Source of the DNA: Nostoc sp. LEGE 12450
Lineage (GTDB): Bacteria; Cyanobacteriota; Cyanobacteriia; Cyanobacteriales; Nostocaceae
Reading direction: 5' to 3'
NCBI RefSeq assembly: GCF_015206895.1
Contig: NZ_JADEXU010000010.1
Location: forward strand, 25,313-89,312
Length of the DNA stretch: 64,000 bases
This document shows positions 1 to 64,000 of the stretch, in pieces. The translations under genes and the position numbers were made by a program. Numbering within the stretch: position 1 is the stretch's first letter; each line of letters starts with the position of its first letter. The notes below the pieces were generated by a model. It saw nothing but the letters and a program-made list of their open reading frames with translations. It searched no databases and was not told the DNA's origin.

Positions 1-76
1 AAAATACCCGAATTATCAAATAATTCGAGTATCGGTTGCTATAGCTTTGCTAATCTATCTCTATCATGAGAGATTA

Positions 77-3000
77 TTATCCGAGAACGGGAATAGAAAT
101 TATAAATCCTGTTCCTTGTCCCAAAACTGATTCACAAATCAAACTTCCACCATGATTGTCTATTATAATTTGGCGACTAATAGATAATCCTAATCCCGTA
201 CCTTTTCCTACGCATTTGGTTGTAAATAGATTTTCAAAGATACAAGCTTTAACTTCTTCTGACATTCCTTTAGCATTATCTTGAATCTTAATTATCAGAT
301 TATTATTCTCTTCTATCTTAGTTAAGATAGTAATAATATTTGGATAGCTTTCTTGAACTTCCATAAAACTACGGCCGATATTTGCTTCTTCTAAAGCATC
401 AATTGCATTTGCAATAATATTCATAAACACCTGATTCAATTGTCCTAAATAGCATTTCACTAATGGAATATTTCCATACTCCCTAATGACTTGAATCGCT
501 GGACGGTTATGATCGGCTTTCAAACGATGCTGTAAAATCAACAAAGTACTATCAATACCTTCATGGATATTAGCTAATACTTTAGAGGTAGTATCGGCGC
601 GTGAAAAAGTACGGAGAGAAGTACTAATATTGCGAATACGCTGTGTTCCTACCGTCATACCATCAATCATTTTGGGTAAATCTTTTAGCAGGAAATCTAT
701 ATCTATTTCTTCGGCTTTTTCTTCAATCTCAGCACCAGGATTCGGGAACTTTTCTCGGTATAGTTGCAGATAGCCTATTAAATCATTAACAGTATCTTTT
801 GCTTGGGCGATACTACCTGTAATAAAACCAACTGGATTGTTGATTTCATGTGCTACGCCTGCAACTAAATTTCCCAAAGAAGACATTTTTTCACTTTGAA
901 TAAGTTGTAATTGTGCCTCTTGTAAATCTTTGATTGACTGTTCTAATTCTCTAGATTTGTCTTGTTCTCTTGTGTACAAGCGGGCATTTTGTATGGCAAT
1001 AGCCATTTGAGAAACCAAGACTTTTAATACCTCTATTCTCTCTGTAACAAAAGCTCCTGATGACAACTGATTTTCTAAATAAATAATCCCTGTAAGCTGT
1101 GATTGGTAAATTATGGGCAAGCAAAAGATTGATTTTATTTTAGATTCCTGAATATAAATATCAAGGTTAAATGGTTCTGTAATTATTGCATCATTCAATA
1201 CAAGATATTGCTGGGTGCGAAAAACGTAATTAATCACAGAGAGTGGTAAATCTTGATAGGTCTCAACAGGAATAGAGTGTAAAACTATTGCTACATTGTC
1301 GATAGCATTTCCAGAAGCTTCGATATATAGTTGATTATCTTTAAGTAGGAGTAGTACTGCTTTTTGAGCCGCAGCATTTTCTAGTAAAATTTTGATTAGC
1401 TTGCTCAACAAATTCTCTAAAACAATTTCATTGGTAATCGCTTGCGAAAACTTGATGAATGTATTAAAATCTAAAAAATCGCTTAAACTACTACTATTAG
1501 TAGTTGTGGTAGTGGTGAGGTGAATTGTATCTATTTTAGAAGTAGTAGTTTCTACAGTAGTAGTTTGTCCTACTAGAAAAGCATACTTCGATTCTAAGTA
1601 TTTAACTTTAGCGATCGCACCCCAACGAATATAAGCATAATAAGCTTTAGTGATATAGGTTTGATGAATTAACTCTTTACCTAGAGATTGATAAAATTTT
1701 CCTGCTAACTCATAGCCTAAAGCTTCTTCTTGGAGAAAACCATTTTCTTGAGATTTAGCAATAGAATTTTCATAGTAGTCCATTGCTTCCAGCTTTTGGC
1801 CCAAAATCCGATACCGTTCTGCCTCCACGAGATAAAATCTATGTGAGTGATTCGTGGGAGCGTGAGTAGCCCAGAGTTCCATTTTTTGCTGATTAGCTTG
1901 GACTTTTTCTAGAATAGCTTGCCTCTCCGACTCTTTAGCAGTATGATATATAGCCAAGTGTGCTAAAGAATCGTAGAAATAGAACAGTGGAACAACAAAC
2001 AACCCTGTGACACCACCTAAAGATTTTTCTGCGATCGCAGCATTTTCTACAGCTTTAAAATACTCCCCAAATATGTAAGAGAGCATTAGTTTATTGACAA
2101 ATAAATGATTAATTGTGTAAAGATCATTTACTTGCTGATGAATTGGCAGCATACTTTGCTCGTCGTAGGCTTCTCCAATTAAACAGTCCACATTTTCAAA
2201 ACTTCCTTTCAAGTTCAGGACTGTTTGCAAATATACTGAGTTCCAAGTGAAAGCTACTTGTTGCTTGATTTTCTTCAGCGAATCACAATAAGCTATCAGT
2301 TCTTTTTCTAGAACCCAAAGTTCCTTACCCAGCCAAAATGAATGATAGGGATAAATGTAACCACAATAGCCAGCATATTCTAAATCTCCGGTTTCTAGAC
2401 CACTAGCATATCCAGACATTGATGATGTTAATGTCTCCCTAACATGTTCTTTCCAGTGCATAACATGAGCGCTAACAACCGTCAGAATCTTAGCTTTGAG
2501 TTCTTCAGCATTAAATTGTGACACCAAACTAGAAGCTAATTTACCAAATTCATAGCCAGAATTAATTTCTCCTTGAACTCCACAAAGAAGTAAGCCATAA
2601 AGACTATAACCATACCCGGATACAGCCGTATTGCCATAGTTTAAGGACAAATTGACCATTTTACAGACAATAATTGGCATCATTGCAGGAGCCGTTTGAA
2701 AAGCCGCAGGAAGAACTCCCATTAAGATTCTCATAGCTGCAATCTTGTTAGGATCAGACATTAATGGTAAGTTAATTAAATCTGCTATGGCTTTCCCTTT
2801 CAAAGAAACAGCAATTTCATCCATCCCCTGCTGAATATCAGTTGATGTCGGTTCATCTGGAAAACTTATTCCTAACAATTTTAGAATTGATACTGCTATC
2901 TGAATGGCTTCCAGTTGTTTGCTTTGAATGATAGAAGCGATAATCTGTACTTCATAGACTTTCACTTTATCTAGAAGAATTTTGGCTTCTTGCTGCACCA

Positions 3001-5500
3001 CCTCAGCCCATTGTTGCATCTGCTCAAAATTACCGCCCAGATAGGCTGCTTCTGCGGCTCCTTCATATAAGCCTATGGTTAAGGTATATTCAGTTTGCCA
3101 AGCGTCTATACTTAAAAGTCCTATCCCATTTGTAAAGTACTTAAGCGCAGCTTCATAAGCTGTAGAAGCTTTAGCTTTTCGGCCTGCAATTAAGTTTAAT
3201 CGTGCCAATTCAGTTTTATCAGATTGTTCTATTAGGTTAACAATACCTACATTCAACTGATTAACTATATCAAAAACATTAGCTTCTATTTCCTCTTTTG
3301 GAATATTTTGTAGAAGCAATTGTCCAATTTTTAAGTGAGTAGATTTCTTGAGTTCTTCTGGGATCAGCGAATATGCTGCTTGTTGTACTCTATCATGTAA
3401 GAACTTGTAACCAACTCGTGAAGTGTCGAAATTTAAATTAACCGCTTCTTCTTGATTAAAAACTAAAGGAATACGGTAAGCTTCACTTAAAGGTAGAATT
3501 AATCCCGCTTGCAAAGCCGAGTGTAAATCATTGGCTGTCAAAGAAGCTGATTTTTCATTGACTATCGATAAAACATCAAGACTAAATCTGTCACCCACAC
3601 AAGCTGCTAATTTTAAAACATCTTGGGTAGATTTTGGTAGTTTCTCAACTCGACTGGCAACTAGTTCAATTACATTTTTGTCGGTAATTCCAATTGCTTG
3701 AATATCCTTTAAACTCCACTGCCATTGAGCTTTAATAAAATCAAATTTCAAAAGGTCTTCTTGATTAAGTGCCTGAATAAGTTGTGTGATAAAGAATGGA
3801 TTTCCACCTGTTTTATTATAAATTAATTCAGATAAGTGGATAATTTTATTGTCAAAAATGCTGGATTCTGTATCATGGTTAACTTCTGCTACTTGTAGAG
3901 TTTCTCCAACTAGCTGAGTCACATTCTCTAAATTTAAAGGTTGCAATACAATATTGTTAACAACTGTGCCAGCATTCTTAATTTCTTCTATTTTTTGAAT
4001 TAACGGATGTGCGGCATTAACTTCATTATCCCTATATGCACCAATGAATAATAGATGTTTGCTGTCAGTATCAGTTATAAGTAGTTGGATTAAATTCAAT
4101 GTGGCTGAATCTGCCCATTGCAAATCATCTAAAAATATGACTAAAGGGTGTTCTTTTTGGGTAAAAACTTGAATAAATTCTTTAAAAACTCGATTGAAGC
4201 GGTTTTGTGATTCTGTTGCACCAATTTGAGCAACGTCTGGCTGTGTACCAATAATTAATTCTACTTCGGGAATTACGTCAATAATGACTTTCCCATTTGT
4301 TCCCAAAGCTGATAGTATTTTTTCACGCCAGGTTTCTATTTTTTCATTATTCTCTGTCAGCAAATACCGCATTAAATAAGCAAAAGCTTGAATTAAAGAA
4401 GCATAAGGTATATTTCGTTTTAATTGGTCAAATTTACCAGAAATAAAGTAACCTTGTCTACGAGTAATGGGTTTATTAACTTCGTTAACTAAAACTGATT
4501 TACCAATACCTGAATAACCAGAAACTAGCATCATCTCACTAGTTCCAGATGTAACGCGTTCAAATGCAGCTAGCAGTTCATTAACTTGGTTTTCACGACC
4601 ATATAATTTTTGAGGAATTAATAACTGGCTTAAGACATCTAAACGACCTGGAACAAAATCAGTAATTATACCCTGAGATTTTAACTGGTTAAGACATAAC
4701 TCTAAGTCTGCCAATAATCCTGTAGCACTTTGATATCTGTCTTCAGCATTTTTCGCCATCAACTTCAGCACAATTTCTGAGATGGCGTTAGGAATTGTTG
4801 GATTTAATAACTGTGGATTTATCGGTTGAACAGCAATATGGCTATAAACTAGTTCTAAGGGGTCTTGACTAAAAAATGGTGTTTTCTCAGTGAGCATTTC
4901 ATATAAAGTCACACCGAGAGAATAAAAGTCAGTACGATAATCAAGAATACGATTCATTCTCCCCGTTTGTTCAGGAGACATGTAGGCAAGTGTGCCTTCA
5001 ACGCAGTTAGGATTATTAAATTGGGGATTTTCCTTATTGAGGCGGGAGGCTATACCAAAGTCAGTGAGTTTAACAATACCTGTCTGGGAGTTAATAATTA
5101 TGTTGCTAGGCTTGATATCTTTATGAATGATCTGGTGTTTATGCAAATAATCTAGAGCTTTAGTCAGTTGAATAGCAATATTTAAATGGTTAATTAAGTC
5201 AAGTTTTTCTGTCTGAAGAATTTGGGCTAAAGATTGACCACCAAAGTCTTCTAACAACAGCCCCACTCGATTAGCAAAGGTTTCTAGACTAATGGATTTA
5301 ACTATGTTGGGATGGTCTAAACCTTGCTGAATTTGATACTCATTTTTCAGGCGAGTAAAGGCTTCAAGGGTAGGATATTCATTTTTAAGCAACTTGAGGA
5401 TAACTCGCTGTTGCGTTTTTGGTATTTGTGTTTGATAAATAATTGTTTGGATTCCTTCGTGGAGAGTTGAGTTGATTGGGTATCCAGTACGATTTGGCAT
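77..5500 (-). CDS. Multidomain Ser/Thr kinase - AAA ATPase - GAF - histidine kinase
   Basis: Large cytoplasmic signalling protein of 1807 residues joining a eukaryote-type kinase to a histidine kinase, an arrangement known in filamentous cyanobacteria (HstK-like). Seen: kinase domain about residues 10-270, with Lys36 (VILK), HKDIKPSN around Asp128 and DFG at 147-149; the glycine-rich loop is not classical. An AAA/AbiR-type ATPase follows, with Walker A GYSGIGKS at 328-335 and Walker B LVIFLDDLQWAD. Next come a long helical, TPR-like middle, a GAF domain at about 1360-1510, a coiled coil, and an H-box with His1551 (VAHEINNP). The N-box (NIIANAID) and G2 box (GKGTGLGLS) are present; G1 reads QDNAKGMS. 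No response regulator adjoins it, so the partner is unknown. Input signal and substrate cannot be read from sequence. Confidence 0.93.
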   Translation of the reverse strand: MPNRTGYPINSTLHEGIQTIIYQTQIPKTQQRVILKLLKNEYPTLEAFTRLKNEYQIQQGLDHPNIVKSISLETFANRVGLLLEDFGGQSLAQILQTEKLDLINHLNIAIQLTKALDYLHKHQIIHKDIKPSNIIINSQTGIVKLTDFGIASRLNKENPQFNNPNCVEGTLAYMSPEQTGRMNRILDYRTDFYSLGVTLYEMLTEKTPFFSQDPLELVYSHIAVQPINPQLLNPTIPNAISEIVLKLMAKNAEDRYQSATGLLADLELCLNQLKSQGIITDFVPGRLDVLSQLLIPQKLYGRENQVNELLAAFERVTSGTSEMMLVSGYSGIGKSVLVNEVNKPITRRQGYFISGKFDQLKRNIPYASLIQAFAYLMRYLLTENNEKIETWREKILSALGTNGKVIIDVIPEVELIIGTQPDVAQIGATESQNRFNRVFKEFIQVFTQKEHPLVIFLDDLQWADSATLNLIQLLITDTDSKHLLFIGAYRDNEVNAAHPLIQKIEEIKNAGTVVNNIVLQPLNLENVTQLVGETLQVAEVNHDTESSIFDNKIIHLSELIYNKTGGNPFFITQLIQALNQEDLLKFDFIKAQWQWSLKDIQAIGITDKNVIELVASRVEKLPKSTQDVLKLAACVGDRFSLDVLSIVNEKSASLTANDLHSALQAGLILPLSEAYRIPLVFNQEEAVNLNFDTSRVGYKFLHDRVQQAAYSLIPEELKKSTHLKIGQLLLQNIPKEEIEANVFDIVNQLNVGIVNLIEQSDKTELARLNLIAGRKAKASTAYEAALKYFTNGIGLLSIDAWQTEYTLTIGLYEGAAEAAYLGGNFEQMQQWAEVVQQEAKILLDKVKVYEVQIIASIIQSKQLEAIQIAVSILKLLGISFPDEPTSTDIQQGMDEIAVSLKGKAIADLINLPLMSDPNKIAAMRILMGVLPAAFQTAPAMMPIIVCKMVNLSLNYGNTAVSGYGYSLYGLLLCGVQGEINSGYEFGKLASSLVSQFNAEELKAKILTVVSAHVMHWKEHVRETLTSSMSGYASGLETGDLEYAGYCGYIYPYHSFWLGKELWVLEKELIAYCDSLKKIKQQVAFTWNSVYLQTVLNLKGSFENVDCLIGEAYDEQSMLPIHQQVNDLYTINHLFVNKLMLSYIFGEYFKAVENAAIAEKSLGGVTGLFVVPLFYFYDSLAHLAIYHTAKESERQAILEKVQANQQKMELWATHAPTNHSHRFYLVEAERYRILGQKLEAMDYYENSIAKSQENGFLQEEALGYELAGKFYQSLGKELIHQTYITKAYYAYIRWGAIAKVKYLESKYAFLVGQTTTVETTTSKIDTIHLTTTTTTNSSSLSDFLDFNTFIKFSQAITNEIVLENLLSKLIKILLENAAAQKAVLLLLKDNQLYIEASGNAIDNVAIVLHSIPVETYQDLPLSVINYVFRTQQYLVLNDAIITEPFNLDIYIQESKIKSIFCLPIIYQSQLTGIIYLENQLSSGAFVTERIEVLKVLVSQMAIAIQNARLYTREQDKSRELEQSIKDLQEAQLQLIQSEKMSSLGNLVAGVAHEINNPVGFITGSIAQAKDTVNDLIGYLQLYREKFPNPGAEIEEKAEEIDIDFLLKDLPKMIDGMTVGTQRIRNISTSLRTFSRADTTSKVLANIHEGIDSTLLILQHRLKADHNRPAIQVIREYGNIPLVKCYLGQLNQVFMNIIANAIDALEEANIGRSFMEVQESYPNIITILTKIEENNNLIIKIQDNAKGMSEEVKACIFENLFTTKCVGKGTGLGLSISRQIIIDNHGGSLICESVLGQGTGFIISIPVLG

Positions 5501-5672
5501 TGATTTTTGCCTATAAACTTACAAAATTAGTACTACCCCCCGTCTTGTCATAAAAGGGGTTCTAATTTAATTATTCCCAGTGGTAGAAAATTATTAACAT
5601 TGTGATTCCGTATTCAAGGGTTATAAATTGAAACGCGATTATTCCCTTGTAACGGAAAAGCTACTCTAACTT

Positions 5673-6209
5673 TTACGCCAAACGCAGATTAGGACACTTC
5701 TGCAAGAATCCAGATGCCTTATTGTGGGCATCTACATTATGAGTATGTGCTGGCGTAGGTCGAATAATGCCATCAAACAGGTCATCTAATCCGTAGGGAG
5801 TGAAAAATTGCCATTGACCTTGTGCATTTAGTCGAACTCCGACAGCAGTAGCAGTGTGCAGCCACTCTGTGATGGCATCTTCTGTACTAGTGTAGGGTCT
5901 GCTACCAAGCCGCCAACGAGCAAAACTGGCTTGATTTTTGACATCAAACTCGTCATGAGGAAATTGTTCTGTGAGAGTCGCCTTTGCTGCTAGTTCTTGA
6001 GAACGATTTCCTTCTATATCAAAAAATGCAATATCAAAATCTTTAATACCTAACCCACAGTCATTGCCAAAAATCGAGGACCAAACTGTGTTTCGGACTG
6101 CACCACCAGCTAACCACCAGTTAGGTAGATTTAATTGAGCGATCGCAGGTAATACTGTATCAATAGGTGTATCAGCTAAAATCATCTGTAGACGAGTGTT
6201 ACTATTCAT
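5673..6209 (-). CDS. Nucleotidyltransferase-like family protein (DUF925/NTP_transf_6 type)
   Basis: Protein of 178 residues. The segment WWLAGGAVRNTVWSSIFG followed by IKDFDIAFFD resembles the GG-x-R-N and D-x-D core of the nucleotidyltransferase fold, in which the carboxylates bind metal. The later TEWLHTATAVGVRL and YGLDDLFDGIIRPTP match the C-terminal part of the uncharacterised DUF925 group as I recall it. Substrate is unknown. It is a single gene between the giant kinase (same strand, 172 bases away) and the interrupted gene that follows on the other strand. The start ATG at 6209 gives a full-length N-terminus. The family call is by motif recognition only. Confidence 0.7.
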   Translation of the reverse strand: MNSNTRLQMILADTPIDTVLPAIAQLNLPNWWLAGGAVRNTVWSSIFGNDCGLGIKDFDIAFFDIEGNRSQELAAKATLTEQFPHDEFDVKNQASFARWRLGSRPYTSTEDAITEWLHTATAVGVRLNAQGQWQFFTPYGLDDLFDGIIRPTPAHTHNVDAHNKASGFLQKCPNLRLA

Positions 6210-6404
6210 ATCAAACTCTTGGGATTGTCAACTAGAAGGTGAAAATATTATCATTCACATCTCATTAAGTTTACGGTCTTGATAAACCTACTATGACACT
6301 TATAGGGTCAGGGTTTATTAGGATAATTTTGGTACTCATCGTATAAAGAATACAAGGTTATACAGAAGGTTAAATTGTGAATTGAGAATTTATAATTTTT
6401 ATTT

Positions 6405-7673
6405 ATGGAAGATTTATTTGCGCGACTAGAACGCACACTCAATCCTGAACTACCTTCCTTAACAGAGTCACAACAACAACTCCTGCAAGAACTCAGTATT
6501 GATGAAAATCAACCTGGTACAATTTTGCGTGATTTTTAAACTCTGATAGATTTATTACAACCGAATGGAGTGGAAGTTAGTAGTGTTAATAATCTTCTAC
6601 CACTGAAAGTACTATCAGAATTGAATTCTCTGTTAAGTCACCCAATTGAAACTAAACTCAAACGCCCCGTACAGAAATCATACCCTTACATTAATGGACT
6701 ATATCTGTTATTACGCAGTTCTGGAATAGCCCAAATTAGATCCCAAGGTAAGAAGCAGATTTTAGTTTTAGACGCAGCCACTTTGCAATCATGGTCAAAT
6801 CTCAATCCAACAGAACGCTATTTTAATTTATTAGAAGCCTGGTTGATTTGGGGAAATAACGAAATTTTAGGTGAACATCAAGATTCATTTGGGAATTTAT
6901 TTAGATGTATTCAACTATGGCCCCGCGTCCCAGATAAAGGTTTAAAATTCCCTAAATATGAACACCAACACGATATTAGTTATTACCCAGGTCTGCATAA
7001 TGTTGCCCTGTTAGAGTTATTTGGATTGTTAACTATTAAACATGGCAAGCCAACAGATGGCAAAGGATGGCGCATTACTAGTTTACAACGCTTGCCATTT
7101 GGAGATGCTATGTTGCAACTACTATTCCCACTAGGTATACGAGGAGAATTACAGGATGAGGTCAATGTAACTTTTGGAAAGTTGCAGTCACATCTTCAAC
7201 TATTTTTTTCAGAATGGGAGCATAATTTACTTGTTCCCAAACAAGGCTTTACTGACGGAATTTATATTTTTAAAGTGTCCATTTCTAAGGCTTGGCGACG
7301 CATTGCCATACCAGCCAAAAAACCATTAAGCTGGCTAGCAGAGACAATTCTTGATGCTTTTGACTTTGATTACGATCACCTGTACGAGTTTAGTTATAAA
7401 GACCATTTTGGTCGCATCATAAAAATCGGTCATGCCTATATGGAAACACCCCCATTTGCCGACCAAGTGCAGATTGGTGATGTGTCTCTAGAACCGGGTG
7501 GTAAAATGACCTATCTTTATAATTTTGGCGACAACTGGAAATTTGATGTGCAGTTAGAAGCAATTAATCCACCTGATAACAAAATCAAAAAACCAAAAAT
7601 TGTAGAAGTTCACGGAAATGCACCTCAACAGTATTGGAGTGAGGATGATGAATCGGATGAAGATGAAGGATGA
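6405..7673 (+). pseudogene. pRiA4b ORF-3-like (IS1096 TnpR-type) gene interrupted by one in-frame stop
   Basis: An ATG at 6405 opens 44 codons ending in TAA at 6537-6539. The same frame then continues without another stop to 7673, so MEDLFARLERTLNPELP...ILRDF-stop-TLIDLLQPNGVEVS reads as one protein of about 422 residues with a single nonsense codon, plausibly CAA to TAA. The downstream part could restart at GTG 6570 (367 residues). Its C-terminal half, with FKVSISKAWRRIAIP, LAETILDAFDFDYDHLYEF and TYLYNFGDNWKFDV, is typical of the pRiA4b ORF-3 family. That family is often called an IS1096 passenger, but here no transposase lies nearby. The C-terminus is acidic (EDDESDEDEG). Either a fresh pseudogene, a restart product, or a sequencing error. 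Confidence 0.75.
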
Positions 7674-7800
7674 AGAGGATTTAGGGAAGTACAGAGAATC
7701 GTGTTCATAAGTCTTCTGTTTGTGTCTACTAAAACCCGCTCTAAGATTGAGATAGTTTTAGTTACAATAAAGCAACACAAATTGTCAGGAGATAAAACTT

Positions 7801-8256
7801 GTGAGTCTTCCATATACTGGAGATTGTCAATGTGGACAGATTCGTTATGAAATTCATGCCCAACCTTTAACCCTTTACCTATGCCACTGCAAGGAGTGTC
7901 AAAAACAATCGTCTAGTGCCTTTGGTATGTCTCTTACAGTACTACGAGATGCGGTTGTAATTGTTCAGGGAAAACCGAAAGCTTGGACTCGGAAAAATGA
8001 TAGCGGACGTGAAGTAAATAACCTATTCTGTGGCGACTGCGGAACGCGATTGTTCCATGAACGGACTTATAAAACCGATACTATTAATGTCAAAGCTGGA
8101 ACCTTAGATGATACAAGTTGGTTACGTCCAGTGGGTAACATTTGGACACGCAGTGCCCAGTCATGGGTGATAATTTCAGATCAGTTGCTCAACTATGATG
8201 GACAACCAGAGGATACGCAGCCTTTATGGGAAAAATGGAAACAACAACATCCATAA
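7801..8256 (+). CDS. GFA-family (glutathione-dependent formaldehyde-activating enzyme-like) zinc protein
   Basis: Protein of 151 residues with the zinc-binding cysteine pattern of the GFA/CENP-V fold: CQCGQIRYE near the N-terminus, CHCKECQKQSSSAFG, and FCGDCGTRLFHE. Family members include a glutathione-formaldehyde adduct enzyme, but most, probably including this one, have no proven substrate. The start is GTG at 7801, supported by AGGAG at 7787-7791 nine bases upstream; no upstream ATG fits. It stands alone, 127 bases after the interrupted gene. C-terminal sequence SWLRPVGNIWTRSAQSWV is usual for the family. Confidence 0.85.
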   Translation: MSLPYTGDCQCGQIRYEIHAQPLTLYLCHCKECQKQSSSAFGMSLTVLRDAVVIVQGKPKAWTRKNDSGREVNNLFCGDCGTRLFHERTYKTDTINVKAGTLDDTSWLRPVGNIWTRSAQSWVIISDQLLNYDGQPEDTQPLWEKWKQQHP

Positions 8257-8590
8257 ATGCTCCTGATATTAGACATCATAGCTCTTGACGCTTAAAGCAT
8301 TTAGCTCATGATTTTACCAAAGGAGATAATCAGAAATTTTTATTGTTAAAATGCTTTAATGAACATATTAAATTATTTAAAACAGTAATAGTAAACTCAA
8401 ATTATAATTTCAGTTTGTGTATTATATATTTCTACTTGTCTGCAAATCCTTAATAAAGGTAACATACTATTAATATTTCACATGAAAACTTACTGGACAT
8501 TTCCAATCAAGTAATTTAAGTGAAATTGGATAATTAAGAAGATTTTGGTTCATTCCCAACAATTTTAACAGTTATTTCTAGACAAGCTTA
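8257..8590. other. Intergenic stretch, AT-rich, no recognised element
   Basis: This 334-base gap between the GFA-family gene and cobO is AT-rich. A loose inverted repeat (TTAAAGCATTT near 8291 and AAAATGCTTTAA near 8345) could fold but has no T-run, so I do not call a terminator. I see no cobalamin riboswitch before cobO. Confidence 0.4.
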
Positions 8591-9268
8591 ATGAAAAACG
8601 ATACACCACAAGAATTAAACCAAGATCAAGAAATTGGGCGCTTGATTGATGAGGTAATGTCTTCATCTCTGACTGATGAACAGTACCGCAAAAAAATGCA
8701 GCGACGCAAAGAAGTGCAAGACAAGCGCATAGCAGAAGCTGTACCAGAAAAAGGGTTAATTATTGTAAATACTGGTAATGGTAAAGGTAAAACCACTGCG
8801 GCTTTGGGGATGGTGTTACGATCGCTAGGTCACGGCTATAAAGTAGCGATCATCCAATTTATTAAGGGAAGCTGGGAACCTTCAGAAAAAAGGGTTTTCA
8901 GCTATTGGGAAGACCAGATAGAATTTCATGCAATGGGCGAAGGCTTCACTTGGGAAACTCAAGACCGCGATCGCGATCTTGACAAAGCTAGTGCCGCCTG
9001 GGAAAAATCATTAGAATATATTCGCAACCCAGACTTTCATCTGGTGTTGTTAGACGAAATTAACATCGCCCTCAAAATGGCTTACTTACCATTAGAGGAC
9101 GTTTTGGCGGGTTTGGCGCAAAAACCAGCTAATAAGCACGTTATTCTCACAGGTAGAGGCGCACCGGCTGGTTTAATTGAGCGTGCTGACCTCGTAACCG
9201 AAATGACCTTAATTAAGCACCCTTTCCGCGATCAAGGCGTGAAAGCGCAACCAGGAATTGAGTATTAA
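8591..9268 (+). CDS. cobO: Cob(I)yrinic acid a,c-diamide adenosyltransferase
   Basis: Enzyme of 225 residues that transfers the 5'-deoxyadenosyl group from ATP to cob(I)alamin or cobyrinic acid diamide, in cobalamin (pseudocobalamin) synthesis and salvage. The P-loop NTGNGKGKTTAALGM at about residues 57-71 is the diagnostic signature of the CobO/BtuR/CobA type. It is followed by AIIQFIKGSWEPSEKR, WETQDRDRD and LVLLDEINIALK (Walker B-like). The C-terminal TEMTLIKHPFRDQGVKAQPGIEY is the usual family ending. An N-terminal helical extension of about 45 residues precedes the P-loop. It ends eight bases before the convergent gene at 9277, so the two 3' ends almost touch and any terminator must lie inside a gene. 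Confidence 0.95.
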   Translation: MKNDTPQELNQDQEIGRLIDEVMSSSLTDEQYRKKMQRRKEVQDKRIAEAVPEKGLIIVNTGNGKGKTTAALGMVLRSLGHGYKVAIIQFIKGSWEPSEKRVFSYWEDQIEFHAMGEGFTWETQDRDRDLDKASAAWEKSLEYIRNPDFHLVLLDEINIALKMAYLPLEDVLAGLAQKPANKHVILTGRGAPAGLIERADLVTEMTLIKHPFRDQGVKAQPGIEY

Positions 9269-9276
9269 CTTAACGA

Positions 9277-9984
9277 TTATTTGCACATTTGCAACGTGCG
9301 GCGATCGCTAGCTGTGATGGAATTTAATTGATAAAAGTCTTGCAGAGCCACTGAGTAAGGATAACTGCTGAAATCATCTTCACTAACTTTAGGTAGTTGA
9401 CTGTTTGCAGCTACCTGATTTGACCGAGGAGTACTGGCTTCATTTGACGAACTATTAACCGTCATCGCCAACTCTCCTGACTTGTTGAGCGTACCTTGAA
9501 AACAATTAAATTCTGATTGGGGCATATACAATGCACCAGTTATCTTGTCCTGCTGCTTTTGAAATATGATGTAACCTTGACCAAGCTGGTTTGATTTTGG
9601 CGATTGACCATAGAGATAAACCCCATCTTTGACAGGAAAATTCACTTTTGGTAAACTTTCTGTACCTTTTGTAGCTCCCTGAGAATCTGGAACCAGCGCT
9701 GTGGTTTTAGGGAGTGTTTTTCCGCTCTGATGTACAAAAATCCCTCTCTCTCCAGCAGATGCTCTTAGCTGACTTCTCTGCTCTCTAACTTTTCTTAGCT
9801 GCGACAAAAGGGAGTTTTCGGAGGTTGTGGTTTTTTGAATCTGAGCCGATGATAATGGAGAATCTGTAACCGGTACGACTTGAGTCTGCTTGCCTATAAA
9901 GCCCAAACCGAGAAGTAAGCCTAAGCCCGCTAGGGAAATTCCCCACTGGCGGGGAGATAAGAACTGATAAAGGTTGTTAAGCAC
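9277..9984 (-). CDS. Hypothetical membrane-anchored protein
   Basis: Protein of 235 residues that I do not recognise beyond its cyanobacterial style. One hydrophobic segment at about residues 15-30 (GISLAGLGLLLGLGFIG) follows a short basic N-terminus, suggesting a single membrane anchor with the rest outside the cytoplasm. A low-complexity Ser/Gln-rich linker follows. A folded-looking part from about residue 115 contains FPVKDGVYLYGQSPKSNQLGQGYIIFQ and LYMPQSEFNCFQGTLN. The only two cysteines lie in ECFQ-like and C-terminal LQMCK positions and could pair. It converges with cobO at an eight-base gap. Function unknown. Confidence 0.8.
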   Translation of the reverse strand: MLNNLYQFLSPRQWGISLAGLGLLLGLGFIGKQTQVVPVTDSPLSSAQIQKTTTSENSLLSQLRKVREQRSQLRASAGERGIFVHQSGKTLPKTTALVPDSQGATKGTESLPKVNFPVKDGVYLYGQSPKSNQLGQGYIIFQKQQDKITGALYMPQSEFNCFQGTLNKSGELAMTVNSSSNEASTPRSNQVAANSQLPKVSEDDFSSYPYSVALQDFYQLNSITASDRRTLQMCK

Positions 9985-10202
9985 CCTACTTCTCCTGTTA
10001 AAAAATCAACTAAGTTCTTTAGAACTTACTTAAACTATAACCAAGTCTTAATTGTCAAAAGACTTTGTTAACGACTTATATTACTATTGTCCAAAAAAGA
10101 AAACTGTCAAAAACCAAAGTTTTTATTTAATCTAGCCCGACAATCTTAGATTACCACCAGTTAGGGGAAGTAGAGCAGCGTAAACAATTAAAGGTTTGTA
10201 GT

Positions 10203-10252
10203 GTTCGCGGAGCGTGTCGCAGACAAGCCTCTCGTAGAGAAGAGAGGGCTTG
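10203..10252. repeat. Short dispersed Nostoc-type palindromic repeat
   Basis: GTTCGCGGAGCGTGTCGCAG followed by CTCTCGTAGAGAAGAGAG makes overlapping small hairpins. Related GC-rich text (GCGTAGCG, GCGCAGCG, GCGTTAGCG) recurs at about 22095-22250, 30566-30587 and 55844-55890. It is much GC-richer than its surroundings and not coding. Confidence 0.5.
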
Positions 10253-10284
10253 ATCCCGTCAAATAGGACTAAACTTTTTACTAC

Positions 10285-10325
10285 AAACTAATATTAATTA
10301 ACTTTACATTAATTAATATTAGTTT
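10285..10325. repeat. Perfect 17-bp inverted repeat, AT-only stem
   Basis: AAACTAATATTAATTAA at 10285-10301 is the exact reverse complement of 10309-10325, with a 7-base loop CTTTACA. It lies in the 603-base gap (9985-10587) between two minus-strand genes, which otherwise holds the short repeat at 10203 and the sigma-factor terminator. It could act as a transcript end or a protein site; there is no flanking T-run. Confidence 0.6.
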
Positions 10326-10518
10326 GAGTTATTTTTCATCCAATAGATTCATCCCGTTGGGTGAAGTTAATCAGAAATTAGATCCTTTCAATCAATATGG
10401 GTTTCGTAGTACCTTATTTTTTACTTTTTAATAAATAAAAATACTGATAGTATTTTCTCGGATTTGTCGCCGTAGAAATACAGCCTCAGATCAAAATATT
10501 TTTCCTGGCTATCATTAT

Positions 10519-10548
10519 AAAAAAATAGCCCCCTGAATTCAGGAGGCT
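10519..10548 (-). terminator. Rho-independent terminator of the sigma-factor gene
   Basis: Read on the minus strand, AGCCTCCTGAATTCAGGGGG-CT (10548 to 10527) is a near-perfect palindrome followed directly by A then seven T (10525-10519). It lies 40 bases after the stop of the sigma gene, just beyond another hairpin at 10561-10582. Confidence 0.75.
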
Positions 10549-10560
10549 CATCATGCTCTA

Positions 10561-10582
10561 GAGACGCGGGATTTCGCGTCTC
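10561..10582. repeat. GAGACGCG...CGCGTCTC hairpin (dispersed palindrome family)
   Basis: GAGACGCG and CGCGTCTC are separated by GGATTT, five bases after the sigma-factor stop. A second member, AGACGCGATTAATCGCGTCT, is at 13989-14008. The same arms with different loops suggest a dispersed palindrome family reused at gene 3' ends. Confidence 0.6.
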
Positions 10583-10587
10583 CATAT

Positions 10588-11571
10588 TTAACTAGCAACG
10601 TATTCTTGGACATTGGCGCGACGGCGACGCAGATGAGCCAAAGCTTGATGCTCTAACTGGCGGACACGTTCGCGGCTGAGATTCAATCTCTCACCCACTT
10701 TCGCCAATGACATTTCGTTACCATCTTCTAAACCAAAGCGTAGAGCTAAAACTTCTCGCTGTTGCGGGGTTAGTTCTGCTAGTAGGTTGTTCAAATCTTG
10801 GCGTAAGAATTCTTGGTTGGTGTAATACTCTGGTGATGGCCCGCTATCTTCGAGCATTTCTTGCAACTCAGTATCTTGGTTATCGCCAACTTTAACGTCC
10901 AAAGACACTGGTTGACGCGCCATATTCAGGTACTCGCGGATCTGAGCAGGTTCTAGTTCCAGTTCTTTGGCAATTTCGGCTGGAGTAGGCGATCGCCCCA
11001 AGGTTTGAGCCAATTCACGCTGTACTTTCTTGATTTTGTTCAGTTTTTCGGTAATGTGAATCGGCAACCGGATAGTACGTCCTTGTTGAGCGATCGCGCG
11101 GGTAATAGCTTGGCGAATCCACCAGTAAGCGTAAGTCGAGAACTTATAACCCCTCATTGGGTCAAATTTCTCCACACCCCGCTCTAATCCTAGTGTTCCT
11201 TCCTGAATTAAATCCAGAAATTCCATATTTCGCTTTTGGTATTTTTTCGCAATAGCAACGACCAAGCGCAAATTCGCTTCGATCATTTTTTGCTTTGCCC
11301 GCTTACCTTGAGCTACTGTTTGTTGTACTTCAGTTTCCGATTGTTGAACCACGTCAGCCCACTCTGACATATCCGGTTCGCGGTGCAGTTTCTTCGCCAA
11401 AACCTCTTTGGCATCGATGAGCGTCATCATTTGTTGAACCTGCTTCCCATATACAATCTCTTGTTCACGGGTTAGCAGTGGTACACGGCCAATTTCTCGC
11501 AGATAGGTTCGCACCATATCAGCCGTGAATCTGGTGTTGAGATTTTCCGTTTGGGTATTGACAGTAGGCAT
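10588..11571 (-). CDS. Group 2 RNA polymerase sigma-70 factor
   Basis: Sigma factor of 327 residues, of the primary-like but non-essential group 2 that cyanobacteria use for light, nutrient and stress responses (SigB/C/D/E class). Seen: region 1.2 (DMVRTYLREIGRVPLLTREQEI), region 2 with NLRLVVAIAKKYQKRNMEFLDLIQEG and YKFSTYAYWWIRQAITRAI, region 3 (LNKIKKVQRELAQTLGRSPT) and region 4.2 (LSRERVRQLEHQALAHLRRRR). Region 1.1 is absent, as expected. Regions 2.3-2.4 and 4.2 are intact, so it should recognise consensus-type -10 and -35 elements. I cannot assign the exact Sig letter from memory. It is monocistronic, with a strong terminator at 10519-10548. Confidence 0.92.
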   Translation of the reverse strand: MPTVNTQTENLNTRFTADMVRTYLREIGRVPLLTREQEIVYGKQVQQMMTLIDAKEVLAKKLHREPDMSEWADVVQQSETEVQQTVAQGKRAKQKMIEANLRLVVAIAKKYQKRNMEFLDLIQEGTLGLERGVEKFDPMRGYKFSTYAYWWIRQAITRAIAQQGRTIRLPIHITEKLNKIKKVQRELAQTLGRSPTPAEIAKELELEPAQIREYLNMARQPVSLDVKVGDNQDTELQEMLEDSGPSPEYYTNQEFLRQDLNNLLAELTPQQREVLALRFGLEDGNEMSLAKVGERLNLSRERVRQLEHQALAHLRRRRANVQEYVAS

Positions 11572-12154
11572 TGGTGCGTTGTCCTCTACTCCGTAAATAA
11601 AATGTATGTTTTCTTACTAAAATGGATGGATAAAACTAGTAAATCTATCACAAAATATCAGGAGCTACTAAAAACAATTCTCAATTAATATAGACGTTTT
11701 TAAGACGTTAAGCCCCTAAGATAGGTTCCCCTATCTTCCCTAAATTTTCAATCTCTTATTAGCACACTGGTTATTTTTGAGAATTCTTACTTTAGGTAGT
11801 TACTGAGAGCAAGGAGCAAATCCGAAGTCGGTATGAGTTCCACTTGGTTTTATATTACGATAAATCAGGCAGATAGTAAAGTATCTTAAGATAAAACTTT
11901 CAATTATAATCCAAAATTAGTCGTTTGGAAAAAAATTTAGGCTTCCTTGAAATTACTGACTATATCTATAGTGACCCCAAAAACCTCTCTTCTGTTGCCA
12001 AAAAGTAGCCGGATAACCGAACTTAATTTCTTGTGAGGATGGAGGGATGTTACGAATTGGGAATTGGGCATTGGTCGGTAACGGATTAATCCTGATGTAG
12101 ATTAATCAGTGACTTCCCGTAGGGTAGGACAAATGACCAATGACAAATAACTAT
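11572..12154. other. Intergenic stretch with hairpin and STRR
   Basis: This 583-base gap separates the HerA-like gene from the upstream side of the sigma gene. It contains AAGATAGG-TTCC-CCTATCTT at 11718-11737, which would lie in or before the sigma leader, and a 7-base tandem repeat (GAATTGGGAATTGGGCATTG) near 12054-12073. No small gene was recognised. Confidence 0.4.
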
Positions 12155-13885
12155 TTAAAATCCCAGGTCAGCTTTGGCGAGTTCAGCAGCAGCGAATACT
12201 TCCGCGTCAGGTTTTTCTTCCCAGGCTGGCTCACCAATTTCTTCGTAAAAAGTTGCGTCGTAAGGACGGGTACGTACTACTACGGGCATGGGTACGGCAT
12301 GACCCAAAATTAAAGCTTGTTGTTTAGAGTCTAACTTTGCCAGTACCGATCGCAGTCCGCTACCACCAGATACACCCGTAAAAATCGCGTCAATGTCTTT
12401 TTCGTCATTAAGCAAAGCGGTAATGCGAGTTCCAATCTGGGACATAACTTCATTATCTATGCCTGATGGACGTTGATCAACTACCAAAAGTGTGACAAAA
12501 TACTTCCGCAACTCACGGGCAATAGTCCCAAAGATAGTGCTTTGTACGATAGCCGGGTCAAGAAAACGGTGCGCCTCTTCAATGGTAATCATCAACGGCG
12601 TGGGGCGATCGCAAGGGTTTTTGCTTTGCAGGAATTTATCTGCTTTTTTGACGTAATGCTCGTGGATACGTCGGGTGATCATATTCGTCACCAACATATA
12701 AGAGAGCATATTAGACTGGGAACCAAATTCTATCACAACATTCTTCCCAGATTCCAGACATTGCACAATTTTACTAATGTAATTCTGGGGGCAGACTGCT
12801 CGCATATACTTCAAGCTGTCCATCCGCAAGAGTTTGCGCTGCAATGCCATAATCGAGCCTTTGTGTCCGCGTTTCTCGTCGCAGAACATCTCGATTTCTT
12901 CATTAGTCATGTTCAGCAGTTGGACAATCCAAGACTTGCCAAACTCACTATATAGAATATTGGCGTTATCTAGGGCTGCGTCAGAGAGTCCTAAATCTCG
13001 GCTACATAACTTAATATCTTCAACTTCTATTTGCTCGTAACTCAAATAAAGTTCTTGAGCATCACGCACACCCCGGCGCTTTGTCGATTCGGGGTCAAGG
13101 GTATAAACTTCTACCTTGCTTGGAAAAAGTTGCTTTAATCCCTTAACTGTATTCACGTTCTTTCCTTCTGCGACAGCTTCCCAGCCATACTCAGAGTGCA
13201 TATCAAAAATCAAATTTACCGCCGCACTTTTACGGATAACGCCAGCTAAAAGTAGTCGCGTCAGAAAAGATTTACCAGTACCAGATTTCCCAAAAACCCC
13301 ATTACTCCGTTCCACGAAGCGGTTTAAATCGATACAAACGGGCACATCCATATCCAAGGGTTTCCCAATGGAAAAATTTCGCCTTTGGGGGTCATCTTCC
13401 CAGCCAAACACGCGGCGAAAGTCGTCAACGCTGGCTTCGTATACTTGACTAAAGTGGCTAGGAATAGTTTTAACAGGCAACAATTCCATCGTCGTGCTGG
13501 TTTGTGGCACAAAGGAAGCCAAACCCGTTACTGATGGGATAAAGGGATTTGCCGATTTGCCGTTTGTTGGGGAGAAAGATTCTTCCACTTCGGGAGTGAA
13601 CATCAACATCGGCGAGAGGTTGATAGTACCATAAGTACCACTTCCAGCTAAAACATCTCGTAAAAAAGTGTCTTCCCAACTGGGGGGATTAGCAATAATT
13701 CGTGCATTAGCAGCTCCCAATGCTACATCTGTCAGCATACAAAAAAAACGCGATCGCATCCCTTGCACAACAAGAAACTTACCAACCCGCATATCTTCCA
13801 CAGAAATGTCAGGATGCAATCGTACTTCTAAACCTTCAGTTAGAGAACCTTGAATAACCGAACCTAATGGCTGTCCCGAATTCAT
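12155..13885 (-). CDS. HerA-like ATP-binding protein (DUF87/HAS-barrel)
   Basis: Protein of 576 residues of the FtsK-HerA superfamily, hexameric ring motors that translocate DNA. An N-terminal beta-rich HAS-barrel region occupies about residues 1-100. A cyanobacterial insert follows, then FGKSGTGKSFLTRLLL (Walker A, about residue 205) and PLMITIEEAHRFLDPAI (Walker B). After that come VTLLVVDQRPSGIDNEVMSQIGTRI and a late arginine-containing segment. HerA usually works with the nuclease NurA in end resection; no NurA lies in this window, so the DNA partner is open. It is monocistronic. The start ATG at 13885 gives a complete barrel. Confidence 0.87.
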   Translation of the reverse strand: MNSGQPLGSVIQGSLTEGLEVRLHPDISVEDMRVGKFLVVQGMRSRFFCMLTDVALGAANARIIANPPSWEDTFLRDVLAGSGTYGTINLSPMLMFTPEVEESFSPTNGKSANPFIPSVTGLASFVPQTSTTMELLPVKTIPSHFSQVYEASVDDFRRVFGWEDDPQRRNFSIGKPLDMDVPVCIDLNRFVERSNGVFGKSGTGKSFLTRLLLAGVIRKSAAVNLIFDMHSEYGWEAVAEGKNVNTVKGLKQLFPSKVEVYTLDPESTKRRGVRDAQELYLSYEQIEVEDIKLCSRDLGLSDAALDNANILYSEFGKSWIVQLLNMTNEEIEMFCDEKRGHKGSIMALQRKLLRMDSLKYMRAVCPQNYISKIVQCLESGKNVVIEFGSQSNMLSYMLVTNMITRRIHEHYVKKADKFLQSKNPCDRPTPLMITIEEAHRFLDPAIVQSTIFGTIARELRKYFVTLLVVDQRPSGIDNEVMSQIGTRITALLNDEKDIDAIFTGVSGGSGLRSVLAKLDSKQQALILGHAVPMPVVVRTRPYDATFYEEIGEPAWEEKPDAEVFAAAELAKADLGF

Positions 13886-13925
13886 CTAGTTAATTACATG
13901 ATTGTTGATGCGATATCTTAATAGT

Positions 13926-13955
13926 CATTCAATTTTAGATTTTAGATTTTAGATT
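13926..13955. repeat. STRR: three tandem TTTTAGA units
   Basis: AATTTTAGATTTTAGATTTT-AGA is a 7-base tandem repeat of the short tandemly repeated repetitive type known from heterocystous cyanobacteria. It lies in the 175-base gap upstream of the HerA-like gene. Confidence 0.6.
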
Positions 13956-13988
13956 TTTCCTTCAATCCAAAATCCAAAATCGGCAGAG

Positions 13989-14008
13989 AGACGCGATTAA
14001 TCGCGTCT
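13989..14008. repeat. Perfect 20-bp palindrome AGACGCGATTAATCGCGTCT
   Basis: Fully self-complementary and 52 bases after the stop of the minus-strand GST gene. It has the same arms as the hairpin at 10561-10582. A transcript could fold here, but there is no T-run. Confidence 0.6.
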
Positions 14009-14060
14009 GTACAAGAGTTAGGAGTGTGAGGGAATAACTCAATGTCCCATGCCCAATGCC

Positions 14061-14855
14061 CTAATCAATCTGAATCGAAGTTGGCGCACTCCCTGCGGCT
14101 GAGGTGGTACTGATTAATGGTTTACGGAATTGAGCGTAAATGCGATCGCGCCAGGTAAAGAATGGTTCATAATCTATATTCTCTGAAAAGATTGGCAATC
14201 CTTTTCCTCTAATAGAAGCTGGTAAATCCAGATAGGGGCCAGGGGGGAACTTGAGTAATATCGATAAGCCAGCCACTGACAAGTCAGCTAAAGTCGGCTC
14301 ATCTCCAGTTAAATAAGGACTATCTGCCAATAATAACGTTACCGCTTCCAAGTCTTGTTTTAAAGATGCGATCGCTGACTGGATCACATCTGGACTATAA
14401 CCTACACCAAAACCCAACACTGTCAGTAAGTCAGTAGGTACTCCTCCAACCAGACTTTTAAATATATCTGGTGTTGAGGTGGGTAATAAAGACTTGCGGA
14501 AATTTTGATCTTGACTTACAGCTGCAAATAGCGCTTTCCTACCTTTGATACCTATAGATTCATCCGCCCATTCTTCTATCAATAAAGTTAAACCCCGTTT
14601 TTTGGGATCTTGGGGTATTATGGGGCGATCGGGATACTCTAAGTCTAAATACTTAGCTATTTCCGTAGAATCCGCAATATATTTATTACGATCCTTTAAT
14701 ACTGGGACTTGTTTCTGACCAGTCAGCCGGAAAAGTTCTACTTGTCCAATCCCAGGCGTAACTTCTATTTTGCGGTAATCTAGTCCTTTAAAATCTAGAA
14801 TTAGGCGCACTTTCTCTGAGTATTGAGATAGTTCCCATTGGTATAATTCCAGCAT
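14061..14855 (-). CDS. Glutathione S-transferase family protein
   Basis: Protein of 264 residues. The N-terminal thioredoxin-fold half shows LYQWELSQYSEKVRLILDFKGLDYRKIEV and KQVPVLKDRNKYIADSTEIAKYLD; the conserved cis-Pro (QVPVL) and the glutathione-binding D-S-T/E are present. The C-terminal helical half contains LADSPYLTGDEPTLADLSVAGLSILL, the usual GST-C signature. In the first motif Ser replaces a catalytic Cys or Tyr (SQYSEKV), as in many serine-type GSTs. Substrate unknown. Single gene; the start ATG at 14855 leaves no extra N-terminal residues. Confidence 0.88.
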   Translation of the reverse strand: MLELYQWELSQYSEKVRLILDFKGLDYRKIEVTPGIGQVELFRLTGQKQVPVLKDRNKYIADSTEIAKYLDLEYPDRPIIPQDPKKRGLTLLIEEWADESIGIKGRKALFAAVSQDQNFRKSLLPTSTPDIFKSLVGGVPTDLLTVLGFGVGYSPDVIQSAIASLKQDLEAVTLLLADSPYLTGDEPTLADLSVAGLSILLKFPPGPYLDLPASIRGKGLPIFSENIDYEPFFTWRDRIYAQFRKPLISTTSAAGSAPTSIQID

Positions 14856-15578
14856 CTTGTATACCTAATAACTGGTCAACTTCTTAAACTTTACAATTGT
14901 ATCTTTAGTTAAAGTAATTTTTCTTTACATTAGTTGCTTTTGTTGATTTTTGTCCGATCTAACTGGAATTATGATTGAACTCATGTCTAGTTTTTGGCAA
15001 AATCATCAATTTCAAAATTATTATTTTCCAATTAAAATATAAAAGAATTAAATAATTTATTTCGGGATACATAAATAAAGTTAACCACTCAGTTGCAAAT
15101 ATTCAGCAGTTAATTTAATTTCCCTCACTATTAGACTAAATTATCTGTGGTTTTGCTGAATCATTAATGCTTAATTCAGATATATCGCCTTGTCCTATAT
15201 GGAATTCAGTATTTTTCAAACTTATCAATTTACGTACAAATTTATATATATATATTGGCTTTTTAGTAGAGTTTTTTCCACAGTTTATTGTAACTGAAAC
15301 CTTGGATATGTGAAATCTTCCCACTCTTTTAGAGTTGAGCCTACAGCAAGTGAGGCTTTTAGCTCTTTATCAGTGTGACTGAGAAAATATACTCGTTACA
15401 TAAAATATGTGGTAGATATATTTCATACCGATCAGCTTGTTTCGAGGTTATATATTTTACCCAGCTAGCAAAAACTCTTCTGAGGAAAAATTTTACTTCC
15501 CTCTTTGGTTAGATTTTGTGCATAGCAAAATGTTATAAATCTTTATGTAATGTATGGACAAAAAGACAAACAAAATTT
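14856..15578. other. Long AT-rich intergenic region before the fasciclin gene
   Basis: This 723-base divergent region separates the GST gene (minus) from the fasciclin gene (plus). It is AT-rich with a TATATATATATA run near 15244 and one exact DnaA-box-like TTTTCCACA near 15276. A 62-codon minus frame at 15136-15324 has a GTG start and no recognisable family, so I leave it uncalled. Confidence 0.4.
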
Positions 15579-16409
15579 ATGAAGACAAATAACAGCAAAT
15601 TGCTGACCACGTTGGCAGGCATAGCAGGATTCACTAGTTTAAGCCTTCTCATTACTTTACCATCTGAAGCCAAAGAGGTATTAAATCCTAACCCCAGTAT
15701 TTTCAACGAAGCCCCCTATAACAAGGGTCAACGCCTTCAAGTAAACGCTCAATACACACCTACTGAGGCTACTTCCGAAACACAAAAAGGCAATACTAAG
15801 CGCAAACAAGTAGCGCAGAAAGGTAGTGTAACAAATCCCAGACCCAGTATTTTCAACGAGCCTCCTTATAACCGTGGTGGTAGTGCTACACCTATTGAAC
15901 CAAAACCCCCCACGCCAGGTACTACCCCAGAAACTCAACCCGGTCAGAAACCTACTACAACTCCACCAGGCCCAGGGGCAAGTGACAATCAAGGCAAAAA
16001 CCTGTTAGCGTTGGCAGAGTCAAACGCTTCTTTTACAACCTTAACCAAGGCTTTGAAAGCAGCAGGGTTGACTGGAGCTTTGCAAGGCAAAGATAACTTA
16101 ACTATTTTTGCACCCACTGATGCCGCTTTTGCTAAGTTGCCAGCAGATGCTTTGCAAGAATTGTTAAACCCAGCTAACAAAGAAGTATTGCTCAAGATTT
16201 TAACTTACCATGTAGTACCTGGTAAGGTATTGTCCACTGATTTGAAGTCTGGTGAAGTTAAAAGCCTCGAAGGTGGCGCAATCAACGTTAAGGTTGATCC
16301 TTCTACTGGTGTAACTGTCAATGATGCTAAGGTTACACAAGCAGATATCACAGGCAGCAACGGTGTAATCCACGCAATTGATCAGGTAATTTTGCCTCCT
16401 GACTTGTAG
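15579..16409 (+). CDS. Secreted fasciclin (FAS1) domain protein with duplicated Pro-rich motif
   Basis: The start is taken at ATG 15579 (MKTNNSKLL) because it begins a clean signal peptide of about 31 residues ending LPSEA; an earlier TTG at 15516 would add an unlikely 21-residue leader. A low-complexity linker follows, containing the motif NP-x-PSIFNE-x-PYN-x-G twice (LNPNPSIFNEAPYNKG and TNPRPSIFNEPPYNRG) and a Pro/Thr-rich stretch. The C-terminal FAS1 domain of about 135 residues has NLTIFAPTDAAFAKLP (H1-like) and LTYHVVPGKVL through GVIHAIDQVILPP. FAS1 domains mediate adhesion at the cell surface. It is followed by a terminator at 16475-16505. Confidence 0.92.
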   Translation: MKTNNSKLLTTLAGIAGFTSLSLLITLPSEAKEVLNPNPSIFNEAPYNKGQRLQVNAQYTPTEATSETQKGNTKRKQVAQKGSVTNPRPSIFNEPPYNRGGSATPIEPKPPTPGTTPETQPGQKPTTTPPGPGASDNQGKNLLALAESNASFTTLTKALKAAGLTGALQGKDNLTIFAPTDAAFAKLPADALQELLNPANKEVLLKILTYHVVPGKVLSTDLKSGEVKSLEGGAINVKVDPSTGVTVNDAKVTQADITGSNGVIHAIDQVILPPDL

Positions 16410-16474
16410 TTTGTAGGTATTAGTACAATCAGTAACAGAATTAGGTAGGAATAAAGTATTAATACATAAACATT

Positions 16475-16505
16475 CCGTTCAATGTTAATTTTGGACGGTT
16501 TTTTT
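16475..16505 (+). terminator. Rho-independent terminator of the fasciclin gene
   Basis: CCGTTCA (16475-16481) pairs with TGGACGG (16492-16498), including one T-G wobble, and is followed by seven T. It lies 65 bases after the fasciclin stop and just before the convergent deacetylase. Confidence 0.8.
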
Positions 16506-16542
16506 GTATTTTAATAACAGTGAGCTAAATTGGCAACCCCAC

Positions 16543-17448
16543 CTAATGGCTTTGCTTTTGGTTTGCAATCAGCTTTTGATCCTTATCTTGCATTTCTAAA
16601 AGTTCAGGGATAGTAACAAAGCTATAGCCCTGTTTCCGAAAGTTGGCAATAATTTCTGGTAAAGCTTGTACAGTTTTAGAGCGATTACCACCACCATCAT
16701 GCATCAACACAATGCCACCCGGCTTGGCTCTTCTGAACACATTATTAATTAACTTTGGTACAGCAGGACGTGAGTAGTCTACAGAGTCAGATGACCAAAG
16801 GATGATGGCATATTTGCTATTTTTAGCGTAATCAGCCACCCCATTGTGCATGATTCCCCCTGGTGGTCGAAATAGATTTGTTTTAATACCTGTCACTTGA
16901 TAAATCTGGTCTGCTGTGTGGTCAATTTCATAAGCGGCTGCTTGTGGATTCAGAAATTGATACCAATGATGCCAAGTATGATTACCAATTACGTGACCTT
17001 CAGCAATTTCTCGCTTCAGTAAGCCTGGATAATTTTTTACATTCTGCCCAATTACAAAAAATGTCCCTTTGATTTGATTTTGTTTGAGAATATCTAGTAC
17101 CTGGGCGGTACTTTCAGGCCATGGCCCATCATCAAAGGTGAGAGCAATTACTTTCTGTTGGGGAGTAAGTTTTGCCGCACCAACTATTGCTCCTTGAAAG
17201 CTTGGTGGCACACCATAGGAAAGACCCTTTATTTGCGCTTGTTGCTGCCAAATTTTAAGCATCGTTGCTTTTAATTCTTCAATCTGCTGTTGGGCCCCAA
17301 CTTTGGCTGGTAGCTTGTTTACATTTATATTTTCTGTACTTTCGGCCTCAGATGATCTTGACTTGATAAACATCATCGTGGTGGTACTCAAGACAAGCAA
17401 CGCTATTAATATTTTTTGCACACCAAAAAATGACTTATTGTCCTCCAC
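16543..17448 (-). CDS. Polysaccharide deacetylase (NodB/CE4), membrane-anchored or secreted
   Basis: Enzyme of 301 residues expected to remove acetyl groups from peptidoglycan or another polysaccharide outside the cytoplasmic membrane. All CE4 motifs are visible: TFDDGP (catalytic and metal Asp), HTWHH (metal His pair, written GNHTWHHW), RPPGG, the DSVDY segment and LMHDGGG. The N-terminus (KILIALLVLSTTTMMFI at about 12-28) is a signal anchor followed by a short coiled stretch. The start ATG at 17448 precedes this anchor directly. Its nearest upstream neighbour is hemL on the same strand, over 600 bases away, with terminator-like hairpins between. Confidence 0.92.
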   Translation of the reverse strand: MEDNKSFFGVQKILIALLVLSTTTMMFIKSRSSEAESTENINVNKLPAKVGAQQQIEELKATMLKIWQQQAQIKGLSYGVPPSFQGAIVGAAKLTPQQKVIALTFDDGPWPESTAQVLDILKQNQIKGTFFVIGQNVKNYPGLLKREIAEGHVIGNHTWHHWYQFLNPQAAAYEIDHTADQIYQVTGIKTNLFRPPGGIMHNGVADYAKNSKYAIILWSSDSVDYSRPAVPKLINNVFRRAKPGGIVLMHDGGGNRSKTVQALPEIIANFRKQGYSFVTIPELLEMQDKDQKLIANQKQSH

Positions 17449-18059
17449 TTCATAGCTCCTTCAAGGGTAGAACCGTTTTTTTCACAATATTTCTGGCAGT
17501 TTTTGACACTGTTATAAGCCTTGTCATGCAAACTACAGCATGATTAGTAATATCTTTTAAAGTTAGCTCTAACCCTGACTCCGAAAAAATGCCTTATTCT
17601 ACGGTTATCTAAATATCTATAAACAAAACCCTCACCAGGAAGGTGAGAGCCTTCTTGTACCTTAGTTTTCGTAGACTACGAGATATGAAGGGAATTTAGA
17701 TAACTATAAAAGGCAATTAATTTTGCCTTGTTAACATGAATATACTGAATGTAGTTTAAATATTGCATACTGCATTGACGAAGCCATTGCGAAATTATGA
17801 CAAAGGTGTGACCTTATTTGAGTGATAACGGTACAGTACAGACCCGTTAAAAAATTTCTTTGCTCCCCTACTACACAAGATGAGTCAATAGCATTGGCTG
17901 CTGAATGCTGAGTTACTAAGAGAGTAAAACAAGGGTTATTAAAGTAAGGATTCATTTTTGTGGGGCGGGTAAGATTACCTACCCCGCAAAATGGTAGACA
18001 ATATCCCCACCCCACAAGAGGTAACTGGATACTTGTTTATTTGGGAATCCCTTAACAGC
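17449..18059. other. Intergenic region with several hairpins
   Basis: This 611-base gap between hemL and the deacetylase (both minus) holds an imperfect hairpin GCGGGTA/TACCCCGC at 17965-17987, a hairpin AAGGCAA/TTGCCTT at 17710-17729 followed on the minus strand by TTTT, and the terminator at 17620-17647. A 94-codon frame at 17731-18015 does not look like a real protein. Confidence 0.45.
17620..17647 (-). terminator. Terminator-like hairpin downstream of hemL
   Basis: On the minus strand CTCACC-TTCCT-GGTGAG is followed by GGTTTTGTTT. The stem is only six pairs but GC-rich. It could end a hemL read-through transcript before the deacetylase promoter. Confidence 0.45.
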
Positions 18060-19358
18060 TTACAGACTAGACATTACATCCCGTGCAATTGCTAAAGTTT
18101 GATCGATGTCTTCTTCAGTGTGAGCAAAAGACGTAAAACCAGCTTCAAATTGAGAGGGTGCTAGGTAAACACCACGTTCTAACATACCCCGATGGAAGCG
18201 TCCGAATTTGGCTGTATCAGACTTTTTCGCATCTTCGTAGTTATGAACTGGGCCAGAGGTAAAGAATAAACCAAACATGGCGCTGATTTGACCGCCGCAA
18301 GCTGCATGACCAGTTTCTTTAGCAATTTGCAGCAAACCATCTGCTAGCTTTTTAGTAATCCGCTCAAGATAATCGTAAGTACCTGGCTTTTGCAGCAATT
18401 CTAAAGTCTTAATACCAGCAGTCATCGCCAAGGGATTACCCGAAAGAGTCCCAGCTTGATATACGGGACCAGCAGGGGCAACCATTGACATAATATCTCG
18501 GCGACCGCCATAAGCTCCTACTGGCAAACCACCACCAATAACCTTGCCCAAGGTTGTTAAATCGGGGGTCACGCCAAATTTTTCTTGAGCGCCACCGTAA
18601 GCAATGCGGAAGCCCGTCATCACTTCGTCAAATACCAATAAGGCTCCATACTCGTGAGTGAGTTCCCGTAATCCTTCTAAGAAACCTGCGTCGGGTGCAA
18701 TAAATCCAGCATTACCAACAACTGGCTCAAGAATAACGCCAGCAATCTCGTCGCGGTTTTCTTCAAACAAGGCTTTGACGGATTCTAGATCATTGTAAGG
18801 TGCGGTTAGAGTAGTGCTAGTTGCCGCTTTTGGAACTCCTGGTGAGTCTGGTAAGCCAAGTGTGGCAACACCAGAACCTGCCTTCACGAGAAAGGTATCG
18901 GCGTGTCCGTGGTAACAGCCTTCAAACTTAATGATTTTGTCTCGCTTGGTGAAAGCCCGCATCAGCCGCAAAACTCCCATACAGGCTTCAGTTCCAGAGT
19001 TAACAAATCTGACCATTTCGATGCTGGGAACGGCATCAATGACCATTTCTGCTAAAACATTTTCTAGAGTTGAGGGAGCGCCGAAACTGGTGCCTTTTTC
19101 TAAAGCTTCATGCAACGCTGCAATGACTTCTGGATGAGCATGACCGCAAATAGCTGGGCCCCAAGTACCTACATAGTCTATATATTGGTTGCCATCTACA
19201 TCCCAAATATATGCGCCTTTAACACGATCAAAAACGATGGGTTGTCCACCTACAGATTTAAAGGCACGAACTGGAGAACTGACTCCTCCGGGCATGAGGT
19301 TTTGAGCAGCGGCGAAGACCTCTTGTGATTTTGTTGTTTTAATTGTGGTATTTACCAA
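18060..19358 (-). CDS. hemL: Glutamate-1-semialdehyde 2,1-aminomutase
   Basis: Enzyme of 432 residues that converts glutamate-1-semialdehyde to 5-aminolevulinate, the committed precursor of chlorophyll, haem, phycobilins and corrinoids, with pyridoxal phosphate. Seen: N-terminal [53 protein letters not shown] (PLP phosphate site), [45 protein letters not shown] with the Schiff-base lysine in GKVIGGG, and [15 protein letters not shown]. Length is the usual one. The start ATG at 19358 fits homologues; it is a single gene. Confidence 0.97.
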
Positions 19359-19464
19359 GGTTCTCTCCTAACAGTGGACAATAAAAAGCTCTATCTCAGG
19401 ATAGGGTTAAAAATTGCTTAGAATTTCTATCCTATAGAATTAACTGAACCAAAAAAATAACAAT

Positions 19465-19653
19465 ATGTTATACAAGTCCAACAAAGACTTGCCTCTAGAT
19501 ATTCAAACTCGATTATCTGAAGCATACCAGGATCTTTACCGAGCAGCTTTTAACTCGGCCATCCATTGGTATGGTGAGGCATCAAAAGCTCATAAAGTTG
19601 CTTTAAGTGCTGTAAAGATGCAGTCTGCAATGGAACACAATGCTCTTGTTTAG
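19465..19653 (+). CDS. ChaB-like small protein
   Basis: A 62-residue protein whose opening, YKSNKDLPLDIQTRLSEAYQ followed by DLYRAAFNSAI, matches the ChaB domain pattern (YK-x-N-x-DLP...A-Q-x-Y-x-AFN-A). ChaB proteins are small, often annotated as cation transport regulators because of the E. coli cha locus, but their biochemical role is unclear. The rest is helical and ends after EHNALV. It lies 106 bases from the divergent hemL and 101 bases before hisIE on the same strand. An intervening AT-rich stretch suggests separate promoters. Confidence 0.72.
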   Translation: MLYKSNKDLPLDIQTRLSEAYQDLYRAAFNSAIHWYGEASKAHKVALSAVKMQSAMEHNALV

Positions 19654-19754
19654 AGCTAGATAAGATAGTTAAATTCAAAAAAATATACCAGTTGCTCTAT
19701 TCAGAATGGTATCGTAAATCCATAAGTTATTCTCATTAGAGCAAACTAGCTGGT

Positions 19755-20405
19755 ATGTCTTCTAACGATTTGCGATCGCTACATTACGCCATCCCTGTTG
19801 AAAAAATTCGCTACGATGAACGGGGTTTAGTGCCTGCAATTGTCCAAGATTATTTGGATGGTACTGTCCTAATGATGGCGTGGATGAATCAGGAGTCGTT
19901 ACAAAAAACTTTAGAAACTGAAGAAACTTGGTTTTGGAGCCGTTCCCGGCAAGAATTATGGCACAAGGGGGCGAGTTCTGGACATATTCAAAAAGTGCAA
20001 AGTATTCGTTATGACTGTGATAGTGATGCCTTGCTCATAGGGGTAGAGCAATTAGGAGATATTGCTTGCCATACCGGAGAACGCAGTTGCTTTCACCAAA
20101 TAGAAGGAAATATTGTTCCACCACCAGGGGATACGTTGTCGCAATTGTTTCAAATAATATGCGATCGCCGCGACAATCCGACAGAAAGTTCTTATACCTG
20201 TAAGTTATTCGCAGGTGGCGATAACAAAATTTTGAAAAAGATCGGTGAGGAAACCGCCGAGGTGGTAATGGCCTTTAAGGATGATGAAGCAGATGCGATC
20301 GCAGGTGAAGTGGCTGATTTGCTATATCATACCTTGGTTGCCTTAGCTCATCATCAAGTTGATTTGAAATCTGTGTATCGTAAGTTGCAAGAACGTCGTC
20401 AATAG
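19755..20405 (+). CDS. hisIE: Bifunctional phosphoribosyl-AMP cyclohydrolase / phosphoribosyl-ATP pyrophosphatase
   Basis: Fusion of 216 residues catalysing steps two and three of histidine biosynthesis. The HisI part (about 1-125) shows [51 protein letters not shown] and [10 protein letters not shown], with the zinc and magnesium ligands (D-C-D, C-H-T-x-x-x-S-C). The HisE part (about 130-216) has [31 protein letters not shown] and [17 protein letters not shown], an all-alpha NTP pyrophosphatase. The start ATG is at 19755. Its stop is eight bases from the convergent MFS gene. Confidence 0.96.
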
Positions 20406-20413
20406 AGTAAGCC

Positions 20414-21685
20414 CTACTCAGGCAAAATCCGATTGAGATACTGTAAAATCACCACGACAATCAGCACACTCAAGGGGAATCCTAGCCAGAAAGTATTGGT
20501 AATAATTTGCGGTTGATCTAATGCCCATCCCCCCAAGGGATGACCAATAAAAGACCCAATAGCCCAACACACAGCATTGACGGAGAAATAAACGCCACGT
20601 TGATTTTCCGGGGCTAACTCAGTGACTAAAGAGGCGGCAGATGGAGTATAAGAAACAATTGCAACTGCAAATACTCCCAATGCCAATGCTACCCAAATTA
20701 AATTATGAGATGGGGCAGTACCACTTACCCAAATGAGTCCAAACCCAACTCCCCAAAGAATGGCGGAAACGGTGAGTGCCAGTGTGTGAGAACAGCGTTT
20801 TAAGAAACCAGTGACAGGCAACTGAAAAATGATAGCTAGCACCAGATGCCAAGCAAATAGAACGCTAATAGTAGTTTGAGCAAATCCTTCGGTAGTACTT
20901 TTGATAACAAAGTTTTTGAAGTAAAGCGGCAGAGTGCTATGGATTTGAGAAATATAGATTGTAAAGAATATATTAACTGTGATGTAGACCAGGAAACGGC
21001 GATCACCTAATACTGCCATCCAAGAAGAAAAATGTTCTTTCTTTTCAGATTCCCCCATTTGCGGTTGTTCGGTTTTACTAATTCCTACATAGACAACCCC
21101 AAAAAACATCAGAAAAGAGATGGCATCAATGATAAATAGCCATCGATAACTCCCAATTACCGCAATCAAAAACCCAGCAAGCATAATTCCGATCGCTAAC
21201 CCAAGATTATCAGCCAGTCGTGCGATCGCAAAAGTTTCGCGGCGATTGTCAATCTGGCTAGCGTCAGCAACAACAGCTTCAGCCGCCGGCCAATAGAAAC
21301 CTATCCCTAAACCGCTAATCAAGCTACCAATTACCAAAATAGTAAAATCATTGGTTGCAGCTAAAACCAAAGAAGCAATTGCTGAAATCGCCGTCGCTAG
21401 CAACAAAGTGCGGCGACGGCCCCAGTGTTCAGAATCAGCCAAAGAACCACCTACAATCCTCCCTACAATGCCGGAAATCGAGGCGCTACCCAAGGCTACC
21501 CCAACACTGGTTGCAGATAAACCAACTTCATTCACAAAAAAGATGGGGGCGTAAAACAGGGTACAGCCAGTTCCAACTTCCGAGAGAAATCTACCTATTG
21601 CAAAAATCCAGACTTGAGGATGTATTGAGGGCAGCCACGATGATAGCTGAGATTGAGAAGCTAATTTCATGAGTTTAGATGTCAT
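20414..21685 (-). CDS. Major facilitator superfamily transporter
   Basis: Inner-membrane transporter of 423 residues with about 12 predicted hydrophobic segments. The MFS signature between segments 2 and 3 is seen as GRIVGGSLADSEHWGRRRTLLLA (G-x-x-x-D-x-x-G-R-R). Further features are PAAEAVVADASQIDNRRETFAIARLADNLGLAIG around segments 4-5, a central cytoplasmic loop with EQPQMGESEKKEHFSS, and FAVAIVSYTPSAASLVTELAPENQRG in the second half, typical of drug-efflux-like DHA1 members. Substrate unknown. The start at 21685 is plausible, with M6 (21670) an alternative. Three DnaA-box-like sites lie 50-95 bases upstream. Confidence 0.9.
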   Translation of the reverse strand: MTSKLMKLASQSQLSSWLPSIHPQVWIFAIGRFLSEVGTGCTLFYAPIFFVNEVGLSATSVGVALGSASISGIVGRIVGGSLADSEHWGRRRTLLLATAISAIASLVLAATNDFTILVIGSLISGLGIGFYWPAAEAVVADASQIDNRRETFAIARLADNLGLAIGIMLAGFLIAVIGSYRWLFIIDAISFLMFFGVVYVGISKTEQPQMGESEKKEHFSSWMAVLGDRRFLVYITVNIFFTIYISQIHSTLPLYFKNFVIKSTTEGFAQTTISVLFAWHLVLAIIFQLPVTGFLKRCSHTLALTVSAILWGVGFGLIWVSGTAPSHNLIWVALALGVFAVAIVSYTPSAASLVTELAPENQRGVYFSVNAVCWAIGSFIGHPLGGWALDQPQIITNTFWLGFPLSVLIVVVILQYLNRILPE

Positions 21686-21736
21686 AGTTTGGTGACATTT
21701 TTGTAATTCTTATCATTGGCTGCTATTTTTCTCACT

Positions 21737-21778
21737 CATTCCACAGGGTTTCCACAGGGATTTTAGCAGTTTTCCACA
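21737..21778. promoter_or_regulatory. Cluster of three DnaA-box-like sites
   Basis: CATTCCACA (21737-21745), GTTTCCACA (21748-21756) and TTTTCCACA (21770-21778) lie on one strand within 42 bases. The last matches the TTTTCCACA form of the DnaA box fully, and the second differs at one base. They are upstream of the MFS gene. They could be a DnaA-regulated promoter, a DnaA titration site, or chance in AT-rich DNA; no dnaA or dnaN lies in this window. Confidence 0.45.
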
Positions 21779-22094
21779 GGTTCACTACGAACTAATGGGC
21801 TTCTTACCCTCTGACTGGGGATTGTTAATTAACAGTGGCGAATAAGTTCAAGGACTGAGTTTTTATAAAGTAAAGTAACTAAAAATAGGCTCTAATGCTT
21901 ATTCTCTCGTTCGCATTTATTTTTTATACATTCATTTTTAACATTTCGCAGCATTGACAAACCCACCCCCTCTTGGCGCACAATGATTCGGCTTGCTTTT
22001 GTAATTCCTTCAACCGTTGGCATCAAATGTGTAAAATATATTACCTGAGATGTGGGCGTAGATTGTCGGGCTGGCAAAAGAGTGGTGAGGTAGT

Positions 22095-22250
22095 TCGTCT
22101 TCTCCCAAAGGGAGAGGCTAGCGCCATAGCGCAGCGTTAGCGAGTCCGCGAGCGTCAGGGGGTTTCCCCCATGAGAAACTACCGTTCGCCCTTGGCGTGC
22201 CGGAGGCATCACCCGTAAGGGTGAGAAAGCCATAAGCCGCTTCACCGCAA
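22095..22250. repeat. Block of GC-rich short palindromic repeats
   Basis: A compact run of small hairpins: CTCCCAAAGGGAG (22102-22114), GCGTTAGCGAGTCCGCGAGC, GGGGGTTTCCCCC-like, and CACCCGTAAGGGTG near 22210. The vocabulary is shared with the repeats at 10203 and 55844. It fills most of the gap before the DUF2811 gene (21686-22292). A 128-codon minus frame through it is a by-product of the repeats. Confidence 0.6.
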
Positions 22251-22292
22251 GCAACTTGTCCCTCTTGATTATCCTCATAGGAGGAAAATCTC

Positions 22293-22547
22293 ATGAAATC
22301 AACGGTTAGCATCTTTACAGAAATTCCCGAAACACTCCACGAATCCTTAAAAAACTACTTAGAAACCCATCCTGATTGGGATGAAAATAGGGTATTGACG
22401 GCGGCACTATCATTGTTTTTACTCCAAAATGGAGATAGCGATCGCCGGGCTGCCCGAGTTTATCTGGAAACTTTATTCCACCACTCCTCAGTAGAAACGC
22501 CCAGTATCGATTCACCCGCAACAGCTAATCTATTAGATACCCCATAG
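22293..22547 (+). CDS. DUF2811 small protein
   Basis: An 84-residue protein matching the cyanobacterial DUF2811 family as I know it: STVSIFTEIPETLHESLKNYLETHPDWDENRVLTAALSLFLLQNGDSDRRAARVYLETLF. The arrangement of a short strand then helices resembles a ribbon-helix-helix-like or antitoxin-like fold, but no DNA-binding role has been shown to my knowledge. The start is decided by an ideal Shine-Dalgarno AGGAGG at 22279-22284, eight bases before ATG. A hairpin at 22583-22602 follows. It stands alone between a repeat block and the regulator gene. Confidence 0.82.
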   Translation: MKSTVSIFTEIPETLHESLKNYLETHPDWDENRVLTAALSLFLLQNGDSDRRAARVYLETLFHHSSVETPSIDSPATANLLDTP

Positions 22548-22582
22548 GTACGGGCATTATTCTCGCTCATACTCTAAGTGTG

Positions 22583-22602
22583 GGCACGGCAAACCGTGCC
22601 CC
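22583..22602 (+). terminator. Hairpin GGGCACGG/CCGTGCCC after DUF2811
   Basis: An eight-pair GC-rich stem with loop CAAA, 36 bases after the DUF2811 stop. There is no T-run, so termination is possible but unproven; similar palindromes are dispersed in this kind of genome. Confidence 0.45.
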
Positions 22603-22696
22603 ATAAATGGGATTTGATCCAATAGCGATTAAGCATATCGGGGCAATATTACAATAAAAAAGATCGGTAGATTCTACTCTAGAACTTACTCAAAAC

Positions 22697-22740
22697 TATA
22701 CGCAGTAGGAGTAATTTATGAATTGCTCCTACTGCGTATA
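22697..22740. repeat. Palindrome with 15-bp perfect arms (ATTCATGAAT-type family)
   Basis: TATACGCAGTAGGAG at 22697-22711 is the exact reverse complement of 22726-22740, and the interior reads TAATTTATGAATTG. It belongs with the palindromes at 43509-43534 and 44331-44364, which share an AATTCATGAATTG core and GTAGG arms. A T5 run follows on the plus strand. Confidence 0.65.
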
Positions 22741-22780
22741 CGTATATTTTTACATTAGTGTCAACTTAGAGCCTGGGCAA

Positions 22781-22807
22781 GAAAAAACAAGGGGCTTAAG
22801 CTCCTTG
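22781..22807 (-). terminator. Rho-independent terminator of the response-regulator transcript
   Basis: On the minus strand CAAGGAGCTTAAGCCCCTTG is followed directly by TTTTTTC. A second hairpin, ACCTGC-CTTT-GCAGGT, lies just before it (22815-22830). It ends a minus transcript that would include the regulator gene and the 66-codon frame at 22885-23085. Confidence 0.75.
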
Positions 22808-22884
22808 TGATGAAACCTGCAAAGGCAGGTAAATTCCAGTGTAGATGCGGTTTCTAAGCGCCGATTTCAGATTAAATTGACAAG

Positions 22885-23085
22885 CTATGCGCCCCTAAAA
22901 ACTTCACCTAAGCACATATCTGCCAAAACAGTCAGATCCAAAGAAATATTTTCCAGTGGACTTTCTCTACTGTCCACCGTCTTAAATTGATAAACCAACA
23001 TTTCAAATAACTGTCTGGTCAGTATTTGAGCAATTCTATCTATGTTTAATTGTCTAAATTTGTCTTTTACTGAAGCTAAAGAAAT
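22885..23085 (-). CDS. Hidden small protein frame (66 codons) without an ATG start
   Basis: A stop-free frame lies 59 bases after the regulator gene on the same strand. It reads ISLASVKDKFRQLNIDRIAQ, then ILTRQLFEMLVYQFKTVD, then a Ser/Glu-containing link and LENISLDLTVLADMCLGEVF-RGA. It has a balanced, helical, protein-like composition, quite unlike random frames here. A TGA stop immediately precedes the first codon, ATT, which would have to be the start; otherwise the first ATG is codon 29. Either ATT is used (rare but known), or the original ATG has mutated and this is a decaying gene. A strong terminator follows at 22781-22807. I do not recognise the family. Confidence 0.5.
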   Translation of the reverse strand: MSLASVKDKFRQLNIDRIAQILTRQLFEMLVYQFKTVDSRESPLENISLDLTVLADMCLGEVFRGA

Positions 23086-23144
23086 TCACTAATTACTACC
23101 CCATGAGTCAACAGTCAAGAGTTAAAAAACTCTAGACTATAGAC

Positions 23145-23882
23145 TCAGGACTTGGCTTCCAAATGTTGGGGGTGAGCAGGAGATTCAAACTTATACCCTA
23201 CGCCACGTACAGTTTGAATTAATGCTGGCTGACTAGCATCAATTTCAATCTTCTTGCGAATTTGACCAATATGTACATCTACAACCCGTTGGTCGCCGAC
23301 ATATTCATAGTCCCACACCTCTTGGATTAGTTCTGCCCGTCGCCAAACTCGGCCTGGATGACTTGCTAAAAAATGCAACAAGTCAAATTCCAGTGCAGTT
23401 AAGGGTACTGCTTGGTTATTAAGTGCTACCTCCCGTCGCACCGGATCAATCATCAGTTTTTCAAATACCAAGCGTTTCTGCTCGGCAGTAGTTATCACTC
23501 GCTGCCGTCTCAAAATCGCTCCGACTCTGACTTCTAGCTCTCCCAACCCAAAAGGCTTGGTGAGATAGTCGTCAGCACCTTTGGCAAAGCCGCGAATTTT
23601 GTCAGCTTCGTCAGCACGGCTAGTCAACATCAGAACAAAAACACCATTACGACTTTGCATCTCTTGGCAAAGGTTAAACCCCGTTACATCTGGTAGATTC
23701 ACGTCTAGAATCACCAAATCAGGGTTAAATTGCTCAAATAGAGCTAAGGCTGTCTTTCCATCTTCGGCAGCCTCCACCTGATAGTTCTGTTTAATCAAAA
23801 AGCGTTGGATTAAATTCCGAACCGCAGGATCGTCGTCAACTACAAGAATCTTGGCAGGAGCCATGACCATTACTTTGCACAA
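23145..23882 (-). CDS. OmpR/PhoB-type response regulator
   Basis: Two-domain transcription factor of 245 residues. The receiver domain has the acidic pair VDDD, the phospho-acceptor Asp in DLVILDVNLPDV, Thr in MLTSRAD and Lys in DYLTKPFG. The C-terminal winged helix has PLTALEFDLLHFLASHPGRVWRRAELIQEVWDYEYVGDQRVVDVHIGQIRKKI and TVRGVGYKFE. It resembles the cyanobacterial Rre37/NrrA group (nitrogen and carbon control) as I remember it, but I cannot settle this. Met1, Met5 (VMVMAPAKIL) or Met7 could be the start; the later ones fit the family better. No histidine kinase is adjacent. Downstream are a hidden small frame and a terminator. Confidence 0.93.
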   Translation of the reverse strand: MCKVMVMAPAKILVVDDDPAVRNLIQRFLIKQNYQVEAAEDGKTALALFEQFNPDLVILDVNLPDVTGFNLCQEMQSRNGVFVLMLTSRADEADKIRGFAKGADDYLTKPFGLGELEVRVGAILRRQRVITTAEQKRLVFEKLMIDPVRREVALNNQAVPLTALEFDLLHFLASHPGRVWRRAELIQEVWDYEYVGDQRVVDVHIGQIRKKIEIDASQPALIQTVRGVGYKFESPAHPQHLEAKS

Positions 23883-24486
23883 AAATTCGTAAGATTAACA
23901 AGAGGGTTGCGTAAAAACGCAGTTACCACTTTGGGACTAACTAAGAATCTACATGGCTACGGTATGGGAATCCCGATCATTCACAAATAAATACTGTAAT
24001 CAGAAATGTGGGCGATGAAAACGCGAAACTTCTTTTAGCCACAGTAGATAGGCGCTCTGACTTTAGCCGTAATAGTTCTAGTTAGATGGCAACTTAAAAC
24101 GTTTCAATTTTAAATCGATATGCGGATATATACCACAAGCGATTATTCAGTATAATTAAAAAAATTTTATTAGGGCACAGTAATTTTGCCAAATTGAAAG
24201 CAGTAAAGTTGATTTTTTCATAAAAACTCTGGATTTTAGGTACTCTCCGTTCAAATTCTAGATTAAAGCCAGAATTAAGCAACGACATGAGGGTATACAC
24301 GGAGTTATAGCGATATGTTAAAGTGACTATAGTTGAAATTACAAAGTCAATCAAACTAACCCGTGCTACTATCCTGGTAGGGCATAAAAGTAGGTCGAGA
24401 CTTTAGTTTCGATTAAAACAAAACCTAAAACTGTTTTTTATTCGACAAAAGACTGCCGCTGACTGAGGCTGAAGTAACAAACTCCC
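23883..24486. other. Divergent intergenic region, nothing recognised
   Basis: A 604-base gap between the regulator (minus) and the CPP1-like gene (plus), presumably holding both promoters. An 86-codon minus frame at 24094-24354 shows no family features and an atypical composition, so it is not called. No clear repeat or RNA gene was found. Confidence 0.35.
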
Positions 24487-25116
24487 ATGAGCGATCAAAA
24501 TCCCTACGAAAAACTTGGGGTATCAGAAGAGGCTAGCTTCGATGAAATTCAGGATGCTCGTAATCGCCTATTCGAGCAACATAGTGGCGATGCCAAGCAT
24601 TTAGAAGTAATTGAAGCGGCTTACGATGCGATTTTAATGGATCGCTTACGGATGCGCCAGGAAGGTAAAATTAAAGTTCCTGAGCGCATCCGGTTTCCAG
24701 AGTTGCGAGTGCAATCACCTCCTAAAGAAAGTCCAACACCTCGTGAGCAGTCACCTGCATGGCTGCAACGGATGCTGGATCAGCCAACACCTGCGGATAT
24801 ACTTTTACCAGGAGCTTGGTTTCTTGGTTTGAGTTCTATCAGCTTGTTTTACCCAGAGGGAGGCGAGCAGATTTTGCAGTTAGCATTGGTGGTTGGGGTA
24901 GGCACCAGTATTTACTTCCTCAATCGCAAGGAAGGCAAATTTGGCCGAGCAGTTTTGTTTACCCTGATAAGTTTAATCATTGGCTTAATCGCTGGGGGAC
25001 TAGTTGCTAGCTGGCTCTTACCACAAATATCATCATTCACCAATCTGGGAACGAATCAGTTCTCTACTGTAGTAACGTTTATATTGTTGTGGTTGGTTAG
25101 TAGTTTTCTACGGTAA
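24487..25116 (+). CDS. CPP1-like J-domain-related membrane protein (DUF3353)
   Basis: Protein of 209 residues related to plant CPP1, a chaperone-like protein that protects protochlorophyllide oxidoreductase. Seen: an N-terminal J-like segment, NPYEKLGVSEEASFDEIQDARNRLFEQHSGDAKHLEVIEAAYDAILMDRLRMRQEGKIKVPERIRFPE, which lacks the HPD tripeptide needed to stimulate Hsp70. A Pro-rich linker follows, then three to four hydrophobic segments from about residue 105 to the end. The J-like part should face the cytoplasm. Single gene, ending at a bidirectional hairpin at 25188-25215. Confidence 0.9.
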   Translation: MSDQNPYEKLGVSEEASFDEIQDARNRLFEQHSGDAKHLEVIEAAYDAILMDRLRMRQEGKIKVPERIRFPELRVQSPPKESPTPREQSPAWLQRMLDQPTPADILLPGAWFLGLSSISLFYPEGGEQILQLALVVGVGTSIYFLNRKEGKFGRAVLFTLISLIIGLIAGGLVASWLLPQISSFTNLGTNQFSTVVTFILLWLVSSFLR

Positions 25117-25187
25117 ACCACTAGCTGTAAGCAAATTTCCATAAAGAATACATGGTTTATGTGTGTTCTTCTCAAATATATAAAGTT

Positions 25188-25215
25188 AGGAGTCAGAATA
25201 AGTATTCTGACTCCT
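25188..25215. terminator. Bidirectional hairpin between convergent genes
   Basis: AGGAGTCAGAATA (25188-25200) and its exact reverse complement (25203-25215) are separated by two bases. The hairpin lies between the 3' ends of the CPP1-like gene (plus) and the HAD gene (minus). The AGGAGTCAGAAT word also occurs singly near 31643 and is probably a dispersed repeat. Confidence 0.6.
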
Positions 25216-25263
25216 GCTTTCATTTGTACGATTAATTCAATCTGTTAGAGCTACAGAGCCTTT

Positions 25264-25956
25264 CTAGACAAGGTGTTTGGGTTTTAAGACTAAATCTACA
25301 GCAGTGCTGAAATCCTTAACGATTAAGTCGGGGTGGTAAAGTTCCAATTGGGTGCGATCGCGGATACCACATTCCACAGCCATCACCTTAATATCATAAT
25401 TTTTAGCTGCGGTGATGTCGGCTTCCGTATCTCCCACCATCCAGGTATCGGCAGCCGGAGGCAGTTCTTTTAATGCCTTAGCCATTAACAAGGGCTTATC
25501 TTCAATATCACGAGTTTTAACGTAGTCGTTACTCAGGCAATAACAACGATTTTCCGGGAAAAATCTCCCTAAATCGTGTTTTTTAAAAGCATAATCTAGT
25601 TCTCGAACTCGGCGCATCGTCATAACTGCCAAATCAATTCCCGCTTCTTGAATTTTTAACAGTGCATCCACAGCACCAAGTGCGAGAGTGTCATAGTTGA
25701 AATAAGCTTCTGTATGCACAGTTTGCCGCCGCAACTGGGCGAATTCTTGGGCTTGGGCTTCGTCTAAACCGGAATTTAAGGCGATTTGTTTTTCAGGAAC
25801 GCGCGATCGCTTTAACTGCCAAAATTCCGCTTTCGGAAGTTCTTGCACTACTTGATCTGGGCGACGAGTTTTCTCTAAGCAGAATTGATAAACACGGTAG
25901 TACCGTTCGGAAACATCAATAATTGGGCCGTCGAAGTCAGTAATCAGTCTTAGCAT
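25264..25956 (-). CDS. HAD-superfamily hydrolase
   Basis: Protein of 230 residues with haloacid dehalogenase motifs: motif I LITDFDGPIIDVSERYY (nucleophile Asp and general acid Asp two residues on), motif II DLAVMTMRR (Thr), motif III Lys in the KTRDIEDKPLLMAKALKEL region, and motif IV TWMVGDTEADITAAKNYDIKVMAVECG. A helical cap lies between motifs I and II. The overall pattern resembles phosphoglycolate phosphatase-like enzymes, but Pro replaces the usual Thr after DFDG and the substrate is unknown. Single gene convergent with the CPP1-like gene. Confidence 0.88.
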   Translation of the reverse strand: MLRLITDFDGPIIDVSERYYRVYQFCLEKTRRPDQVVQELPKAEFWQLKRSRVPEKQIALNSGLDEAQAQEFAQLRRQTVHTEAYFNYDTLALGAVDALLKIQEAGIDLAVMTMRRVRELDYAFKKHDLGRFFPENRCYCLSNDYVKTRDIEDKPLLMAKALKELPPAADTWMVGDTEADITAAKNYDIKVMAVECGIRDRTQLELYHPDLIVKDFSTAVDLVLKPKHLV

Positions 25957-26059
25957 CGGCGGAAAAAGTTAATTTTTATTAAAATTATCTCAGATGTATG
26001 GTTATTTTTTGAGGGTATCAAGTCTGGCTGAATTCCAATTGATATTTTGTACTCAGGCA

Positions 26060-27136
26060 TTATTGCAGGGTACCACGTTTGATTTGTTCGCTTTCAATGG
26101 CTTCAAATAAGGCGCGAAAATTACCTTCGCCAAAACCTTGAGCTTGGAAACGGCGTTCAATAAACTCAAAGAAAAATGTCGGCTGTTCAAAAATAGGCTG
26201 GGTGAAAATTTGCAGTAGTAGGGGTGCAGTTTGTTGTGTCCCTACGGGAGTATATTCTTGCCAGTCCACCAGAATTTCCTGTTGAGCGATCGCTTCTAGT
26301 TCTAGAGGTGATAGCGTGAGTCCTGAACGCTGTTTTAGCTGTGAATAGTAGGTTTGGGGAACTGAGAGCAAAGGTAAACCACTGGCACGAAATTTAGCGA
26401 TCGCACTCACCAGATTATTTGTCCGTAAGGCAATATGTTGAATACCTGGCCCCCGATTGACATCTAAAAATTCCTGAATTTGGGAATTTTTGGAAGCTGG
26501 TTCATTAATTGGCAGTTGGACGCTGCCGTTATGCGAAACCATCACCTGGCTGTGTAAAGCAGAACGATTGGTTTTAATTTTAAATGCTTGCTGGGGTTGA
26601 AAATCTAGGATTTTTTCGTACCAAGCGACAGCATGATCCAATTCACCAACAGCCACGTTTAACACAATGTGATCTATAGCAGCAAAAGTGTTGTCATTTG
26701 TGATTTGTCCTTTGTCAAAAACCAATGACGAATGACTACTGACAAATGACCTTTCTATTAATGTATGAGTCAGTCCACCCCAGGCGGCAATTTTACCACA
26801 CTTGAGAAAAGCCCTACCTACCTGGCGTTCTTGGATGGGTTGTAGGATTGTAGCACCATGTTTTTGAGCTTGTGCGATCGCAGCTTCTACATCTTCCACA
26901 GCAAAAGCGACATCTGCCACACCAGGTGGATATTTACGCAAAAACTCCGCTACTGGACTTGTAGGTAACAGTGGTGAAGATAGAAAAAAGCAGACAGCAC
27001 CACTTTTCACTACTTCTGTACAAGTGTGAAACGAACTGTTGCGATCGGCTACTGATTGAAAACCAAGATGGTGTACAAACCAATCCCGCCAAATTTTGGC
27101 ATCTTCTACATAGAAATGAACGTGATCAATTTTCAT
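26060..27136 (-). CDS. hppD: 4-hydroxyphenylpyruvate dioxygenase
   Basis: Non-haem iron dioxygenase of 358 residues converting 4-hydroxyphenylpyruvate to homogentisate, the entry step for tocopherol synthesis in cyanobacteria. It has two VOC repeats: MKIDHVHFYVEDAKIWRDWFVHHLGFQ at the N-terminus and IDHIVLNVAVGELDHAVAWYEKILDF at about 150. The C-terminal half carries the iron ligands His (IDHIVLN), His (GIQHIALRTNN) and Glu (FFFEFIERR), and the family tail GFGEGNFRALFEAIESEQIKRG. A stretch around residues 128-145 (SFVSSHSSLVFDKGQITNDN) is coded partly by STRR-like DNA (CAATGACGAATGACTACTGA), an in-gene repeat insertion between the two halves. Confidence 0.9.
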   Translation of the reverse strand: MKIDHVHFYVEDAKIWRDWFVHHLGFQSVADRNSSFHTCTEVVKSGAVCFFLSSPLLPTSPVAEFLRKYPPGVADVAFAVEDVEAAIAQAQKHGATILQPIQERQVGRAFLKCGKIAAWGGLTHTLIERSFVSSHSSLVFDKGQITNDNTFAAIDHIVLNVAVGELDHAVAWYEKILDFQPQQAFKIKTNRSALHSQVMVSHNGSVQLPINEPASKNSQIQEFLDVNRGPGIQHIALRTNNLVSAIAKFRASGLPLLSVPQTYYSQLKQRSGLTLSPLELEAIAQQEILVDWQEYTPVGTQQTAPLLLQIFTQPIFEQPTFFFEFIERRFQAQGFGEGNFRALFEAIESEQIKRGTLQ

Positions 27137-27242
27137 AGATATTGAAAATCCAGCATAACAGCTTATATATCTGTGAATTTTGCCTCTTTTGCTAGATTTT
27201 CACTTCTGACCTAAGCAAGAATTATATATACGTACTCCTACT

Positions 27243-27947
27243 TTAAAAGAACAGATGACTATCAGGTTGAATATTAATTTCCATTGGCACAGCTTGCGGT
27301 TCGGCAGAAAGGGCAAAGAAAATAGCATTGGCAGCAGTTTCAGGACTGAGCATTTTTTTCCGGTCTACTTTTAGGTTGACATTATCCCAGAAAGGAGAAT
27401 CTACCCCACCAAAGTAGAATAGCGTGAACTTGATACCAAAACGCTTGAGTTCCTCTGCCATGCACTTGCTAAAACCAACAACACCAAACTTAGAAGCAGA
27501 ATAAGCTGCTGCCATCCCCATCGAATGCTTGCCGAGAATTCCTACCACATTACAGATGTGACCAGACTTGCGCTTTTGCATCTCTTCAGCAGCCGCCTGG
27601 GTAGTATAAAAGCTGCCTTTTAAGTTTACATCTAGCATCTTGTCTAAATCAGCAGGTTCCAGGCTGTTGTAAGGCTTGAGTATACCTACACCGGCTGCAT
27701 TCACTAAAATATCGATTTGACCAAACTTAGCGATGGTCTTTTCTATCAAAATATCTACTTGTTGGGGGTCAGTAATATCAGTGGGAACAGTCAAAACTTC
27801 CCCTGGTAAATCAGTCGCCAGTGTTATTAAACGAGCTGCATCCCTCCCAGCCAATACCAACCGGGCTCCGGTGGGCGCAAGTTTATGTGTTAATGCTGAA
27901 CCAATACCACCAGTAGCACCGACAATAACGACAACTTTATCCTGCAT
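27243..27947 (-). CDS. Short-chain dehydrogenase/reductase
   Basis: Classical SDR of 234 residues. It has the NAD(P) glycine motif VGATGGIGSAL (residues 9-19), basic residues after strand 2 (LAGRDAARL) favouring NADPH, NAAGVG at the end of strand 4, and the catalytic Tyr and Lys in YSASKFGVVGF. The catalytic serine is not obvious (VVGILGKHSMGMAAAY has Ser in KHS). It is short at the C-terminus relative to 250-residue members. Substrate unknown. It lies 106 bases from hppD on the same strand but has its own upstream spacer. Confidence 0.9.
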   Translation of the reverse strand: MQDKVVVIVGATGGIGSALTHKLAPTGARLVLAGRDAARLITLATDLPGEVLTVPTDITDPQQVDILIEKTIAKFGQIDILVNAAGVGILKPYNSLEPADLDKMLDVNLKGSFYTTQAAAEEMQKRKSGHICNVVGILGKHSMGMAAAYSASKFGVVGFSKCMAEELKRFGIKFTLFYFGGVDSPFWDNVNLKVDRKKMLSPETAANAIFFALSAEPQAVPMEINIQPDSHLFF

Positions 27948-28028
27948 TGCAATATTTATATTTCTTTACATCTGTTTACATAATACTGAATTACAGGCTC
28001 AGGTTGTACGTAAACATCCAGAAAGCAT

Positions 28029-29318
28029 CTACTCGCGTAATGGTGCTGCTAGCTCAAATTCCTTGCCACTCGCTTTTAATGTAAATGTGGGAGATGATTC
28101 TAGATATTTAGTAAAATTGGAACCTAACTTTAATTTTTTAATAATTGAATTAGGAGATTCTCCAGTTATTTTCCGGATCTCTGTACCTAGCTTAGACACA
28201 GATAATTTAGTTTGGGGAGAATTTATATGTATATCTTGAATAATTTTAAATAGTAATTTATCTAATATTTCTCCATTAGAAATTTTTGTAAAGTCTTCTT
28301 GTCGTTCTTTTTCTTGAATACATTCAGCCAATAAGTTATTTACAACAGGGATTATTTCCTCATTTTCTGGTTGCTTTGAATTATTTGGAATATTAATATT
28401 GCATTTTTCTTGAAATGAAGTTGCAACATCAACTAGACTGTTTAATCTAGCATTGATTGATTCCTGTTCAGTTTTAATTAATTCTTGATTTGTATCAAGC
28501 ATTTTCTCAAAAGATGGAACTTCTGTTGCCATTGTTAGGGAATAATCAGTTAATTTGCCAGTATTCCGATTTTCTATATGCAAATTTTGCCCTTGTCTAC
28601 GTACCCAATAGACAATCAATCCCTGGTTTTGGAGTTCGTTACAAAGATGGTTTAAAATTCCATCGCTAGAACAGACTAATATTTCTTTAACTGTTGGATA
28701 AGAACGTAAGACACAAGCACCGAATGCAATCATTTTTGCATCAGCACTATTTTTACCTTCAGGCACATGGAAAAGTTGATAGCCACGGTTATATAGTTCA
28801 ATATCTTGCTTACCAATATTAGGATTTCTCCAGTTAGCAAATGCAATTTTAACTTGGAGAGGAAATTTACAAATACTGGCTAAAAATAATTCTGGATTAA
28901 TATCTAGTTTTAAGTTTTCTGCATCCAAAAGGAGAAGAGAGATTCCTGTTTCTAACTTATGTCTAATTTCATTTTCTAGCTGAATTTTTAAGAGCAATTG
29001 GCTGAACGCAGAATATTCTAAGCAACCAGGCGATAATATAGTTTGCAGCAGTTCTTCAGGTAATTTAAAATTAAAAGAGCCAAGACCTTGCTCTGTGATT
29101 TTTTCTTCTGGCAGGTTTTTTACTAAAGAAAGTTCCGCCGCATCAGCTATAGATGCTTTCGTATTTCCATTGCTGTGAGCAAGCAAATCCATTTCCAGGG
29201 AACAAGATAATGCAGGCTCAAAGAATTGTTTGCCACAATTTTTGCAGAGGTAATTCTGCTGGTCATTGCTACGACCATTTTTATAATATGAAGTAGATTC
29301 GCACAGAGGACATTTCAT
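28029..29318 (-). CDS. Zinc-ribbon / NYN nuclease / OST-HTH (LOTUS) protein
   Basis: Start chosen at ATG 29318 (MKCPLCES), giving 429 residues, because the extra 34 upstream residues look untranslated. Domains: a four-cysteine ribbon C3-x2-C6...C25-x2-C28 (KNGRSNDQQNYLCKNCGKQF) of the type found at the N-terminus of IS1-like transposases; a NYN/LabA-like PIN-fold region at about 120-260 with LLLLDAENLKLD (Asp132, acidic site) and ILVCSSDGILNHLCNELQ; a spacer; and a C-terminal OST-HTH/LOTUS-like domain at about 345-425 (LSVSKLGTEIRKITGESPNSIIKKL). NYN plus LOTUS proteins usually handle RNA. Single gene upstream of the pst cluster but separated from it. Confidence 0.75.
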   Translation of the reverse strand: MKCPLCESTSYYKNGRSNDQQNYLCKNCGKQFFEPALSCSLEMDLLAHSNGNTKASIADAAELSLVKNLPEEKITEQGLGSFNFKLPEELLQTILSPGCLEYSAFSQLLLKIQLENEIRHKLETGISLLLLDAENLKLDINPELFLASICKFPLQVKIAFANWRNPNIGKQDIELYNRGYQLFHVPEGKNSADAKMIAFGACVLRSYPTVKEILVCSSDGILNHLCNELQNQGLIVYWVRRQGQNLHIENRNTGKLTDYSLTMATEVPSFEKMLDTNQELIKTEQESINARLNSLVDVATSFQEKCNINIPNNSKQPENEEIIPVVNNLLAECIQEKERQEDFTKISNGEILDKLLFKIIQDIHINSPQTKLSVSKLGTEIRKITGESPNSIIKKLKLGSNFTKYLESSPTFTLKASGKEFELAAPLRE

Positions 29319-29501
29319 CTTATGATTCAGGTGGTCTAGGCAGATACTTTTCTTTAAGTATATAGTATAAAAAAAGACTGTCAATGTCACTCTGCATTGC
29401 CCAACACAAGAAGAACTCAAAGTAAGCAGAAATTAAATTCAACCTTAATTTTCGCCTGCACTATGTCATAGCCCTCTGAATAGTTGATTTTAAGAAACGC
29501 T

Positions 29502-30281
29502 TCAATTAACGCGGGCGAAAACGTAGTCACGGGTGCGAGAATCTACGGGATTAGTAAAAATTTTATTTGTAGTACCAAATTCAACCATTTGAGTAATACG
29601 ATTTTCATTACTATGAAAGAAAGCCGTAAAATCCGATAGGCGAGTAACTTGATGCATATTGTGAGTAACAATCACAATTGTTAAATCAGAGCGCAAGTTA
29701 TGGATCAAATGCTCAATTTTCATACTAGCAGCAGGATCAAGACCTGAACAAGGCTCATCCATCAACAAAACATTTGGTTTCACTGCTAAAGCCCGAGCAA
29801 TACATAATCTTTGTTGTTGACCACCAGAAAGTTCTAAAGCAGACTTGTGCAGCTTATTTTTCACTTCATCCCAAAGTTCAGCAGCTTTGATGGCAGATTC
29901 AACAATCCCGTCTAATTCTACCTTCGGATGCCATCCAATCAATTTCACTCCATAAGCAACATTATCGTAAACACTCATAGGAAAAAGATTTGGCTTGGGA
30001 AAAACCATACTAACTTGGCGACGTAAGCGATTGATATTGACCCGACGCTCATAAATACTCTGACCAAAAAACTCTACTTTTCCTTCAACCTTAACTTCTC
30101 CTTCTAATTCGCTCATGCGATTTAACGATTTAATAAAAGTAGATTTGCCACAACCGCTAGAACCAATAATTGCCGTAATTTGGTTTTGGTAAATATCCAT
30201 TGACACGCCTTCAACTATCTTTTGAGTGTCGTAATAGAAGCTGAAGTTTTTGACTCTGATGGCTGGAATTAGTTTACTCAT
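29502..30281 (-). CDS. pstB: PstB-like phosphate ABC transporter ATPase, divergent copy
   Basis: ATPase subunit of 259 residues of the high-affinity phosphate transporter, the last gene of the pst cluster and a paralogue of the gene at 30823. Seen: Walker A GSSGCGKST, signature [16 protein letters not shown], Walker [14 protein letters not shown], and H-loop VTHNMHQ. The Q-loop reads VFPKPNLFP with Pro95, where its neighbour and the family have Gln (VFQKPNPFP). That glutamine couples ATP binding to the membrane subunits, so activity may be altered. Other drifted positions include GS for GP before Walker A. It is 541 bases from the first pstB, so it may be expressed separately. Confidence 0.92.
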   Translation of the reverse strand: MSKLIPAIRVKNFSFYYDTQKIVEGVSMDIYQNQITAIIGSSGCGKSTFIKSLNRMSELEGEVKVEGKVEFFGQSIYERRVNINRLRRQVSMVFPKPNLFPMSVYDNVAYGVKLIGWHPKVELDGIVESAIKAAELWDEVKNKLHKSALELSGGQQQRLCIARALAVKPNVLLMDEPCSGLDPAASMKIEHLIHNLRSDLTIVIVTHNMHQVTRLSDFTAFFHSNENRITQMVEFGTTNKIFTNPVDSRTRDYVFARVN

Positions 30282-30822
30282 ATTGCCAAAACGTGTAAAA
30301 CAAAACTTAACTAAGTAAAACAGTACAAATCAGCACAGTTGTTTCACTATGTTACTCCTAAAAGGAGATATACATGTCAATTACGTAGTTATGCTGTAGT
30401 CATACAGCAGATAAACTGTTATTAAGGCTATGTTCCAAAAATTATCTTTTATAGACTTTTTATACCTATCTTTTTCCCCTTAATTGACGTATCATCCTTT
30501 GTTATGAAAAAGGATTTGGTCTCGTTCGATTTAAAATAGCTATATAAAAATCCACTTTGATTTTTGTTCGCGCAGCGTGGCGTAACCATACTTACTTGTG
30601 TCGGCAGGCAAGAGGCAATAGGAAATAAGGCTTTTTGAGTGGTACAAAGTTTTTTCAAAAATCAAATATGAGTTCTATCTCAATATCACATACCCTTCAT
30701 GTATAGTGAGAAGTTAGTTTATTTATCAAGATAAATTAGTAACTTTTTTAAACTATATTTTATGAGTATCTTCTAGCGCGAGATAGTTCGACAAAAATCA
30801 ATAAGTCACGCTAGAACATACC
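30282..30822. other. Gap between the two pstB genes
   Basis: A 541-base AT-rich gap containing one short GC-rich repeat (GTTCGCGCAGCGTGGCGTAA at 30566-30585). A 69-codon minus frame (30449-30658) passes through the repeat and is not called. The length suggests an independent promoter for the divergent pstB. Confidence 0.4.
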
Positions 30823-31602
30823 TTAACCGAAACGCCCTGAAATGTAGTCGCGGGTGCGAGGGTCTAGTGGATTGTTAAAGATTTGCTCTGTAGGACCAAA
30901 TTCAATCATTTGACCAATGCGACTTTCGTCGGTGCTAAAGAAAGCCGTAAAATCAGAAACGCGGGCGGCTTGCTGCATATTATGGGTAACGATCGCAATT
31001 GTCAACTCAGACTGTAAGCTATGAAGGAGTTCCTCAACTTTCATGGTGGCAATGGGGTCAAGAGCGGAGCAAGGCTCATCCATCAGCAGAACTTTCGGCT
31101 TGACTGCTAAAGCGCGGGCAATACATAATCTTTGTTGCTGACCACCAGAAAGCCCTAAAGCTGATTTATCGAGCTTATCTTTCACTTCATCCCAAAGAGC
31201 AGCGCTGTGAAGTGCAGATTCAACAATTTCATCTAATTCTAATTTTGAATTCCTGCCTGCTATTCTCATACCGTAGGCAACATTTTCGTAAATGCTTATC
31301 GGAAAAGGATTCGGTTTTTGAAACACCATGCCAATTTGGCGGCGTAATCGGTTGATATTGACACGAGGAGCGTAAATATTCTGGCCAAAAAATTCTACAT
31401 CTCCTTCAACTTTCACAGGCCCTTCTAATTCGCTAATGCGATTAAGAATTTTGATGAAGGTAGATTTACCACAACCACTAGGGCCAATAATTGCGGTTAC
31501 TTGTTTTTGATAAATATCTATTGATACCTTTTCAATTGCTTTTGTTGTGCCATAGTAAAAGCTGATATTTTTAACTTTGATAGCTGGAATTAGGTTACTC
31601 AT
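30823..31602 (-). CDS. pstB: Phosphate ABC transporter ATP-binding protein
   Basis: Canonical PstB of 259 residues, cytoplasmic motor of the PstSCAB phosphate importer. Walker A is GPSGCGKST, the Q-loop is [11 protein letters not shown] with Gln95, the signature is [19 protein letters not shown], Walker B is [13 protein letters not shown], and the H-loop is [18 protein letters not shown]. It follows pstA by 199 bases on the same strand. Unlike many bacteria, no phoU follows; a second, diverged pstB is downstream. Expression is probably phosphate-regulated, but I see no clear Pho box in this spacer. Confidence 0.95.
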
Positions 31603-31801
31603 GCTTGATTAAGGTGCGAAATAAAATTATAAAAACAGAATTCAGGAGTCAGAATTAAAACGAAATTATATAACAGGAATAGGAGACAATTAAATATATT
31701 TTAATTTTCTACTATTACTATTTAATAGTCTGAAATTAGTAGCCAATCGGAATCATCTACTAATTAATTCTTACCTCTGACTTCTGAATTCTGTATTCTG
31801 C

Positions 31802-32683
31802 TCATTTTATTCTTCTCTGTCTAATAACTAAGCGAGAAATAATGCTGACAGATAAAATTAAGCCGAGTAAAACTATAGAAGTAGTCCATACCAATTGGCT
31901 TTTTTCTGGATCGGGGTCGTTGTAGAGGTTAAAAATCAATACTGGTAAAGAAGCTGTTGGACTTAACAATCCTTCTGACCAATCTAGACTAAATAAAGCG
32001 GTAAAAATTAAGGGTGCTGTTTCACCAGCAGCACGAGCTACAGCTAATAAAATACCTGTAGTAATTCCGGGGATTGCAGTAGTGACAACAATGCGAAAAG
32101 TAGTTTGGAAGCGAGTTCCACCTAAAGCAGCAGAGGCGAGGCGTTGAGATGCAGGAATCAGTTTTAAGGACTCTTCTGTTGTCAGTATAATCACAGGTAG
32201 CATAATCACGGCTAAAGCAAAACCACCTGCGATCGCACTAAATCCTTTAGTTACTAGAACTATTACGCCATAAGCGAATACACCTACAACAATTGAAGGC
32301 ACGCCTGTAAGAATGCTGCTGATAAAACGAACAAGACTAGCAATTGTGTTGCTTTGTCCAAATTCTGCCAAGAAAATTCCTGTCATAATCCCTGTGGGAA
32401 TGCTTAAAATAGCACCAATTATCACCATAATTATGGTTCCCAGGATGGCATTGCCAAAGCCATTATCAATCACTGCTTTGACAAACATTTCTGATTTGAG
32501 TCCAGATATTCCCCGGATGAAAATTTCCCACAAAATCGATAACAAAGGAATGAGTGCTACACCTGTAAAACCAAAGGCGATCGCATTCATTGCATAAGTA
32601 AATATTACTCGCTCTGTTGGCAGAGGACTGCATAATTCTGCCACCAAAGATTCATCCGTTTCTGACTGGATGTAAGCACTCAT
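31802..32683 (-). CDS. pstA: Phosphate ABC transporter permease PstA
   Basis: Inner-membrane permease subunit of 293 residues with about six hydrophobic segments. The cytoplasmic coupling (EAA-like) loop reads ESLKLIPASQRLASAALGGTRFQTTFRIV, the family signature. The region GIMTGIFLAEFGQSNTIASLVRFISSILTGVPSIVVGVFAYG is typical PstA. It pairs with PstC, whose gene ends 52 bases upstream, to make the channel. A basic C-terminal tail (RLVIRQRRIK) faces the cytoplasm. Confidence 0.94.
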   Translation of the reverse strand: MSAYIQSETDESLVAELCSPLPTERVIFTYAMNAIAFGFTGVALIPLLSILWEIFIRGISGLKSEMFVKAVIDNGFGNAILGTIIMVIIGAILSIPTGIMTGIFLAEFGQSNTIASLVRFISSILTGVPSIVVGVFAYGVIVLVTKGFSAIAGGFALAVIMLPVIILTTEESLKLIPASQRLASAALGGTRFQTTFRIVVTTAIPGITTGILLAVARAAGETAPLIFTALFSLDWSEGLLSPTASLPVLIFNLYNDPDPEKSQLVWTTSIVLLGLILSVSIISRLVIRQRRIK

Positions 32684-32735
32684 AAATTTTATAAATTTTG
32701 ATTGATAAATGTCTTGCTAAGTTGCTGATAAAGTA

Positions 32736-33713
32736 TCATTTATTTTTCCCACCAACCCACTTCACCAATAGCACAGCGCCAATATTTACAGCTAGAGTCA
32801 ACCCAAACAAAATCAATCCCAAATAGCTTAAAGCACCTATATGCAATCCCGGTTCAGCTTCAGCAAATTCATTAGCTAATACAGAGGGAATTGTATAAGC
32901 TGGATCGAGTAAAGAAGCGCTGATTTGAGCAGAGTTACCAATCACCATAGTGACGGCCATTGTTTCACCCAAAGCACGTCCTAAAGCAAGCATGGCTGCA
33001 CTCACAATTCCAGAAAATCCCGATGGTAGCAAGACTCGAAAAATTGTTTCCCAACGAGTGCCACCTAAAGCCATAGATGCACTACGTAATTCTTTAGGGA
33101 TAGCCATTAAGACATCACGGCTAATTGCTGCCATTGTGGGCAAAATCATGATGGCTAGAATAACTCCAGCAGTCAACATATTAGTCCCAGAAGGATCTTC
33201 TGTATTAAACAGTGGTATCCATTTAAAAGTGCTGGCTAGCCACTTTTGTAGAGGCTCTAGAACTGGAATAAAGACAAAAATCGCCCATAGACCAATAATT
33301 ACACTGGGAATTGCTGCAATTAATTCCACAACAAATGCTAGGATGGTTCGCAGCGATGTCGGTAAGAAATTTTCACTCATGACTAAGGCTACTGCCATTC
33401 CCACCGGGACAGCAAATAAAATAGCGATCGCACTACTTACCAGAGTTCCATAAACATAGGGTAATGCACCAAAAATCTGATTACCTGTATCCCAATCTTC
33501 TCCCCACAAAAACCCCAGTCCAAACTGCTTGATGGCTGGTAGAGCTTCTGAGAAAATTACCCAACTCATCAAAAATAGTACTGCAACAGTAATCACGGCA
33601 AAAAAGTATACTAGCCGTGTAAAACCTTGGTCAAACCAGAAGTTTGCACCACTGACACCTGTTAAATTGAAACTTTCATCGCCTAGATTTGAATCATCTG
33701 ATGAATTTGCCAT
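32736..33713 (-). CDS. pstC: Phosphate ABC transporter permease PstC
   Basis: Inner-membrane permease subunit of 325 residues. An N-terminal cytoplasmic segment of about 35 residues precedes six hydrophobic stretches. Signatures are FGALPYVYGTLVSSAIAILFAVPVGMAVALVMSE, ELIAAIPSVIIGLWAIFVFIP and the coupling loop DVLMAIPKELRSASMALGGTRWETIFRVLLP. TMVIGNSAQISASLLDPAYTIPSVLANEF is characteristic of PstC. It sits between pstS and pstA on the same strand. The 177-base spacer from pstS contains two hairpins that may reduce read-through. Confidence 0.95.
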   Translation of the reverse strand: MANSSDDSNLGDESFNLTGVSGANFWFDQGFTRLVYFFAVITVAVLFLMSWVIFSEALPAIKQFGLGFLWGEDWDTGNQIFGALPYVYGTLVSSAIAILFAVPVGMAVALVMSENFLPTSLRTILAFVVELIAAIPSVIIGLWAIFVFIPVLEPLQKWLASTFKWIPLFNTEDPSGTNMLTAGVILAIMILPTMAAISRDVLMAIPKELRSASMALGGTRWETIFRVLLPSGFSGIVSAAMLALGRALGETMAVTMVIGNSAQISASLLDPAYTIPSVLANEFAEAEPGLHIGALSYLGLILFGLTLAVNIGAVLLVKWVGGKNK

Positions 33714-33805
33714 TACAAATCAATAAAATAGATTTTTTATTACTACTAGAACGAGTTATTAACTTACTCTAGTAGGAGAGAAAATTATTAAGATAATCCC
33801 CCTAT

Positions 33806-33860
33806 TCCCTCTTTTTAAGGGAGAATCTTAAAATCCCCCTTTTTAAGTGGGTTGGGGGAT
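33806..33860 (-). promoter_or_regulatory. Two hairpins between pstS and pstC
   Basis: TCCCTCTTTTTAAGGGA (33806-33822) and ATCCCCC/GGGGGAT (33833-33839 with 33854-33860) would form in the pstS-pstC transcript. Such spacer stems often make the binding-protein mRNA more abundant than the permease mRNA by partial termination or 3'-end protection. The sequence also resembles a dispersed ATCCCCC repeat. Confidence 0.45.
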
Positions 33861-33890
33861 ATTTTCTACGTAAGTCCTAAAGATTGCAAA

Positions 33891-34934
33891 TTAAGGTTTG
33901 ATAGAGCTATTAACTGTTTGAAGCACCCGATTTGCTACATCAGATGGAATTTTGGTGTAGTTGAGGTCATCGTTATACTGTTGACCATCCTTCAATACCC
34001 AATTAATCCATTTCTTAATTGCATCAGCCTTAGCAGGATTAGCATACTGTTTGTAAACCATCATCCAAGTAAGACCAACAATGGGATAACCTTGTCCTGG
34101 ATCTCCTACAAAAACACGGTAATTATCTGGGAAAGTAACAGTTGATAAAGCTGCATTTGCAGATTGTAAAGAAGGAGCAACAAATTCTCCTTTCTTATTT
34201 TGTACCAGTGCTGATTTGAGGTTGTTTTGGACAGCGTAGCTATATTCTACATAACCGATAGAACCAGGAGTCCGAGCTACTATAGCAGCTACGCCTGGAT
34301 TCCCTTTGCCTTTGAGGACATTTGGCAAATTCCATTTTGGAGCAGTGTTAGTTCCAACTCTGCCTTTAAAATAGCCACTGATGGCACTCAAGTGATTAGT
34401 AAAAATGAAAGTTGTACCGCTACTATCGGCACGAACAGCAAATTTAATTGTTTGATTTGGTAGATTAGCACCTGGATTATCAGCTTTAATTTTTGCGTCA
34501 TCCCATTTGGTAATTTGACCTGAATAAATTGCTGGTAGTGTAGCGCGGGACAATTTGAGATCGTTAACACCCGGAAGATTGTAAACAACAGAAACAGCAC
34601 CGCCGGCTGTGGGTACTAAGATTGCACCGTTCTTGACTTTAGAAATTTCATCATCTTTCATTGCAGCGTCACTACCACCAAAGTCAACGGTTCCAGCGAT
34701 GACTTGACGAATACCGCCGCCACTACCAATTGCTTGATAGTTAATTTTCAAGTCTGGATATTTCTTCTTCACTTCACGAGCATACCGTTCGTAAAGCGGA
34801 GCCGGAAAAGTTGCTCCTGCACCATTGAGAGTTTCAGCTTGTGCGATCGCACTAAAAAATGGACTAAGTGCAACAGAAGTTGTCACCAATGAAGTAGCAA
34901 CGACACGATTCAAGGTGGTGGTCGAAAAAATCAT
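33891..34934 (-). CDS. pstS: Phosphate ABC transporter substrate-binding protein
   Basis: Periplasmic phosphate-binding protein of 347 residues. A signal peptide of about 32 residues ends IAQA. It is followed by the hallmark LNGAGATFPAPLYERYAREVKKKYPDLKINYQAIGSGGGIRQVIAGTVDFGGSDAAM and, later, VRADSSGTTFIFTNHLS, whose Ser-Gly-Thr residues bind phosphate. It heads the pst cluster and is presumably its most strongly expressed member. The upstream 338 bases carry scattered 8-mers resembling single Pho-box units but no properly spaced triplet. Confidence 0.96.
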   Translation of the reverse strand: MIFSTTTLNRVVATSLVTTSVALSPFFSAIAQAETLNGAGATFPAPLYERYAREVKKKYPDLKINYQAIGSGGGIRQVIAGTVDFGGSDAAMKDDEISKVKNGAILVPTAGGAVSVVYNLPGVNDLKLSRATLPAIYSGQITKWDDAKIKADNPGANLPNQTIKFAVRADSSGTTFIFTNHLSAISGYFKGRVGTNTAPKWNLPNVLKGKGNPGVAAIVARTPGSIGYVEYSYAVQNNLKSALVQNKKGEFVAPSLQSANAALSTVTFPDNYRVFVGDPGQGYPIVGLTWMMVYKQYANPAKADAIKKWINWVLKDGQQYNDDLNYTKIPSDVANRVLQTVNSSIKP

Positions 34935-35272
34935 ATTACCTCTGATTAAAGGAATATCTTCCTGCTGTAATTCCAGCCTTAATCAAGGTACATTTGTTAT
35001 GGTTAAATTTTCTTTAACAATTGATAAATAAAAAATTAAAATGCGTTTAAATCTTAATTTAAAATATGTTTTATTTGTTGATATTTGATTGATAGATTAT
35101 TTAGTAAAAAGATGCCAATATAAACGTAATTTTAATTTAAATAATTAAAAATGAGTAAATAACTAAATTTAAAAAATATAACTTTGCTAGAAAATGGATA
35201 AAAATCTGTGTTTCTCAGTGAGTGCCTAAAATTAAGTAGCAATTCCAAATTATTCGTTGTTAGACTGTGCAT
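34935..35272. other. pst upstream region
   Basis: A 338-base AT-rich region before pstS. On the minus strand, 8-mers fitting the cyanobacterial Pho-box unit (TTTAATTT, TTTAACCA, TTTAATCA) occur but are not in the 11-base phase of a functional box. It presumably contains the pst promoter; I cannot place it. Confidence 0.35.
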
Positions 35273-36091
35273 CTACACGGAATCAGGATCTTGTTCCTGA
35301 TAATATCGCTCTTCTTGAGAAGGATGTCTTCCGTGGCAAGCATAAACACTATAGCCATCAGCAAATTGAAGAGCAGGTTCTCCTTCAGCATGAAGTATAT
35401 TTTCTTCGTCAAAAGACAACTTACAAGGGCGATCACAGACTATACAAACCTTTTCAAATTGGAACATAAAACCACAATTTTGCATTAAATCTTTAAGTAC
35501 ATTCCATTTTTTCTTGTCGTGTTGAAGGTTAAGAACTGAGATACAAAAATCCAACATACAACCCCAAATTGCCCATTCTGCTGGTCTAGTCAAGTTATTT
35601 CTAAAGTATAAAATATCAGTAAATTCAAGTTCAAGTTTCTCAAGATCGGCAGTTAGTTGATGTTCCAAACATCTTCCTGTGTAGGTAAAGTATGAAATTA
35701 GTGGATGACTATGAGTTGAGTAGTACGGAAATTCAGGGTGTTGAACTTGGTTCCGCAATCTGATACAGAGATGTTCGTCAAGTTGTTGCGTTATTCCATG
35801 TAGAAGGTGATCTATTACTCTTTTACCGAATTTCATGTGGATATCGCGCCCTAGATATGCCTTAAAGTTCTCTATAGTAAGAGTCTTCTCAATTGCGGTC
35901 ATCGGACTGCTATAGAATAATATCTCAGGTTCAGGATAATCACTCACCGCATAAGCAGCTTTGATTACTGCTGCGACTTTTTCTTGCTTAATTGATTCAG
36001 TTGATATTTGTATTGACCGCCACTTATCTCTATAGATAGATAGCATTGCCTCTTGTTCATCAGATAGTTCGGTGATGATGTGTTTTGGCAT
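35273..36091 (-). CDS. DUF6745-like hypothetical protein
   Basis: Protein of 272 residues. The N-terminal LSDEQEAMLSIYRDKWRSIQISTESIKQEKVAAVIKAAYAVSDYPEPEILFYSSP and the C-terminal EGEPALQFADGYSVYACHGR match the cyanobacterial and plant-pathogen DUF6745 pattern as I recall it. That family is tied to leucine-rich-repeat-like or mobile proteins but has no known activity. The end here is shorter than usual. It contains a Cys pair (CIVCDRPC) that could bind metal. It lies 48 bases downstream of the Uma2 gene on the same strand and may share its transcript. Confidence 0.6.
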   Translation of the reverse strand: MPKHIITELSDEQEAMLSIYRDKWRSIQISTESIKQEKVAAVIKAAYAVSDYPEPEILFYSSPMTAIEKTLTIENFKAYLGRDIHMKFGKRVIDHLLHGITQQLDEHLCIRLRNQVQHPEFPYYSTHSHPLISYFTYTGRCLEHQLTADLEKLELEFTDILYFRNNLTRPAEWAIWGCMLDFCISVLNLQHDKKKWNVLKDLMQNCGFMFQFEKVCIVCDRPCKLSFDEENILHAEGEPALQFADGYSVYACHGRHPSQEERYYQEQDPDSV

Positions 36092-36139
36092 ATATATTTT
36101 CAGTATAAAAATAGTAAGTTGGCCTGAAAAAAATATTTG

Positions 36140-36709
36140 TTACGCAGTCACCTTTAACCATCCAAAAATATCACCTACCGTCAACTGTAACCCCTGGCAG
36201 AACTCTGGCACTGGTAAAACAGACTCAATTTCCTCAAAAGGTAAAGGTTGTTGTCCCGCAGGATAAACAGCAATGAACCGCTCATCGGGGTCAATTAACC
36301 AACCCATTTGAGTCCCATGATTGAGAGCGTGTAAGATTTTTTTTGTAACTTTTGTATGACTTTGTTCGGGGGAGAGAATTTCAATTATCCAGTCGGGTGC
36401 TACAGTAAATGTATTGGCAATATCACCATTTTCATCTACGGGAAGCCTTGCCCAAGAAAATACAGCGACATCGGGAACTATAGAACGTCCTGCAAAAGTG
36501 CAACGCAATTCTGGAAAAGCCCAACCCATTTTTTGGACTTTGATAACAGAATTGATTGTGGGACAAAGTTCTCCTTGAATAGTGCTATGTTTTCCTTGAG
36601 GCATAGGTTTTGGAATGATTTTCCCATCGATGTATTCGCAATACGGTTTAGTTTCTGGTAGTGCGATAAACTCTTCTAGGGTCAATATTTTATTTGATAT
36701 TTGTATCAT
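36140..36709 (-). CDS. Uma2 family protein (DUF820, PD-(D/E)XK fold)
   Basis: Protein of 189 residues of the very expanded cyanobacterial Uma2 family, restriction endonuclease-like in fold but of unproven function. Seen: LTLEEFIALPETKPYCEYIDGKIIPKPMPQGKHSTIQGEL, VPDVAVFSWARLP (catalytic Asp), and PDWIIEILSPEQSHTKVTKKILHALNHGTQMGWLIDPDERFIAVY (E-x-x-S and Lys). Key residues D...E-x-L-S...K are in place. These families move readily between genomes; no transposase adjoins. Confidence 0.88.
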   Translation of the reverse strand: MIQISNKILTLEEFIALPETKPYCEYIDGKIIPKPMPQGKHSTIQGELCPTINSVIKVQKMGWAFPELRCTFAGRSIVPDVAVFSWARLPVDENGDIANTFTVAPDWIIEILSPEQSHTKVTKKILHALNHGTQMGWLIDPDERFIAVYPAGQQPLPFEEIESVLPVPEFCQGLQLTVGDIFGWLKVTA

Positions 36710-36810
36710 GATTATCCTAGCTTCAACTTATAATACTTTTTGACATCGTTAGTATTTATCTTATTCTAAAATATTTTTCAATTTACCAATCCGTAAACAT
36801 CTAAATTATT

Positions 36811-37779
36811 TCATGCTTTCTTGCGTCTACAATACATTACCAAAAGTATAAATAATCCCATTCCTGCCAAATATTTAATTACATCAGGTATGCTTGGATT
36901 AGGTGAAAAGAAGCCTTCGATCGTACCAGCAATAATCAACATTGGTACAATGCCAAATACTAGCTGCACTGCTTGAGAACCATAAAATTTCAGTGCATCT
37001 CCACGGCGATATTTACCAGGAAATAAAATTGCTCTTGCTAATAAAAATCCTGCACCCCCAGCAAAAAAGATCGCGGGTAATTCCAAGGAACCATGTGGAA
37101 ACACAAAGGCCCAAAAAGAATAAGCCAGATTATTTTGACCAACTAAAGTGCCAACAGCACCAATTAATAAGCCATTAAAAATCATCAAATAGGCTGTATA
37201 TAGTCCAACAGTGATGCCACCGGCAACAGCACCAAAGGATACTGACAGATTATTGATCGTGATACTGCTAGATGCCAGAGGTTCAACACCGACAATTGAC
37301 CCCATCCATAATTTATGATCGTCTCGCACTTTGGTAATCAAACTTTCAGGTACGATCAAAGCCATAAAGCTGGGGTTTTGCCAAGAATACCACCAAGCCA
37401 CTAGTACCCCCAGTAGGAACAGTGCCGTGGCTACAGCAATATATGCAAATGTTTTCTGGACTACATCTGGTAATCCCCATCTGTAAAATTCTAGGATTGC
37501 CTGCCATTCCTGTCGCCGCGAACCTTGGTAAATCTGCGTATAGGCACGAGTTGTTAAAGATTGTAAACTTTGTATCAAAGTATTGCCGATTTGCTGGGTA
37601 CGGGCACGAGCCAAATCTGCCGCTACTGAACGATATAAACTCGCTAACTCTCTAATTTCTGCTGCCCTTAGAGACTTTAGCCCTCTTTTTTCTATCTGCT
37701 TTAATAGGGCATCCAGACGTTGCCAATTTGGTTCTCGTCGCGCAATCCAACGTTGAATATTCATGAATTTTGGGAACAC
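36811..37779 (-). CDS. Stage II sporulation protein M-like (SpoIIM) membrane protein
   Basis: Integral membrane protein of 322 residues. A cytoplasmic N-terminal helical part of about 100 residues (IARREPNWQRLDALLKQIEKRGLKSLRAAEIRELASLYRSVAADLARARTQ) is standard for bacterial SpoIIM-family proteins outside sporulators. About five to six hydrophobic segments follow, including NGLLIGAVGTLVGQNNLAYSFWAFVFPHGSLELPAIFFAGGAGFLLARAILFPG, the family core. In Bacillus SpoIIM works with SpoIID and SpoIIP in membrane migration, but cyanobacteria do not sporulate and the role here is unknown. It is divergent from the membrane and RDD genes at 37845-39521, a common partner set. Confidence 0.9.
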   Translation of the reverse strand: MFPKFMNIQRWIARREPNWQRLDALLKQIEKRGLKSLRAAEIRELASLYRSVAADLARARTQQIGNTLIQSLQSLTTRAYTQIYQGSRRQEWQAILEFYRWGLPDVVQKTFAYIAVATALFLLGVLVAWWYSWQNPSFMALIVPESLITKVRDDHKLWMGSIVGVEPLASSSITINNLSVSFGAVAGGITVGLYTAYLMIFNGLLIGAVGTLVGQNNLAYSFWAFVFPHGSLELPAIFFAGGAGFLLARAILFPGKYRRGDALKFYGSQAVQLVFGIVPMLIIAGTIEGFFSPNPSIPDVIKYLAGMGLFILLVMYCRRKKA

Positions 37780-37844
37780 TGAGTTTAACTTAGCTTAAGA
37801 TAGCCTCAAATTGATCTCCGTAGTTTCAAGGGAAATTTGCCATT

Positions 37845-38690
37845 ATGTCTGAAAATTTTGGATCTTCCGGCCAGATACAACCACTGAGTGTAGGAAATGT
37901 TGTCAGTGCTGCGGTGCGATTGTATCGTTCTCATCTTAAGACTTATCTGAAACTGGCTGCGATCGCTCACTTGTGGGTTATCGTTCCAATTTATGGCTGG
38001 GCAAAATATGCAGCCATCTCTGGACTAATTTCACGCTTGGCTTTTGGAGAATTGATTTACCAACCTGAAAGTGTCCAAGCCGCCAGCAGCCATGTCAATC
38101 CGCGTCTGTGGTCATTTTTAAGAGTTGGGTTTCAGGTAGGATTATCTTTGCTGGTAGTTTATTTAGGATTGGCGATCGCAGGTGGTATTCTGTCTGCTTT
38201 GCTGGTAGCGTTATTGGGAGGGATATTAGGTACTGCGGGTGTTATAGTCACAACCACATTGACAATAATTTTAATGGTAATTATTTTACTGTTGGGACTA
38301 ACCTGGTTCTACTCTCGTTGGATAGTAGCTGAGGTACCGCTAGCAGTTGAAGAAAATATTAATGGTGGCGAAAGTGTTGCTAGAAGTTGGGAGTTAACTA
38401 AAGCCTCGGTACTTCGCATTCAGGGCGTTGTTTTAGTTGCTTTTTTCGTTACACTGCCATTAGTGTTTGTATTAAATTATGTACCTAGCTTATTCCTCAT
38501 CAAGCTTGAGCCTGGTACTGTCATCTACGGAATTGTGTATTTTATTTCTGTGATTGGTAGCTTAGTAGGTGGAGTTTTGATAATGCCGTTCTGGCAAGCA
38601 TTAAAAGCTGTTTTATACTTGGATTTGCGGACTCGACGTGAGGGTCTGGGTTTGCAGTTAAGACAACCTCCTACACAAGATTTTCGTTAA
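37845..38690 (+). CDS. Multi-pass membrane protein of DUF7544/GdpP-membrane-domain type
   Basis: Protein of 281 residues with about six hydrophobic segments and the sequence SVARSWELTKASVLRIQGVVLVAFFVTLPL, a pattern (S-W-x-L-T-K-x-x-x-x-R) seen in membrane domains related to glycerophosphodiester phosphodiesterase integral-membrane parts and DUF975-like proteins. A Gly/Leu/Val-rich segment lies at about 105-155. It is 45 bases upstream of the RDD gene and almost certainly co-transcribed, and is divergent from SpoIIM with a 65-base shared promoter region. Function unknown. Confidence 0.75.
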   Translation: MSENFGSSGQIQPLSVGNVVSAAVRLYRSHLKTYLKLAAIAHLWVIVPIYGWAKYAAISGLISRLAFGELIYQPESVQAASSHVNPRLWSFLRVGFQVGLSLLVVYLGLAIAGGILSALLVALLGGILGTAGVIVTTTLTIILMVIILLLGLTWFYSRWIVAEVPLAVEENINGGESVARSWELTKASVLRIQGVVLVAFFVTLPLVFVLNYVPSLFLIKLEPGTVIYGIVYFISVIGSLVGGVLIMPFWQALKAVLYLDLRTRREGLGLQLRQPPTQDFR

Positions 38691-38735
38691 CTCAACGCTT
38701 TAATTCAACTCTATTAATTTTCAATTGGTTAAAAT

Positions 38736-39521
38736 ATGCGCTTTTTTAATCGCATCACATTCCAGACTCCAGAAAGTGTAGAGTTGGAATTTACTTTAGC
38801 GGGAATTGGTAATCGAGCTTTAGCGCTGCTGATTGACTATACAGTGTTGGGTATGACTTTGCTTTTGTTTGTCTTTACCTGGACTGTCTTTTCAACGCAG
38901 CTGGTCAATTTTCTTGAAGAGTTTTTTACGAGTTTACCAAATTTAGACATTTGGTTGTTAGCAATTTTCTTCATTATTGCCTTTGCAATTTACATCAGCT
39001 ACTTTGTATTTTTTGAAACCTTATGGTTTGGGCAAACCCCTGGTAAACGGGTTGCTAAAATTCGCGTAGTTCGAGATGATGGCAGGCTCATTGGGTTACA
39101 ACAAGCAACTCTCCGTGCCCTATTGCGTCCCTTTGATGAGATTTTATTTATTGGCGCTTTTTTAATTATGTTGGGTAGTCATGAAAAGCGTTTAGGTGAT
39201 TTGGCTGCCGGTACAATTGTAATTCAAGCTGAAACACCCATTGCATCTGCGACATTGACAATTTCAGAACAGGCAAAGGAACTTCATGAACAGTTAATCC
39301 AAATCGCCGATTTATCGAAATTATTGCCCGATGATTTTGCAGTTATTCGTGAATATTTGCAGCGACGGGCTGCAATGTCATTAAAGGCAAGAGCCTCACT
39401 ATCTCTAAAGTTAGCCGAGCAAGTAGTAGCTATTATTAATTTAGAAAACTTGCCAGAAGCTGTTACACCTGATGTATTTTTAGAAGCTGTTTATCTCGTA
39501 TATCAAGAACCTAAATTTTAG
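38736..39521 (+). CDS. RDD family membrane protein
   Basis: Protein of 261 residues. The RDD domain occupies about residues 15-160: LAGIGNRALALLIDYTVLGMTLLLF has the Arg and Asp-x-x pattern, and FGQTPGKRVAKIRVVRDDGRLIGLQQATLRALLRPFDEI and KRLGDLAAGTIVI complete the signature. A soluble C-terminal helical tail of about 85 residues follows (LPDDFAVIREYLQRRAAMSLKARASLSLKLAEQV). RDD proteins are suggested transporters or membrane organisers, mostly unproven. Together with the SpoIIM and membrane genes it forms a recurring bacterial neighbourhood, here lacking the MoxR/DUF58 genes often present. Confidence 0.9.
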   Translation: MRFFNRITFQTPESVELEFTLAGIGNRALALLIDYTVLGMTLLLFVFTWTVFSTQLVNFLEEFFTSLPNLDIWLLAIFFIIAFAIYISYFVFFETLWFGQTPGKRVAKIRVVRDDGRLIGLQQATLRALLRPFDEILFIGAFLIMLGSHEKRLGDLAAGTIVIQAETPIASATLTISEQAKELHEQLIQIADLSKLLPDDFAVIREYLQRRAAMSLKARASLSLKLAEQVVAIINLENLPEAVTPDVFLEAVYLVYQEPKF

Positions 39522-39585
39522 GTGAGAGATTTTATTTACAGCATGGACAAAAAGTTAAGTTTATCTAAAAGACAAAATCATAATC

Positions 39586-39630
39586 AGTAGTTAGTAGCCA
39601 GTGAGTGGAAACTACTGGCTACTAACTACT
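39586..39630. terminator. 17-bp perfect inverted repeat between convergent genes
   Basis: AGTAGTTAGTAGCCAGT (39586-39602) is exactly complementary to 39614-39630 with an 11-base loop. It lies between the 3' ends of the RDD gene (plus) and the DUF1868 gene (minus), so it would fold in both transcripts. No strong T-run. Confidence 0.6.
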
Positions 39631-39640
39631 AATTAATGAC

Positions 39641-40432
39641 TTAAAAATCTAAAATCGGCCAATCTGGTTCACGATAATAGTGTGTCATGTTGTCAAATTT
39701 TCGTAATTCAACACGATTGATCGAAAATTCTGGCAAATTAAACAGCCATTTTTCATTCAATTCCGAAAGATTTGTGCTGAAAATTGTGCGGTCTAAGTCA
39801 GATGAAACCTCCCCAAAATAGGCTAATGTAACATGGGCAGTGAAATGATAATGCTGCTCAATACCCAAGGCAATCAACTTGGGATTTTGATAAATTGTTC
39901 GGCGGAATTTAATAATTTCCTCATAGCAGCTTTCATTTTGAGGTACTAAACAAACAGCTATAGCTCTTGGCATCAGTATCAGTCCCAGCATTTGCCATTT
40001 AATCGGATGACTCCTATTTGTCATCAATTGTTGATATTGCTGAAACATTTCGGCTAAACAAGAGGGTAACTCCTCGTCAAATTTAGGATTCTTTTCGCGG
40101 GCATCAAGGTAAGCATGATCCCAAATTAAATCCGCTAAAGTTACATGGAAGCTAGCAGGAGGTACAGGTATAATCAAATTACGGTTTACAGGCAACTGCA
40201 AAAGTTCCTGTTGGTAAGTCTGTAATTTGGCATAGAAAGCAGAATTTTCTGATTCTTCTTCTGCCGCAGGCGGTGTAATTAGCGTATACCCAGGAAAAGA
40301 CGCTGCTTCTCTCAAGCCAGAATTTGGCTGAAATTTAGAAGATTCCTGAATATGCTGGGCTTGGGATCTGTAGGCTTCTGGCAGCGTCAGTCGTGCTAAC
40401 CGATTTAAGTAAGTTTGATAGTTGTCGTCCAA
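39641..40432 (-). CDS. DUF1868 2H-phosphoesterase-like protein
   Basis: Protein of 263 residues with two H-x-T motifs about 130 residues apart, SFHVTLADLIWDH and TAHVTLAYFGE, the defining pair of the 2H phosphoesterase fold, which hydrolyses 2',3'-cyclic phosphates or transfers phosphates in RNA ends and cyclic nucleotides. The N-terminal YQTYLNRLARLTLPEAYRSQAQHIQESSKF matches DUF1868 members. Substrate is not known. Single gene convergent with RDD. Confidence 0.85.
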   Translation of the reverse strand: MDDNYQTYLNRLARLTLPEAYRSQAQHIQESSKFQPNSGLREAASFPGYTLITPPAAEEESENSAFYAKLQTYQQELLQLPVNRNLIIPVPPASFHVTLADLIWDHAYLDAREKNPKFDEELPSCLAEMFQQYQQLMTNRSHPIKWQMLGLILMPRAIAVCLVPQNESCYEEIIKFRRTIYQNPKLIALGIEQHYHFTAHVTLAYFGEVSSDLDRTIFSTNLSELNEKWLFNLPEFSINRVELRKFDNMTHYYREPDWPILDF

Positions 40433-40597
40433 TCTTCATAGCCTCACGCTCTCACTTGATAGATTTTAGGGAAAATTACCCCGAATAAGAGAATGATTTT
40501 AAAAGTATTTAGTTTTTGGGGCTGAGGGAGTTAGCAGTTAGGAGTTTTAAGTATTCTTCTCCAATGAGCCATTCCCCATGCCCAATGAGGTTTATCT

Positions 40598-41587
40598 ATG
40601 CCAATCTATGTTTACTGGGGTGAAGATGATTTTGCGATGGAAAAGGCGATCGCTGTTTTGCGCGATCGCGTTCTCGATCCCAATTGGATAAGTTTTAATT
40701 ACACTGCATTCACCCCGGATCAAGCTGATGCTGCTATCCAGGCGTTAAATCAGGTGATGACACCCACTTTCGGCGCTGGTGGGCGCTTGGTATGGCTGAT
40801 AAATACAACCCTGTGTCAGCACTGTCCAGAGAATGTCTTAGCGGAAATGGTGCGATCGCTATCTGTCATTCCCGAAAACTCATTTTTATTACTCAGCAGC
40901 CGCAACAAGCCAGATGAACGCCTCAAATCCACGAAATTGTTAAAACAATTTGCTACCGAATTCCGAGAATTTCCCCTCATCCCCCCTTGGAAAACCGAAT
41001 TACTAGTGCAATCTGTTAATCAAGTAGCCCAGACTGTGGGCGTAAAATTGACTGCCAATACTGCCCAACTGTTGGCAGAATCCGTCGGAAATGATACGCG
41101 ATTACTCTATAATGAAATAGAGAAATTACGGTTATATGCTCACGGTAGCAATAAGCCTTTAGATGTAGATACCGTTACAAAGTTAGTAAGAAATACTACT
41201 CAGAATAGTTTACAATTAGCAGCAGCAATCAGAATAGGAGATACAGCGAAAGCTTTGACAACCTTGGCAGATATGATCAATGCTTCCGAGCCGGGATTAC
41301 GGATAGTTGCCACATTGATTGGACAATTTCGCACCTGGCTATGGGTCAAGATTATGATAGAAAGTGGTGAGCGCAACCAACAAGCGATCGCTATTGCTGC
41401 TGATATCGGTAATCCCAAGCGGATCTACTTCTTACAGCAAGAAATCAAACTGCTTTCTGTGCAACAGTTAATCTCCTGCTTACCTCTACTATTGGAGTTA
41501 GAAGTGAGCCTTAAGCAAGGAGCATCAGAAATGTCAACATTTCAGACTAAAGTCATCGAACTTTGTCAAGTATGCCAAGGAAGTTGA
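40598..41587 (+). CDS. holA: DNA polymerase III subunit delta
   Basis: Clamp-loader subunit of 329 residues that opens the beta clamp during loading; it works with DnaX (gene at 49538 in this window) and HolB. Seen: MPIYVYWGEDDFAMEKAIAVLRDRVLDPNW (delta N-terminus), PENSFLLLSSRNKPDERLKSTKLLKQF, the AAA lid SVGNDTRLLYNEIEKLRLYA, and LRIVATLIGQFRTWLWVKIMIE with the C-terminal LLELEVSLKQG. The P-loop is degenerate, as expected since delta does not bind ATP. The start ATG at 40598 gives the standard length. A DUF4168 gene follows with a 108-base gap. Confidence 0.92.
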   Translation: MPIYVYWGEDDFAMEKAIAVLRDRVLDPNWISFNYTAFTPDQADAAIQALNQVMTPTFGAGGRLVWLINTTLCQHCPENVLAEMVRSLSVIPENSFLLLSSRNKPDERLKSTKLLKQFATEFREFPLIPPWKTELLVQSVNQVAQTVGVKLTANTAQLLAESVGNDTRLLYNEIEKLRLYAHGSNKPLDVDTVTKLVRNTTQNSLQLAAAIRIGDTAKALTTLADMINASEPGLRIVATLIGQFRTWLWVKIMIESGERNQQAIAIAADIGNPKRIYFLQQEIKLLSVQQLISCLPLLLELEVSLKQGASEMSTFQTKVIELCQVCQGS

Positions 41588-41695
41588 CAATCAAATATAA
41601 AAACTTGATGTATTGAACAGTTGCTGGAACTTCCAACTCCGAAAATAATTCAAAGTCCTTATAATATCCCTGATGTAGTTTTGGTCATACACTAT

Positions 41696-42178
41696 ATGAA
41701 TAAAATTTCCAATTTTCTTTCCCGATCCAGCCGAAAGCGAATCCTTTGCCAATCATTCTTTTTCGGCGCGATCGCTACTGCGAGTGTCATTTCTAACGCT
41801 TTTTCAGTTAATTCAAAAGCTTATGGTCAAACTCCATCACCAATAGCTAACAATACTCAAATTGACAGCTACGCTCAAGCAGTGCTAGCAATGGAACCAG
41901 CACGTCAAAAGGCTTTTGAAACCATTAAAAACCTTATTGGCAATGGAGAAGTTCCCAAAATTGTTTGTAACGATTCTAACAGCATAAATGGTCTTCCTAG
42001 AAAGGCTCAAGATATCGCAGTAAATTACTGTAATAACTCTCAAAAAATTGTCCAAGATAATGGTTTGAGCATCGATCAGTTTAACAAAATTACTATAGAG
42101 CTACAAAATAACGATCTTTTAAAACAGCAGGTTTATAATACCTTACTGCGTCTGCAAAAAACTCCTGATTCTCCGTAG
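41696..42178 (+). CDS. Secreted DUF4168 protein
   Basis: Start chosen at ATG 41696 (MNKISNFLSRSSRKR) because it opens a basic-hydrophobic signal peptide (ILCQSFFFGAIATASVI) ending near VNSKAYGQ; the earlier TTG at 41621 adds an implausible leader. The mature part of about 110 residues, IDSYAQAVLAMEPARQKAFETIKNLIGNGEVPKIVCND and NGLSIDQFNKITIELQNNDLLKQQVYNTLLRLQ, matches DUF4168. Two or three cysteines (IVCND, VNYCNNS) could form a disulphide. Function unknown. A weak hairpin ending in TTTTTT near 42250 may end the transcript. Confidence 0.82.
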   Translation: MNKISNFLSRSSRKRILCQSFFFGAIATASVISNAFSVNSKAYGQTPSPIANNTQIDSYAQAVLAMEPARQKAFETIKNLIGNGEVPKIVCNDSNSINGLPRKAQDIAVNYCNNSQKIVQDNGLSIDQFNKITIELQNNDLLKQQVYNTLLRLQKTPDSP

Positions 42179-42373
42179 TTAAAATTTGCATCAACCTTAA
42201 AATAAGAGAGGATCGCGGTTAAAAAACTACCCTTGTTATGAAAGCGAGGGCTGGTATTTTTTATCTAAAAAACAATCAAAGATTGATTCATAAAATCCTT
42301 GTTTGTCGATAATAGGTTAATAAGTAATAATCTTTTATATTTTACGAATAAATTTTTATTACCATCCTATTAT

Positions 42374-42985
42374 TCAATTATCAGAAAGGTTTGCTTGCCG
42401 CTTAGTGTGAATATTTTTCATGTGCTTCTTCACAGTGTTTATGGTGATGTAAAGCTTCATAGCAATTTCTTTGTAGCTGTAGTTGCTTCTATAGAGAAAC
42501 CAAATTTCAGCTTCTCGTGGTGTGAGGTCAAATTTTTTAACTTCAGTGAGTGCTACATTTTTTACAGACTCATATTGATTTTCTATAGTAACTAATAAGC
42601 AAGGCACTTCAAACCCATCTAAATCTAGCAGTCTCACCCTAATCCGAAAAATATTTGACTTATCAAGTACAATTTCATCCGACAAAATCAGAAGTTTATC
42701 AGAAAACAAATACCGACTACTGAGTAAAGATTCACAAAGATTCCAAATAGCTGGCGGTACAAAATTCGGGTTGAAATTGTCTTGATTGAATTGGCAACAA
42801 AGGCGATTAGCAGACGCATTACTATGTACTACTTCACCTGTTGGGCTTAAAATTAATATACCGTCTTCTAAGCCCTCAATTACTTCTTGTAAAAAATTCG
42901 CTCGCTTCGAGTTAAGTAAATCAATATTCTCTAGCTGTTCTGGTTCTGCTACTGTTTTTACTAATGTCTTTGTTAAGGCAATCAT
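42374..42985 (-). CDS. LuxR-family transcriptional regulator with PAS-like sensor
   Basis: Protein of 203 residues. The N-terminal part (about 28-125) reads FLQEVIEGLEDGILILSPTGEVVHSNASANRLCCQ, a PAS-like opening. The C-terminal 60 residues are a LuxR helix-turn-helix, LTPREAEIWFLYRSNYSYKEIAMKLYITINTVKKHMKNIHTKRQA, with the conserved T-x-x-E and T-V-K-x-H recognition helix. There is no receiver domain, so it senses directly or binds a partner. Monocistronic; a large upstream region of 618 bases may carry its promoter. Confidence 0.88.
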   Translation of the reverse strand: MIALTKTLVKTVAEPEQLENIDLLNSKRANFLQEVIEGLEDGILILSPTGEVVHSNASANRLCCQFNQDNFNPNFVPPAIWNLCESLLSSRYLFSDKLLILSDEIVLDKSNIFRIRVRLLDLDGFEVPCLLVTIENQYESVKNVALTEVKKFDLTPREAEIWFLYRSNYSYKEIAMKLYITINTVKKHMKNIHTKRQANLSDN

Positions 42986-43603
42986 AGGAGATAGATTAAT
43001 GTATAAAATCGTGCTTGTTTGTTAGATTCGTGCAACTTAGAAGATGTACTAATCTATTTTTTGGATGATTATCTGAATAAATTGGATGAATATTGCAGAC
43101 TAATCATACCGATCAACGTAAGTACAAGTGTTCTTTTTAAAACAAACTCTTGAGAATACTCAATCAAAAATTCATCTATTTTGTTTGAATTAATTGAGGT
43201 TATACATTTTAAATACAACTCTGAAATAGCCTATTTCGGAAGACGCAAAATTTAATGAGGCTGGACTTGGCCTCGCTATGCTAAGGTGTCATTGCTAGAT
43301 TAATTGTCTAAAATCAAACGTATTGTTTTGTTTAATGTGAGCCACTTCTACAAAATAGCTATCACCCCAATAAATAAAAATTATTCAGATGTAAATAAAA
43401 ATATACACATATTTTTTATATGTGCGTGTATCCACCAACTATGCTAAATTGCAGACTAAATTTTACATTGATGAAAGCGGTTTTCATCTATTTGAACTAC
43501 ATCTGTCGTAGGTGCAATTCATGAATTGCACCTAGCGCGTGGTATAATTACCTAAAAATGTCTGTAAAGTAAGCGATCGCATCTCACAGTTAACCTCGCC
43601 AAC
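42986..43603. other. Divergent intergenic region with one palindrome
   Basis: A 618-base AT-rich gap between the LuxR gene (minus) and recR (plus). Apart from the palindrome at 43509-43534 and HIP1 at about 43574 I see nothing definite. No tRNA-like fold was recognised. Confidence 0.35.
43509..43534. repeat. Perfect 26-bp palindrome of the ATTCATGAAT family
   Basis: The two halves, TAGGTGCAATTCA and its complement, are fully symmetrical about the centre. It shares the AATTCATGAATTG core with 44331-44364 and, more loosely, 22697-22740. It lies 70 bases before the likely recR start. Confidence 0.75.
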
Positions 43604-44302
43604 TTGATAGGCTTAAAAGCCTCCATAATAAACGCCATACCAGACAGATGGAAGTACCTGAAAAATGTCATCATAGTTAAGGTAAAACATTCTGGAGATA
43701 AGACAACGGTTTACGCACGCCCTTTAGCACGGTTAATTGAGCAATTGCAACGCCTGCCGGGAGTTGGCCCTAAATCTGCCCAAAGACTGGCTTTGCATAT
43801 TTTGAAGCGTCCAGAAGCAGAAGTAGAAGCTTTGGCACAAGCTTTAGTTGAAGCCAAAAAACAGATAGGCTTGTGTTCTGTTTGCTTTCACTTATCTGCT
43901 GAACCTGTTTGTGAAATCTGTCGCAATGCCAACCGTGACAACAATACTATCTGTGTCGTAGCAGATCCGCGCGATGTAATTGCGCTGGAAAAAACCCGCG
44001 AATACAAAGGCAAATATCACGTTTTGGGTGGGGTGATTTCTCCAATTGATGGAATTGGGCCAGAACAGCTAAATATACTGGCTTTGCAGCGACGGGTAAA
44101 TCAGCAAAAACCTCAAGAAGTGATTCTGGCAATTAGTCCGAGTGTAGAAGGGGAAACAACAACACTATATATAGGTCAGCTACTGAAACCATTTACCAAG
44201 GTGACGCGGATTGCCTTTGGTTTGCCTGTAGGTGGTGATTTGGAATACGCCGACGAAGTGACCCTGGCAAGGGCATTAGAAGGACGCAGGGAGCTAGATT
44301 AA
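43604..44302 (+). CDS. recR: Recombination protein RecR
   Basis: DNA-binding clamp-like protein of recombinational gap repair in the RecFOR pathway. Seen: a helix-hairpin-helix [27 protein letters not shown], a four-Cys zinc site [16 protein letters not shown], and a Toprim domain [41 protein letters not shown] ending in a Walker B-like region and the typical ALEGRREL tail. The start is uncertain. The conserved part begins [11 protein letters not shown] at about 43712, but no ATG or GTG fits just before it; the only recognised in-frame start is TTG 43604, which adds about 36 residues, so a rare start such as ATA or ATC may be used. Confidence 0.92.
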
Positions 44303-44330
44303 GCTTAATTAAAAGGTTTATAAACATTTT

Positions 44331-44364
44331 GAGGTAGGGGTAATTCATGAATTGCCCCTACCTC
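44331..44364. repeat. 34-bp near-perfect palindrome of the ATTCATGAAT family
   Basis: GAGGTAGGGG and CCCCTACCTC are arms around TAATTCATGAATTG, with one T-G opposition. It lies between the 3' ends of recR (plus) and the CHAT gene (minus), seven bases before the latter's stop, and may work as a bidirectional transcript end. Confidence 0.75.
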
Positions 44365-44370
44365 AAAGTA

Positions 44371-47300
44371 TTAATTAGGCTTACCCGTAATTGTAAATGC
44401 TGCCCAGTAGTAAGGATGATTATAAAGATTTTTATCTGATGCCATTTTACTATTTCTATATAGTTGCGTCGCTAAATAAGTTTGAATCCGTAATTCTTCA
44501 GGATGCAGATTATTCAAAATATCTTCATACCATTTTGTCAGTTCTCCAGCAGTTAGTTCTTTCAGCCACCTTGTTGCTTCCGCTAAGGCAGTAACAGCTG
44601 ATTTATTAAGCTGTAATCTCCGATAAAACTCTATCATTACCAAGGCACTAGCTGAAGATTCTACACTCCAGAGAGTACTAACTATATGAGGCACACCCTG
44701 ACTTACAAAACCACTGGCTAAACTCACATATTCACTGCTGATAGTGTGGTTGTTAGTACTTAAATTTTCACACGCAGAAAGAGTAATCAGGTTGTAAGTT
44801 GATAGATTTTGTTGATAAATTTCATCTAGAGTTAGTTTTTCTTCACCTGCTAATGCTAATTCTGACTTTTTGGGTTCAGCTAAATTATTAGTGACATGAC
44901 CTGTAAAATGAAAAATGTTGTAATTATCAAACAAGGCATTTTCAACAATATTTTTTGTAGCTTCTGCTCCCTGAATTCGTTGGATATTATTGAACATCTG
45001 GCTAACAACTTCAGACTCCAGTTTGGCAAATTTTAGTGGAGGATAACCTGCACTTTCAGGATGTTCAACACTGAGCAATAACTGATTTTGCCATTGCCAA
45101 ATATCTTCGGTTCTTATTGATAAACCTATTTGGGCACTAGGTAGATAGGTGACGGTGAAATTGGACTCCACATTCGGCAACTCTTCCTGGGATGGGGGAG
45201 AAAGATGGAAAAGGGTATGAATGGGCAATCTGTACAAGTCGCGGTGAGGAATTAAAACCAGTTGGGTGATGCCTTCGAGTTCCTGGGCAATTGTGGAAAT
45301 ATTCAAGATGCCATACAACTGCACCAGCTTCTGTTCCATATCCACTCGCCAAGAATGCTGGCTTTTACTTTCTTTGTCTTGGGCTGTGGTGCGATATTCT
45401 TGGTATTGTTGATGCCAATCTTCTAGCCAATTTTCAAATTCAATTAGGCGTTGCGCTGCTTCAGGTAGCGGCAATTCATTGAGACGAATCGCGTCTTCTC
45501 CTAAAGGTATTGCCCCGGCATCTTGCATGGGTGTAAACAGGAGAATCGGTGATGGCGCTTGGTCTTTGAGAATGAAAGTATGTAGGGCGACTGGACTAAT
45601 ATGCCAATAAATAATTGCTGTTGTGGGATTAAATAGTTGTTGAATTGCGCCATAATGGGGCGAGTAAAAATTATTATTCCAACCAGAAAGTAGCCAGTTT
45701 AAACAAGCATTTTTGCCCTGTTCGGCAATTTCCCAAGCTTCAACTAAATCACCAGACTCTACTGCTAAATCAACTGCCAATTGATCAAAGCCTGCAAATT
45801 TCAAAGCTAGCTGTTTTTTACTTTCGTCTGAACGAGTTTCTTCACTCAGCAATTGTCGCAATAAATCTGTACCGCGTTGCAGCAATTCTTGAACTTGTGT
45901 TGTTTGTCCCAAACCCATCAGTACTTTGCTTAGAGATTGCAAAACCTCTAGGTGGAACAGGGGAAAATATTCTAATGTTAGAGTTAACAGCGCCTGATGG
46001 TACTCAGATGCAGCTTTGCGCCAATAATCGCGGGGATTGGGATGTTTCTTGCCTTGGTCGTAATAAGTATTAGCGATCGCCAGATGCAATCTACCCCAAC
46101 CTTCTGGGTGGGTATCTGTCCGTAGATGTTTTAACCCTTCTTCGTAGCTGGCTAATTTTCCTTCGTAGCCGCCCTGTTGTAGGGCGGGATTTTCCGCCGT
46201 TATACTACTCGACAAATTCAGCAATGCGTCAGAATTTACTAAATTACCGATCGCAGTTCCCCGACCAATCCAAGCTTCCCAATAATCTTGTTTAATTTCC
46301 AAAGCGTGATCATAACAAGCGATCGCTTCGGCAAACTGTTCTAAATAAAACAGCGCTACTGCCTGATTATACCAAGCTAAGTGGAAGTCAGGTTTGATGG
46401 CGATCGCTTGGCGATAGGAAGCGATCGCTTCTTGGCGACGACCTAAGTTGTCTAACGCTATACCTCGGTTGTACCAAGCTAAGTAGAAGTCGGCTTGAAC
46501 TGAAAGAGCTTTATCCCAGGAGGCGATCGCTTCTGACCATCTTCCTAAATTAAACAGCACTACACCCCGGTCTATCCAAACTTCGTGGTATTCTGGGTTA
46601 ATTTCTAGGGCTTTGTCGTAGGATATAATCGCCTCTGCAAATTGTTCGCCTACAGCTAGGGCTATCCCTCGGTGATACCAGTTTTCCTGGTCTTCTGGTT
46701 CCAAATGCAGCGCTTGATCGTAACTATAAATAGCTTCTGGTAGCCAACCTAACTTCAGTAGTGCCAAACCCTTGCTAGACCAAGCTTCTTGGTAGTCTGG
46801 CTTGACTTCTATGGCTTTGTCAAAAGAAGCGATCGCTTCTTCAAAATATCCTAATTCTCCGAGAGTTCCACCCCGGTTGTACCAAGCTTTGTAGAAGTCG
46901 GATTTTAGTTCTATGGCGGTTTCGTAAGATGCGATCGCTTCTTCAAAACGTTCTAAATGGAACAGTGTCAAGCCTCGATTAAACCAATACTCTGAGACTT
47001 CAGGTTGAAGTTCAATAGCTCGATCGTAAGATGCGATCGCGCCTAACAAATCACCTGTTTTCGCTTGGCTTAGACCTTGGTAAAACCATCCTTGAGCGTT
47101 GGTAATCGGATGATCGCTATGTCGCTCAATAATACCGGGAGAATTACTGCTTTGAACTGCCAAGTTAGAAGCAAGCTGCTGGACTAAATTGGTACTCTGA
47201 TCCAATTTCACCCACAACTCATCTAATGTATTAGCGACATTGGGCTCTAAATTTGTCAAAGCGCTATCCCAGTTTTCCACTGAGGGAGAAGTTGTTAATT

Positions 47301-48336
47301 CACTTCTTTGCCTAGTAGAAAGGAGATTTACTCCTGTTGTACTTTGAACAACTTCTTCATCATCGAACCTCAGTTGGGCTAACGAGGTAATTGAATCTTC
47401 CCTTGCGGGGAGAGGGAGATTTTCGGGTATTGTGGTTTGGGCTTCTTCCCTTTCATACTCCAATACCAGTTCCTCTAAATTTTCGGTGAATGTTTCCTCA
47501 AAAGAGACATTTTCAGATGCTGGCGTGATTGGTTCAACAGCTGGCACATCATATTCCCATAACTGCTCACCTAAGCTACGAATTAGCTCTTGCCCAGGCG
47601 AAATTGGGATAATTTCTTCATCGGTTGTGATTTCTACAACATCTGGCTCATCATACTCCCATAACTGCTCGCCTAAATTGCGGATCAGTTCTTCCCCAGG
47701 AGTGATTTCTACGACATTCGGCTCATCGTACTCCCATAACTGCTCGCCTAAATTACAGATCAGTTCTTCCCCAGGAGTGATTTCTACGACATTCGGCTCA
47801 TCGTACTCCCATAACTGCTCGCCTAAATTGCCGATCAGTTCTTCCCCAGGAGCGATTTCTACCCCATATTGTTCAGGAGTAATTTCTAAGCCCGCTTCTG
47901 GATAATTCTCCTCATCCTCTATCTGTATAGGTGAGTTTTGCATCATTCGGATGCCAATGTCATAAGCAACATCTCCAATTCTGCCAACACCAAGTTCCCC
48001 CAATTGCACCATCTGTGATGCTAAAAGAGGATTCGGCGCAGGTGAAGCTAGCAAGCTTTCGCCAAACATCACCAACCAATCTATCCAGCGTTCAGCCGGA
48101 ATTCGATTTTCGACCCGTTGCAGATACCTCAATGCCCACTGTCGTCCTCGTGCTTGATGCACGCCTTCTAACAATTGGATAAACAATTGTTCCAGATCCG
48201 CATTGGTTAGTTCTGGTAGTATCTCCACCAGATTGTGTCCTCTCGCACCCTTAAGAGAACTAGCCTGCTTACTTTCAATGAGGCGCTTTAAAAGCCTTTT
48301 AAGCGACTGCGATATCCGCCTGAGCATCTGCCACAC
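44371..48336 (-). CDS. TPR-CHAT (caspase-like) protease with internal repeats
   Basis: Protein of 1321 residues. The N-terminal domain of about 120 residues (DLEQLFIQLLEGVHQARGRQWALRYLQRVE) is shared with the next gene upstream (48499-49197). An acidic linker follows, in which a 25-residue unit (LGEQLWEYDEPNVVEITPGE) occurs four times, then about ten TPR repeats (430-760), then a C-terminal CHAT domain. The CHAT dyad is visible: His1147 in FHFTGHV and Cys1189 in LSACEN, the active site of separase/caspase-like peptidases. CHAT proteases commonly act in programmed cell death or defence, with TPRs as sensor. Target unknown. Cytoplasmic. Confidence 0.9.
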   Translation of the reverse strand: MWQMLRRISQSLKRLLKRLIESKQASSLKGARGHNLVEILPELTNADLEQLFIQLLEGVHQARGRQWALRYLQRVENRIPAERWIDWLVMFGESLLASPAPNPLLASQMVQLGELGVGRIGDVAYDIGIRMMQNSPIQIEDEENYPEAGLEITPEQYGVEIAPGEELIGNLGEQLWEYDEPNVVEITPGEELICNLGEQLWEYDEPNVVEITPGEELIRNLGEQLWEYDEPDVVEITTDEEIIPISPGQELIRSLGEQLWEYDVPAVEPITPASENVSFEETFTENLEELVLEYEREEAQTTIPENLPLPAREDSITSLAQLRFDDEEVVQSTTGVNLLSTRQRSELTTSPSVENWDSALTNLEPNVANTLDELWVKLDQSTNLVQQLASNLAVQSSNSPGIIERHSDHPITNAQGWFYQGLSQAKTGDLLGAIASYDRAIELQPEVSEYWFNRGLTLFHLERFEEAIASYETAIELKSDFYKAWYNRGGTLGELGYFEEAIASFDKAIEVKPDYQEAWSSKGLALLKLGWLPEAIYSYDQALHLEPEDQENWYHRGIALAVGEQFAEAIISYDKALEINPEYHEVWIDRGVVLFNLGRWSEAIASWDKALSVQADFYLAWYNRGIALDNLGRRQEAIASYRQAIAIKPDFHLAWYNQAVALFYLEQFAEAIACYDHALEIKQDYWEAWIGRGTAIGNLVNSDALLNLSSSITAENPALQQGGYEGKLASYEEGLKHLRTDTHPEGWGRLHLAIANTYYDQGKKHPNPRDYWRKAASEYHQALLTLTLEYFPLFHLEVLQSLSKVLMGLGQTTQVQELLQRGTDLLRQLLSEETRSDESKKQLALKFAGFDQLAVDLAVESGDLVEAWEIAEQGKNACLNWLLSGWNNNFYSPHYGAIQQLFNPTTAIIYWHISPVALHTFILKDQAPSPILLFTPMQDAGAIPLGEDAIRLNELPLPEAAQRLIEFENWLEDWHQQYQEYRTTAQDKESKSQHSWRVDMEQKLVQLYGILNISTIAQELEGITQLVLIPHRDLYRLPIHTLFHLSPPSQEELPNVESNFTVTYLPSAQIGLSIRTEDIWQWQNQLLLSVEHPESAGYPPLKFAKLESEVVSQMFNNIQRIQGAEATKNIVENALFDNYNIFHFTGHVTNNLAEPKKSELALAGEEKLTLDEIYQQNLSTYNLITLSACENLSTNNHTISSEYVSLASGFVSQGVPHIVSTLWSVESSASALVMIEFYRRLQLNKSAVTALAEATRWLKELTAGELTKWYEDILNNLHPEELRIQTYLATQLYRNSKMASDKNLYNHPYYWAAFTITGKPN
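47545..47850. repeat. Tandem 75-bp repeat inside the CHAT gene (four units)
   Basis: The strand opposite the CHAT gene shows GACATTCGGCTCATCGTACT and related words spaced 75 bases, nearly identical between the two units nearest the N-terminus and more diverged in the other two. It encodes the GEELI-x-NLGEQLWEYDEP repeats, so copy number may vary between strains. Confidence 0.75.
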
Positions 48337-48498
48337 TATTGGATTTTGTTTTTCTAGATTGTAGCCATCGTTGTGTTAAAAAAATCATCAATTACGTAAA
48401 AATCCATTAGATTAGGACAGCGCTTCCGTCGCAGGTTAGCAAAAATTATACAAGAATTCAAGAGTAAAGCATTACAACGTTACAATTCCCAGATTCGA

Positions 48499-49197
48499 CT
48501 AATTTTCTGTTTGCTCTGTAGTCGATTCACCACCAGGATATAGTTGATTTATCAATGCCTGGACAAGCACTTGTGGATCGTCTGTCTCAACTGCAAGCTG
48601 TTGAGCAATCTGCTGGCGTAAGTTTTCATCCTCTTGCAACATCACAAACAACTCTTCTAGGGTGACAGTTTGGTATTCTCCCTCTGGAGGGTTCTCTGGT
48701 GTATCTATTGACTCTGATATCGAGGCCGTTGGCTCAGAGGGGAAAGTCGTACTAAGAGCGTCTGGCCCTTCATATTCCCAAATTGGTTCGCCTTGATTGC
48801 GTGTCAATAACTGCATTCCAATACTATGGGCAACATCTCCAATTTCTCCAATGTCCAACTCACCTAGTTGTACTAGCCGTGCAGCTATTTCATTATTCGG
48901 TGTCGGTGATGCTAGCAATTTTTCACCAAAGCGCCCTAACCACTGAACCCAGTCTTCAGTTGTAATCCGATGTTCAATATTATGCAGCCACTTTTGCGCC
49001 CAGGCTTCCCCTCGTGCTTGATGTACTCCTTGCAACAGCTCGGTGAAGAGAAATTCCAGATCCGTATCGCTTAGGGGTGGTGCTGGTTCTTTTGGGATAT
49101 TCCCTCTAGATTTTGAGACATTCTGTTTTCCACCGAACAAGCTCTGAAAAAGCTTTTTGAGCCATTGAAATAGCCGCTTGAGCATCTGCTGCACCAT
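48499..49197 (-). CDS. Paralogue of the CHAT-protein N-terminal domain
   Basis: Protein of 232 residues whose first about 125 residues align with the N-terminus of the CHAT protein, for example LLQGVHQARGEAWAQKWLHNIEHRI against LLEGVHQARGRQWALRYLQRVENRI and LVQLGELDIGEIGDVAHSIGMQLL against MVQLGELGVGRIGDVAYDIGIRMM. The remainder is acidic with EEYQTVTLEELFVMLQEDENLRQQIAQQLAVE, also a short repeat of the CHAT linker type (QGEPIWEYEGPDAL). It lacks TPR and CHAT domains. It lies 162 bases upstream in the same direction and is likely co-expressed. Such a stand-alone domain could bind the CHAT protein by homotypic interaction or act as its regulator; that is inference. Confidence 0.8.
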   Translation of the reverse strand: MVQQMLKRLFQWLKKLFQSLFGGKQNVSKSRGNIPKEPAPPLSDTDLEFLFTELLQGVHQARGEAWAQKWLHNIEHRITTEDWVQWLGRFGEKLLASPTPNNEIAARLVQLGELDIGEIGDVAHSIGMQLLTRNQGEPIWEYEGPDALSTTFPSEPTASISESIDTPENPPEGEYQTVTLEELFVMLQEDENLRQQIAQQLAVETDDPQVLVQALINQLYPGGESTTEQTEN

Positions 49198-49537
49198 CGA
49201 GTTTTGCTTATCCTAAAATTGTAGCGATCGCACTGGACTATGACGTTAGTTCTTTGTCATTTGTCATTAGTTCTTTTTTCCTTACTTCCGACTCTTTATA
49301 AGAACAAATGTACTAAATGCTATGCTATAATTCCGATACATTGATGTTGAAATCATAGTAAAAAATTATGATCTGGTTGCTTGCTTTCCTGAGTGCCAAA
49401 ATTGACGGCATTAGTTGAGTGTAAGCGCTATAGCAACATCGATGAAGAAAGCAGGTACGAGAGTTTAAAATAATTGAATCCCAAACTCGACTCGGTGCTA
49501 CTAATTAACGTTGAAAGGCATTGAAGTCTATTTTTCC
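49198..49537. other. Region upstream of dnaX
   Basis: A divergent 340-base region with one HIP1-like site, STRR-like GTCATTTGTCATTAGTTCTT near 49255-49280, and no recognisable RNA or small gene. It presumably contains promoters for dnaX and for the CHAT-paralogue transcript. Confidence 0.35.
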
Positions 49538-52500
49538 ATGTCTTACGAACCCCTGCACCATAAATATCGCCCCAAAAGTTTTGCTGAACTGGTGGGACAA
49601 GAGGCGATCGCTACCACCCTCACGAATGCGATCGGCACATCCAAAATCGCCCCCGCCTATTTATTTACAGGGCCAAGAGGTACGGGGAAAACTTCTAGTG
49701 CCCGGATTTTAGCTAAATCTCTCAATTGTCTCAAAAGCGATCGCCCCACTGCTGAACCCTGCGGCGTGTGTGATGTTTGTCAAGGAATCACCAAGGGTTA
49801 CGCTTTAGATGTAATTGAAATCGATGCTGCTAGTAACACTGGTGTCGATAATATCCGCGAGTTGATTGAAAAAGCCCAGTTTGCCCCTGTGCAGTGTCGT
49901 TACAAGGTTTATGTAATCGATGAATGCTTAACTGGAGATTCTCTGGTTTTGACTGACGAGGGACTTCAAAGAATTGATGATCCCAAAATTAAAGATAAGA
50001 AGGTTCTGAGTTACAACGACTCATTAGGTAAGTGGGAATTCAAGAAAGTTGTCAGGTGGTTAGATCAAGGGGAAAGACAAACCCTGGTTATCAAAACAAC
50101 TAATAGAGAAATTAGATGTACGGGTAATCATTTAATTAGGACAAATCAGGGATGGCTACCAGCAAAGGACGTAAAAGAAGGAGTGAAGATACTATCCCCT
50201 GTGAATGCGGATGCGGCATCCTCATTTACAAATTTGGTATCGATGGACGCACCCGAAGGTTTGTTAGCGGACACCAATTTAAAGGCAATACATCTGGGCA
50301 AAAATCATACGACTTGGAATCTATCCTTAAACAAGCCGAATTACTCCGACCTTTCTGTGCTTGCGGGTGCGGAGAAAAGCTCGATATCCCAACCTTTTTA
50401 CAAAAAAAAGGACGAGGAATCATCAGCATCCAGTCTCGTTGGGAAAAACATCCATATAAAAAAGGACACGGAATCTGGAAACTTAGAACAGAAAAGTTCC
50501 TTGCGGATGCGGCAGTTATCCAGCCAAACGCACTTGGACTTATCTACGGAACCTTACTTGGAGATTGCTCTATCAGTTATCCCAATAAATACAGCAGATT
50601 CCCCAGATTGTGTTGGACACACTCAGAAAAGCAGCAAGAATGGTTGGAATACAAAGCTTATCGCCTTGAAGAATTGCGTCCAAAACTGCGAATTACAGGT
50701 AACAAAGGATACGGGAACATATCAGTTACCTGTAACACCGCTTGTCATCCCCAACTCAAAGATGTCTTGGAAATCGTTAAACCAAATGGGGATAAAAAGC
50801 TCGTCTCTATGGACTGGCTTAATCGAATTACCCCAGAAGGACTTGCTTGGTGGTACATGGATGATGGCTCACTCAGTCTCAGTCCACAAGGAAGTCCACA
50901 AATTCAATTGCATACAGAAGGATTCTCCGGCGCTGAAAATCAACTCATCGCCAGTTGGCTTACAGCAATGGGATATTCAGCCGCAACAAAGTTTTATACC
51001 AGAAGTAGTACAGGCAAAACATACCACTACATTCAGATGGGCGCAAGCACCAGTAGAAAATGGCTCGCAGACCTTAAACAATATTCCATTCCCTCGATGG
51101 ATTACAAGTTTGGAGACAGTCGAATCTGTTCACCTCGCTGGGGTTGAGCGAGTTTACGATATTGAAGTAGCAGATAATCATAACTTTGTAGCAAACGGGC
51201 TTTTGGTACATAATTGCCACATGCTCAGTACCCAAGCATTCAATGCGCTACTTAAAACCCTAGAAGAACCACCGAGACACGTAGTTTTTGTATTGGCGAC
51301 AACAGACCCGCAACGGGTGTTACCAACGATTATTTCGCGCTGTCAAAGGTTTGATTTTAGACGTATTCAATTAGAGGCGATGGTTAAGCATTTAAGTGCG
51401 ATCGCATCTTATGAAAGCATTCATATTTCACCCGAAGCTGTAACCCTGGTAGCCCAACTTTCTCAGGGAGGGTTGCGAGATGCCGAAAGTTTGCTCGATC
51501 AATTGGGTTTGTTAGCGGGTGAAGTTACACCAGATAGAGTTTGGGATTTGGTGGGGACGGTAAGCGAACAGGACTTGTTGGGACTTCTAAATGCGATCGC
51601 TCAAGATAAACCCGAAGCAGTTCTTGACAATACCCACAAAATTCTCGATCGTGGTCGAGAACCCCTAACTCTTCTGCAAAATCTCGCCGCATTCTACCGC
51701 GATTTACTCATAGCCAAAACAGCACCGAACCGCCACGATTTGGTTGCTTGTACTCAGCAAACCTGGACGGCGTTGGTTGAGTTTGCTCAATACTTCGATA
51801 TGACCATGATTTTAGCAGGACAGGAACACCTGCGAAAAGCTGAAGTACAAATTAAAAACAGCACTCAGCCGCGTTTATGGTTGGAAGTAACATTACTAGG
51901 ATTGTTACCCAGTGCGACGACAAATATTCAACCACAAGCCCCAAATATCGCGCCGCGAGTTATCCCACCTGCTGTATCTCCAAGCTATCCTCCAGCAGTT
52001 ACCCAAAATCATGCAGTCTCCTCTTTACCGATAGCGGAACCGCAAACAAATCATAATTCTACACTTCGACAAGGCTCTGTTACCACAAACCATCATGTAG
52101 CGATTGCCCAAAATGAGCCTGTCACTTCATCTGACGCAGTTGAACAGCAAACAAATCACAATTCTGCTCCTAAATCAGTTTCACCACCAACCCCAGAACC
52201 TGTTGCTGTTCCTGTACCACCTGCGAACATTGAACCAGTAACTTCAGAAGTTGTTGGCGAAGCAGAATATGACTTAACTCAGGTTTGGCAACAGGTGCTT
52301 GCTAACCTCCAGCCAAAATCAAGGCAAGAAATGCTGCGTCAAATGAGCCAACTTATAGAGTTCGACGGTGTTATGGCTCGAATTGCTATCAAACAGGCAT
52401 GGTATGACAAGGGTAAATCTTATCTACCGATGATTACGGCAGCTTTCCAGCAGACTTTCCAGCGTGAAATCCAGATAAATATAGAAAAAGGAATTTCTTC

Positions 52501-52936
52501 AAACTCTACTTCAGCTAAAAAAAATCCTCCGCCAAAAGACTCTAGTCGCGTTCAGCAACCAGCTACTCCTAGTTACAATCAGCAAATTTCGCCTCCAGCG
52601 CCAGTACCACAGCCAGCAACGCCAGCGCCACTAAGAACCGAGCCGCTAGCAAAAAATGGAAATGGTGCAAATGGAAATGGGGCAAATGGAAACGGGGTAA
52701 ATGGAAACGGGGCAAATGGAAATGGGGCAAATAGAAATGGGGCGCAAACTTTGCCTCCACCGCCACAGCGAACACCCGCACCTGATTGGGAAATTGATGA
52801 AGTTGCGATCGCTGCTCAACGTCTAGCAGAATTCTTCAACGGACAAATTATCCGCTTTGGAGATGATTCAACAGAATTCTCCGATACCATAGCTACACCT
52901 GAGTGGGTAGAAGAATCAGAAGTCGATGATGAATAA
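49538..52936 (+). CDS. dnaX: DNA polymerase III subunit gamma/tau, interrupted by an intein
   Basis: Clamp-loader ATPase. The start is taken at ATG 49538 (MSYEPLHHKYRPKSFAELVGQ); an earlier TTG at 49511 adds nine odd residues. The precursor has 1132 residues, of which 430 (residues 130-559) are an intein, leaving a 702-residue host protein. Host motifs: Walker A GPRGTGKTS, zinc-binding cysteines (C-x8-CGVCDVC), and Walker B split by the intein (VYVIDE before, CHMLS after). Then follow sensor 1 (LATTDPQRVLPT) and the Arg-finger segment SRCQRF, all intact once spliced. The C-terminus is a low-complexity Pro-rich region with NGNGANGNGA repeats and a final conserved-looking segment (WEIDEVAIAAQRLAEFF). 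Replication clamp loading; partner of HolA. Confidence 0.94.
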   Translation: MSYEPLHHKYRPKSFAELVGQEAIATTLTNAIGTSKIAPAYLFTGPRGTGKTSSARILAKSLNCLKSDRPTAEPCGVCDVCQGITKGYALDVIEIDAASNTGVDNIRELIEKAQFAPVQCRYKVYVIDECLTGDSLVLTDEGLQRIDDPKIKDKKVLSYNDSLGKWEFKKVVRWLDQGERQTLVIKTTNREIRCTGNHLIRTNQGWLPAKDVKEGVKILSPVNADAASSFTNLVSMDAPEGLLADTNLKAIHLGKNHTTWNLSLNKPNYSDLSVLAGAEKSSISQPFYKKKDEESSASSLVGKNIHIKKDTESGNLEQKSSLRMRQLSSQTHLDLSTEPYLEIALSVIPINTADSPDCVGHTQKSSKNGWNTKLIALKNCVQNCELQVTKDTGTYQLPVTPLVIPNSKMSWKSLNQMGIKSSSLWTGLIELPQKDLLGGTWMMAHSVSVHKEVHKFNCIQKDSPALKINSSPVGLQQWDIQPQQSFIPEVVQAKHTTTFRWAQAPVENGSQTLNNIPFPRWITSLETVESVHLAGVERVYDIEVADNHNFVANGLLVHNCHMLSTQAFNALLKTLEEPPRHVVFVLATTDPQRVLPTIISRCQRFDFRRIQLEAMVKHLSAIASYESIHISPEAVTLVAQLSQGGLRDAESLLDQLGLLAGEVTPDRVWDLVGTVSEQDLLGLLNAIAQDKPEAVLDNTHKILDRGREPLTLLQNLAAFYRDLLIAKTAPNRHDLVACTQQTWTALVEFAQYFDMTMILAGQEHLRKAEVQIKNSTQPRLWLEVTLLGLLPSATTNIQPQAPNIAPRVIPPAVSPSYPPAVTQNHAVSSLPIAEPQTNHNSTLRQGSVTTNHHVAIAQNEPVTSSDAVEQQTNHNSAPKSVSPPTPEPVAVPVPPANIEPVTSEVVGEAEYDLTQVWQQVLANLQPKSRQEMLRQMSQLIEFDGVMARIAIKQAWYDKGKSYLPMITAAFQQTFQREIQINIEKGISSNSTSAKKNPPPKDSSRVQQPATPSYNQQISPPAPVPQPATPAPLRTEPLAKNGNGANGNGANGNGVNGNGANGNGANRNGAQTLPPPPQRTPAPDWEIDEVAIAAQRLAEFFNGQIIRFGDDSTEFSDTIATPEWVEESEVDDE
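49925..51214 (+). mobile_element. DnaX intein, 430 residues, with splicing motifs intact
   Basis: Splicing blocks are recognisable: A with Cys1 (CLTGDSLVLTDEGLQRIDD), B with T-x-x-H (TGNHLIRTNQGWL), and F/G (VERVYDIEVADNHNFVANGLLVHN) ending His-Asn before Cys+1 of CHMLS. Insertion is in the DnaX Walker B, VYVIDE/CHMLS. A DnaX intein is known from Synechocystis sp. PCC 6803. Residues about 76-408 are where an endonuclease domain would normally sit in frame. Here the in-frame peptide is Ser/Thr/Lys/Asn-rich, without LAGLIDADG motifs or predicted order. The endonuclease is encoded in another frame of the same DNA (50152-51147). Splicing would then rely on the two halves alone. Confidence 0.92.
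50152..51147 (+). CDS. LAGLIDADG homing endonuclease encoded out of frame inside the DnaX intein
   Basis: A 331-codon frame, offset from dnaX by two bases, runs from ATG (overlapping the GGA TGG codons of intein residues 76-77) to TGA 51147, inside the intein's C-terminal splicing segment. Its product looks fully coding: two Cys-rich knuckles (C17-x-C19-x-C21...H41; C69-x-C71-x-C73...H106), LAGLIDADG motif 1 GLIYGTLLGDCSIS (residues 129-142, Asp138) and motif 2 GLAWWYMDDGSLS (230-242, Asp238), spaced as in two-motif enzymes. A weak Shine-Dalgarno, TAGGA at 50137-50141, is ten bases upstream. Intein endonucleases normally share the intein's frame. I infer that this is an independent gene cleaving the empty dnaX site; activity is unproven. 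Confidence 0.88.
   Translation: MATSKGRKRRSEDTIPCECGCGILIYKFGIDGRTRRFVSGHQFKGNTSGQKSYDLESILKQAELLRPFCACGCGEKLDIPTFLQKKGRGIISIQSRWEKHPYKKGHGIWKLRTEKFLADAAVIQPNALGLIYGTLLGDCSISYPNKYSRFPRLCWTHSEKQQEWLEYKAYRLEELRPKLRITGNKGYGNISVTCNTACHPQLKDVLEIVKPNGDKKLVSMDWLNRITPEGLAWWYMDDGSLSLSPQGSPQIQLHTEGFSGAENQLIASWLTAMGYSAATKFYTRSSTGKTYHYIQMGASTSRKWLADLKQYSIPSMDYKFGDSRICSPRWG
52659..52745. repeat. Tandem 12/15-base repeat encoding NGNGA
   Basis: GGAAATGGGGCAAATGGAAA repeats about six times with small changes near the dnaX 3' end, coding for N-G-N-G-A/V units. A size-variable low-complexity linker. Confidence 0.75.
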
Positions 52937-53221
52937 TGCTCTTATATTGAATTAAAAACTGGGAAATGAATAAAACTTATTTGATGCGGAAAATAATCAA
53001 AGCTGATGTTACTAATTATATTTTACTCATGATTTGAGTTTCAATAAAATACTACAAAGCTATATCCAACTTAGATTTTTAGTTTTACTACTAGTTAAGT
53101 TTATTTTTTTAATTCGTTAGTTGTTTGTTTGCACCATAAAATATGCTATACAACCGATTTTTGTTGAGTAATTTATTCTTTGGAAGTTCCATATAGTTGC
53201 TTCTAAAGTGATGGATAATCG

Positions 53222-53587
53222 CTATGCTTCAGGTCGAGATTGACTGGTTTCCCCCAGCCAACGTAAGCTAAGGTTTCCATTATTGTTGTCGTGTTCTTCT
53301 CCATAATAATAAACCATACAATAAATATACGTGCCTTCTTGAGGCCACTGAGCATAATCTAGGGGTAGTGGTTTACACTCCTCTTTGTAGTGAAAAATAG
53401 GCCCAATATGAATTAAACCTATATACCTATAGGAATCCTTTGGAAAATCATCGACTTCTATAAATATGCCAAAAGGTTTAATTTTTCCTACTTTTGCCCA
53501 AAACTTACGACCAATGGGAAATTGCTGCTTAAGCAGTAACCAGTGTTCTTTCCTAAGTAGCCGCCATTGTTCTTCATTCATTTTCAT
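53222..53587 (-). CDS. Small S1-domain-like protein
   Basis: Protein of 121 residues with FPIGRKFWAKVGKIKPFGIFIEVDDFPKDSYRYIGLIHIGPI, an S1-type RNA-binding strand pattern (G-x-V-x-x-I-x-x-F-G-x-F-V/I-E...G-L-I/V-H). The rest, YAQWPQEGTYIYCMVYYYGEEHDNNNGNLSLRWLGE, carries the usual S1 C-terminal strand (V-x-x-Y/V...L-S-L). An N-terminal helix of about 25 residues is basic. Probably binds RNA; nothing more can be said. Isolated, between dnaX and the glycosyltransferase; neighbours unrelated. Confidence 0.7.
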   Translation of the reverse strand: MKMNEEQWRLLRKEHWLLLKQQFPIGRKFWAKVGKIKPFGIFIEVDDFPKDSYRYIGLIHIGPIFHYKEECKPLPLDYAQWPQEGTYIYCMVYYYGEEHDNNNGNLSLRWLGETSQSRPEA

Positions 53588-53795
53588 CAGGAGTCTCAGG
53601 CACGAAAGTCAGCATTTAAAAAAGAGATTACACTTGTAAGATTTTTGGCTTTGCACTAACTATAATTTACGATTTAGCACTCTCAAACCTATTTATTTAC
53701 TCAGTATAAACTACACAGTAGTATCAACTTAATTGACCTGAAGTGAGATACTTTCATCGCTACAATGTTACTATCAGTGGCGAAGTTTTTCAGTG

Positions 53796-53838
53796 AAAAA
53801 AGCAGGAGGCAGAGGGCATTATTCCTCCTACCTCCTGC
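53796..53838 (-). terminator. Rho-independent terminator of the glycosyltransferase
   Basis: On the minus strand GCAGGAGG (53838-53831) pairs with CCTCCTGC (53809-53802), followed by six T (53801-53796). It lies about 30 bases after the glycosyltransferase stop. The arms GCAGGAGG also resemble dispersed repeats. Confidence 0.7.
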
Positions 53839-53866
53839 CTCTGTTATTTTTAATTCCCCAAAGGGG

Positions 53867-55273
53867 CTATTCCCCATTCCCCGTATGCAAGGTTTTCACC
53901 CATTTTAAGCGTTTTGGTCTTACTGACATCCGGGCAGTAGTACTGCTCATGACGACTAACCAGTGCAACATATATAAACTGCCACGTAGGGTTTGCACTA
54001 GCATCGTAAGATATGTAGAAAGTGAGAATTTCTGATCTTGACGTATGCGCGTTAGACCTGTGTACATCCCTACCATTGACATGGTAACGGACAAGCCTGT
54101 AATGGGACTTAACATTGGTGGACGATGACGGGCGATCGCCATCAACAAATCTGGTACTGCTGCTGTAGGCAAGATATACATAATCAGCATAAAAATCAGC
54201 AAATCCCAGCTTTTGCGCGTTCCCATGCGGTTTTTGAGAATTAAATCCCAATAATCCAGATAGCGTTGATAACCGCCTTCTGCCCAACGGTTGCGTTGAT
54301 GCCAAAGTGCGATCGCATTTGTCACACCTTCTTCTTGCACTGCTGGATGGAAAACACACTCAATATCCCACTTATCTAAATGCAAGCGGATTGTCAAATC
54401 TAAATCATCGGTAATAGTTTCCTCATTCCAGCCACCGCAGCTTTCCAAGGCTGAACGCCGGACAAATTGACCATTACCCCGCAGTTCGCCAATACCACCA
54501 AGGGCAGTGCGCTGTTGCTGAAACCAGGTATCAAGTGCCATTTCGGCCATTTGCCCCTTAGTCCAAAAATTATCTTTGGCGTTGGTGATCGCTTTTCGCA
54601 CCTGCACCGCCCCCACCTTTTCTCTCTGAAATAAAGGTATTACCTGTTGCAGCAAATCTGGTGTCACTTGGGCATCAGCATCAAATACTGCTATAATATC
54701 GCCCTTTGTTAGAGGCAACACCTGATTCAACGCCCCTGATTTGCCGCCACTAGCTTCTGCTGAACGCCTTAATACTTTCAGTTGATCGTGTTTCTGCTCT
54801 AGTTCTGCTAATAAATGTGGCGTGCTATCACTGCTGTGATCGTCAATAATCCATACTTCATACTGCCCACCTGGATATTCCAGATTACAAAGATTTTTGA
54901 CTAATTTTGCAATTACTGCTTCTTCATTTTTCGCAGCCACTAATACAGATACAAAGGGCAAATCTCCCTGTATTTCTTTTGGATAGCGACGGGATTTAGT
55001 AAACACGACCACCAAGGCATGAAATCCTAGAATGGTGGTCAGTCCTAGAATAAATATGGAAGCCCAAGAAACTAAATGTAGAGCGATCGTGCCACTCCAG
55101 ACGATAGTCAAGACTAGAGCTGCTTTACCTCTACGACCTTGAAACCGGGATGGTAGAGACACAGGATCTGTCTCTAACACTGACTCCTCATCTACCGATA
55201 GGTCAGACAACAAGGAGTTGAGCGGATCAAGCTCTTGATAAGAATCTTCTTCGGGCCAGGAATTCGCTGGCAT
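53867..55273 (-). CDS. Membrane glycosyltransferase family 2 (cellulose synthase-like)
   Basis: Protein of 468 residues. The N-terminal cytoplasmic tail of about 40 residues is acidic. Two hydrophobic segments follow (GKAALVLTIVWSGTIALHLVSW and ILGLTTILGFHALVVVF), then the GT-A domain with VSVLVAAKNEEAVIAKLVKNL, VWIIDDHSSDSTP, the metal-binding FDADAQV, ITDDLDLTIRL (base Asp) and QRNRWAEGG, the processive GT2 motif. At least three more hydrophobic segments end the protein. Probably transfers a sugar to a polysaccharide or glycolipid across the membrane; donor unknown. A large leader lies upstream. Confidence 0.92.
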   Translation of the reverse strand: MPANSWPEEDSYQELDPLNSLLSDLSVDEESVLETDPVSLPSRFQGRRGKAALVLTIVWSGTIALHLVSWASIFILGLTTILGFHALVVVFTKSRRYPKEIQGDLPFVSVLVAAKNEEAVIAKLVKNLCNLEYPGGQYEVWIIDDHSSDSTPHLLAELEQKHDQLKVLRRSAEASGGKSGALNQVLPLTKGDIIAVFDADAQVTPDLLQQVIPLFQREKVGAVQVRKAITNAKDNFWTKGQMAEMALDTWFQQQRTALGGIGELRGNGQFVRRSALESCGGWNEETITDDLDLTIRLHLDKWDIECVFHPAVQEEGVTNAIALWHQRNRWAEGGYQRYLDYWDLILKNRMGTRKSWDLLIFMLIMYILPTAAVPDLLMAIARHRPPMLSPITGLSVTMSMVGMYTGLTRIRQDQKFSLSTYLTMLVQTLRGSLYMLHWLVVMSSTTARMSVRPKRLKWVKTLHTGNGE

Positions 55274-55690
55274 AGGTTAGGTTGCTTGATTCAAAAACCA
55301 GTATTTGTCTACAGTTAGTAATTTTACGGACAAATATCCCTAAGCTACTTTTCCCGATTTTAATCGGAATGGGCAAACTGCAATACCCGCTATCCCTAAG
55401 CCAAAAGCCGCCGGGACCACTTTTGTTGTCACTGTCACTCTGGGTAATTACTTAGCATTAACCACGTTTGCTACTCTTAGACAGAGGCTTGATTCCTTTG
55501 ATACCCACTTGGGCAGGAAGCATCTAAAGTCGGACTTTCTCTAATGAGAACTCCGGTTTAGGCAAAGTGATACCAAGGTGACAGCAGCTTGTGTTGGGAG
55601 AAACAGCAATAATAACATCCACAACTTTAATAGTGTGGGTTTTTCATGTTATGTTATTGCGCCCATCTGCAATCAAAGTTAATGCAGCCT
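55274..55690 (-). promoter_or_regulatory. Long structured leader of the glycosyltransferase gene
   Basis: About 400 bases precede the gene with no frame of note but GC-richer, non-repetitive text that could fold, for example CCGATTTTAATCGG at 55354-55367. The minus-strand run containing AGAGAAAGTCCGAC, GTGGTCCCGGCGGCTTTTGG and CTTAGGGATAGCGGGTATTG looks like an ordered RNA. It does not match any riboswitch consensus I can recall (checked against c-di-GMP-I and c-di-AMP). On the plus strand CCACAACTTTAATAGTGTGG then GTTTTT near 55619-55644 could also terminate an opposite transcript. Confidence 0.35.
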
Positions 55691-55843
55691 TATTGTAACC
55701 GAAATTTTAATATTTCTTAGCAGTAACTTCATTTATGGAGTATAAGAAGAGGCAGAGGGGCGGGGAGTAGTCTTTCAAGGGGAAATTATTGAACAAGTCT
55801 TCCCCCTCTTCCTTGTCTCTTCTTGATGCCCAATTCCCACTTG

Positions 55844-55890
55844 CCCTGAGCGTAAGCTTCGCTTAACGCGTAGCGTCTCGTGAAGGGATT
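55844..55890. repeat. Short GC-rich dispersed repeat
   Basis: GAGCGTAAGCTTCGCTTAAC followed by GCGTAGCGTCTCG contains overlapping palindromes (AAGCTTCGCTT, GCGTAGCG) of the same vocabulary as 10203 and 22095. Located just left of the MITE-like element. Confidence 0.5.
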
Positions 55891-55906
55891 CCCAATGCCA
55901 CCTGCT

Positions 55907-56027
55907 GCCCAATACTTTTCGGTTAAGGGGGAAAGGGGAAAGGGAAAAGGTTTGAATTTCCCTTTCCCCTTTAACCTTTCCCCAGACCAAAAGAGAGATT
56001 ATTGGGTTTAACCGAAAAGTATTGCCC
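55907..56027. mobile_element. MITE-like element with 17-bp terminal inverted repeats
   Basis: CAATACTTTTCGGTTAA (55910-55926) is exactly inverted at 56008-56024, giving an element of about 115 bases. Inside are purine-rich and pyrimidine-rich arms (GGGGAAAGGG... and CCCTTTCCCC...) that are also partly self-complementary. GCCC flanks both sides (55907-55910 and 56024-56027), a possible short target duplication that overlaps the end bases. No coding capacity. It looks like a non-autonomous transposable element; the mobilising transposase is not in this window. Confidence 0.65.
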
Positions 56028-56135
56028 TGCTCCCCACTCTCTATTTCTACTGTGTGCTTTAGACACATCTTTTGGGAACACTACTAACATCCACTAATAT
56101 CCCTAGTTGCCAGCTAACTTGAGGAATATTTAACC

Positions 56136-56510
56136 ATGTCTATTGAGCAACTCCAGCCTGCTAATCAACAACAAGCCAGTGTTTACTTACCTTACGTCCA
56201 AGGCACTAAGCGCAATTTTTTACCCTATGCCATCAGTCTTTATCAAAAAGGGGTTTTGGAGGGACACCGGAAGATAGAAGCTAGCGAACATGTCCCCTTT
56301 GTCGCATCTTGGAATGTTGCTACTTTACCCTCAGACTTAACTCGTTGCCGAATTCAGTTTGATGGCAATGCTGACTTGAGTTACGAACTTATGATGGCCA
56401 GTTTCGAGTTTATTAATTTTTTAATTGAAGTTATGGACAACTATAAACGCCATCGCTTAACCGATTTCTCACAACCGTTTTACCGCAAGCTACTGCGTAT
56501 AGATGATTGA
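56136..56510 (+). CDS. Conserved cyanobacterial hypothetical protein
   Basis: A 124-residue protein I do not recognise by function. It is soluble, with an N-terminal Gln-rich start (QLQPANQQQASVYLPYVQGTKRNFLPYAISLYQKG), then ASWNVATLPSDLTRCRIQFDGNADLSYELMMASFEFINFLIEVMDNYKRHR. No signal peptide or membrane segment. Composition and codon use fit the neighbours and no metal or catalytic motif stands out. It is flanked by the MITE-like element upstream and two hairpins downstream (56519-56542 and 56592-56622), so it is its own transcription unit. Confidence 0.75.
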   Translation: MSIEQLQPANQQQASVYLPYVQGTKRNFLPYAISLYQKGVLEGHRKIEASEHVPFVASWNVATLPSDLTRCRIQFDGNADLSYELMMASFEFINFLIEVMDNYKRHRLTDFSQPFYRKLLRIDD

Positions 56511-56518
56511 TTAAATTC

Positions 56519-56548
56519 AGCCGGACTTTTGCTAGTTCGGCTCGGTTT
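56519..56548 (+). terminator. Terminator after the 124-residue gene
   Basis: AGCCGGAC (56519-56526) pairs with GTTCGGCT (56535-56542), with one wobble, followed by CGGTTTT. It begins nine bases after the stop. Confidence 0.6.
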
Positions 56549-56591
56549 TAAAACTATCCTGTGTGATTATAAAACTTATCTGCTTCTCACC

Positions 56592-56622
56592 TTAAAAACA
56601 TCTTCTATGAAGATGTTTTTAA
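56592..56622. terminator. Bidirectional 14-bp hairpin
   Basis: TTAAAAACATCTTC and its exact complement are separated by TAT; the 3' arm itself supplies T5 in each direction. It lies between the plus-strand 124-residue gene and the minus-strand PEP-CTERM gene. Confidence 0.7.
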
Positions 56623-56776
56623 AGTTTAATTTATTACTCACCTGGGCAACTATTAAGTCACAGCTACATGAAACCTTACTTACCTAACTCTATAAGTTAG
56701 AAAAACCTTGGTTTTGGTTATTTCACGGAGATGGACTCAGCTTTGTGTAGTAATCACTCTTAGTCATACAATACTT

Positions 56777-57586
56777 TCAAAATATCTTCTTAGGGCAGAT
56801 GTGTTTTTTTCTTTTCAAAACCATACCAAAACCAGCTACCAAAAAGGTGCCGAGAACGCTAGTGGGTTCTGGAATAGAAGTTTCATCAATAGGTACTTTG
56901 ATTCTTAAATTCGCCAGGGTAGCGTTAGTGATGTTCAAGGATGTTACTGTTGGCGAACCTGGGATATCAGACTGGAAATCAAAGACTGTAGGAGTTGAGC
57001 TACCATTGGCATCGCTATATCGCACTCCATATCCACTTACTTCAAAAGTGCCCTGATACTGCTTTCCGGTGTCTGGATCGGTGACAGTACCACTGTATAA
57101 GGCTTTTATGAAATTAAATTCATCCTGAACTACTCCTTGAAATTTGGTTCCTGCTAATTGTCCTTGGTATTTATAGGGTGTCAACTGACCACCAGAGAGA
57201 ACCGGCGATGTGAGAACACCATCGAACGAGACAAAGGGAATACCTTTAAAGTCAACAAAGTAATGCAGACTCCCATCAGAGCGTGTTTCTACCTGTAAAT
57301 AGTCTGACTGGTATACAGGAACATAATTAGGATTATTGTTAGTACCTAAGTTCCGGTAATAAGTTCCAGTGTCATCCGTATCAATACGAGTAATACTGTT
57401 ATTGAAATTGGGATTATTTCTGGGAAGTTCGATTGTTCCTGATAATGTGCCAGTGCTTTCAATTGTGATGAATTGAGCAGCAAAAGCACTTGCTCCACTT
57501 AAAGCAATCGTCATTGCTGCTAAACAACTGCCACTAAGAATTGCACCACCTAGCTTAATCCCTGATGAACTTACTTTCATTAACAA
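56777..57586 (-). CDS. PEP-CTERM sorting-domain protein
   Basis: Exported protein of 269 residues. It has an N-terminal signal peptide (MKVSSSGIKLGG then hydrophobic CLAAMTIALSGASAFA). A beta-rich middle follows without catalytic motifs (SGTIELPRNNPNFNN, QGVVQDEFNFIKALYSGTVTDPDTGKQYQGTFEVSGYGVRY), and the C-terminal tripartite tail has PEPTS, a hydrophobic stretch LGTFLVAGFGMVL and basic KRKK. This tail is recognised by exosortase (EpsH/XrtA), which anchors proteins in the envelope; no exosortase gene is in this window. The start is Met1 or Met3. A short extra tail (HICPKKIF) after KRKK is unusual. Confidence 0.88.
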   Translation of the reverse strand: MLMKVSSSGIKLGGAILSGSCLAAMTIALSGASAFAAQFITIESTGTLSGTIELPRNNPNFNNSITRIDTDDTGTYYRNLGTNNNPNYVPVYQSDYLQVETRSDGSLHYFVDFKGIPFVSFDGVLTSPVLSGGQLTPYKYQGQLAGTKFQGVVQDEFNFIKALYSGTVTDPDTGKQYQGTFEVSGYGVRYSDANGSSTPTVFDFQSDIPGSPTVTSLNITNATLANLRIKVPIDETSIPEPTSVLGTFLVAGFGMVLKRKKHICPKKIF

Positions 57587-57844
57587 CTTGCTCCTTGAAG
57601 CGCCGATATAAACACACCTAATGCGCTAAGATTTATTTAACAATTTTCTCAGGCACAGTTTATTATTCCCAAGTTTGTGAAGTAAGCTTCATCGAAAAAA
57701 ATATTTTAATCAAAAGCGGAAATATTTTGTCTAGATTGTGCTTAAACTTAAATAAGATTTATCATAAGCCTATTAATTTTAGTTTTTTTAGCTGAATTTA
57801 ACTAGCGTTTATTCTGTACAATCAAGTAATATAGATAAATTTTT

Positions 57845-58477
57845 CTAACTATTCTCTAAGCTTAATAAACTACTAATCAGTTTAGGCAAGCCTCTACAGC
57901 AGGGATTTGAATGCTCAGATAATTCATTCCGTTCTATCTGCTTTGCCATCTTCTCAGCACGTTGAATCGCTTGTTCAGTTAATGATTTCAATGGTTTTGG
58001 ATACAAGCACATTGATTTGTCATAGTTGGGTATATGCTTGCCGAGTAAATTAACTAACCTATCACGATTGATTTGTGCAAAATGGTCTTGAAAGTGAATT
58101 AAATACCAGAGTTTAAAACAAGGATTTGTAATTGCGAGATTAATCTTTTGGCTTGTAGCCCGATTTATTGCACTTTGCCAATTTTCCAGACTCTTTTCAA
58201 TATGCTCATCTCCATCAAAAACAGCCCAAGCCTCATCTTCTTTACTCCACTGCTGGTTATCTTCTCTCTGCTGTCGTTCTTCAATGAGTCTTTCAATAAT
58301 GCTACGTGGATCAGTTTTGTTTTGATGAGGCAATACAATAATATCTAAAGTTGATGAACGTAATTCATTGCGGATACTATTGAAATAAATTGGTTCTGTT
58401 TTACTTCCTTCACAAGCAATTAGTATTTTCTGAGCAATATTCCTGCTAGGTGGACGACGATTTAACTTTCTTGGCAC
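57845..58477 (-). CDS. RloB-family (AbiLii-like) Toprim-type protein
   Basis: Protein of 210 residues. It has KILIACEGSKTEPIYFNSIRNEL near the N-terminus (G-x-K/T-E-P-x-Y-F) and AWAVFDGDEHIEK (D-x-D) mid-sequence, the RloB arrangement, with an acidic cluster as in Toprim nucleases. It starts with GTG at 58477, which overlaps by one base the TAG stop of the upstream ATPase gene (TAGTG), a sign of translational coupling. RloA/RloB and AbiL systems pair such a protein with an ABC/RecF-type ATPase and block phage by abortive infection. This is the second gene of the pair; because the ATPase is frameshifted, coupling may be lost. Confidence 0.85.
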   Translation of the reverse strand: MPRKLNRRPPSRNIAQKILIACEGSKTEPIYFNSIRNELRSSTLDIIVLPHQNKTDPRSIIERLIEERQQREDNQQWSKEDEAWAVFDGDEHIEKSLENWQSAINRATSQKINLAITNPCFKLWYLIHFQDHFAQINRDRLVNLLGKHIPNYDKSMCLYPKPLKSLTEQAIQRAEKMAKQIERNELSEHSNPCCRGLPKLISSLLSLENS

Positions 58478-59774
58478 TACTCATCACCCTGTAAAATCAT
58501 TTCCTCTTCAGATGGGAGAAACGGAACGGCTCCAAAACGACCATCTAAATAAGCTTTATCAATTGCCAAATCATTTCGCACATGAAAATCAGTTAGAGGA
58601 TACAACTCAGTGCTTTGATCATCTCGCTTTTGTGTAAACCAAATTTGATCGCGGCGTAACAAGTTATTTCTTTGTAAGGTATTATCGTGACTAGTTAAAA
58701 TCAGTTGAGCGTTTTTGGGATTGGTTTTAGGATTTTGAAATATTCTGATAATACTTTTTACAATATTAGGATGAATATTTGTACCTAATTCATCAACAAT
58801 TATCAATCTGCCTATGTTCAGAGACGCTACTATGCGGAATGCCAAGTAAAATAAACTCTGAGTACCAAGAGACTCTTCATCTAAAAGCCACTGTATTTCG
58901 TTACCCTCATGAGTATTATGTATAGCATATATATTGTATCCAATCCCTTCGTTAGATTTTTTTTAAATTCTATTCGGGACAGCCCCGTATCGAATTTTTG
59001 TACAATATTCAATGTTTTTTCAAGTAATTTATTGAATCCCGAAGTATTTTTTTGAATATCCGTAATTTCAGATAAATATAAGTTTTCACTTCCCAAATTA
59101 ATTCCAAGCCAGCGAGTTTCTAACCAGTTTATAAAAGACTCAATTATATTTACTTTTAATTTTACTAATGTACTAATAAATAGCTCATTTTCTCTAATGT
59201 TATCCTTAAGTTGATTATGCGCCCCAGCAAAATCTTCACCAGTTTTCCATATAAACTTTTTGTTATATTCATTCCATTGGCGATGAAATAAACGTCGTGG
59301 GCGCTTAGTTGTATTTAAAGCATAGTCCAATTTTTCTAAGAGTATTTGATTTTGATTAAGTGTTAGAGAATAAGTATAAATAGCATTGTTAAATATAGTT
59401 CTTAACTCAAATTTTGTAGCGTTATGAATAGAGATACTATCTAATTTAAAAGGGTCTAATTTTGCATATTTAAAGATTCTCTGCAATGTCACTGCTCCCT
59501 GCGTACCATGAGCCATCATGAGCAATAAATAATCGAGAGCTTGGATAACATTACTTTTACCTGAAGCATTAGCTCCAAAAATTGCAAGAACAGGTAAAAG
59601 TTCAATGTCCCACCCTTCAACATGATATCCAGGTGCAATTTCATGATCTGGCTTTACCCGTTTGCTTTTGCTACTTTGGCTTGTCTGACGATCGCTTCGT
59701 TTTTGAGCAACCGCACTTAGGGTTACAGGTTCTTTAATTGAGCGGTAGTTTTCGACCGTAAAATCTACAAGCAT
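58477..59774 (-). pseudogene. AAA (RloA/AbiLi-like) ATPase gene, frameshifted in a poly-T tract
   Basis: Two overlapping-frame pieces give one protein of about 432 residues if the eight-T tract at 58957-58964 (eight A in the coding strand) is read as nine. The first piece has the Walker A GANASGKSNVIQALDYLLLMM; across the join comes KSNEGIGYNIYAIHNTHEGN, then EEIQWLLDEESLGTQSLFYL (ABC signature-like). The second piece has LIIVDELGTNIHPNIV (Walker B), LTSHDNTLQ (H-loop) and an acidic tail. As written, piece one ends after about 298 codons at TAG and piece two has no start of its own near the join. Either decayed, phase-variable, or a sequencing error. AT-rich compared with the GTPase gene beside it. 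Confidence 0.85.
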
Positions 59775-59989
59775 AATTCAACGCTCACAGGCAGCTTTTT
59801 GTGATTTATTCACGTAAATATTATCTTAAAGTTAGGCAAATCTCCACTCTCATCACAACACATCAGATGAAATAGTAGCCAGTGCGAGCTATTATTACAC
59901 TTTAAATACACGCAGTACTCCAGAACTCACCACCAGATTTAGATCGACAATAGCAATATAAGAAATCTAAGCAAAGCAGGTATGGGGCA

Positions 59990-61909
59990 ATGGTGCGATT
60001 AAAACCGTGGCAGTGGGCCGTTCTGGCAATCCCGATCGCGTTTATCATTATTTTTTTACTGGTAGCCGCCGGTTCGCAAATTCACGCCTGGGGTATTAGT
60101 TGGATTTGGGGTGTATTCACCCTCCTATTCGTTGGTTGGCGCTGGCTACTCGTAAAATGGACTCAACCAGCTGTTAACCAAGTGGAAGCTGTATTAGCTC
60201 AAGTTCAAGAAGAATTAGAATCGGCAGCAGAGGATACAGTTAGACCCCCAGTAGGAAGCGATGTCACAAAGCTTGCAGAAACCGCCCTTCAAGAGATTCT
60301 GCAAGCGTCACAAAGCGATCGCCCGATTTGGGAAGACTGGCAAACTTTTTGGACACGATGCCAGGATTTGGTTGTAGCGATCGCTCATATCTATAATCCT
60401 CAAATTCAATATCCCCTGCTGAATATTTACGTCCCCCAGGCTTATGGGCTGATTCGGGGAACAGTGGATGATATGGATCAGTGGATGCAAAAATTATCCC
60501 CAGTTCTTAATCAGGTGACGGTTGGACAAGCATACCAAGGATATGAGGTCTACCGGAAGTTGGAACCATCGGCTCGAAAATTTTGGAAAGCTTGGAACTG
60601 GGCACAGTGGCTTTTAAATCCGGTGGCGGCGGTGGCAAAACAAGCTAGTCAGGGTTCTAGTAACCAAGCAACTCAACAATTATTGGGGAATTTGAACCAG
60701 CTATTTAGGGAAGCTGCTCTGAAAAACTTGTGTCGGCAAGCGATCGCACTCTACGGGCGTAGCACATTACCAGTTTCAGCAACTGTAGTATCTACACCAA
60801 CTTTACCCAAGGCAAAAACCCAAACACTCCGAGAAATCCTCACTCAAGCTCAACCAGCCGAGGTAGTTGAGCAAAAACCCGTGAATATTCTACTGGTGGG
60901 GCGCACAGGTTCAGGAAAAAGTAGCCTGATTAACACGCTATTTCAGGCAGATTTAGCAGCCGTTGATGTTTTGCCCAGTACGGATCGCATTCAAAATTAT
61001 CAATGGCAAACTCAAAGTGGTGAAACATTGACGCTTTTGGATACACCTGGCTACGAACAAGTCAACCATGCCGATCTGCGAAACCTGGTGCTTGATTATG
61101 CTATCGATGCAGATTTGCTGCTGTTAGTCACCCCTGCCCTCGATCCTGCCCTGCAAATGGATGTAGACTTTCTGCAAGACATCAAAGCAGAAGTTGCAGA
61201 TTTACCTGCGATCGCGATCGTCACTCAGGTAGATCGGCTGCGTCCCATCCGCGAATGGCAACCGCCTTATGATTGGGAATGGGGCGAACGTCCAAAAGAA
61301 ATTGCCATTCGAGAAGCTACTGAGTATCGCGCCAAATTGCTGGGAAAATTCTGTAATCTAGTTCTACCCCTGGTTACAGGTGACAGCAAAACAGGTCGAG
61401 TTGCCTGGGGAGTGGAGGCGCTTTCACTGGGATTAGTAGATGCGATCGCACCTACCAAGCAACTCCGTCTCGCCCGATTTTTGCGTAACCTTGAAGCCCG
61501 TACCGTCGCTGCTGCCAAAATCATCGACCACTATACCTTCCAGATGGCGACAACCCAGGGACTAACGGCATTGCTCAAAAGTCCCGTCCTCCAGTTTGTT
61601 TCTACGCTCTCAACCGGATCTCCAGCGCTAGCATATATGCTGGCAGAACAAATTCCCGTGGAACAGTTACCGATTGTGATTGGCAAACTCCAAATGGGAT
61701 ATGAGCTTTTCTCGCTCTTGAATACAGCTAACCCTAACCCGCTCAACTTTGAATTGCTATCCCTCTGGCCGCTACTGCTAGAAAATTCCACTTCACCCGA
61801 TCGCAATGCCTGGGCATTTGGTCATGCTCTAGTCGAGTACTGGACTCAGAATTTGACGGTTGAACAACTCCGGGAGCGATTTGAGTATTATCTGTCAATT
61901 GCCAAATAA
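59990..61909 (+). CDS. Membrane-anchored GTPase
   Basis: Protein of 639 residues. Two hydrophobic segments at the N-terminus (WAVLAIPIAFIIIFLLVAAG and ISWIWGVFTLLFVGWRWLL) precede a helical middle. A G domain follows with GRTGSGKSSLINTLFQ (P-loop), Thr in DRIQNY as a possible G2, LDTPGYE (G3) and VTQVDRL (G4, T-Q-V-D in place of N-K-x-D). The G5 region is not obvious. The C-terminal third is helical and fairly hydrophobic, similar to DUF697-type tails. G4 with Gln may change nucleotide specificity. Role unknown; dynamin-like or YcjF-like membrane GTPases are the closest class. Single gene, GC-richer than the RloAB pair. Confidence 0.85.
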   Translation: MVRLKPWQWAVLAIPIAFIIIFLLVAAGSQIHAWGISWIWGVFTLLFVGWRWLLVKWTQPAVNQVEAVLAQVQEELESAAEDTVRPPVGSDVTKLAETALQEILQASQSDRPIWEDWQTFWTRCQDLVVAIAHIYNPQIQYPLLNIYVPQAYGLIRGTVDDMDQWMQKLSPVLNQVTVGQAYQGYEVYRKLEPSARKFWKAWNWAQWLLNPVAAVAKQASQGSSNQATQQLLGNLNQLFREAALKNLCRQAIALYGRSTLPVSATVVSTPTLPKAKTQTLREILTQAQPAEVVEQKPVNILLVGRTGSGKSSLINTLFQADLAAVDVLPSTDRIQNYQWQTQSGETLTLLDTPGYEQVNHADLRNLVLDYAIDADLLLLVTPALDPALQMDVDFLQDIKAEVADLPAIAIVTQVDRLRPIREWQPPYDWEWGERPKEIAIREATEYRAKLLGKFCNLVLPLVTGDSKTGRVAWGVEALSLGLVDAIAPTKQLRLARFLRNLEARTVAAAKIIDHYTFQMATTQGLTALLKSPVLQFVSTLSTGSPALAYMLAEQIPVEQLPIVIGKLQMGYELFSLLNTANPNPLNFELLSLWPLLLENSTSPDRNAWAFGHALVEYWTQNLTVEQLRERFEYYLSIAK

Positions 61910-62210
61910 TTTGTCTGTGTTGAGGAATTAATGCCCGCATTTTCCATTCTGGTACGCCTGAATAGCGATTTTACTAGCCATGTTCCCCCAGTCTTATTAA
62001 ACACCACAAGTTGCATTAGCTCCTTTGGTCAACTAAGCATATTTATTTAATGGAGTATATTTATACCTGTAAAAAATAGAACGCAAAATGCGGTAACATC
62101 TCGTACTATTAACATCAAAGTTAAGATTACGATTAAGAGTAGGTGTCTGTTGAAACCTACCCGCTTTACCTGAGTTTTTATCCAGACATCCTTTTTGTTC
62201 GGAGTTATTT
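61910..62210. other. Intergenic region before the hybrid kinase
   Basis: A 301-base gap with no repeat or RNA recognised; it should contain the promoter of the hybrid histidine kinase. Confidence 0.3.
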
Positions 62211-63884
62211 ATGAAAAATATATTAGACATCTCCATTTCTCAAGAACAGAATTTACATCAGAGCTATAGCATTTCGTCTTATAATCGGCTGCTTTTGGTC
62301 GTGAAAGATTTGGCTTCTGTGCGGACTATTGAGGAAATTATTGAGATTGTGCGTTTGGCTGCGAGGGATCTCACCAATGCTGATGGAGTAACTTTTGTAC
62401 TACGGGATGGTGAATGTTGCCACTATGTTGATGAAAACGCCATCGGGCCACTTTGGAAAGGTATGCGTTTTCCGCTCAAATCTTGCATCTCCGGTTGGGC
62501 AATGCTCAATAAGCAAGCAGCTGTGATTGAGGACATTTACCAGGATGCTCGAATTCCTATTAATGCCTATAAAGTAACTTTTGTTAAGAGTTTAGTGATG
62601 GTTCCCATAAGGATTGCCGATCCACTGGGTGCGATCGGAGCCTACTGGAGTACAACACACTTAGCCACGTCTGAAGAAATAGAACTGCTTGAGATTTTGA
62701 CCGACACTACAGCAGTGGCGATCGCAAACGTTCAACTTTTCCAGAAACTTACGAACCAAAACGCGCTTAAAGACAAATTCATTGCGATGCTAGCTCACGA
62801 GTTGAGGAATCCTGTTGCCCCTATCTCGAACGGGGTTCAGCTTCTCAAGTTGAAGCTGGGCGAGACTGGTGCAGTTGGAGAAACAGTTTTAATGATGCAG
62901 CAGCAGATTAAGCACCTCTCGAAATTAATTGATGAGTTACTCGATGTATCGTCCATCACTTACGGGAAGATTTCATTAAACCTTGAGAAGGTTAATCTGG
63001 TGGAATTAGTTCGCCAAAGCCTCAATAACCATGCACAAGCAATTAAGAGATCGAACCTTAACGTAGTACAAGACCTGCCAAACAAGCCCGTGTGGGCTTA
63101 TGTTGACTCTACCCGCTTCTTTCAAATCTTTGGGAACCTTCTTGATAACGCCTTAAAGTTTTCAAAACCAGATGGGACGATCTGGGTGGATCTCTCATAT
63201 ATTCCAGGTGAAAATGGCTCAGGCAGTTTAGCAGCTTTATCTGTAAGAGACTCAGGCATGGGGATAGAGCCGACAATTTTACCAGAACTCTTCGAGCCTT
63301 TTACCCAGGCCGATCGCAGTTTAGACCGTTCGAGGGGCGGGCTAGGTTTGGGGCTCTCGGTAGTAAAAAGTCTTGTGGAACTTCATGGTGGTAATGTTGA
63401 AGCCTCAAGTAGAGGGATCAATTTGGGAGCAGAATTCAAAGTTACTCTCCCTGTATGCGAAGAGATTACAACCTTGGACAACGACCTGGAGATTATGGAG
63501 GCGGCTAAAAAATCGTTGAAGATTTTAGTTATTGAAGATAATGACGATTCCGCTACAACATTAAAAGCAGTGCTTGAGCACTTCGGGCATGAAGTTTCCA
63601 TTGCTAAGAATGGAATTTTAGGGTTAGAAACTGCAAGAGAGCTTGAGCCTCATGTAATTATTTGCGACATCGGACTACCCGAAATGGATGGATTCGCCGT
63701 TGCACAGGAACTGAGTAAAGACTCCAAATTTACTCGCTCGATTCTGATTGCACTCACCGGCTATGGTGGTCAGGAGGATAAGGAACTTGCGCTTAAGTCT
63801 GGTTTTAAATGCCACTTGACCAAGCCTGTGGACTTTGAAATACTTACGGCAGAAATTGATCAATACTTTCTGGTGAGTGCGTAA
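62211..63884 (+). CDS. GAF-domain hybrid histidine kinase with C-terminal receiver
   Basis: Cytoplasmic sensor of 557 residues. A GAF domain occupies about residues 15-170 (TNADGVTFVLRDGECCHYVDENAIGPLWKGMRFPLKSCISGWAMLNKQAAVIEDIYQD). The Cys and conserved aromatics could bind a chromophore or small ligand, but the sequence lacks a phytochrome-type Cys-His signature. The HisKA H-box is MLAHELRNPVAPISNG. In the HATPase domain, N (FGNLLDNALKFSKPDG), G1 (VRDSGMGIEP), F (FEPFTQAD) and G2 (GGLGLGLSV) are all intact. The receiver domain, about 435-555, has phospho-acceptor Asp in VIICDIGLPEMDG, and Lys in HLTKPVDF. It lacks a DNA-binding output. Confidence 0.93.
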   Translation: MKNILDISISQEQNLHQSYSISSYNRLLLVVKDLASVRTIEEIIEIVRLAARDLTNADGVTFVLRDGECCHYVDENAIGPLWKGMRFPLKSCISGWAMLNKQAAVIEDIYQDARIPINAYKVTFVKSLVMVPIRIADPLGAIGAYWSTTHLATSEEIELLEILTDTTAVAIANVQLFQKLTNQNALKDKFIAMLAHELRNPVAPISNGVQLLKLKLGETGAVGETVLMMQQQIKHLSKLIDELLDVSSITYGKISLNLEKVNLVELVRQSLNNHAQAIKRSNLNVVQDLPNKPVWAYVDSTRFFQIFGNLLDNALKFSKPDGTIWVDLSYIPGENGSGSLAALSVRDSGMGIEPTILPELFEPFTQADRSLDRSRGGLGLGLSVVKSLVELHGGNVEASSRGINLGAEFKVTLPVCEEITTLDNDLEIMEAAKKSLKILVIEDNDDSATTLKAVLEHFGHEVSIAKNGILGLETARELEPHVIICDIGLPEMDGFAVAQELSKDSKFTRSILIALTGYGGQEDKELALKSGFKCHLTKPVDFEILTAEIDQYFLVSA

Positions 63885-63900
63885 AGTTGCCCGTCGTAAA

Positions 63901-64000
63901 CATTGGGCATTGGGCATTGGGAATGGGGAAGAGGACTTGGGGACAAGGAGAATTGGGGACAAGGGGAAAGACTTTTTTCAAGTTCTCACCTCTTGTCCCC
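63901..64000. repeat. STRR tract at the window edge
   Basis: CATTGGGCATTGGGCATTGG followed by GAATGGGGAAGAGG and TTGGGGACAAGG is a 7-base-type tandem repeat cluster, similar to those near 12054 and 40571. It runs to the end of the window. Confidence 0.6.

What the first reader, a model, noticed from the sequence alone, without database searches (positions are those of the whole stretch)
49925..51214. A DnaX intein whose homing endonuclease is encoded out of frame inside it
dnaX is split in its Walker B motif (VYVIDE / CHMLS) by an intein with all splicing residues present: Cys1, T-x-x-H in block B, and terminal His-Asn before Cys+1. Yet the in-frame middle has no endonuclease motifs and is a low-complexity Ser/Thr/Lys/Asn peptide. 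The same DNA read two bases off carries a 331-codon gene with two LAGLIDADG motifs (GLIYGTLLGDCSIS, GLAWWYMDDGSLS) and two CxCxC knuckles. It starts just after block B and ends inside the C-terminal splicing block. So about 1 kb is open in two frames: one kept open only to let the host protein be read through, the other for an apparent endonuclease. Homing enzymes normally sit in the intein's own frame; an independently translated, nested endonuclease would uncouple homing from splicing and could be expressed separately. A DnaX intein at a comparable site exists in Synechocystis sp. PCC 6803; whether that one shares this layout I cannot check.
Basis: partly seen in the sequence, partly recalled or inferred. 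Interest (0 to 1): 0.93.

Follow-up and report, generated by a model that had tools for sequence, protein, structure and literature searches.

The report
Intein hiding an out-of-frame homing endonuclease
The dnaX gene of this cyanobacterium and many relatives carries a predicted self-splicing protein insert whose own DNA, read one base out of step, holds a second conserved gene that likely makes a DNA-cutting enzyme which would copy the insert into new hosts; selection acts on that second gene, while the stretch in step with dnaX shows no selection on its protein beyond being kept free of stop signals.

Summary
The 430-codon dnaX intein (49925-51214) has all splicing residues; a 331-codon I-SceI-like LAGLIDADG gene (50152-51147) lies inside it in the -1 frame. 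Related loci gave 75 distinct intein DNAs, none with a stop in the dnaX frame; 49 are full length and 42 of these keep the nested gene open. In the overlap the freely varying base moves to the nested gene's wobble position. Nested dN/dS is about 0.16-0.19; the in-frame middle evolves as stop avoidance alone predicts. The nested ATG, inside a conserved Gly-Trp codon pair, is present in 42 of 42. AlphaFold folds the nested frame (pLDDT 86) but not the in-frame middle (about 25). In the window's genus, empty, full and shortened sites coexist. Inteins in viral helicase and terminase genes repeat the layout, in both offsets. Best reading: an intein with a separately translated, overlapping homing gene. 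Splicing, translation and cutting are untested. The nearest print I could read (ShiLan, 2025) lacks a splicing domain; a 1998 paper I could not obtain may describe the Synechocystis case.

The parts
49538..52936 (+). dnaX ORF (clamp-loader gamma/tau) interrupted by the intein; N-extein 49538-49924, C-extein 51215-52936
49925..51214 (+). Intein, 430 codons, Cys1 ... His-Asn, followed by Cys+1; no stop
49925..50215 (+). N-terminal half of the splicing domain (intein residues 1-97, blocks A and B)
   Evidence: AlphaFold pLDDT mostly above 85; PDB match 7cfv Spl DnaX mini-intein 2.9e-40
50152..51147 (+). Nested gene in the -1 frame: I-SceI-like LAGLIDADG homing endonuclease, 331 aa plus stop
50152..50154 (+). 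Nested start codon ATG, made by the intein codons GGA-TGG (Gly76-Trp77) after block B
   Evidence: ATG in 42 of 42 intact copies; only this and a Trp codon invariant among third positions of codons 1-76 in 37 gap-free sequences
50200..50214 (+). First CxCxC knuckle of the nested protein (residues 17-21)
   Evidence: C17, C19, C21 invariant in 30 aligned proteins
50356..50370 (+). Second CxCxC knuckle of the nested protein (residues 69-73)
   Evidence: C71, C73 invariant, C69 at least 90%
50536..50577 (+). LAGLIDADG motif 1 GLIYGTLLGDCSIS (acid D138)
   Evidence: D138 invariant in 30 aligned proteins
50839..50877 (+). LAGLIDADG motif 2 GLAWWYMDDGSLS (acids D237, D238)
   Evidence: D237 and D238 invariant in 30 aligned proteins
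50216..51091 (+). In-frame middle of the intein (residues 98-389): unfolded spacer, no detectable selection beyond stop avoidance
   Evidence: pLDDT below 50 throughout
51145..51147 (+). Nested stop TGA, made by the intein codons GTT-GAG (Val-Glu) before block F
   Evidence: 26 of 42 intact copies stop at this site and 10 of 42 at Tyr-Asp just downstream
51092..51214 (+). C-terminal half of the splicing domain (residues 390-430, blocks F and G)

Best explanation
This is a dnaX intein, predicted to be self-splicing, whose homing endonuclease is encoded as a separate overlapping gene in the -1 frame, under purifying selection of its own and likely translated from its own ATG, while the matching stretch in the dnaX frame shows no selection beyond staying free of stops. 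The ribosome that makes DnaX would read the overlap as an unfolded spacer of about 290 residues between the two halves of the splicing domain, which would then excise the whole insert. Other ribosomes would start at the internal ATG in the Gly-Trp codons after block B and make an I-SceI-like enzyme that ends at a stop also lying in splicing-domain codons. The enzyme would cut intein-free dnaX, and repair would copy the two-frame unit across. Shown: anatomy, selection on each frame, the conserved ATG, empty, full and shortened sites within one genus, and recurrence of the layout in viral inteins. Inferred: splicing, internal initiation, cutting, homing.
For: Same layout and offset in all 49 distinct full-length inteins. 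Wobble shifts from intein position 3 to position 2 inside the overlap and back at its ends. Nested dNN/dSN 0.19, 0.18, 0.16. In-frame dNN/dNS 0.62-0.78 against 0.64-0.71 simulated without selection on in-frame residues. Stop avoidance, 0 against 5.8 or 12.4 expected. ATG in 42 of 42; its Gly codon is GGA in 41 of 41 (the 42nd is Ala, GCA), against 444 of 1626 Gly codons in flanking exteins. I-SceI/I-WcaI family by profile and fold; nested pLDDT 86.1, in-frame middle about 25. Genus of the window, 35 genomes: 17 empty, 7 full-length, 8 shortened, 3 unresolved. Viral inteins with out-of-frame LAGLIDADG genes.
Against: No expression, splicing or cleavage data. GGA is also invariant in the 7 broken and 26 shortened copies, so shared descent contributes. 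A Shine-Dalgarno-like 4-mer lies upstream in only 21 of 42. 7 of 49 full-length copies have nested stops. Extein and intein trees largely agree and tests for transfer are ambiguous, so recent homing is not shown. Some viral cases rest on weak splicing-domain scores.
Confidence: 0.85

Rival explanations
1. The nested frame is reached by ribosomal -1 frameshifting inside the intein, giving a DnaX-N/intein-N/endonuclease fusion rather than a separately started protein.
For: The offset is -1 in all cyanobacterial copies. Metagenome proteins P0060 and P0066 do join DnaX-N, the intein N-half and a related LAGLIDADG enzyme in one frame.
Against: In the window a stop in the nested frame (TAG 50137-50139) lies five codons before the ATG, so a shift would have to fall in a very short stretch or later. 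The ATG is conserved in 42 of 42, which a frameshift would not require. No slippery-site search was run.
Confidence: 0.08
2. The nested gene is a dead relic: the enzyme was active in the ancestor, and today only the splicing element persists.
For: 7 of 49 full-length copies have nested stops and 26 of 75 are shortened. Trees do not prove recent transfer.
Against: 42 of 49 are open; nested dNN/dSN is 0.19 even among the 71 closest pairs; D138, D237 and D238 are invariant in 30 aligned proteins. Decay does occur in some lineages but is not the state of the window's copy.
Confidence: 0.05
3. The insert is a group I or II RNA intron with an ordinary intron-encoded endonuclease.
For: The closest solved relatives, I-SceI and I-WcaI, are intron-encoded.
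Against: No Rfam match at E up to 1 in 49400-53000. Intein_splicing matches both ends. The dnaX frame is open in 75 of 75, and TxNH and terminal HN hold in 75 of 75 (Cys1 and Cys+1 were part of the search motif).
Confidence: 0.01
4. The second frame is a chance open frame or an assembly error.
For: None found.
Against: Searches exclude it.
Confidence: 0.01

Closest known systems
Spl DnaX and Ssp DnaX inteins (Spirulina, Synechocystis)
   Same: Same host gene and same splicing-domain family: the solved Spl DnaX mini-intein (7cfv) is the best PDB match, E 2.9e-40. In print they are used as splicing tools (passages of PMC3103413 and PMC3443213).
   Different: Those passages describe a 136-residue mini-intein (Spl) and a 150-residue Ssp DnaX intein and mention no second-frame gene. 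The 138-144-codon forms seen here look like products of losing the nested gene.
ShiLan insertion in a phage DNA methylase (Arsenault, Gosselin, Gogarten 2025, PMC11855218; abstract, passages and sections 18, 22, 24 read)
   Same: Out-of-frame endonuclease inside an insertion whose host frame stays open; in-frame product predicted with poor confidence.
   Different: HNH, not LAGLIDADG; no splicing domain detected by its authors; GTG start; phage hosts. Here a full intein splicing domain surrounds the nested gene.
I-SceI / I-WcaI (LAGLIDADG_2, PF03161)
   Same: Fold and motifs of the nested enzyme.
   Different: Those are intron-encoded; this one adds an N-terminal third with two CxCxC knuckles and lies out of frame in an intein.
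Ordinary bifunctional inteins with an in-frame LAGLIDADG domain
   Same: Splicing domain with an endonuclease in its middle. Examples in hand: L029 and viral L140, L141, L142 and others.
   Different: There the enzyme is part of the intein polypeptide; here it is not.
Fractured genes (split inteins with a separate endonuclease gene between; Dassa 2009, recalled and seen only in reference lists)
   Same: The endonuclease is its own ORF between the intein halves. Viral L125, L126 and L127 show this with related enzymes in DnaX.
   Different: In the window the host frame is continuous across the enzyme gene, so splicing would be in cis.

Membership tests
Class 1 intein | Cys1, block B TxxH, terminal His-Asn, nucleophile at +1 | tested here: met
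   Window and 75 of 75 distinct inteins; Cys1, Cys+1-His and a loose His-Asn ending were required by the search motif, so TxNH is the independent part
Class 1 intein | Matches the intein splicing-domain profile | tested here: met
   PF14890 E 2.8e-14, 53.7 bits against a cut-off of 35.8
Class 1 intein | Splices | not testable with these tools
   Needs expression of the precursor
LAGLIDADG_2 homing endonuclease | Profile match, two motifs with acidic residues, fold | tested here: met
   PF03161 7.5e-22; D138, D237, D238 invariant in 30 proteins; Foldseek 6x1j E 1.5e-12, target TM 0.74. A strict regex found motif 1 in 41 of 42 and motif 2 in 34 of 42 intact copies
LAGLIDADG_2 homing endonuclease | Cuts the uninterrupted allele | not testable with these tools
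   Needs a cleavage assay
Bifunctional (full-length) intein | Endonuclease domain in the intein's own reading frame | tested here: not met
   In-frame middle has no endonuclease match and no fold
Mini-intein | No endonuclease coding sequence within the element | tested here: not met
   Nested gene present
Split intein / fractured gene | Host gene broken into separate ORFs | tested here: not met
   One continuous dnaX ORF
ShiLan-type out-of-frame endonuclease insertion | Endonuclease encoded out of frame while the host frame stays open | tested here: met
ShiLan-type out-of-frame endonuclease insertion | No splicing domain | tested here: not met
   Intein_splicing present
Group I or II intron | Catalytic RNA fold | tested here: not met
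   No Rfam match at E up to 1

The most novel reading that the evidence does not exclude
Two-frame inteins are a distinct, old and recurrent class of mobile element. The homing gene is overprinted on the splicing element and takes its start codon from block B (Gly-Trp) and its stop codon from block F. The composite moves as one unit between unrelated genes and between viruses and cyanobacteria. Because the overlap is entangled with an essential gene, frameshifts in the homing gene are purged, so it can decay only by stops or whole-codon deletions: a natural gene-overlap stabiliser.
Probability: 0.5. Interest if true: 0.88.

Novelty: new variant of a known kind. Interest (0 to 1): 0.8.

Why it matters
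Full-length inteins are usually described as one polypeptide that both splices and cuts. Here the two jobs share DNA but not protein, so the cutter could be expressed separately from splicing and need not fold inside the splicing domain. It is also a natural case of about 1 kb of bacterial DNA carrying a mobile gene overprinted inside a replication gene, with a clear readout of which frame selection sees. Because inteins in viral helicase and terminase genes repeat the layout, annotation that searches only the host frame is likely to misfile such elements as inteins without endonucleases. The invariant internal ATG makes a direct test possible of whether and how ribosomes start inside a conserved essential gene to serve a selfish element.

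Tried and rejected
Rejected: sequencing error or chance; RNA intron; in-frame endonuclease hidden by divergence (no Pfam match; unfolded); selection on the in-frame residues: the raw dNN/dNS below 1 looked like weak purifying selection until transition bias was simulated.

Ambiguous: horizontal transfer. The Dendronalium (L033) intein is nearer to Nostoc inteins than its extein is: in the ten L033-Nostoc pairs listed, nested third positions are 0.85-0.89 identical and extein third positions 0.55-0.59; mean residual +2.5 SD over 11 pairs, while Anabaena azotica (L053) goes the other way, -1.75 SD. Exteins reject L033 inside a nine-row group (p 0.0005), but do not reject L033 with all 11 Nostoc rows (p 0.52), and the intein does not reject L033 outside Nostoc (p 0.72). 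The intein rejects L048 with L050 and L051 (p 4e-7), but exteins do not reject L048 with L049 (p 0.13); exteins do not reject L058 with L007 and L035 (p 0.37). These groups were chosen after seeing the trees. L046 and inteins not of 1290 nt were left out of the trees (43 rows). A first extein comparison without gap handling gave misaligned outliers and was replaced.

Not telling: Shine-Dalgarno-like 4-mers, 21 of 42 intact, 5 of 7 broken, 20 of 26 shortened. The in-frame peptide is more hydrophilic than synonymous resampling (z below -2) in 24 of 42, with extein codon usage as the reference. PCC 6803 was not identified by name (2 of 5 genomes in the genus of G041 match, one of them only a trace). 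A third viral scan with the L113 enzyme found only L113 and L114.

Literature: nine searches listed no paper whose title or abstract describes an out-of-frame endonuclease in an intein; the library holds only open-licence PMC papers. Passages only: PMC3443213, PMC3103413, PMC8899391, PMC3229294, PMC3403396; PMC1654191 was searched for four terms without a match. Gorbalenya 1998, Non-canonical inteins, is not held; PMC11855218 cites it beside a remark on overlapping reading frames, so it may describe the Synechocystis DnaX case. The original Ssp DnaX report was not looked up.

Full report
What is there. dnaX (49538-52936) is interrupted after VYVIDE by a 430-codon insert (49925-51214) that matches the intein splicing domain across its two ends. 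The nested ORF 50152-51147 is in the -1 frame: the second base of each dnaX codon is the third base of a nested codon. It matches LAGLIDADG_2 (7.5e-22), and by profile and fold it is a relative of I-WcaI and I-SceI (AlphaFold pLDDT 86.1 on a 30-sequence alignment). Its N-terminal third carries two CxCxC knuckles.

Conservation. After there were 109 loci and the window. Both intein junction motifs were found in 90 of these 110. The other 20 are, by my reading, unrelated endonuclease loci (17), one contig that ends inside the intein (L055) and two whose N-junction my motif missed (L085, L090). The 90 gave 75 distinct intein DNAs: 49 full length and 26 shortened. Of the 49, 42 keep the nested ORF open and 7 have stops in it. 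None of the 75 has a stop in the dnaX frame, and all 26 shortened forms are a whole number of codons; a dnaX-breaking copy would not be expected to survive, so this shows constraint on dnaX. The most distant intact copy in this set is 51% identical in protein (L076). Some public records list the nested product as a hypothetical protein.

Which frame does selection see? On 37 gap-free sequences, mean column entropy by intein codon position is 0.57/0.38/1.22 in the N-terminal splicing half, 0.39/0.99/0.56 in the overlap and 0.16/0.08/1.09 in the C-terminal half. In ten-codon bins the most variable position becomes position 2 from codon 91 and returns to position 3 from codon 401; third-position entropy already falls to 0.76 and 0.53 in codons 71-80 and 81-90, where both frames are constrained. 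Counting differences by their effect on each frame, nested dNN/dSN is 0.19, 0.18 and 0.16 and intein dNN/dNS is 0.62, 0.74 and 0.78 in three divergence bins holding 660 of the 666 pairs. A simulation with nested selection, no selection on in-frame residues and stops barred in both frames gives intein dNN/dNS of 0.64-0.71 at transition bias 4, the observed bias being about 4.1. So the in-frame residues show no detectable selection beyond being stop-free. Stop avoidance is strong: 0 seen against 5.8 or 12.4 expected in 42 sequences. AlphaFold, with 22 inteins aligned, leaves residues 98-389 unfolded between two well-folded splicing halves.

Start and stop. The nested ATG is formed by the Gly-Trp codons just after block B and is present in 42 of 42 intact copies: 41 use GGA for Gly, and in L069 Gly is replaced by Ala (GCA) with ATG kept. 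In the flanking exteins 444 of 1626 Gly codons are GGA. In the 37 gap-free sequences only this third position and that of a Trp codon are invariant in codons 1-76. Against this, GGA is equally invariant in the 7 broken and 26 shortened copies, so descent contributes. The nested stop lies in Val-Glu-like codons before block F in 26 of 42 and in Tyr-Asp in 10 of 42. Use of this ATG by ribosomes is inferred.

Homing signs. In the window's genus (35 genomes, the window's own included) 17 have an uninterrupted dnaX site with 96-100% identical flanks, 7 a full-length insert, 8 a shortened one, and 3 could not be resolved in the listed rows (my count, whose list was cut). Two of the 7 (G009, G019) carry nested stops. 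This mix of empty, occupied and decaying sites is what a homing cycle predicts. Direct evidence of transfer is only suggestive.

Beyond cyanobacteria. Two scans of viral contigs gave 15 and 73 loci. My script examined 74 of these 88; I left out 13 apparent repeats and L178. It flagged 10 in-frame inteins, 6 out-of-frame, 1 with an open host frame but no C-terminal motif, and 57 others that I take to be mostly free-standing. By eye the one without a motif (L115) is also out-of-frame, and L120, counted among the 57, is in-frame. Of the seven out-of-frame cases, Intein_splicing passes Pfam's cut-off in the host frame of L110, L112, L130 (ResIII/helicase hosts, -1 offset) and L171 (terminase-like by eye, +1 offset); it is below the cut-off in L115 and L137 and absent in L113, both offsets +1. 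The splicing domains of L112, L110 and L130 are 45, 43 and 35% identical to the window's, so a related splicing domain with the same offset sits in an unrelated gene in viral contigs. L130 also has ATG at Gly-Trp; L110 does not and would start upstream. The +1 cases suggest at least one independent origin.

What is known. PMC11855218 reports an out-of-frame HNH in a phage insertion without a splicing domain, the nearest print I could read. The DnaX-intein passages I read treat these inteins as splicing tools. Gorbalenya 1998 was not available and may have priority for the Synechocystis example.

Noticed in passing
L125, L126, L127, L139 (viral contigs): Viral DnaX genes broken into DnaX-N plus intein-N, a LAGLIDADG ORF and intein-C plus DnaX-C with overlapping or abutting ends (three frames in L125, L126, L139; two in L127; in L139 the enzyme is only a remnant): split inteins with the enzyme as a middle gene.
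   Followed up: partly
P0060, P0066, P0067 (metagenome proteins): P0060 and P0066 join DnaX-N, intein-N and a related LAGLIDADG enzyme in one frame and end right after the enzyme; P0067 is a DnaX with a short intein that keeps an apparent in-frame remnant of the enzyme's C-terminus. The contigs could not be fetched.
   Followed up: no
L029 820-2574: A Nostoc uracil-DNA-glycosylase-like protein (named by eye) carries an intein with an in-frame LAGLIDADG domain, 33% identical to the nested enzyme over residues 126-245.
   Followed up: no
L093 2914-3942, L096 2956-3867: Free-standing LAGLIDADG ORFs in Bacillaceae lie among motility-type genes (named by eye), 27-32% identical to the nested enzyme.
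   Followed up: no
L115 2444-3979, L137 2480-3844: Nested enzymes in viral terminase-gene inteins have long basic C-terminal tails, so the host frame must stay open for 455-512 codons.
   Followed up: no
window 52650-52740: The tau-like C-terminal part of DnaX contains an Asn-Gly-rich repeat (NGNGANGNG).
   Followed up: no
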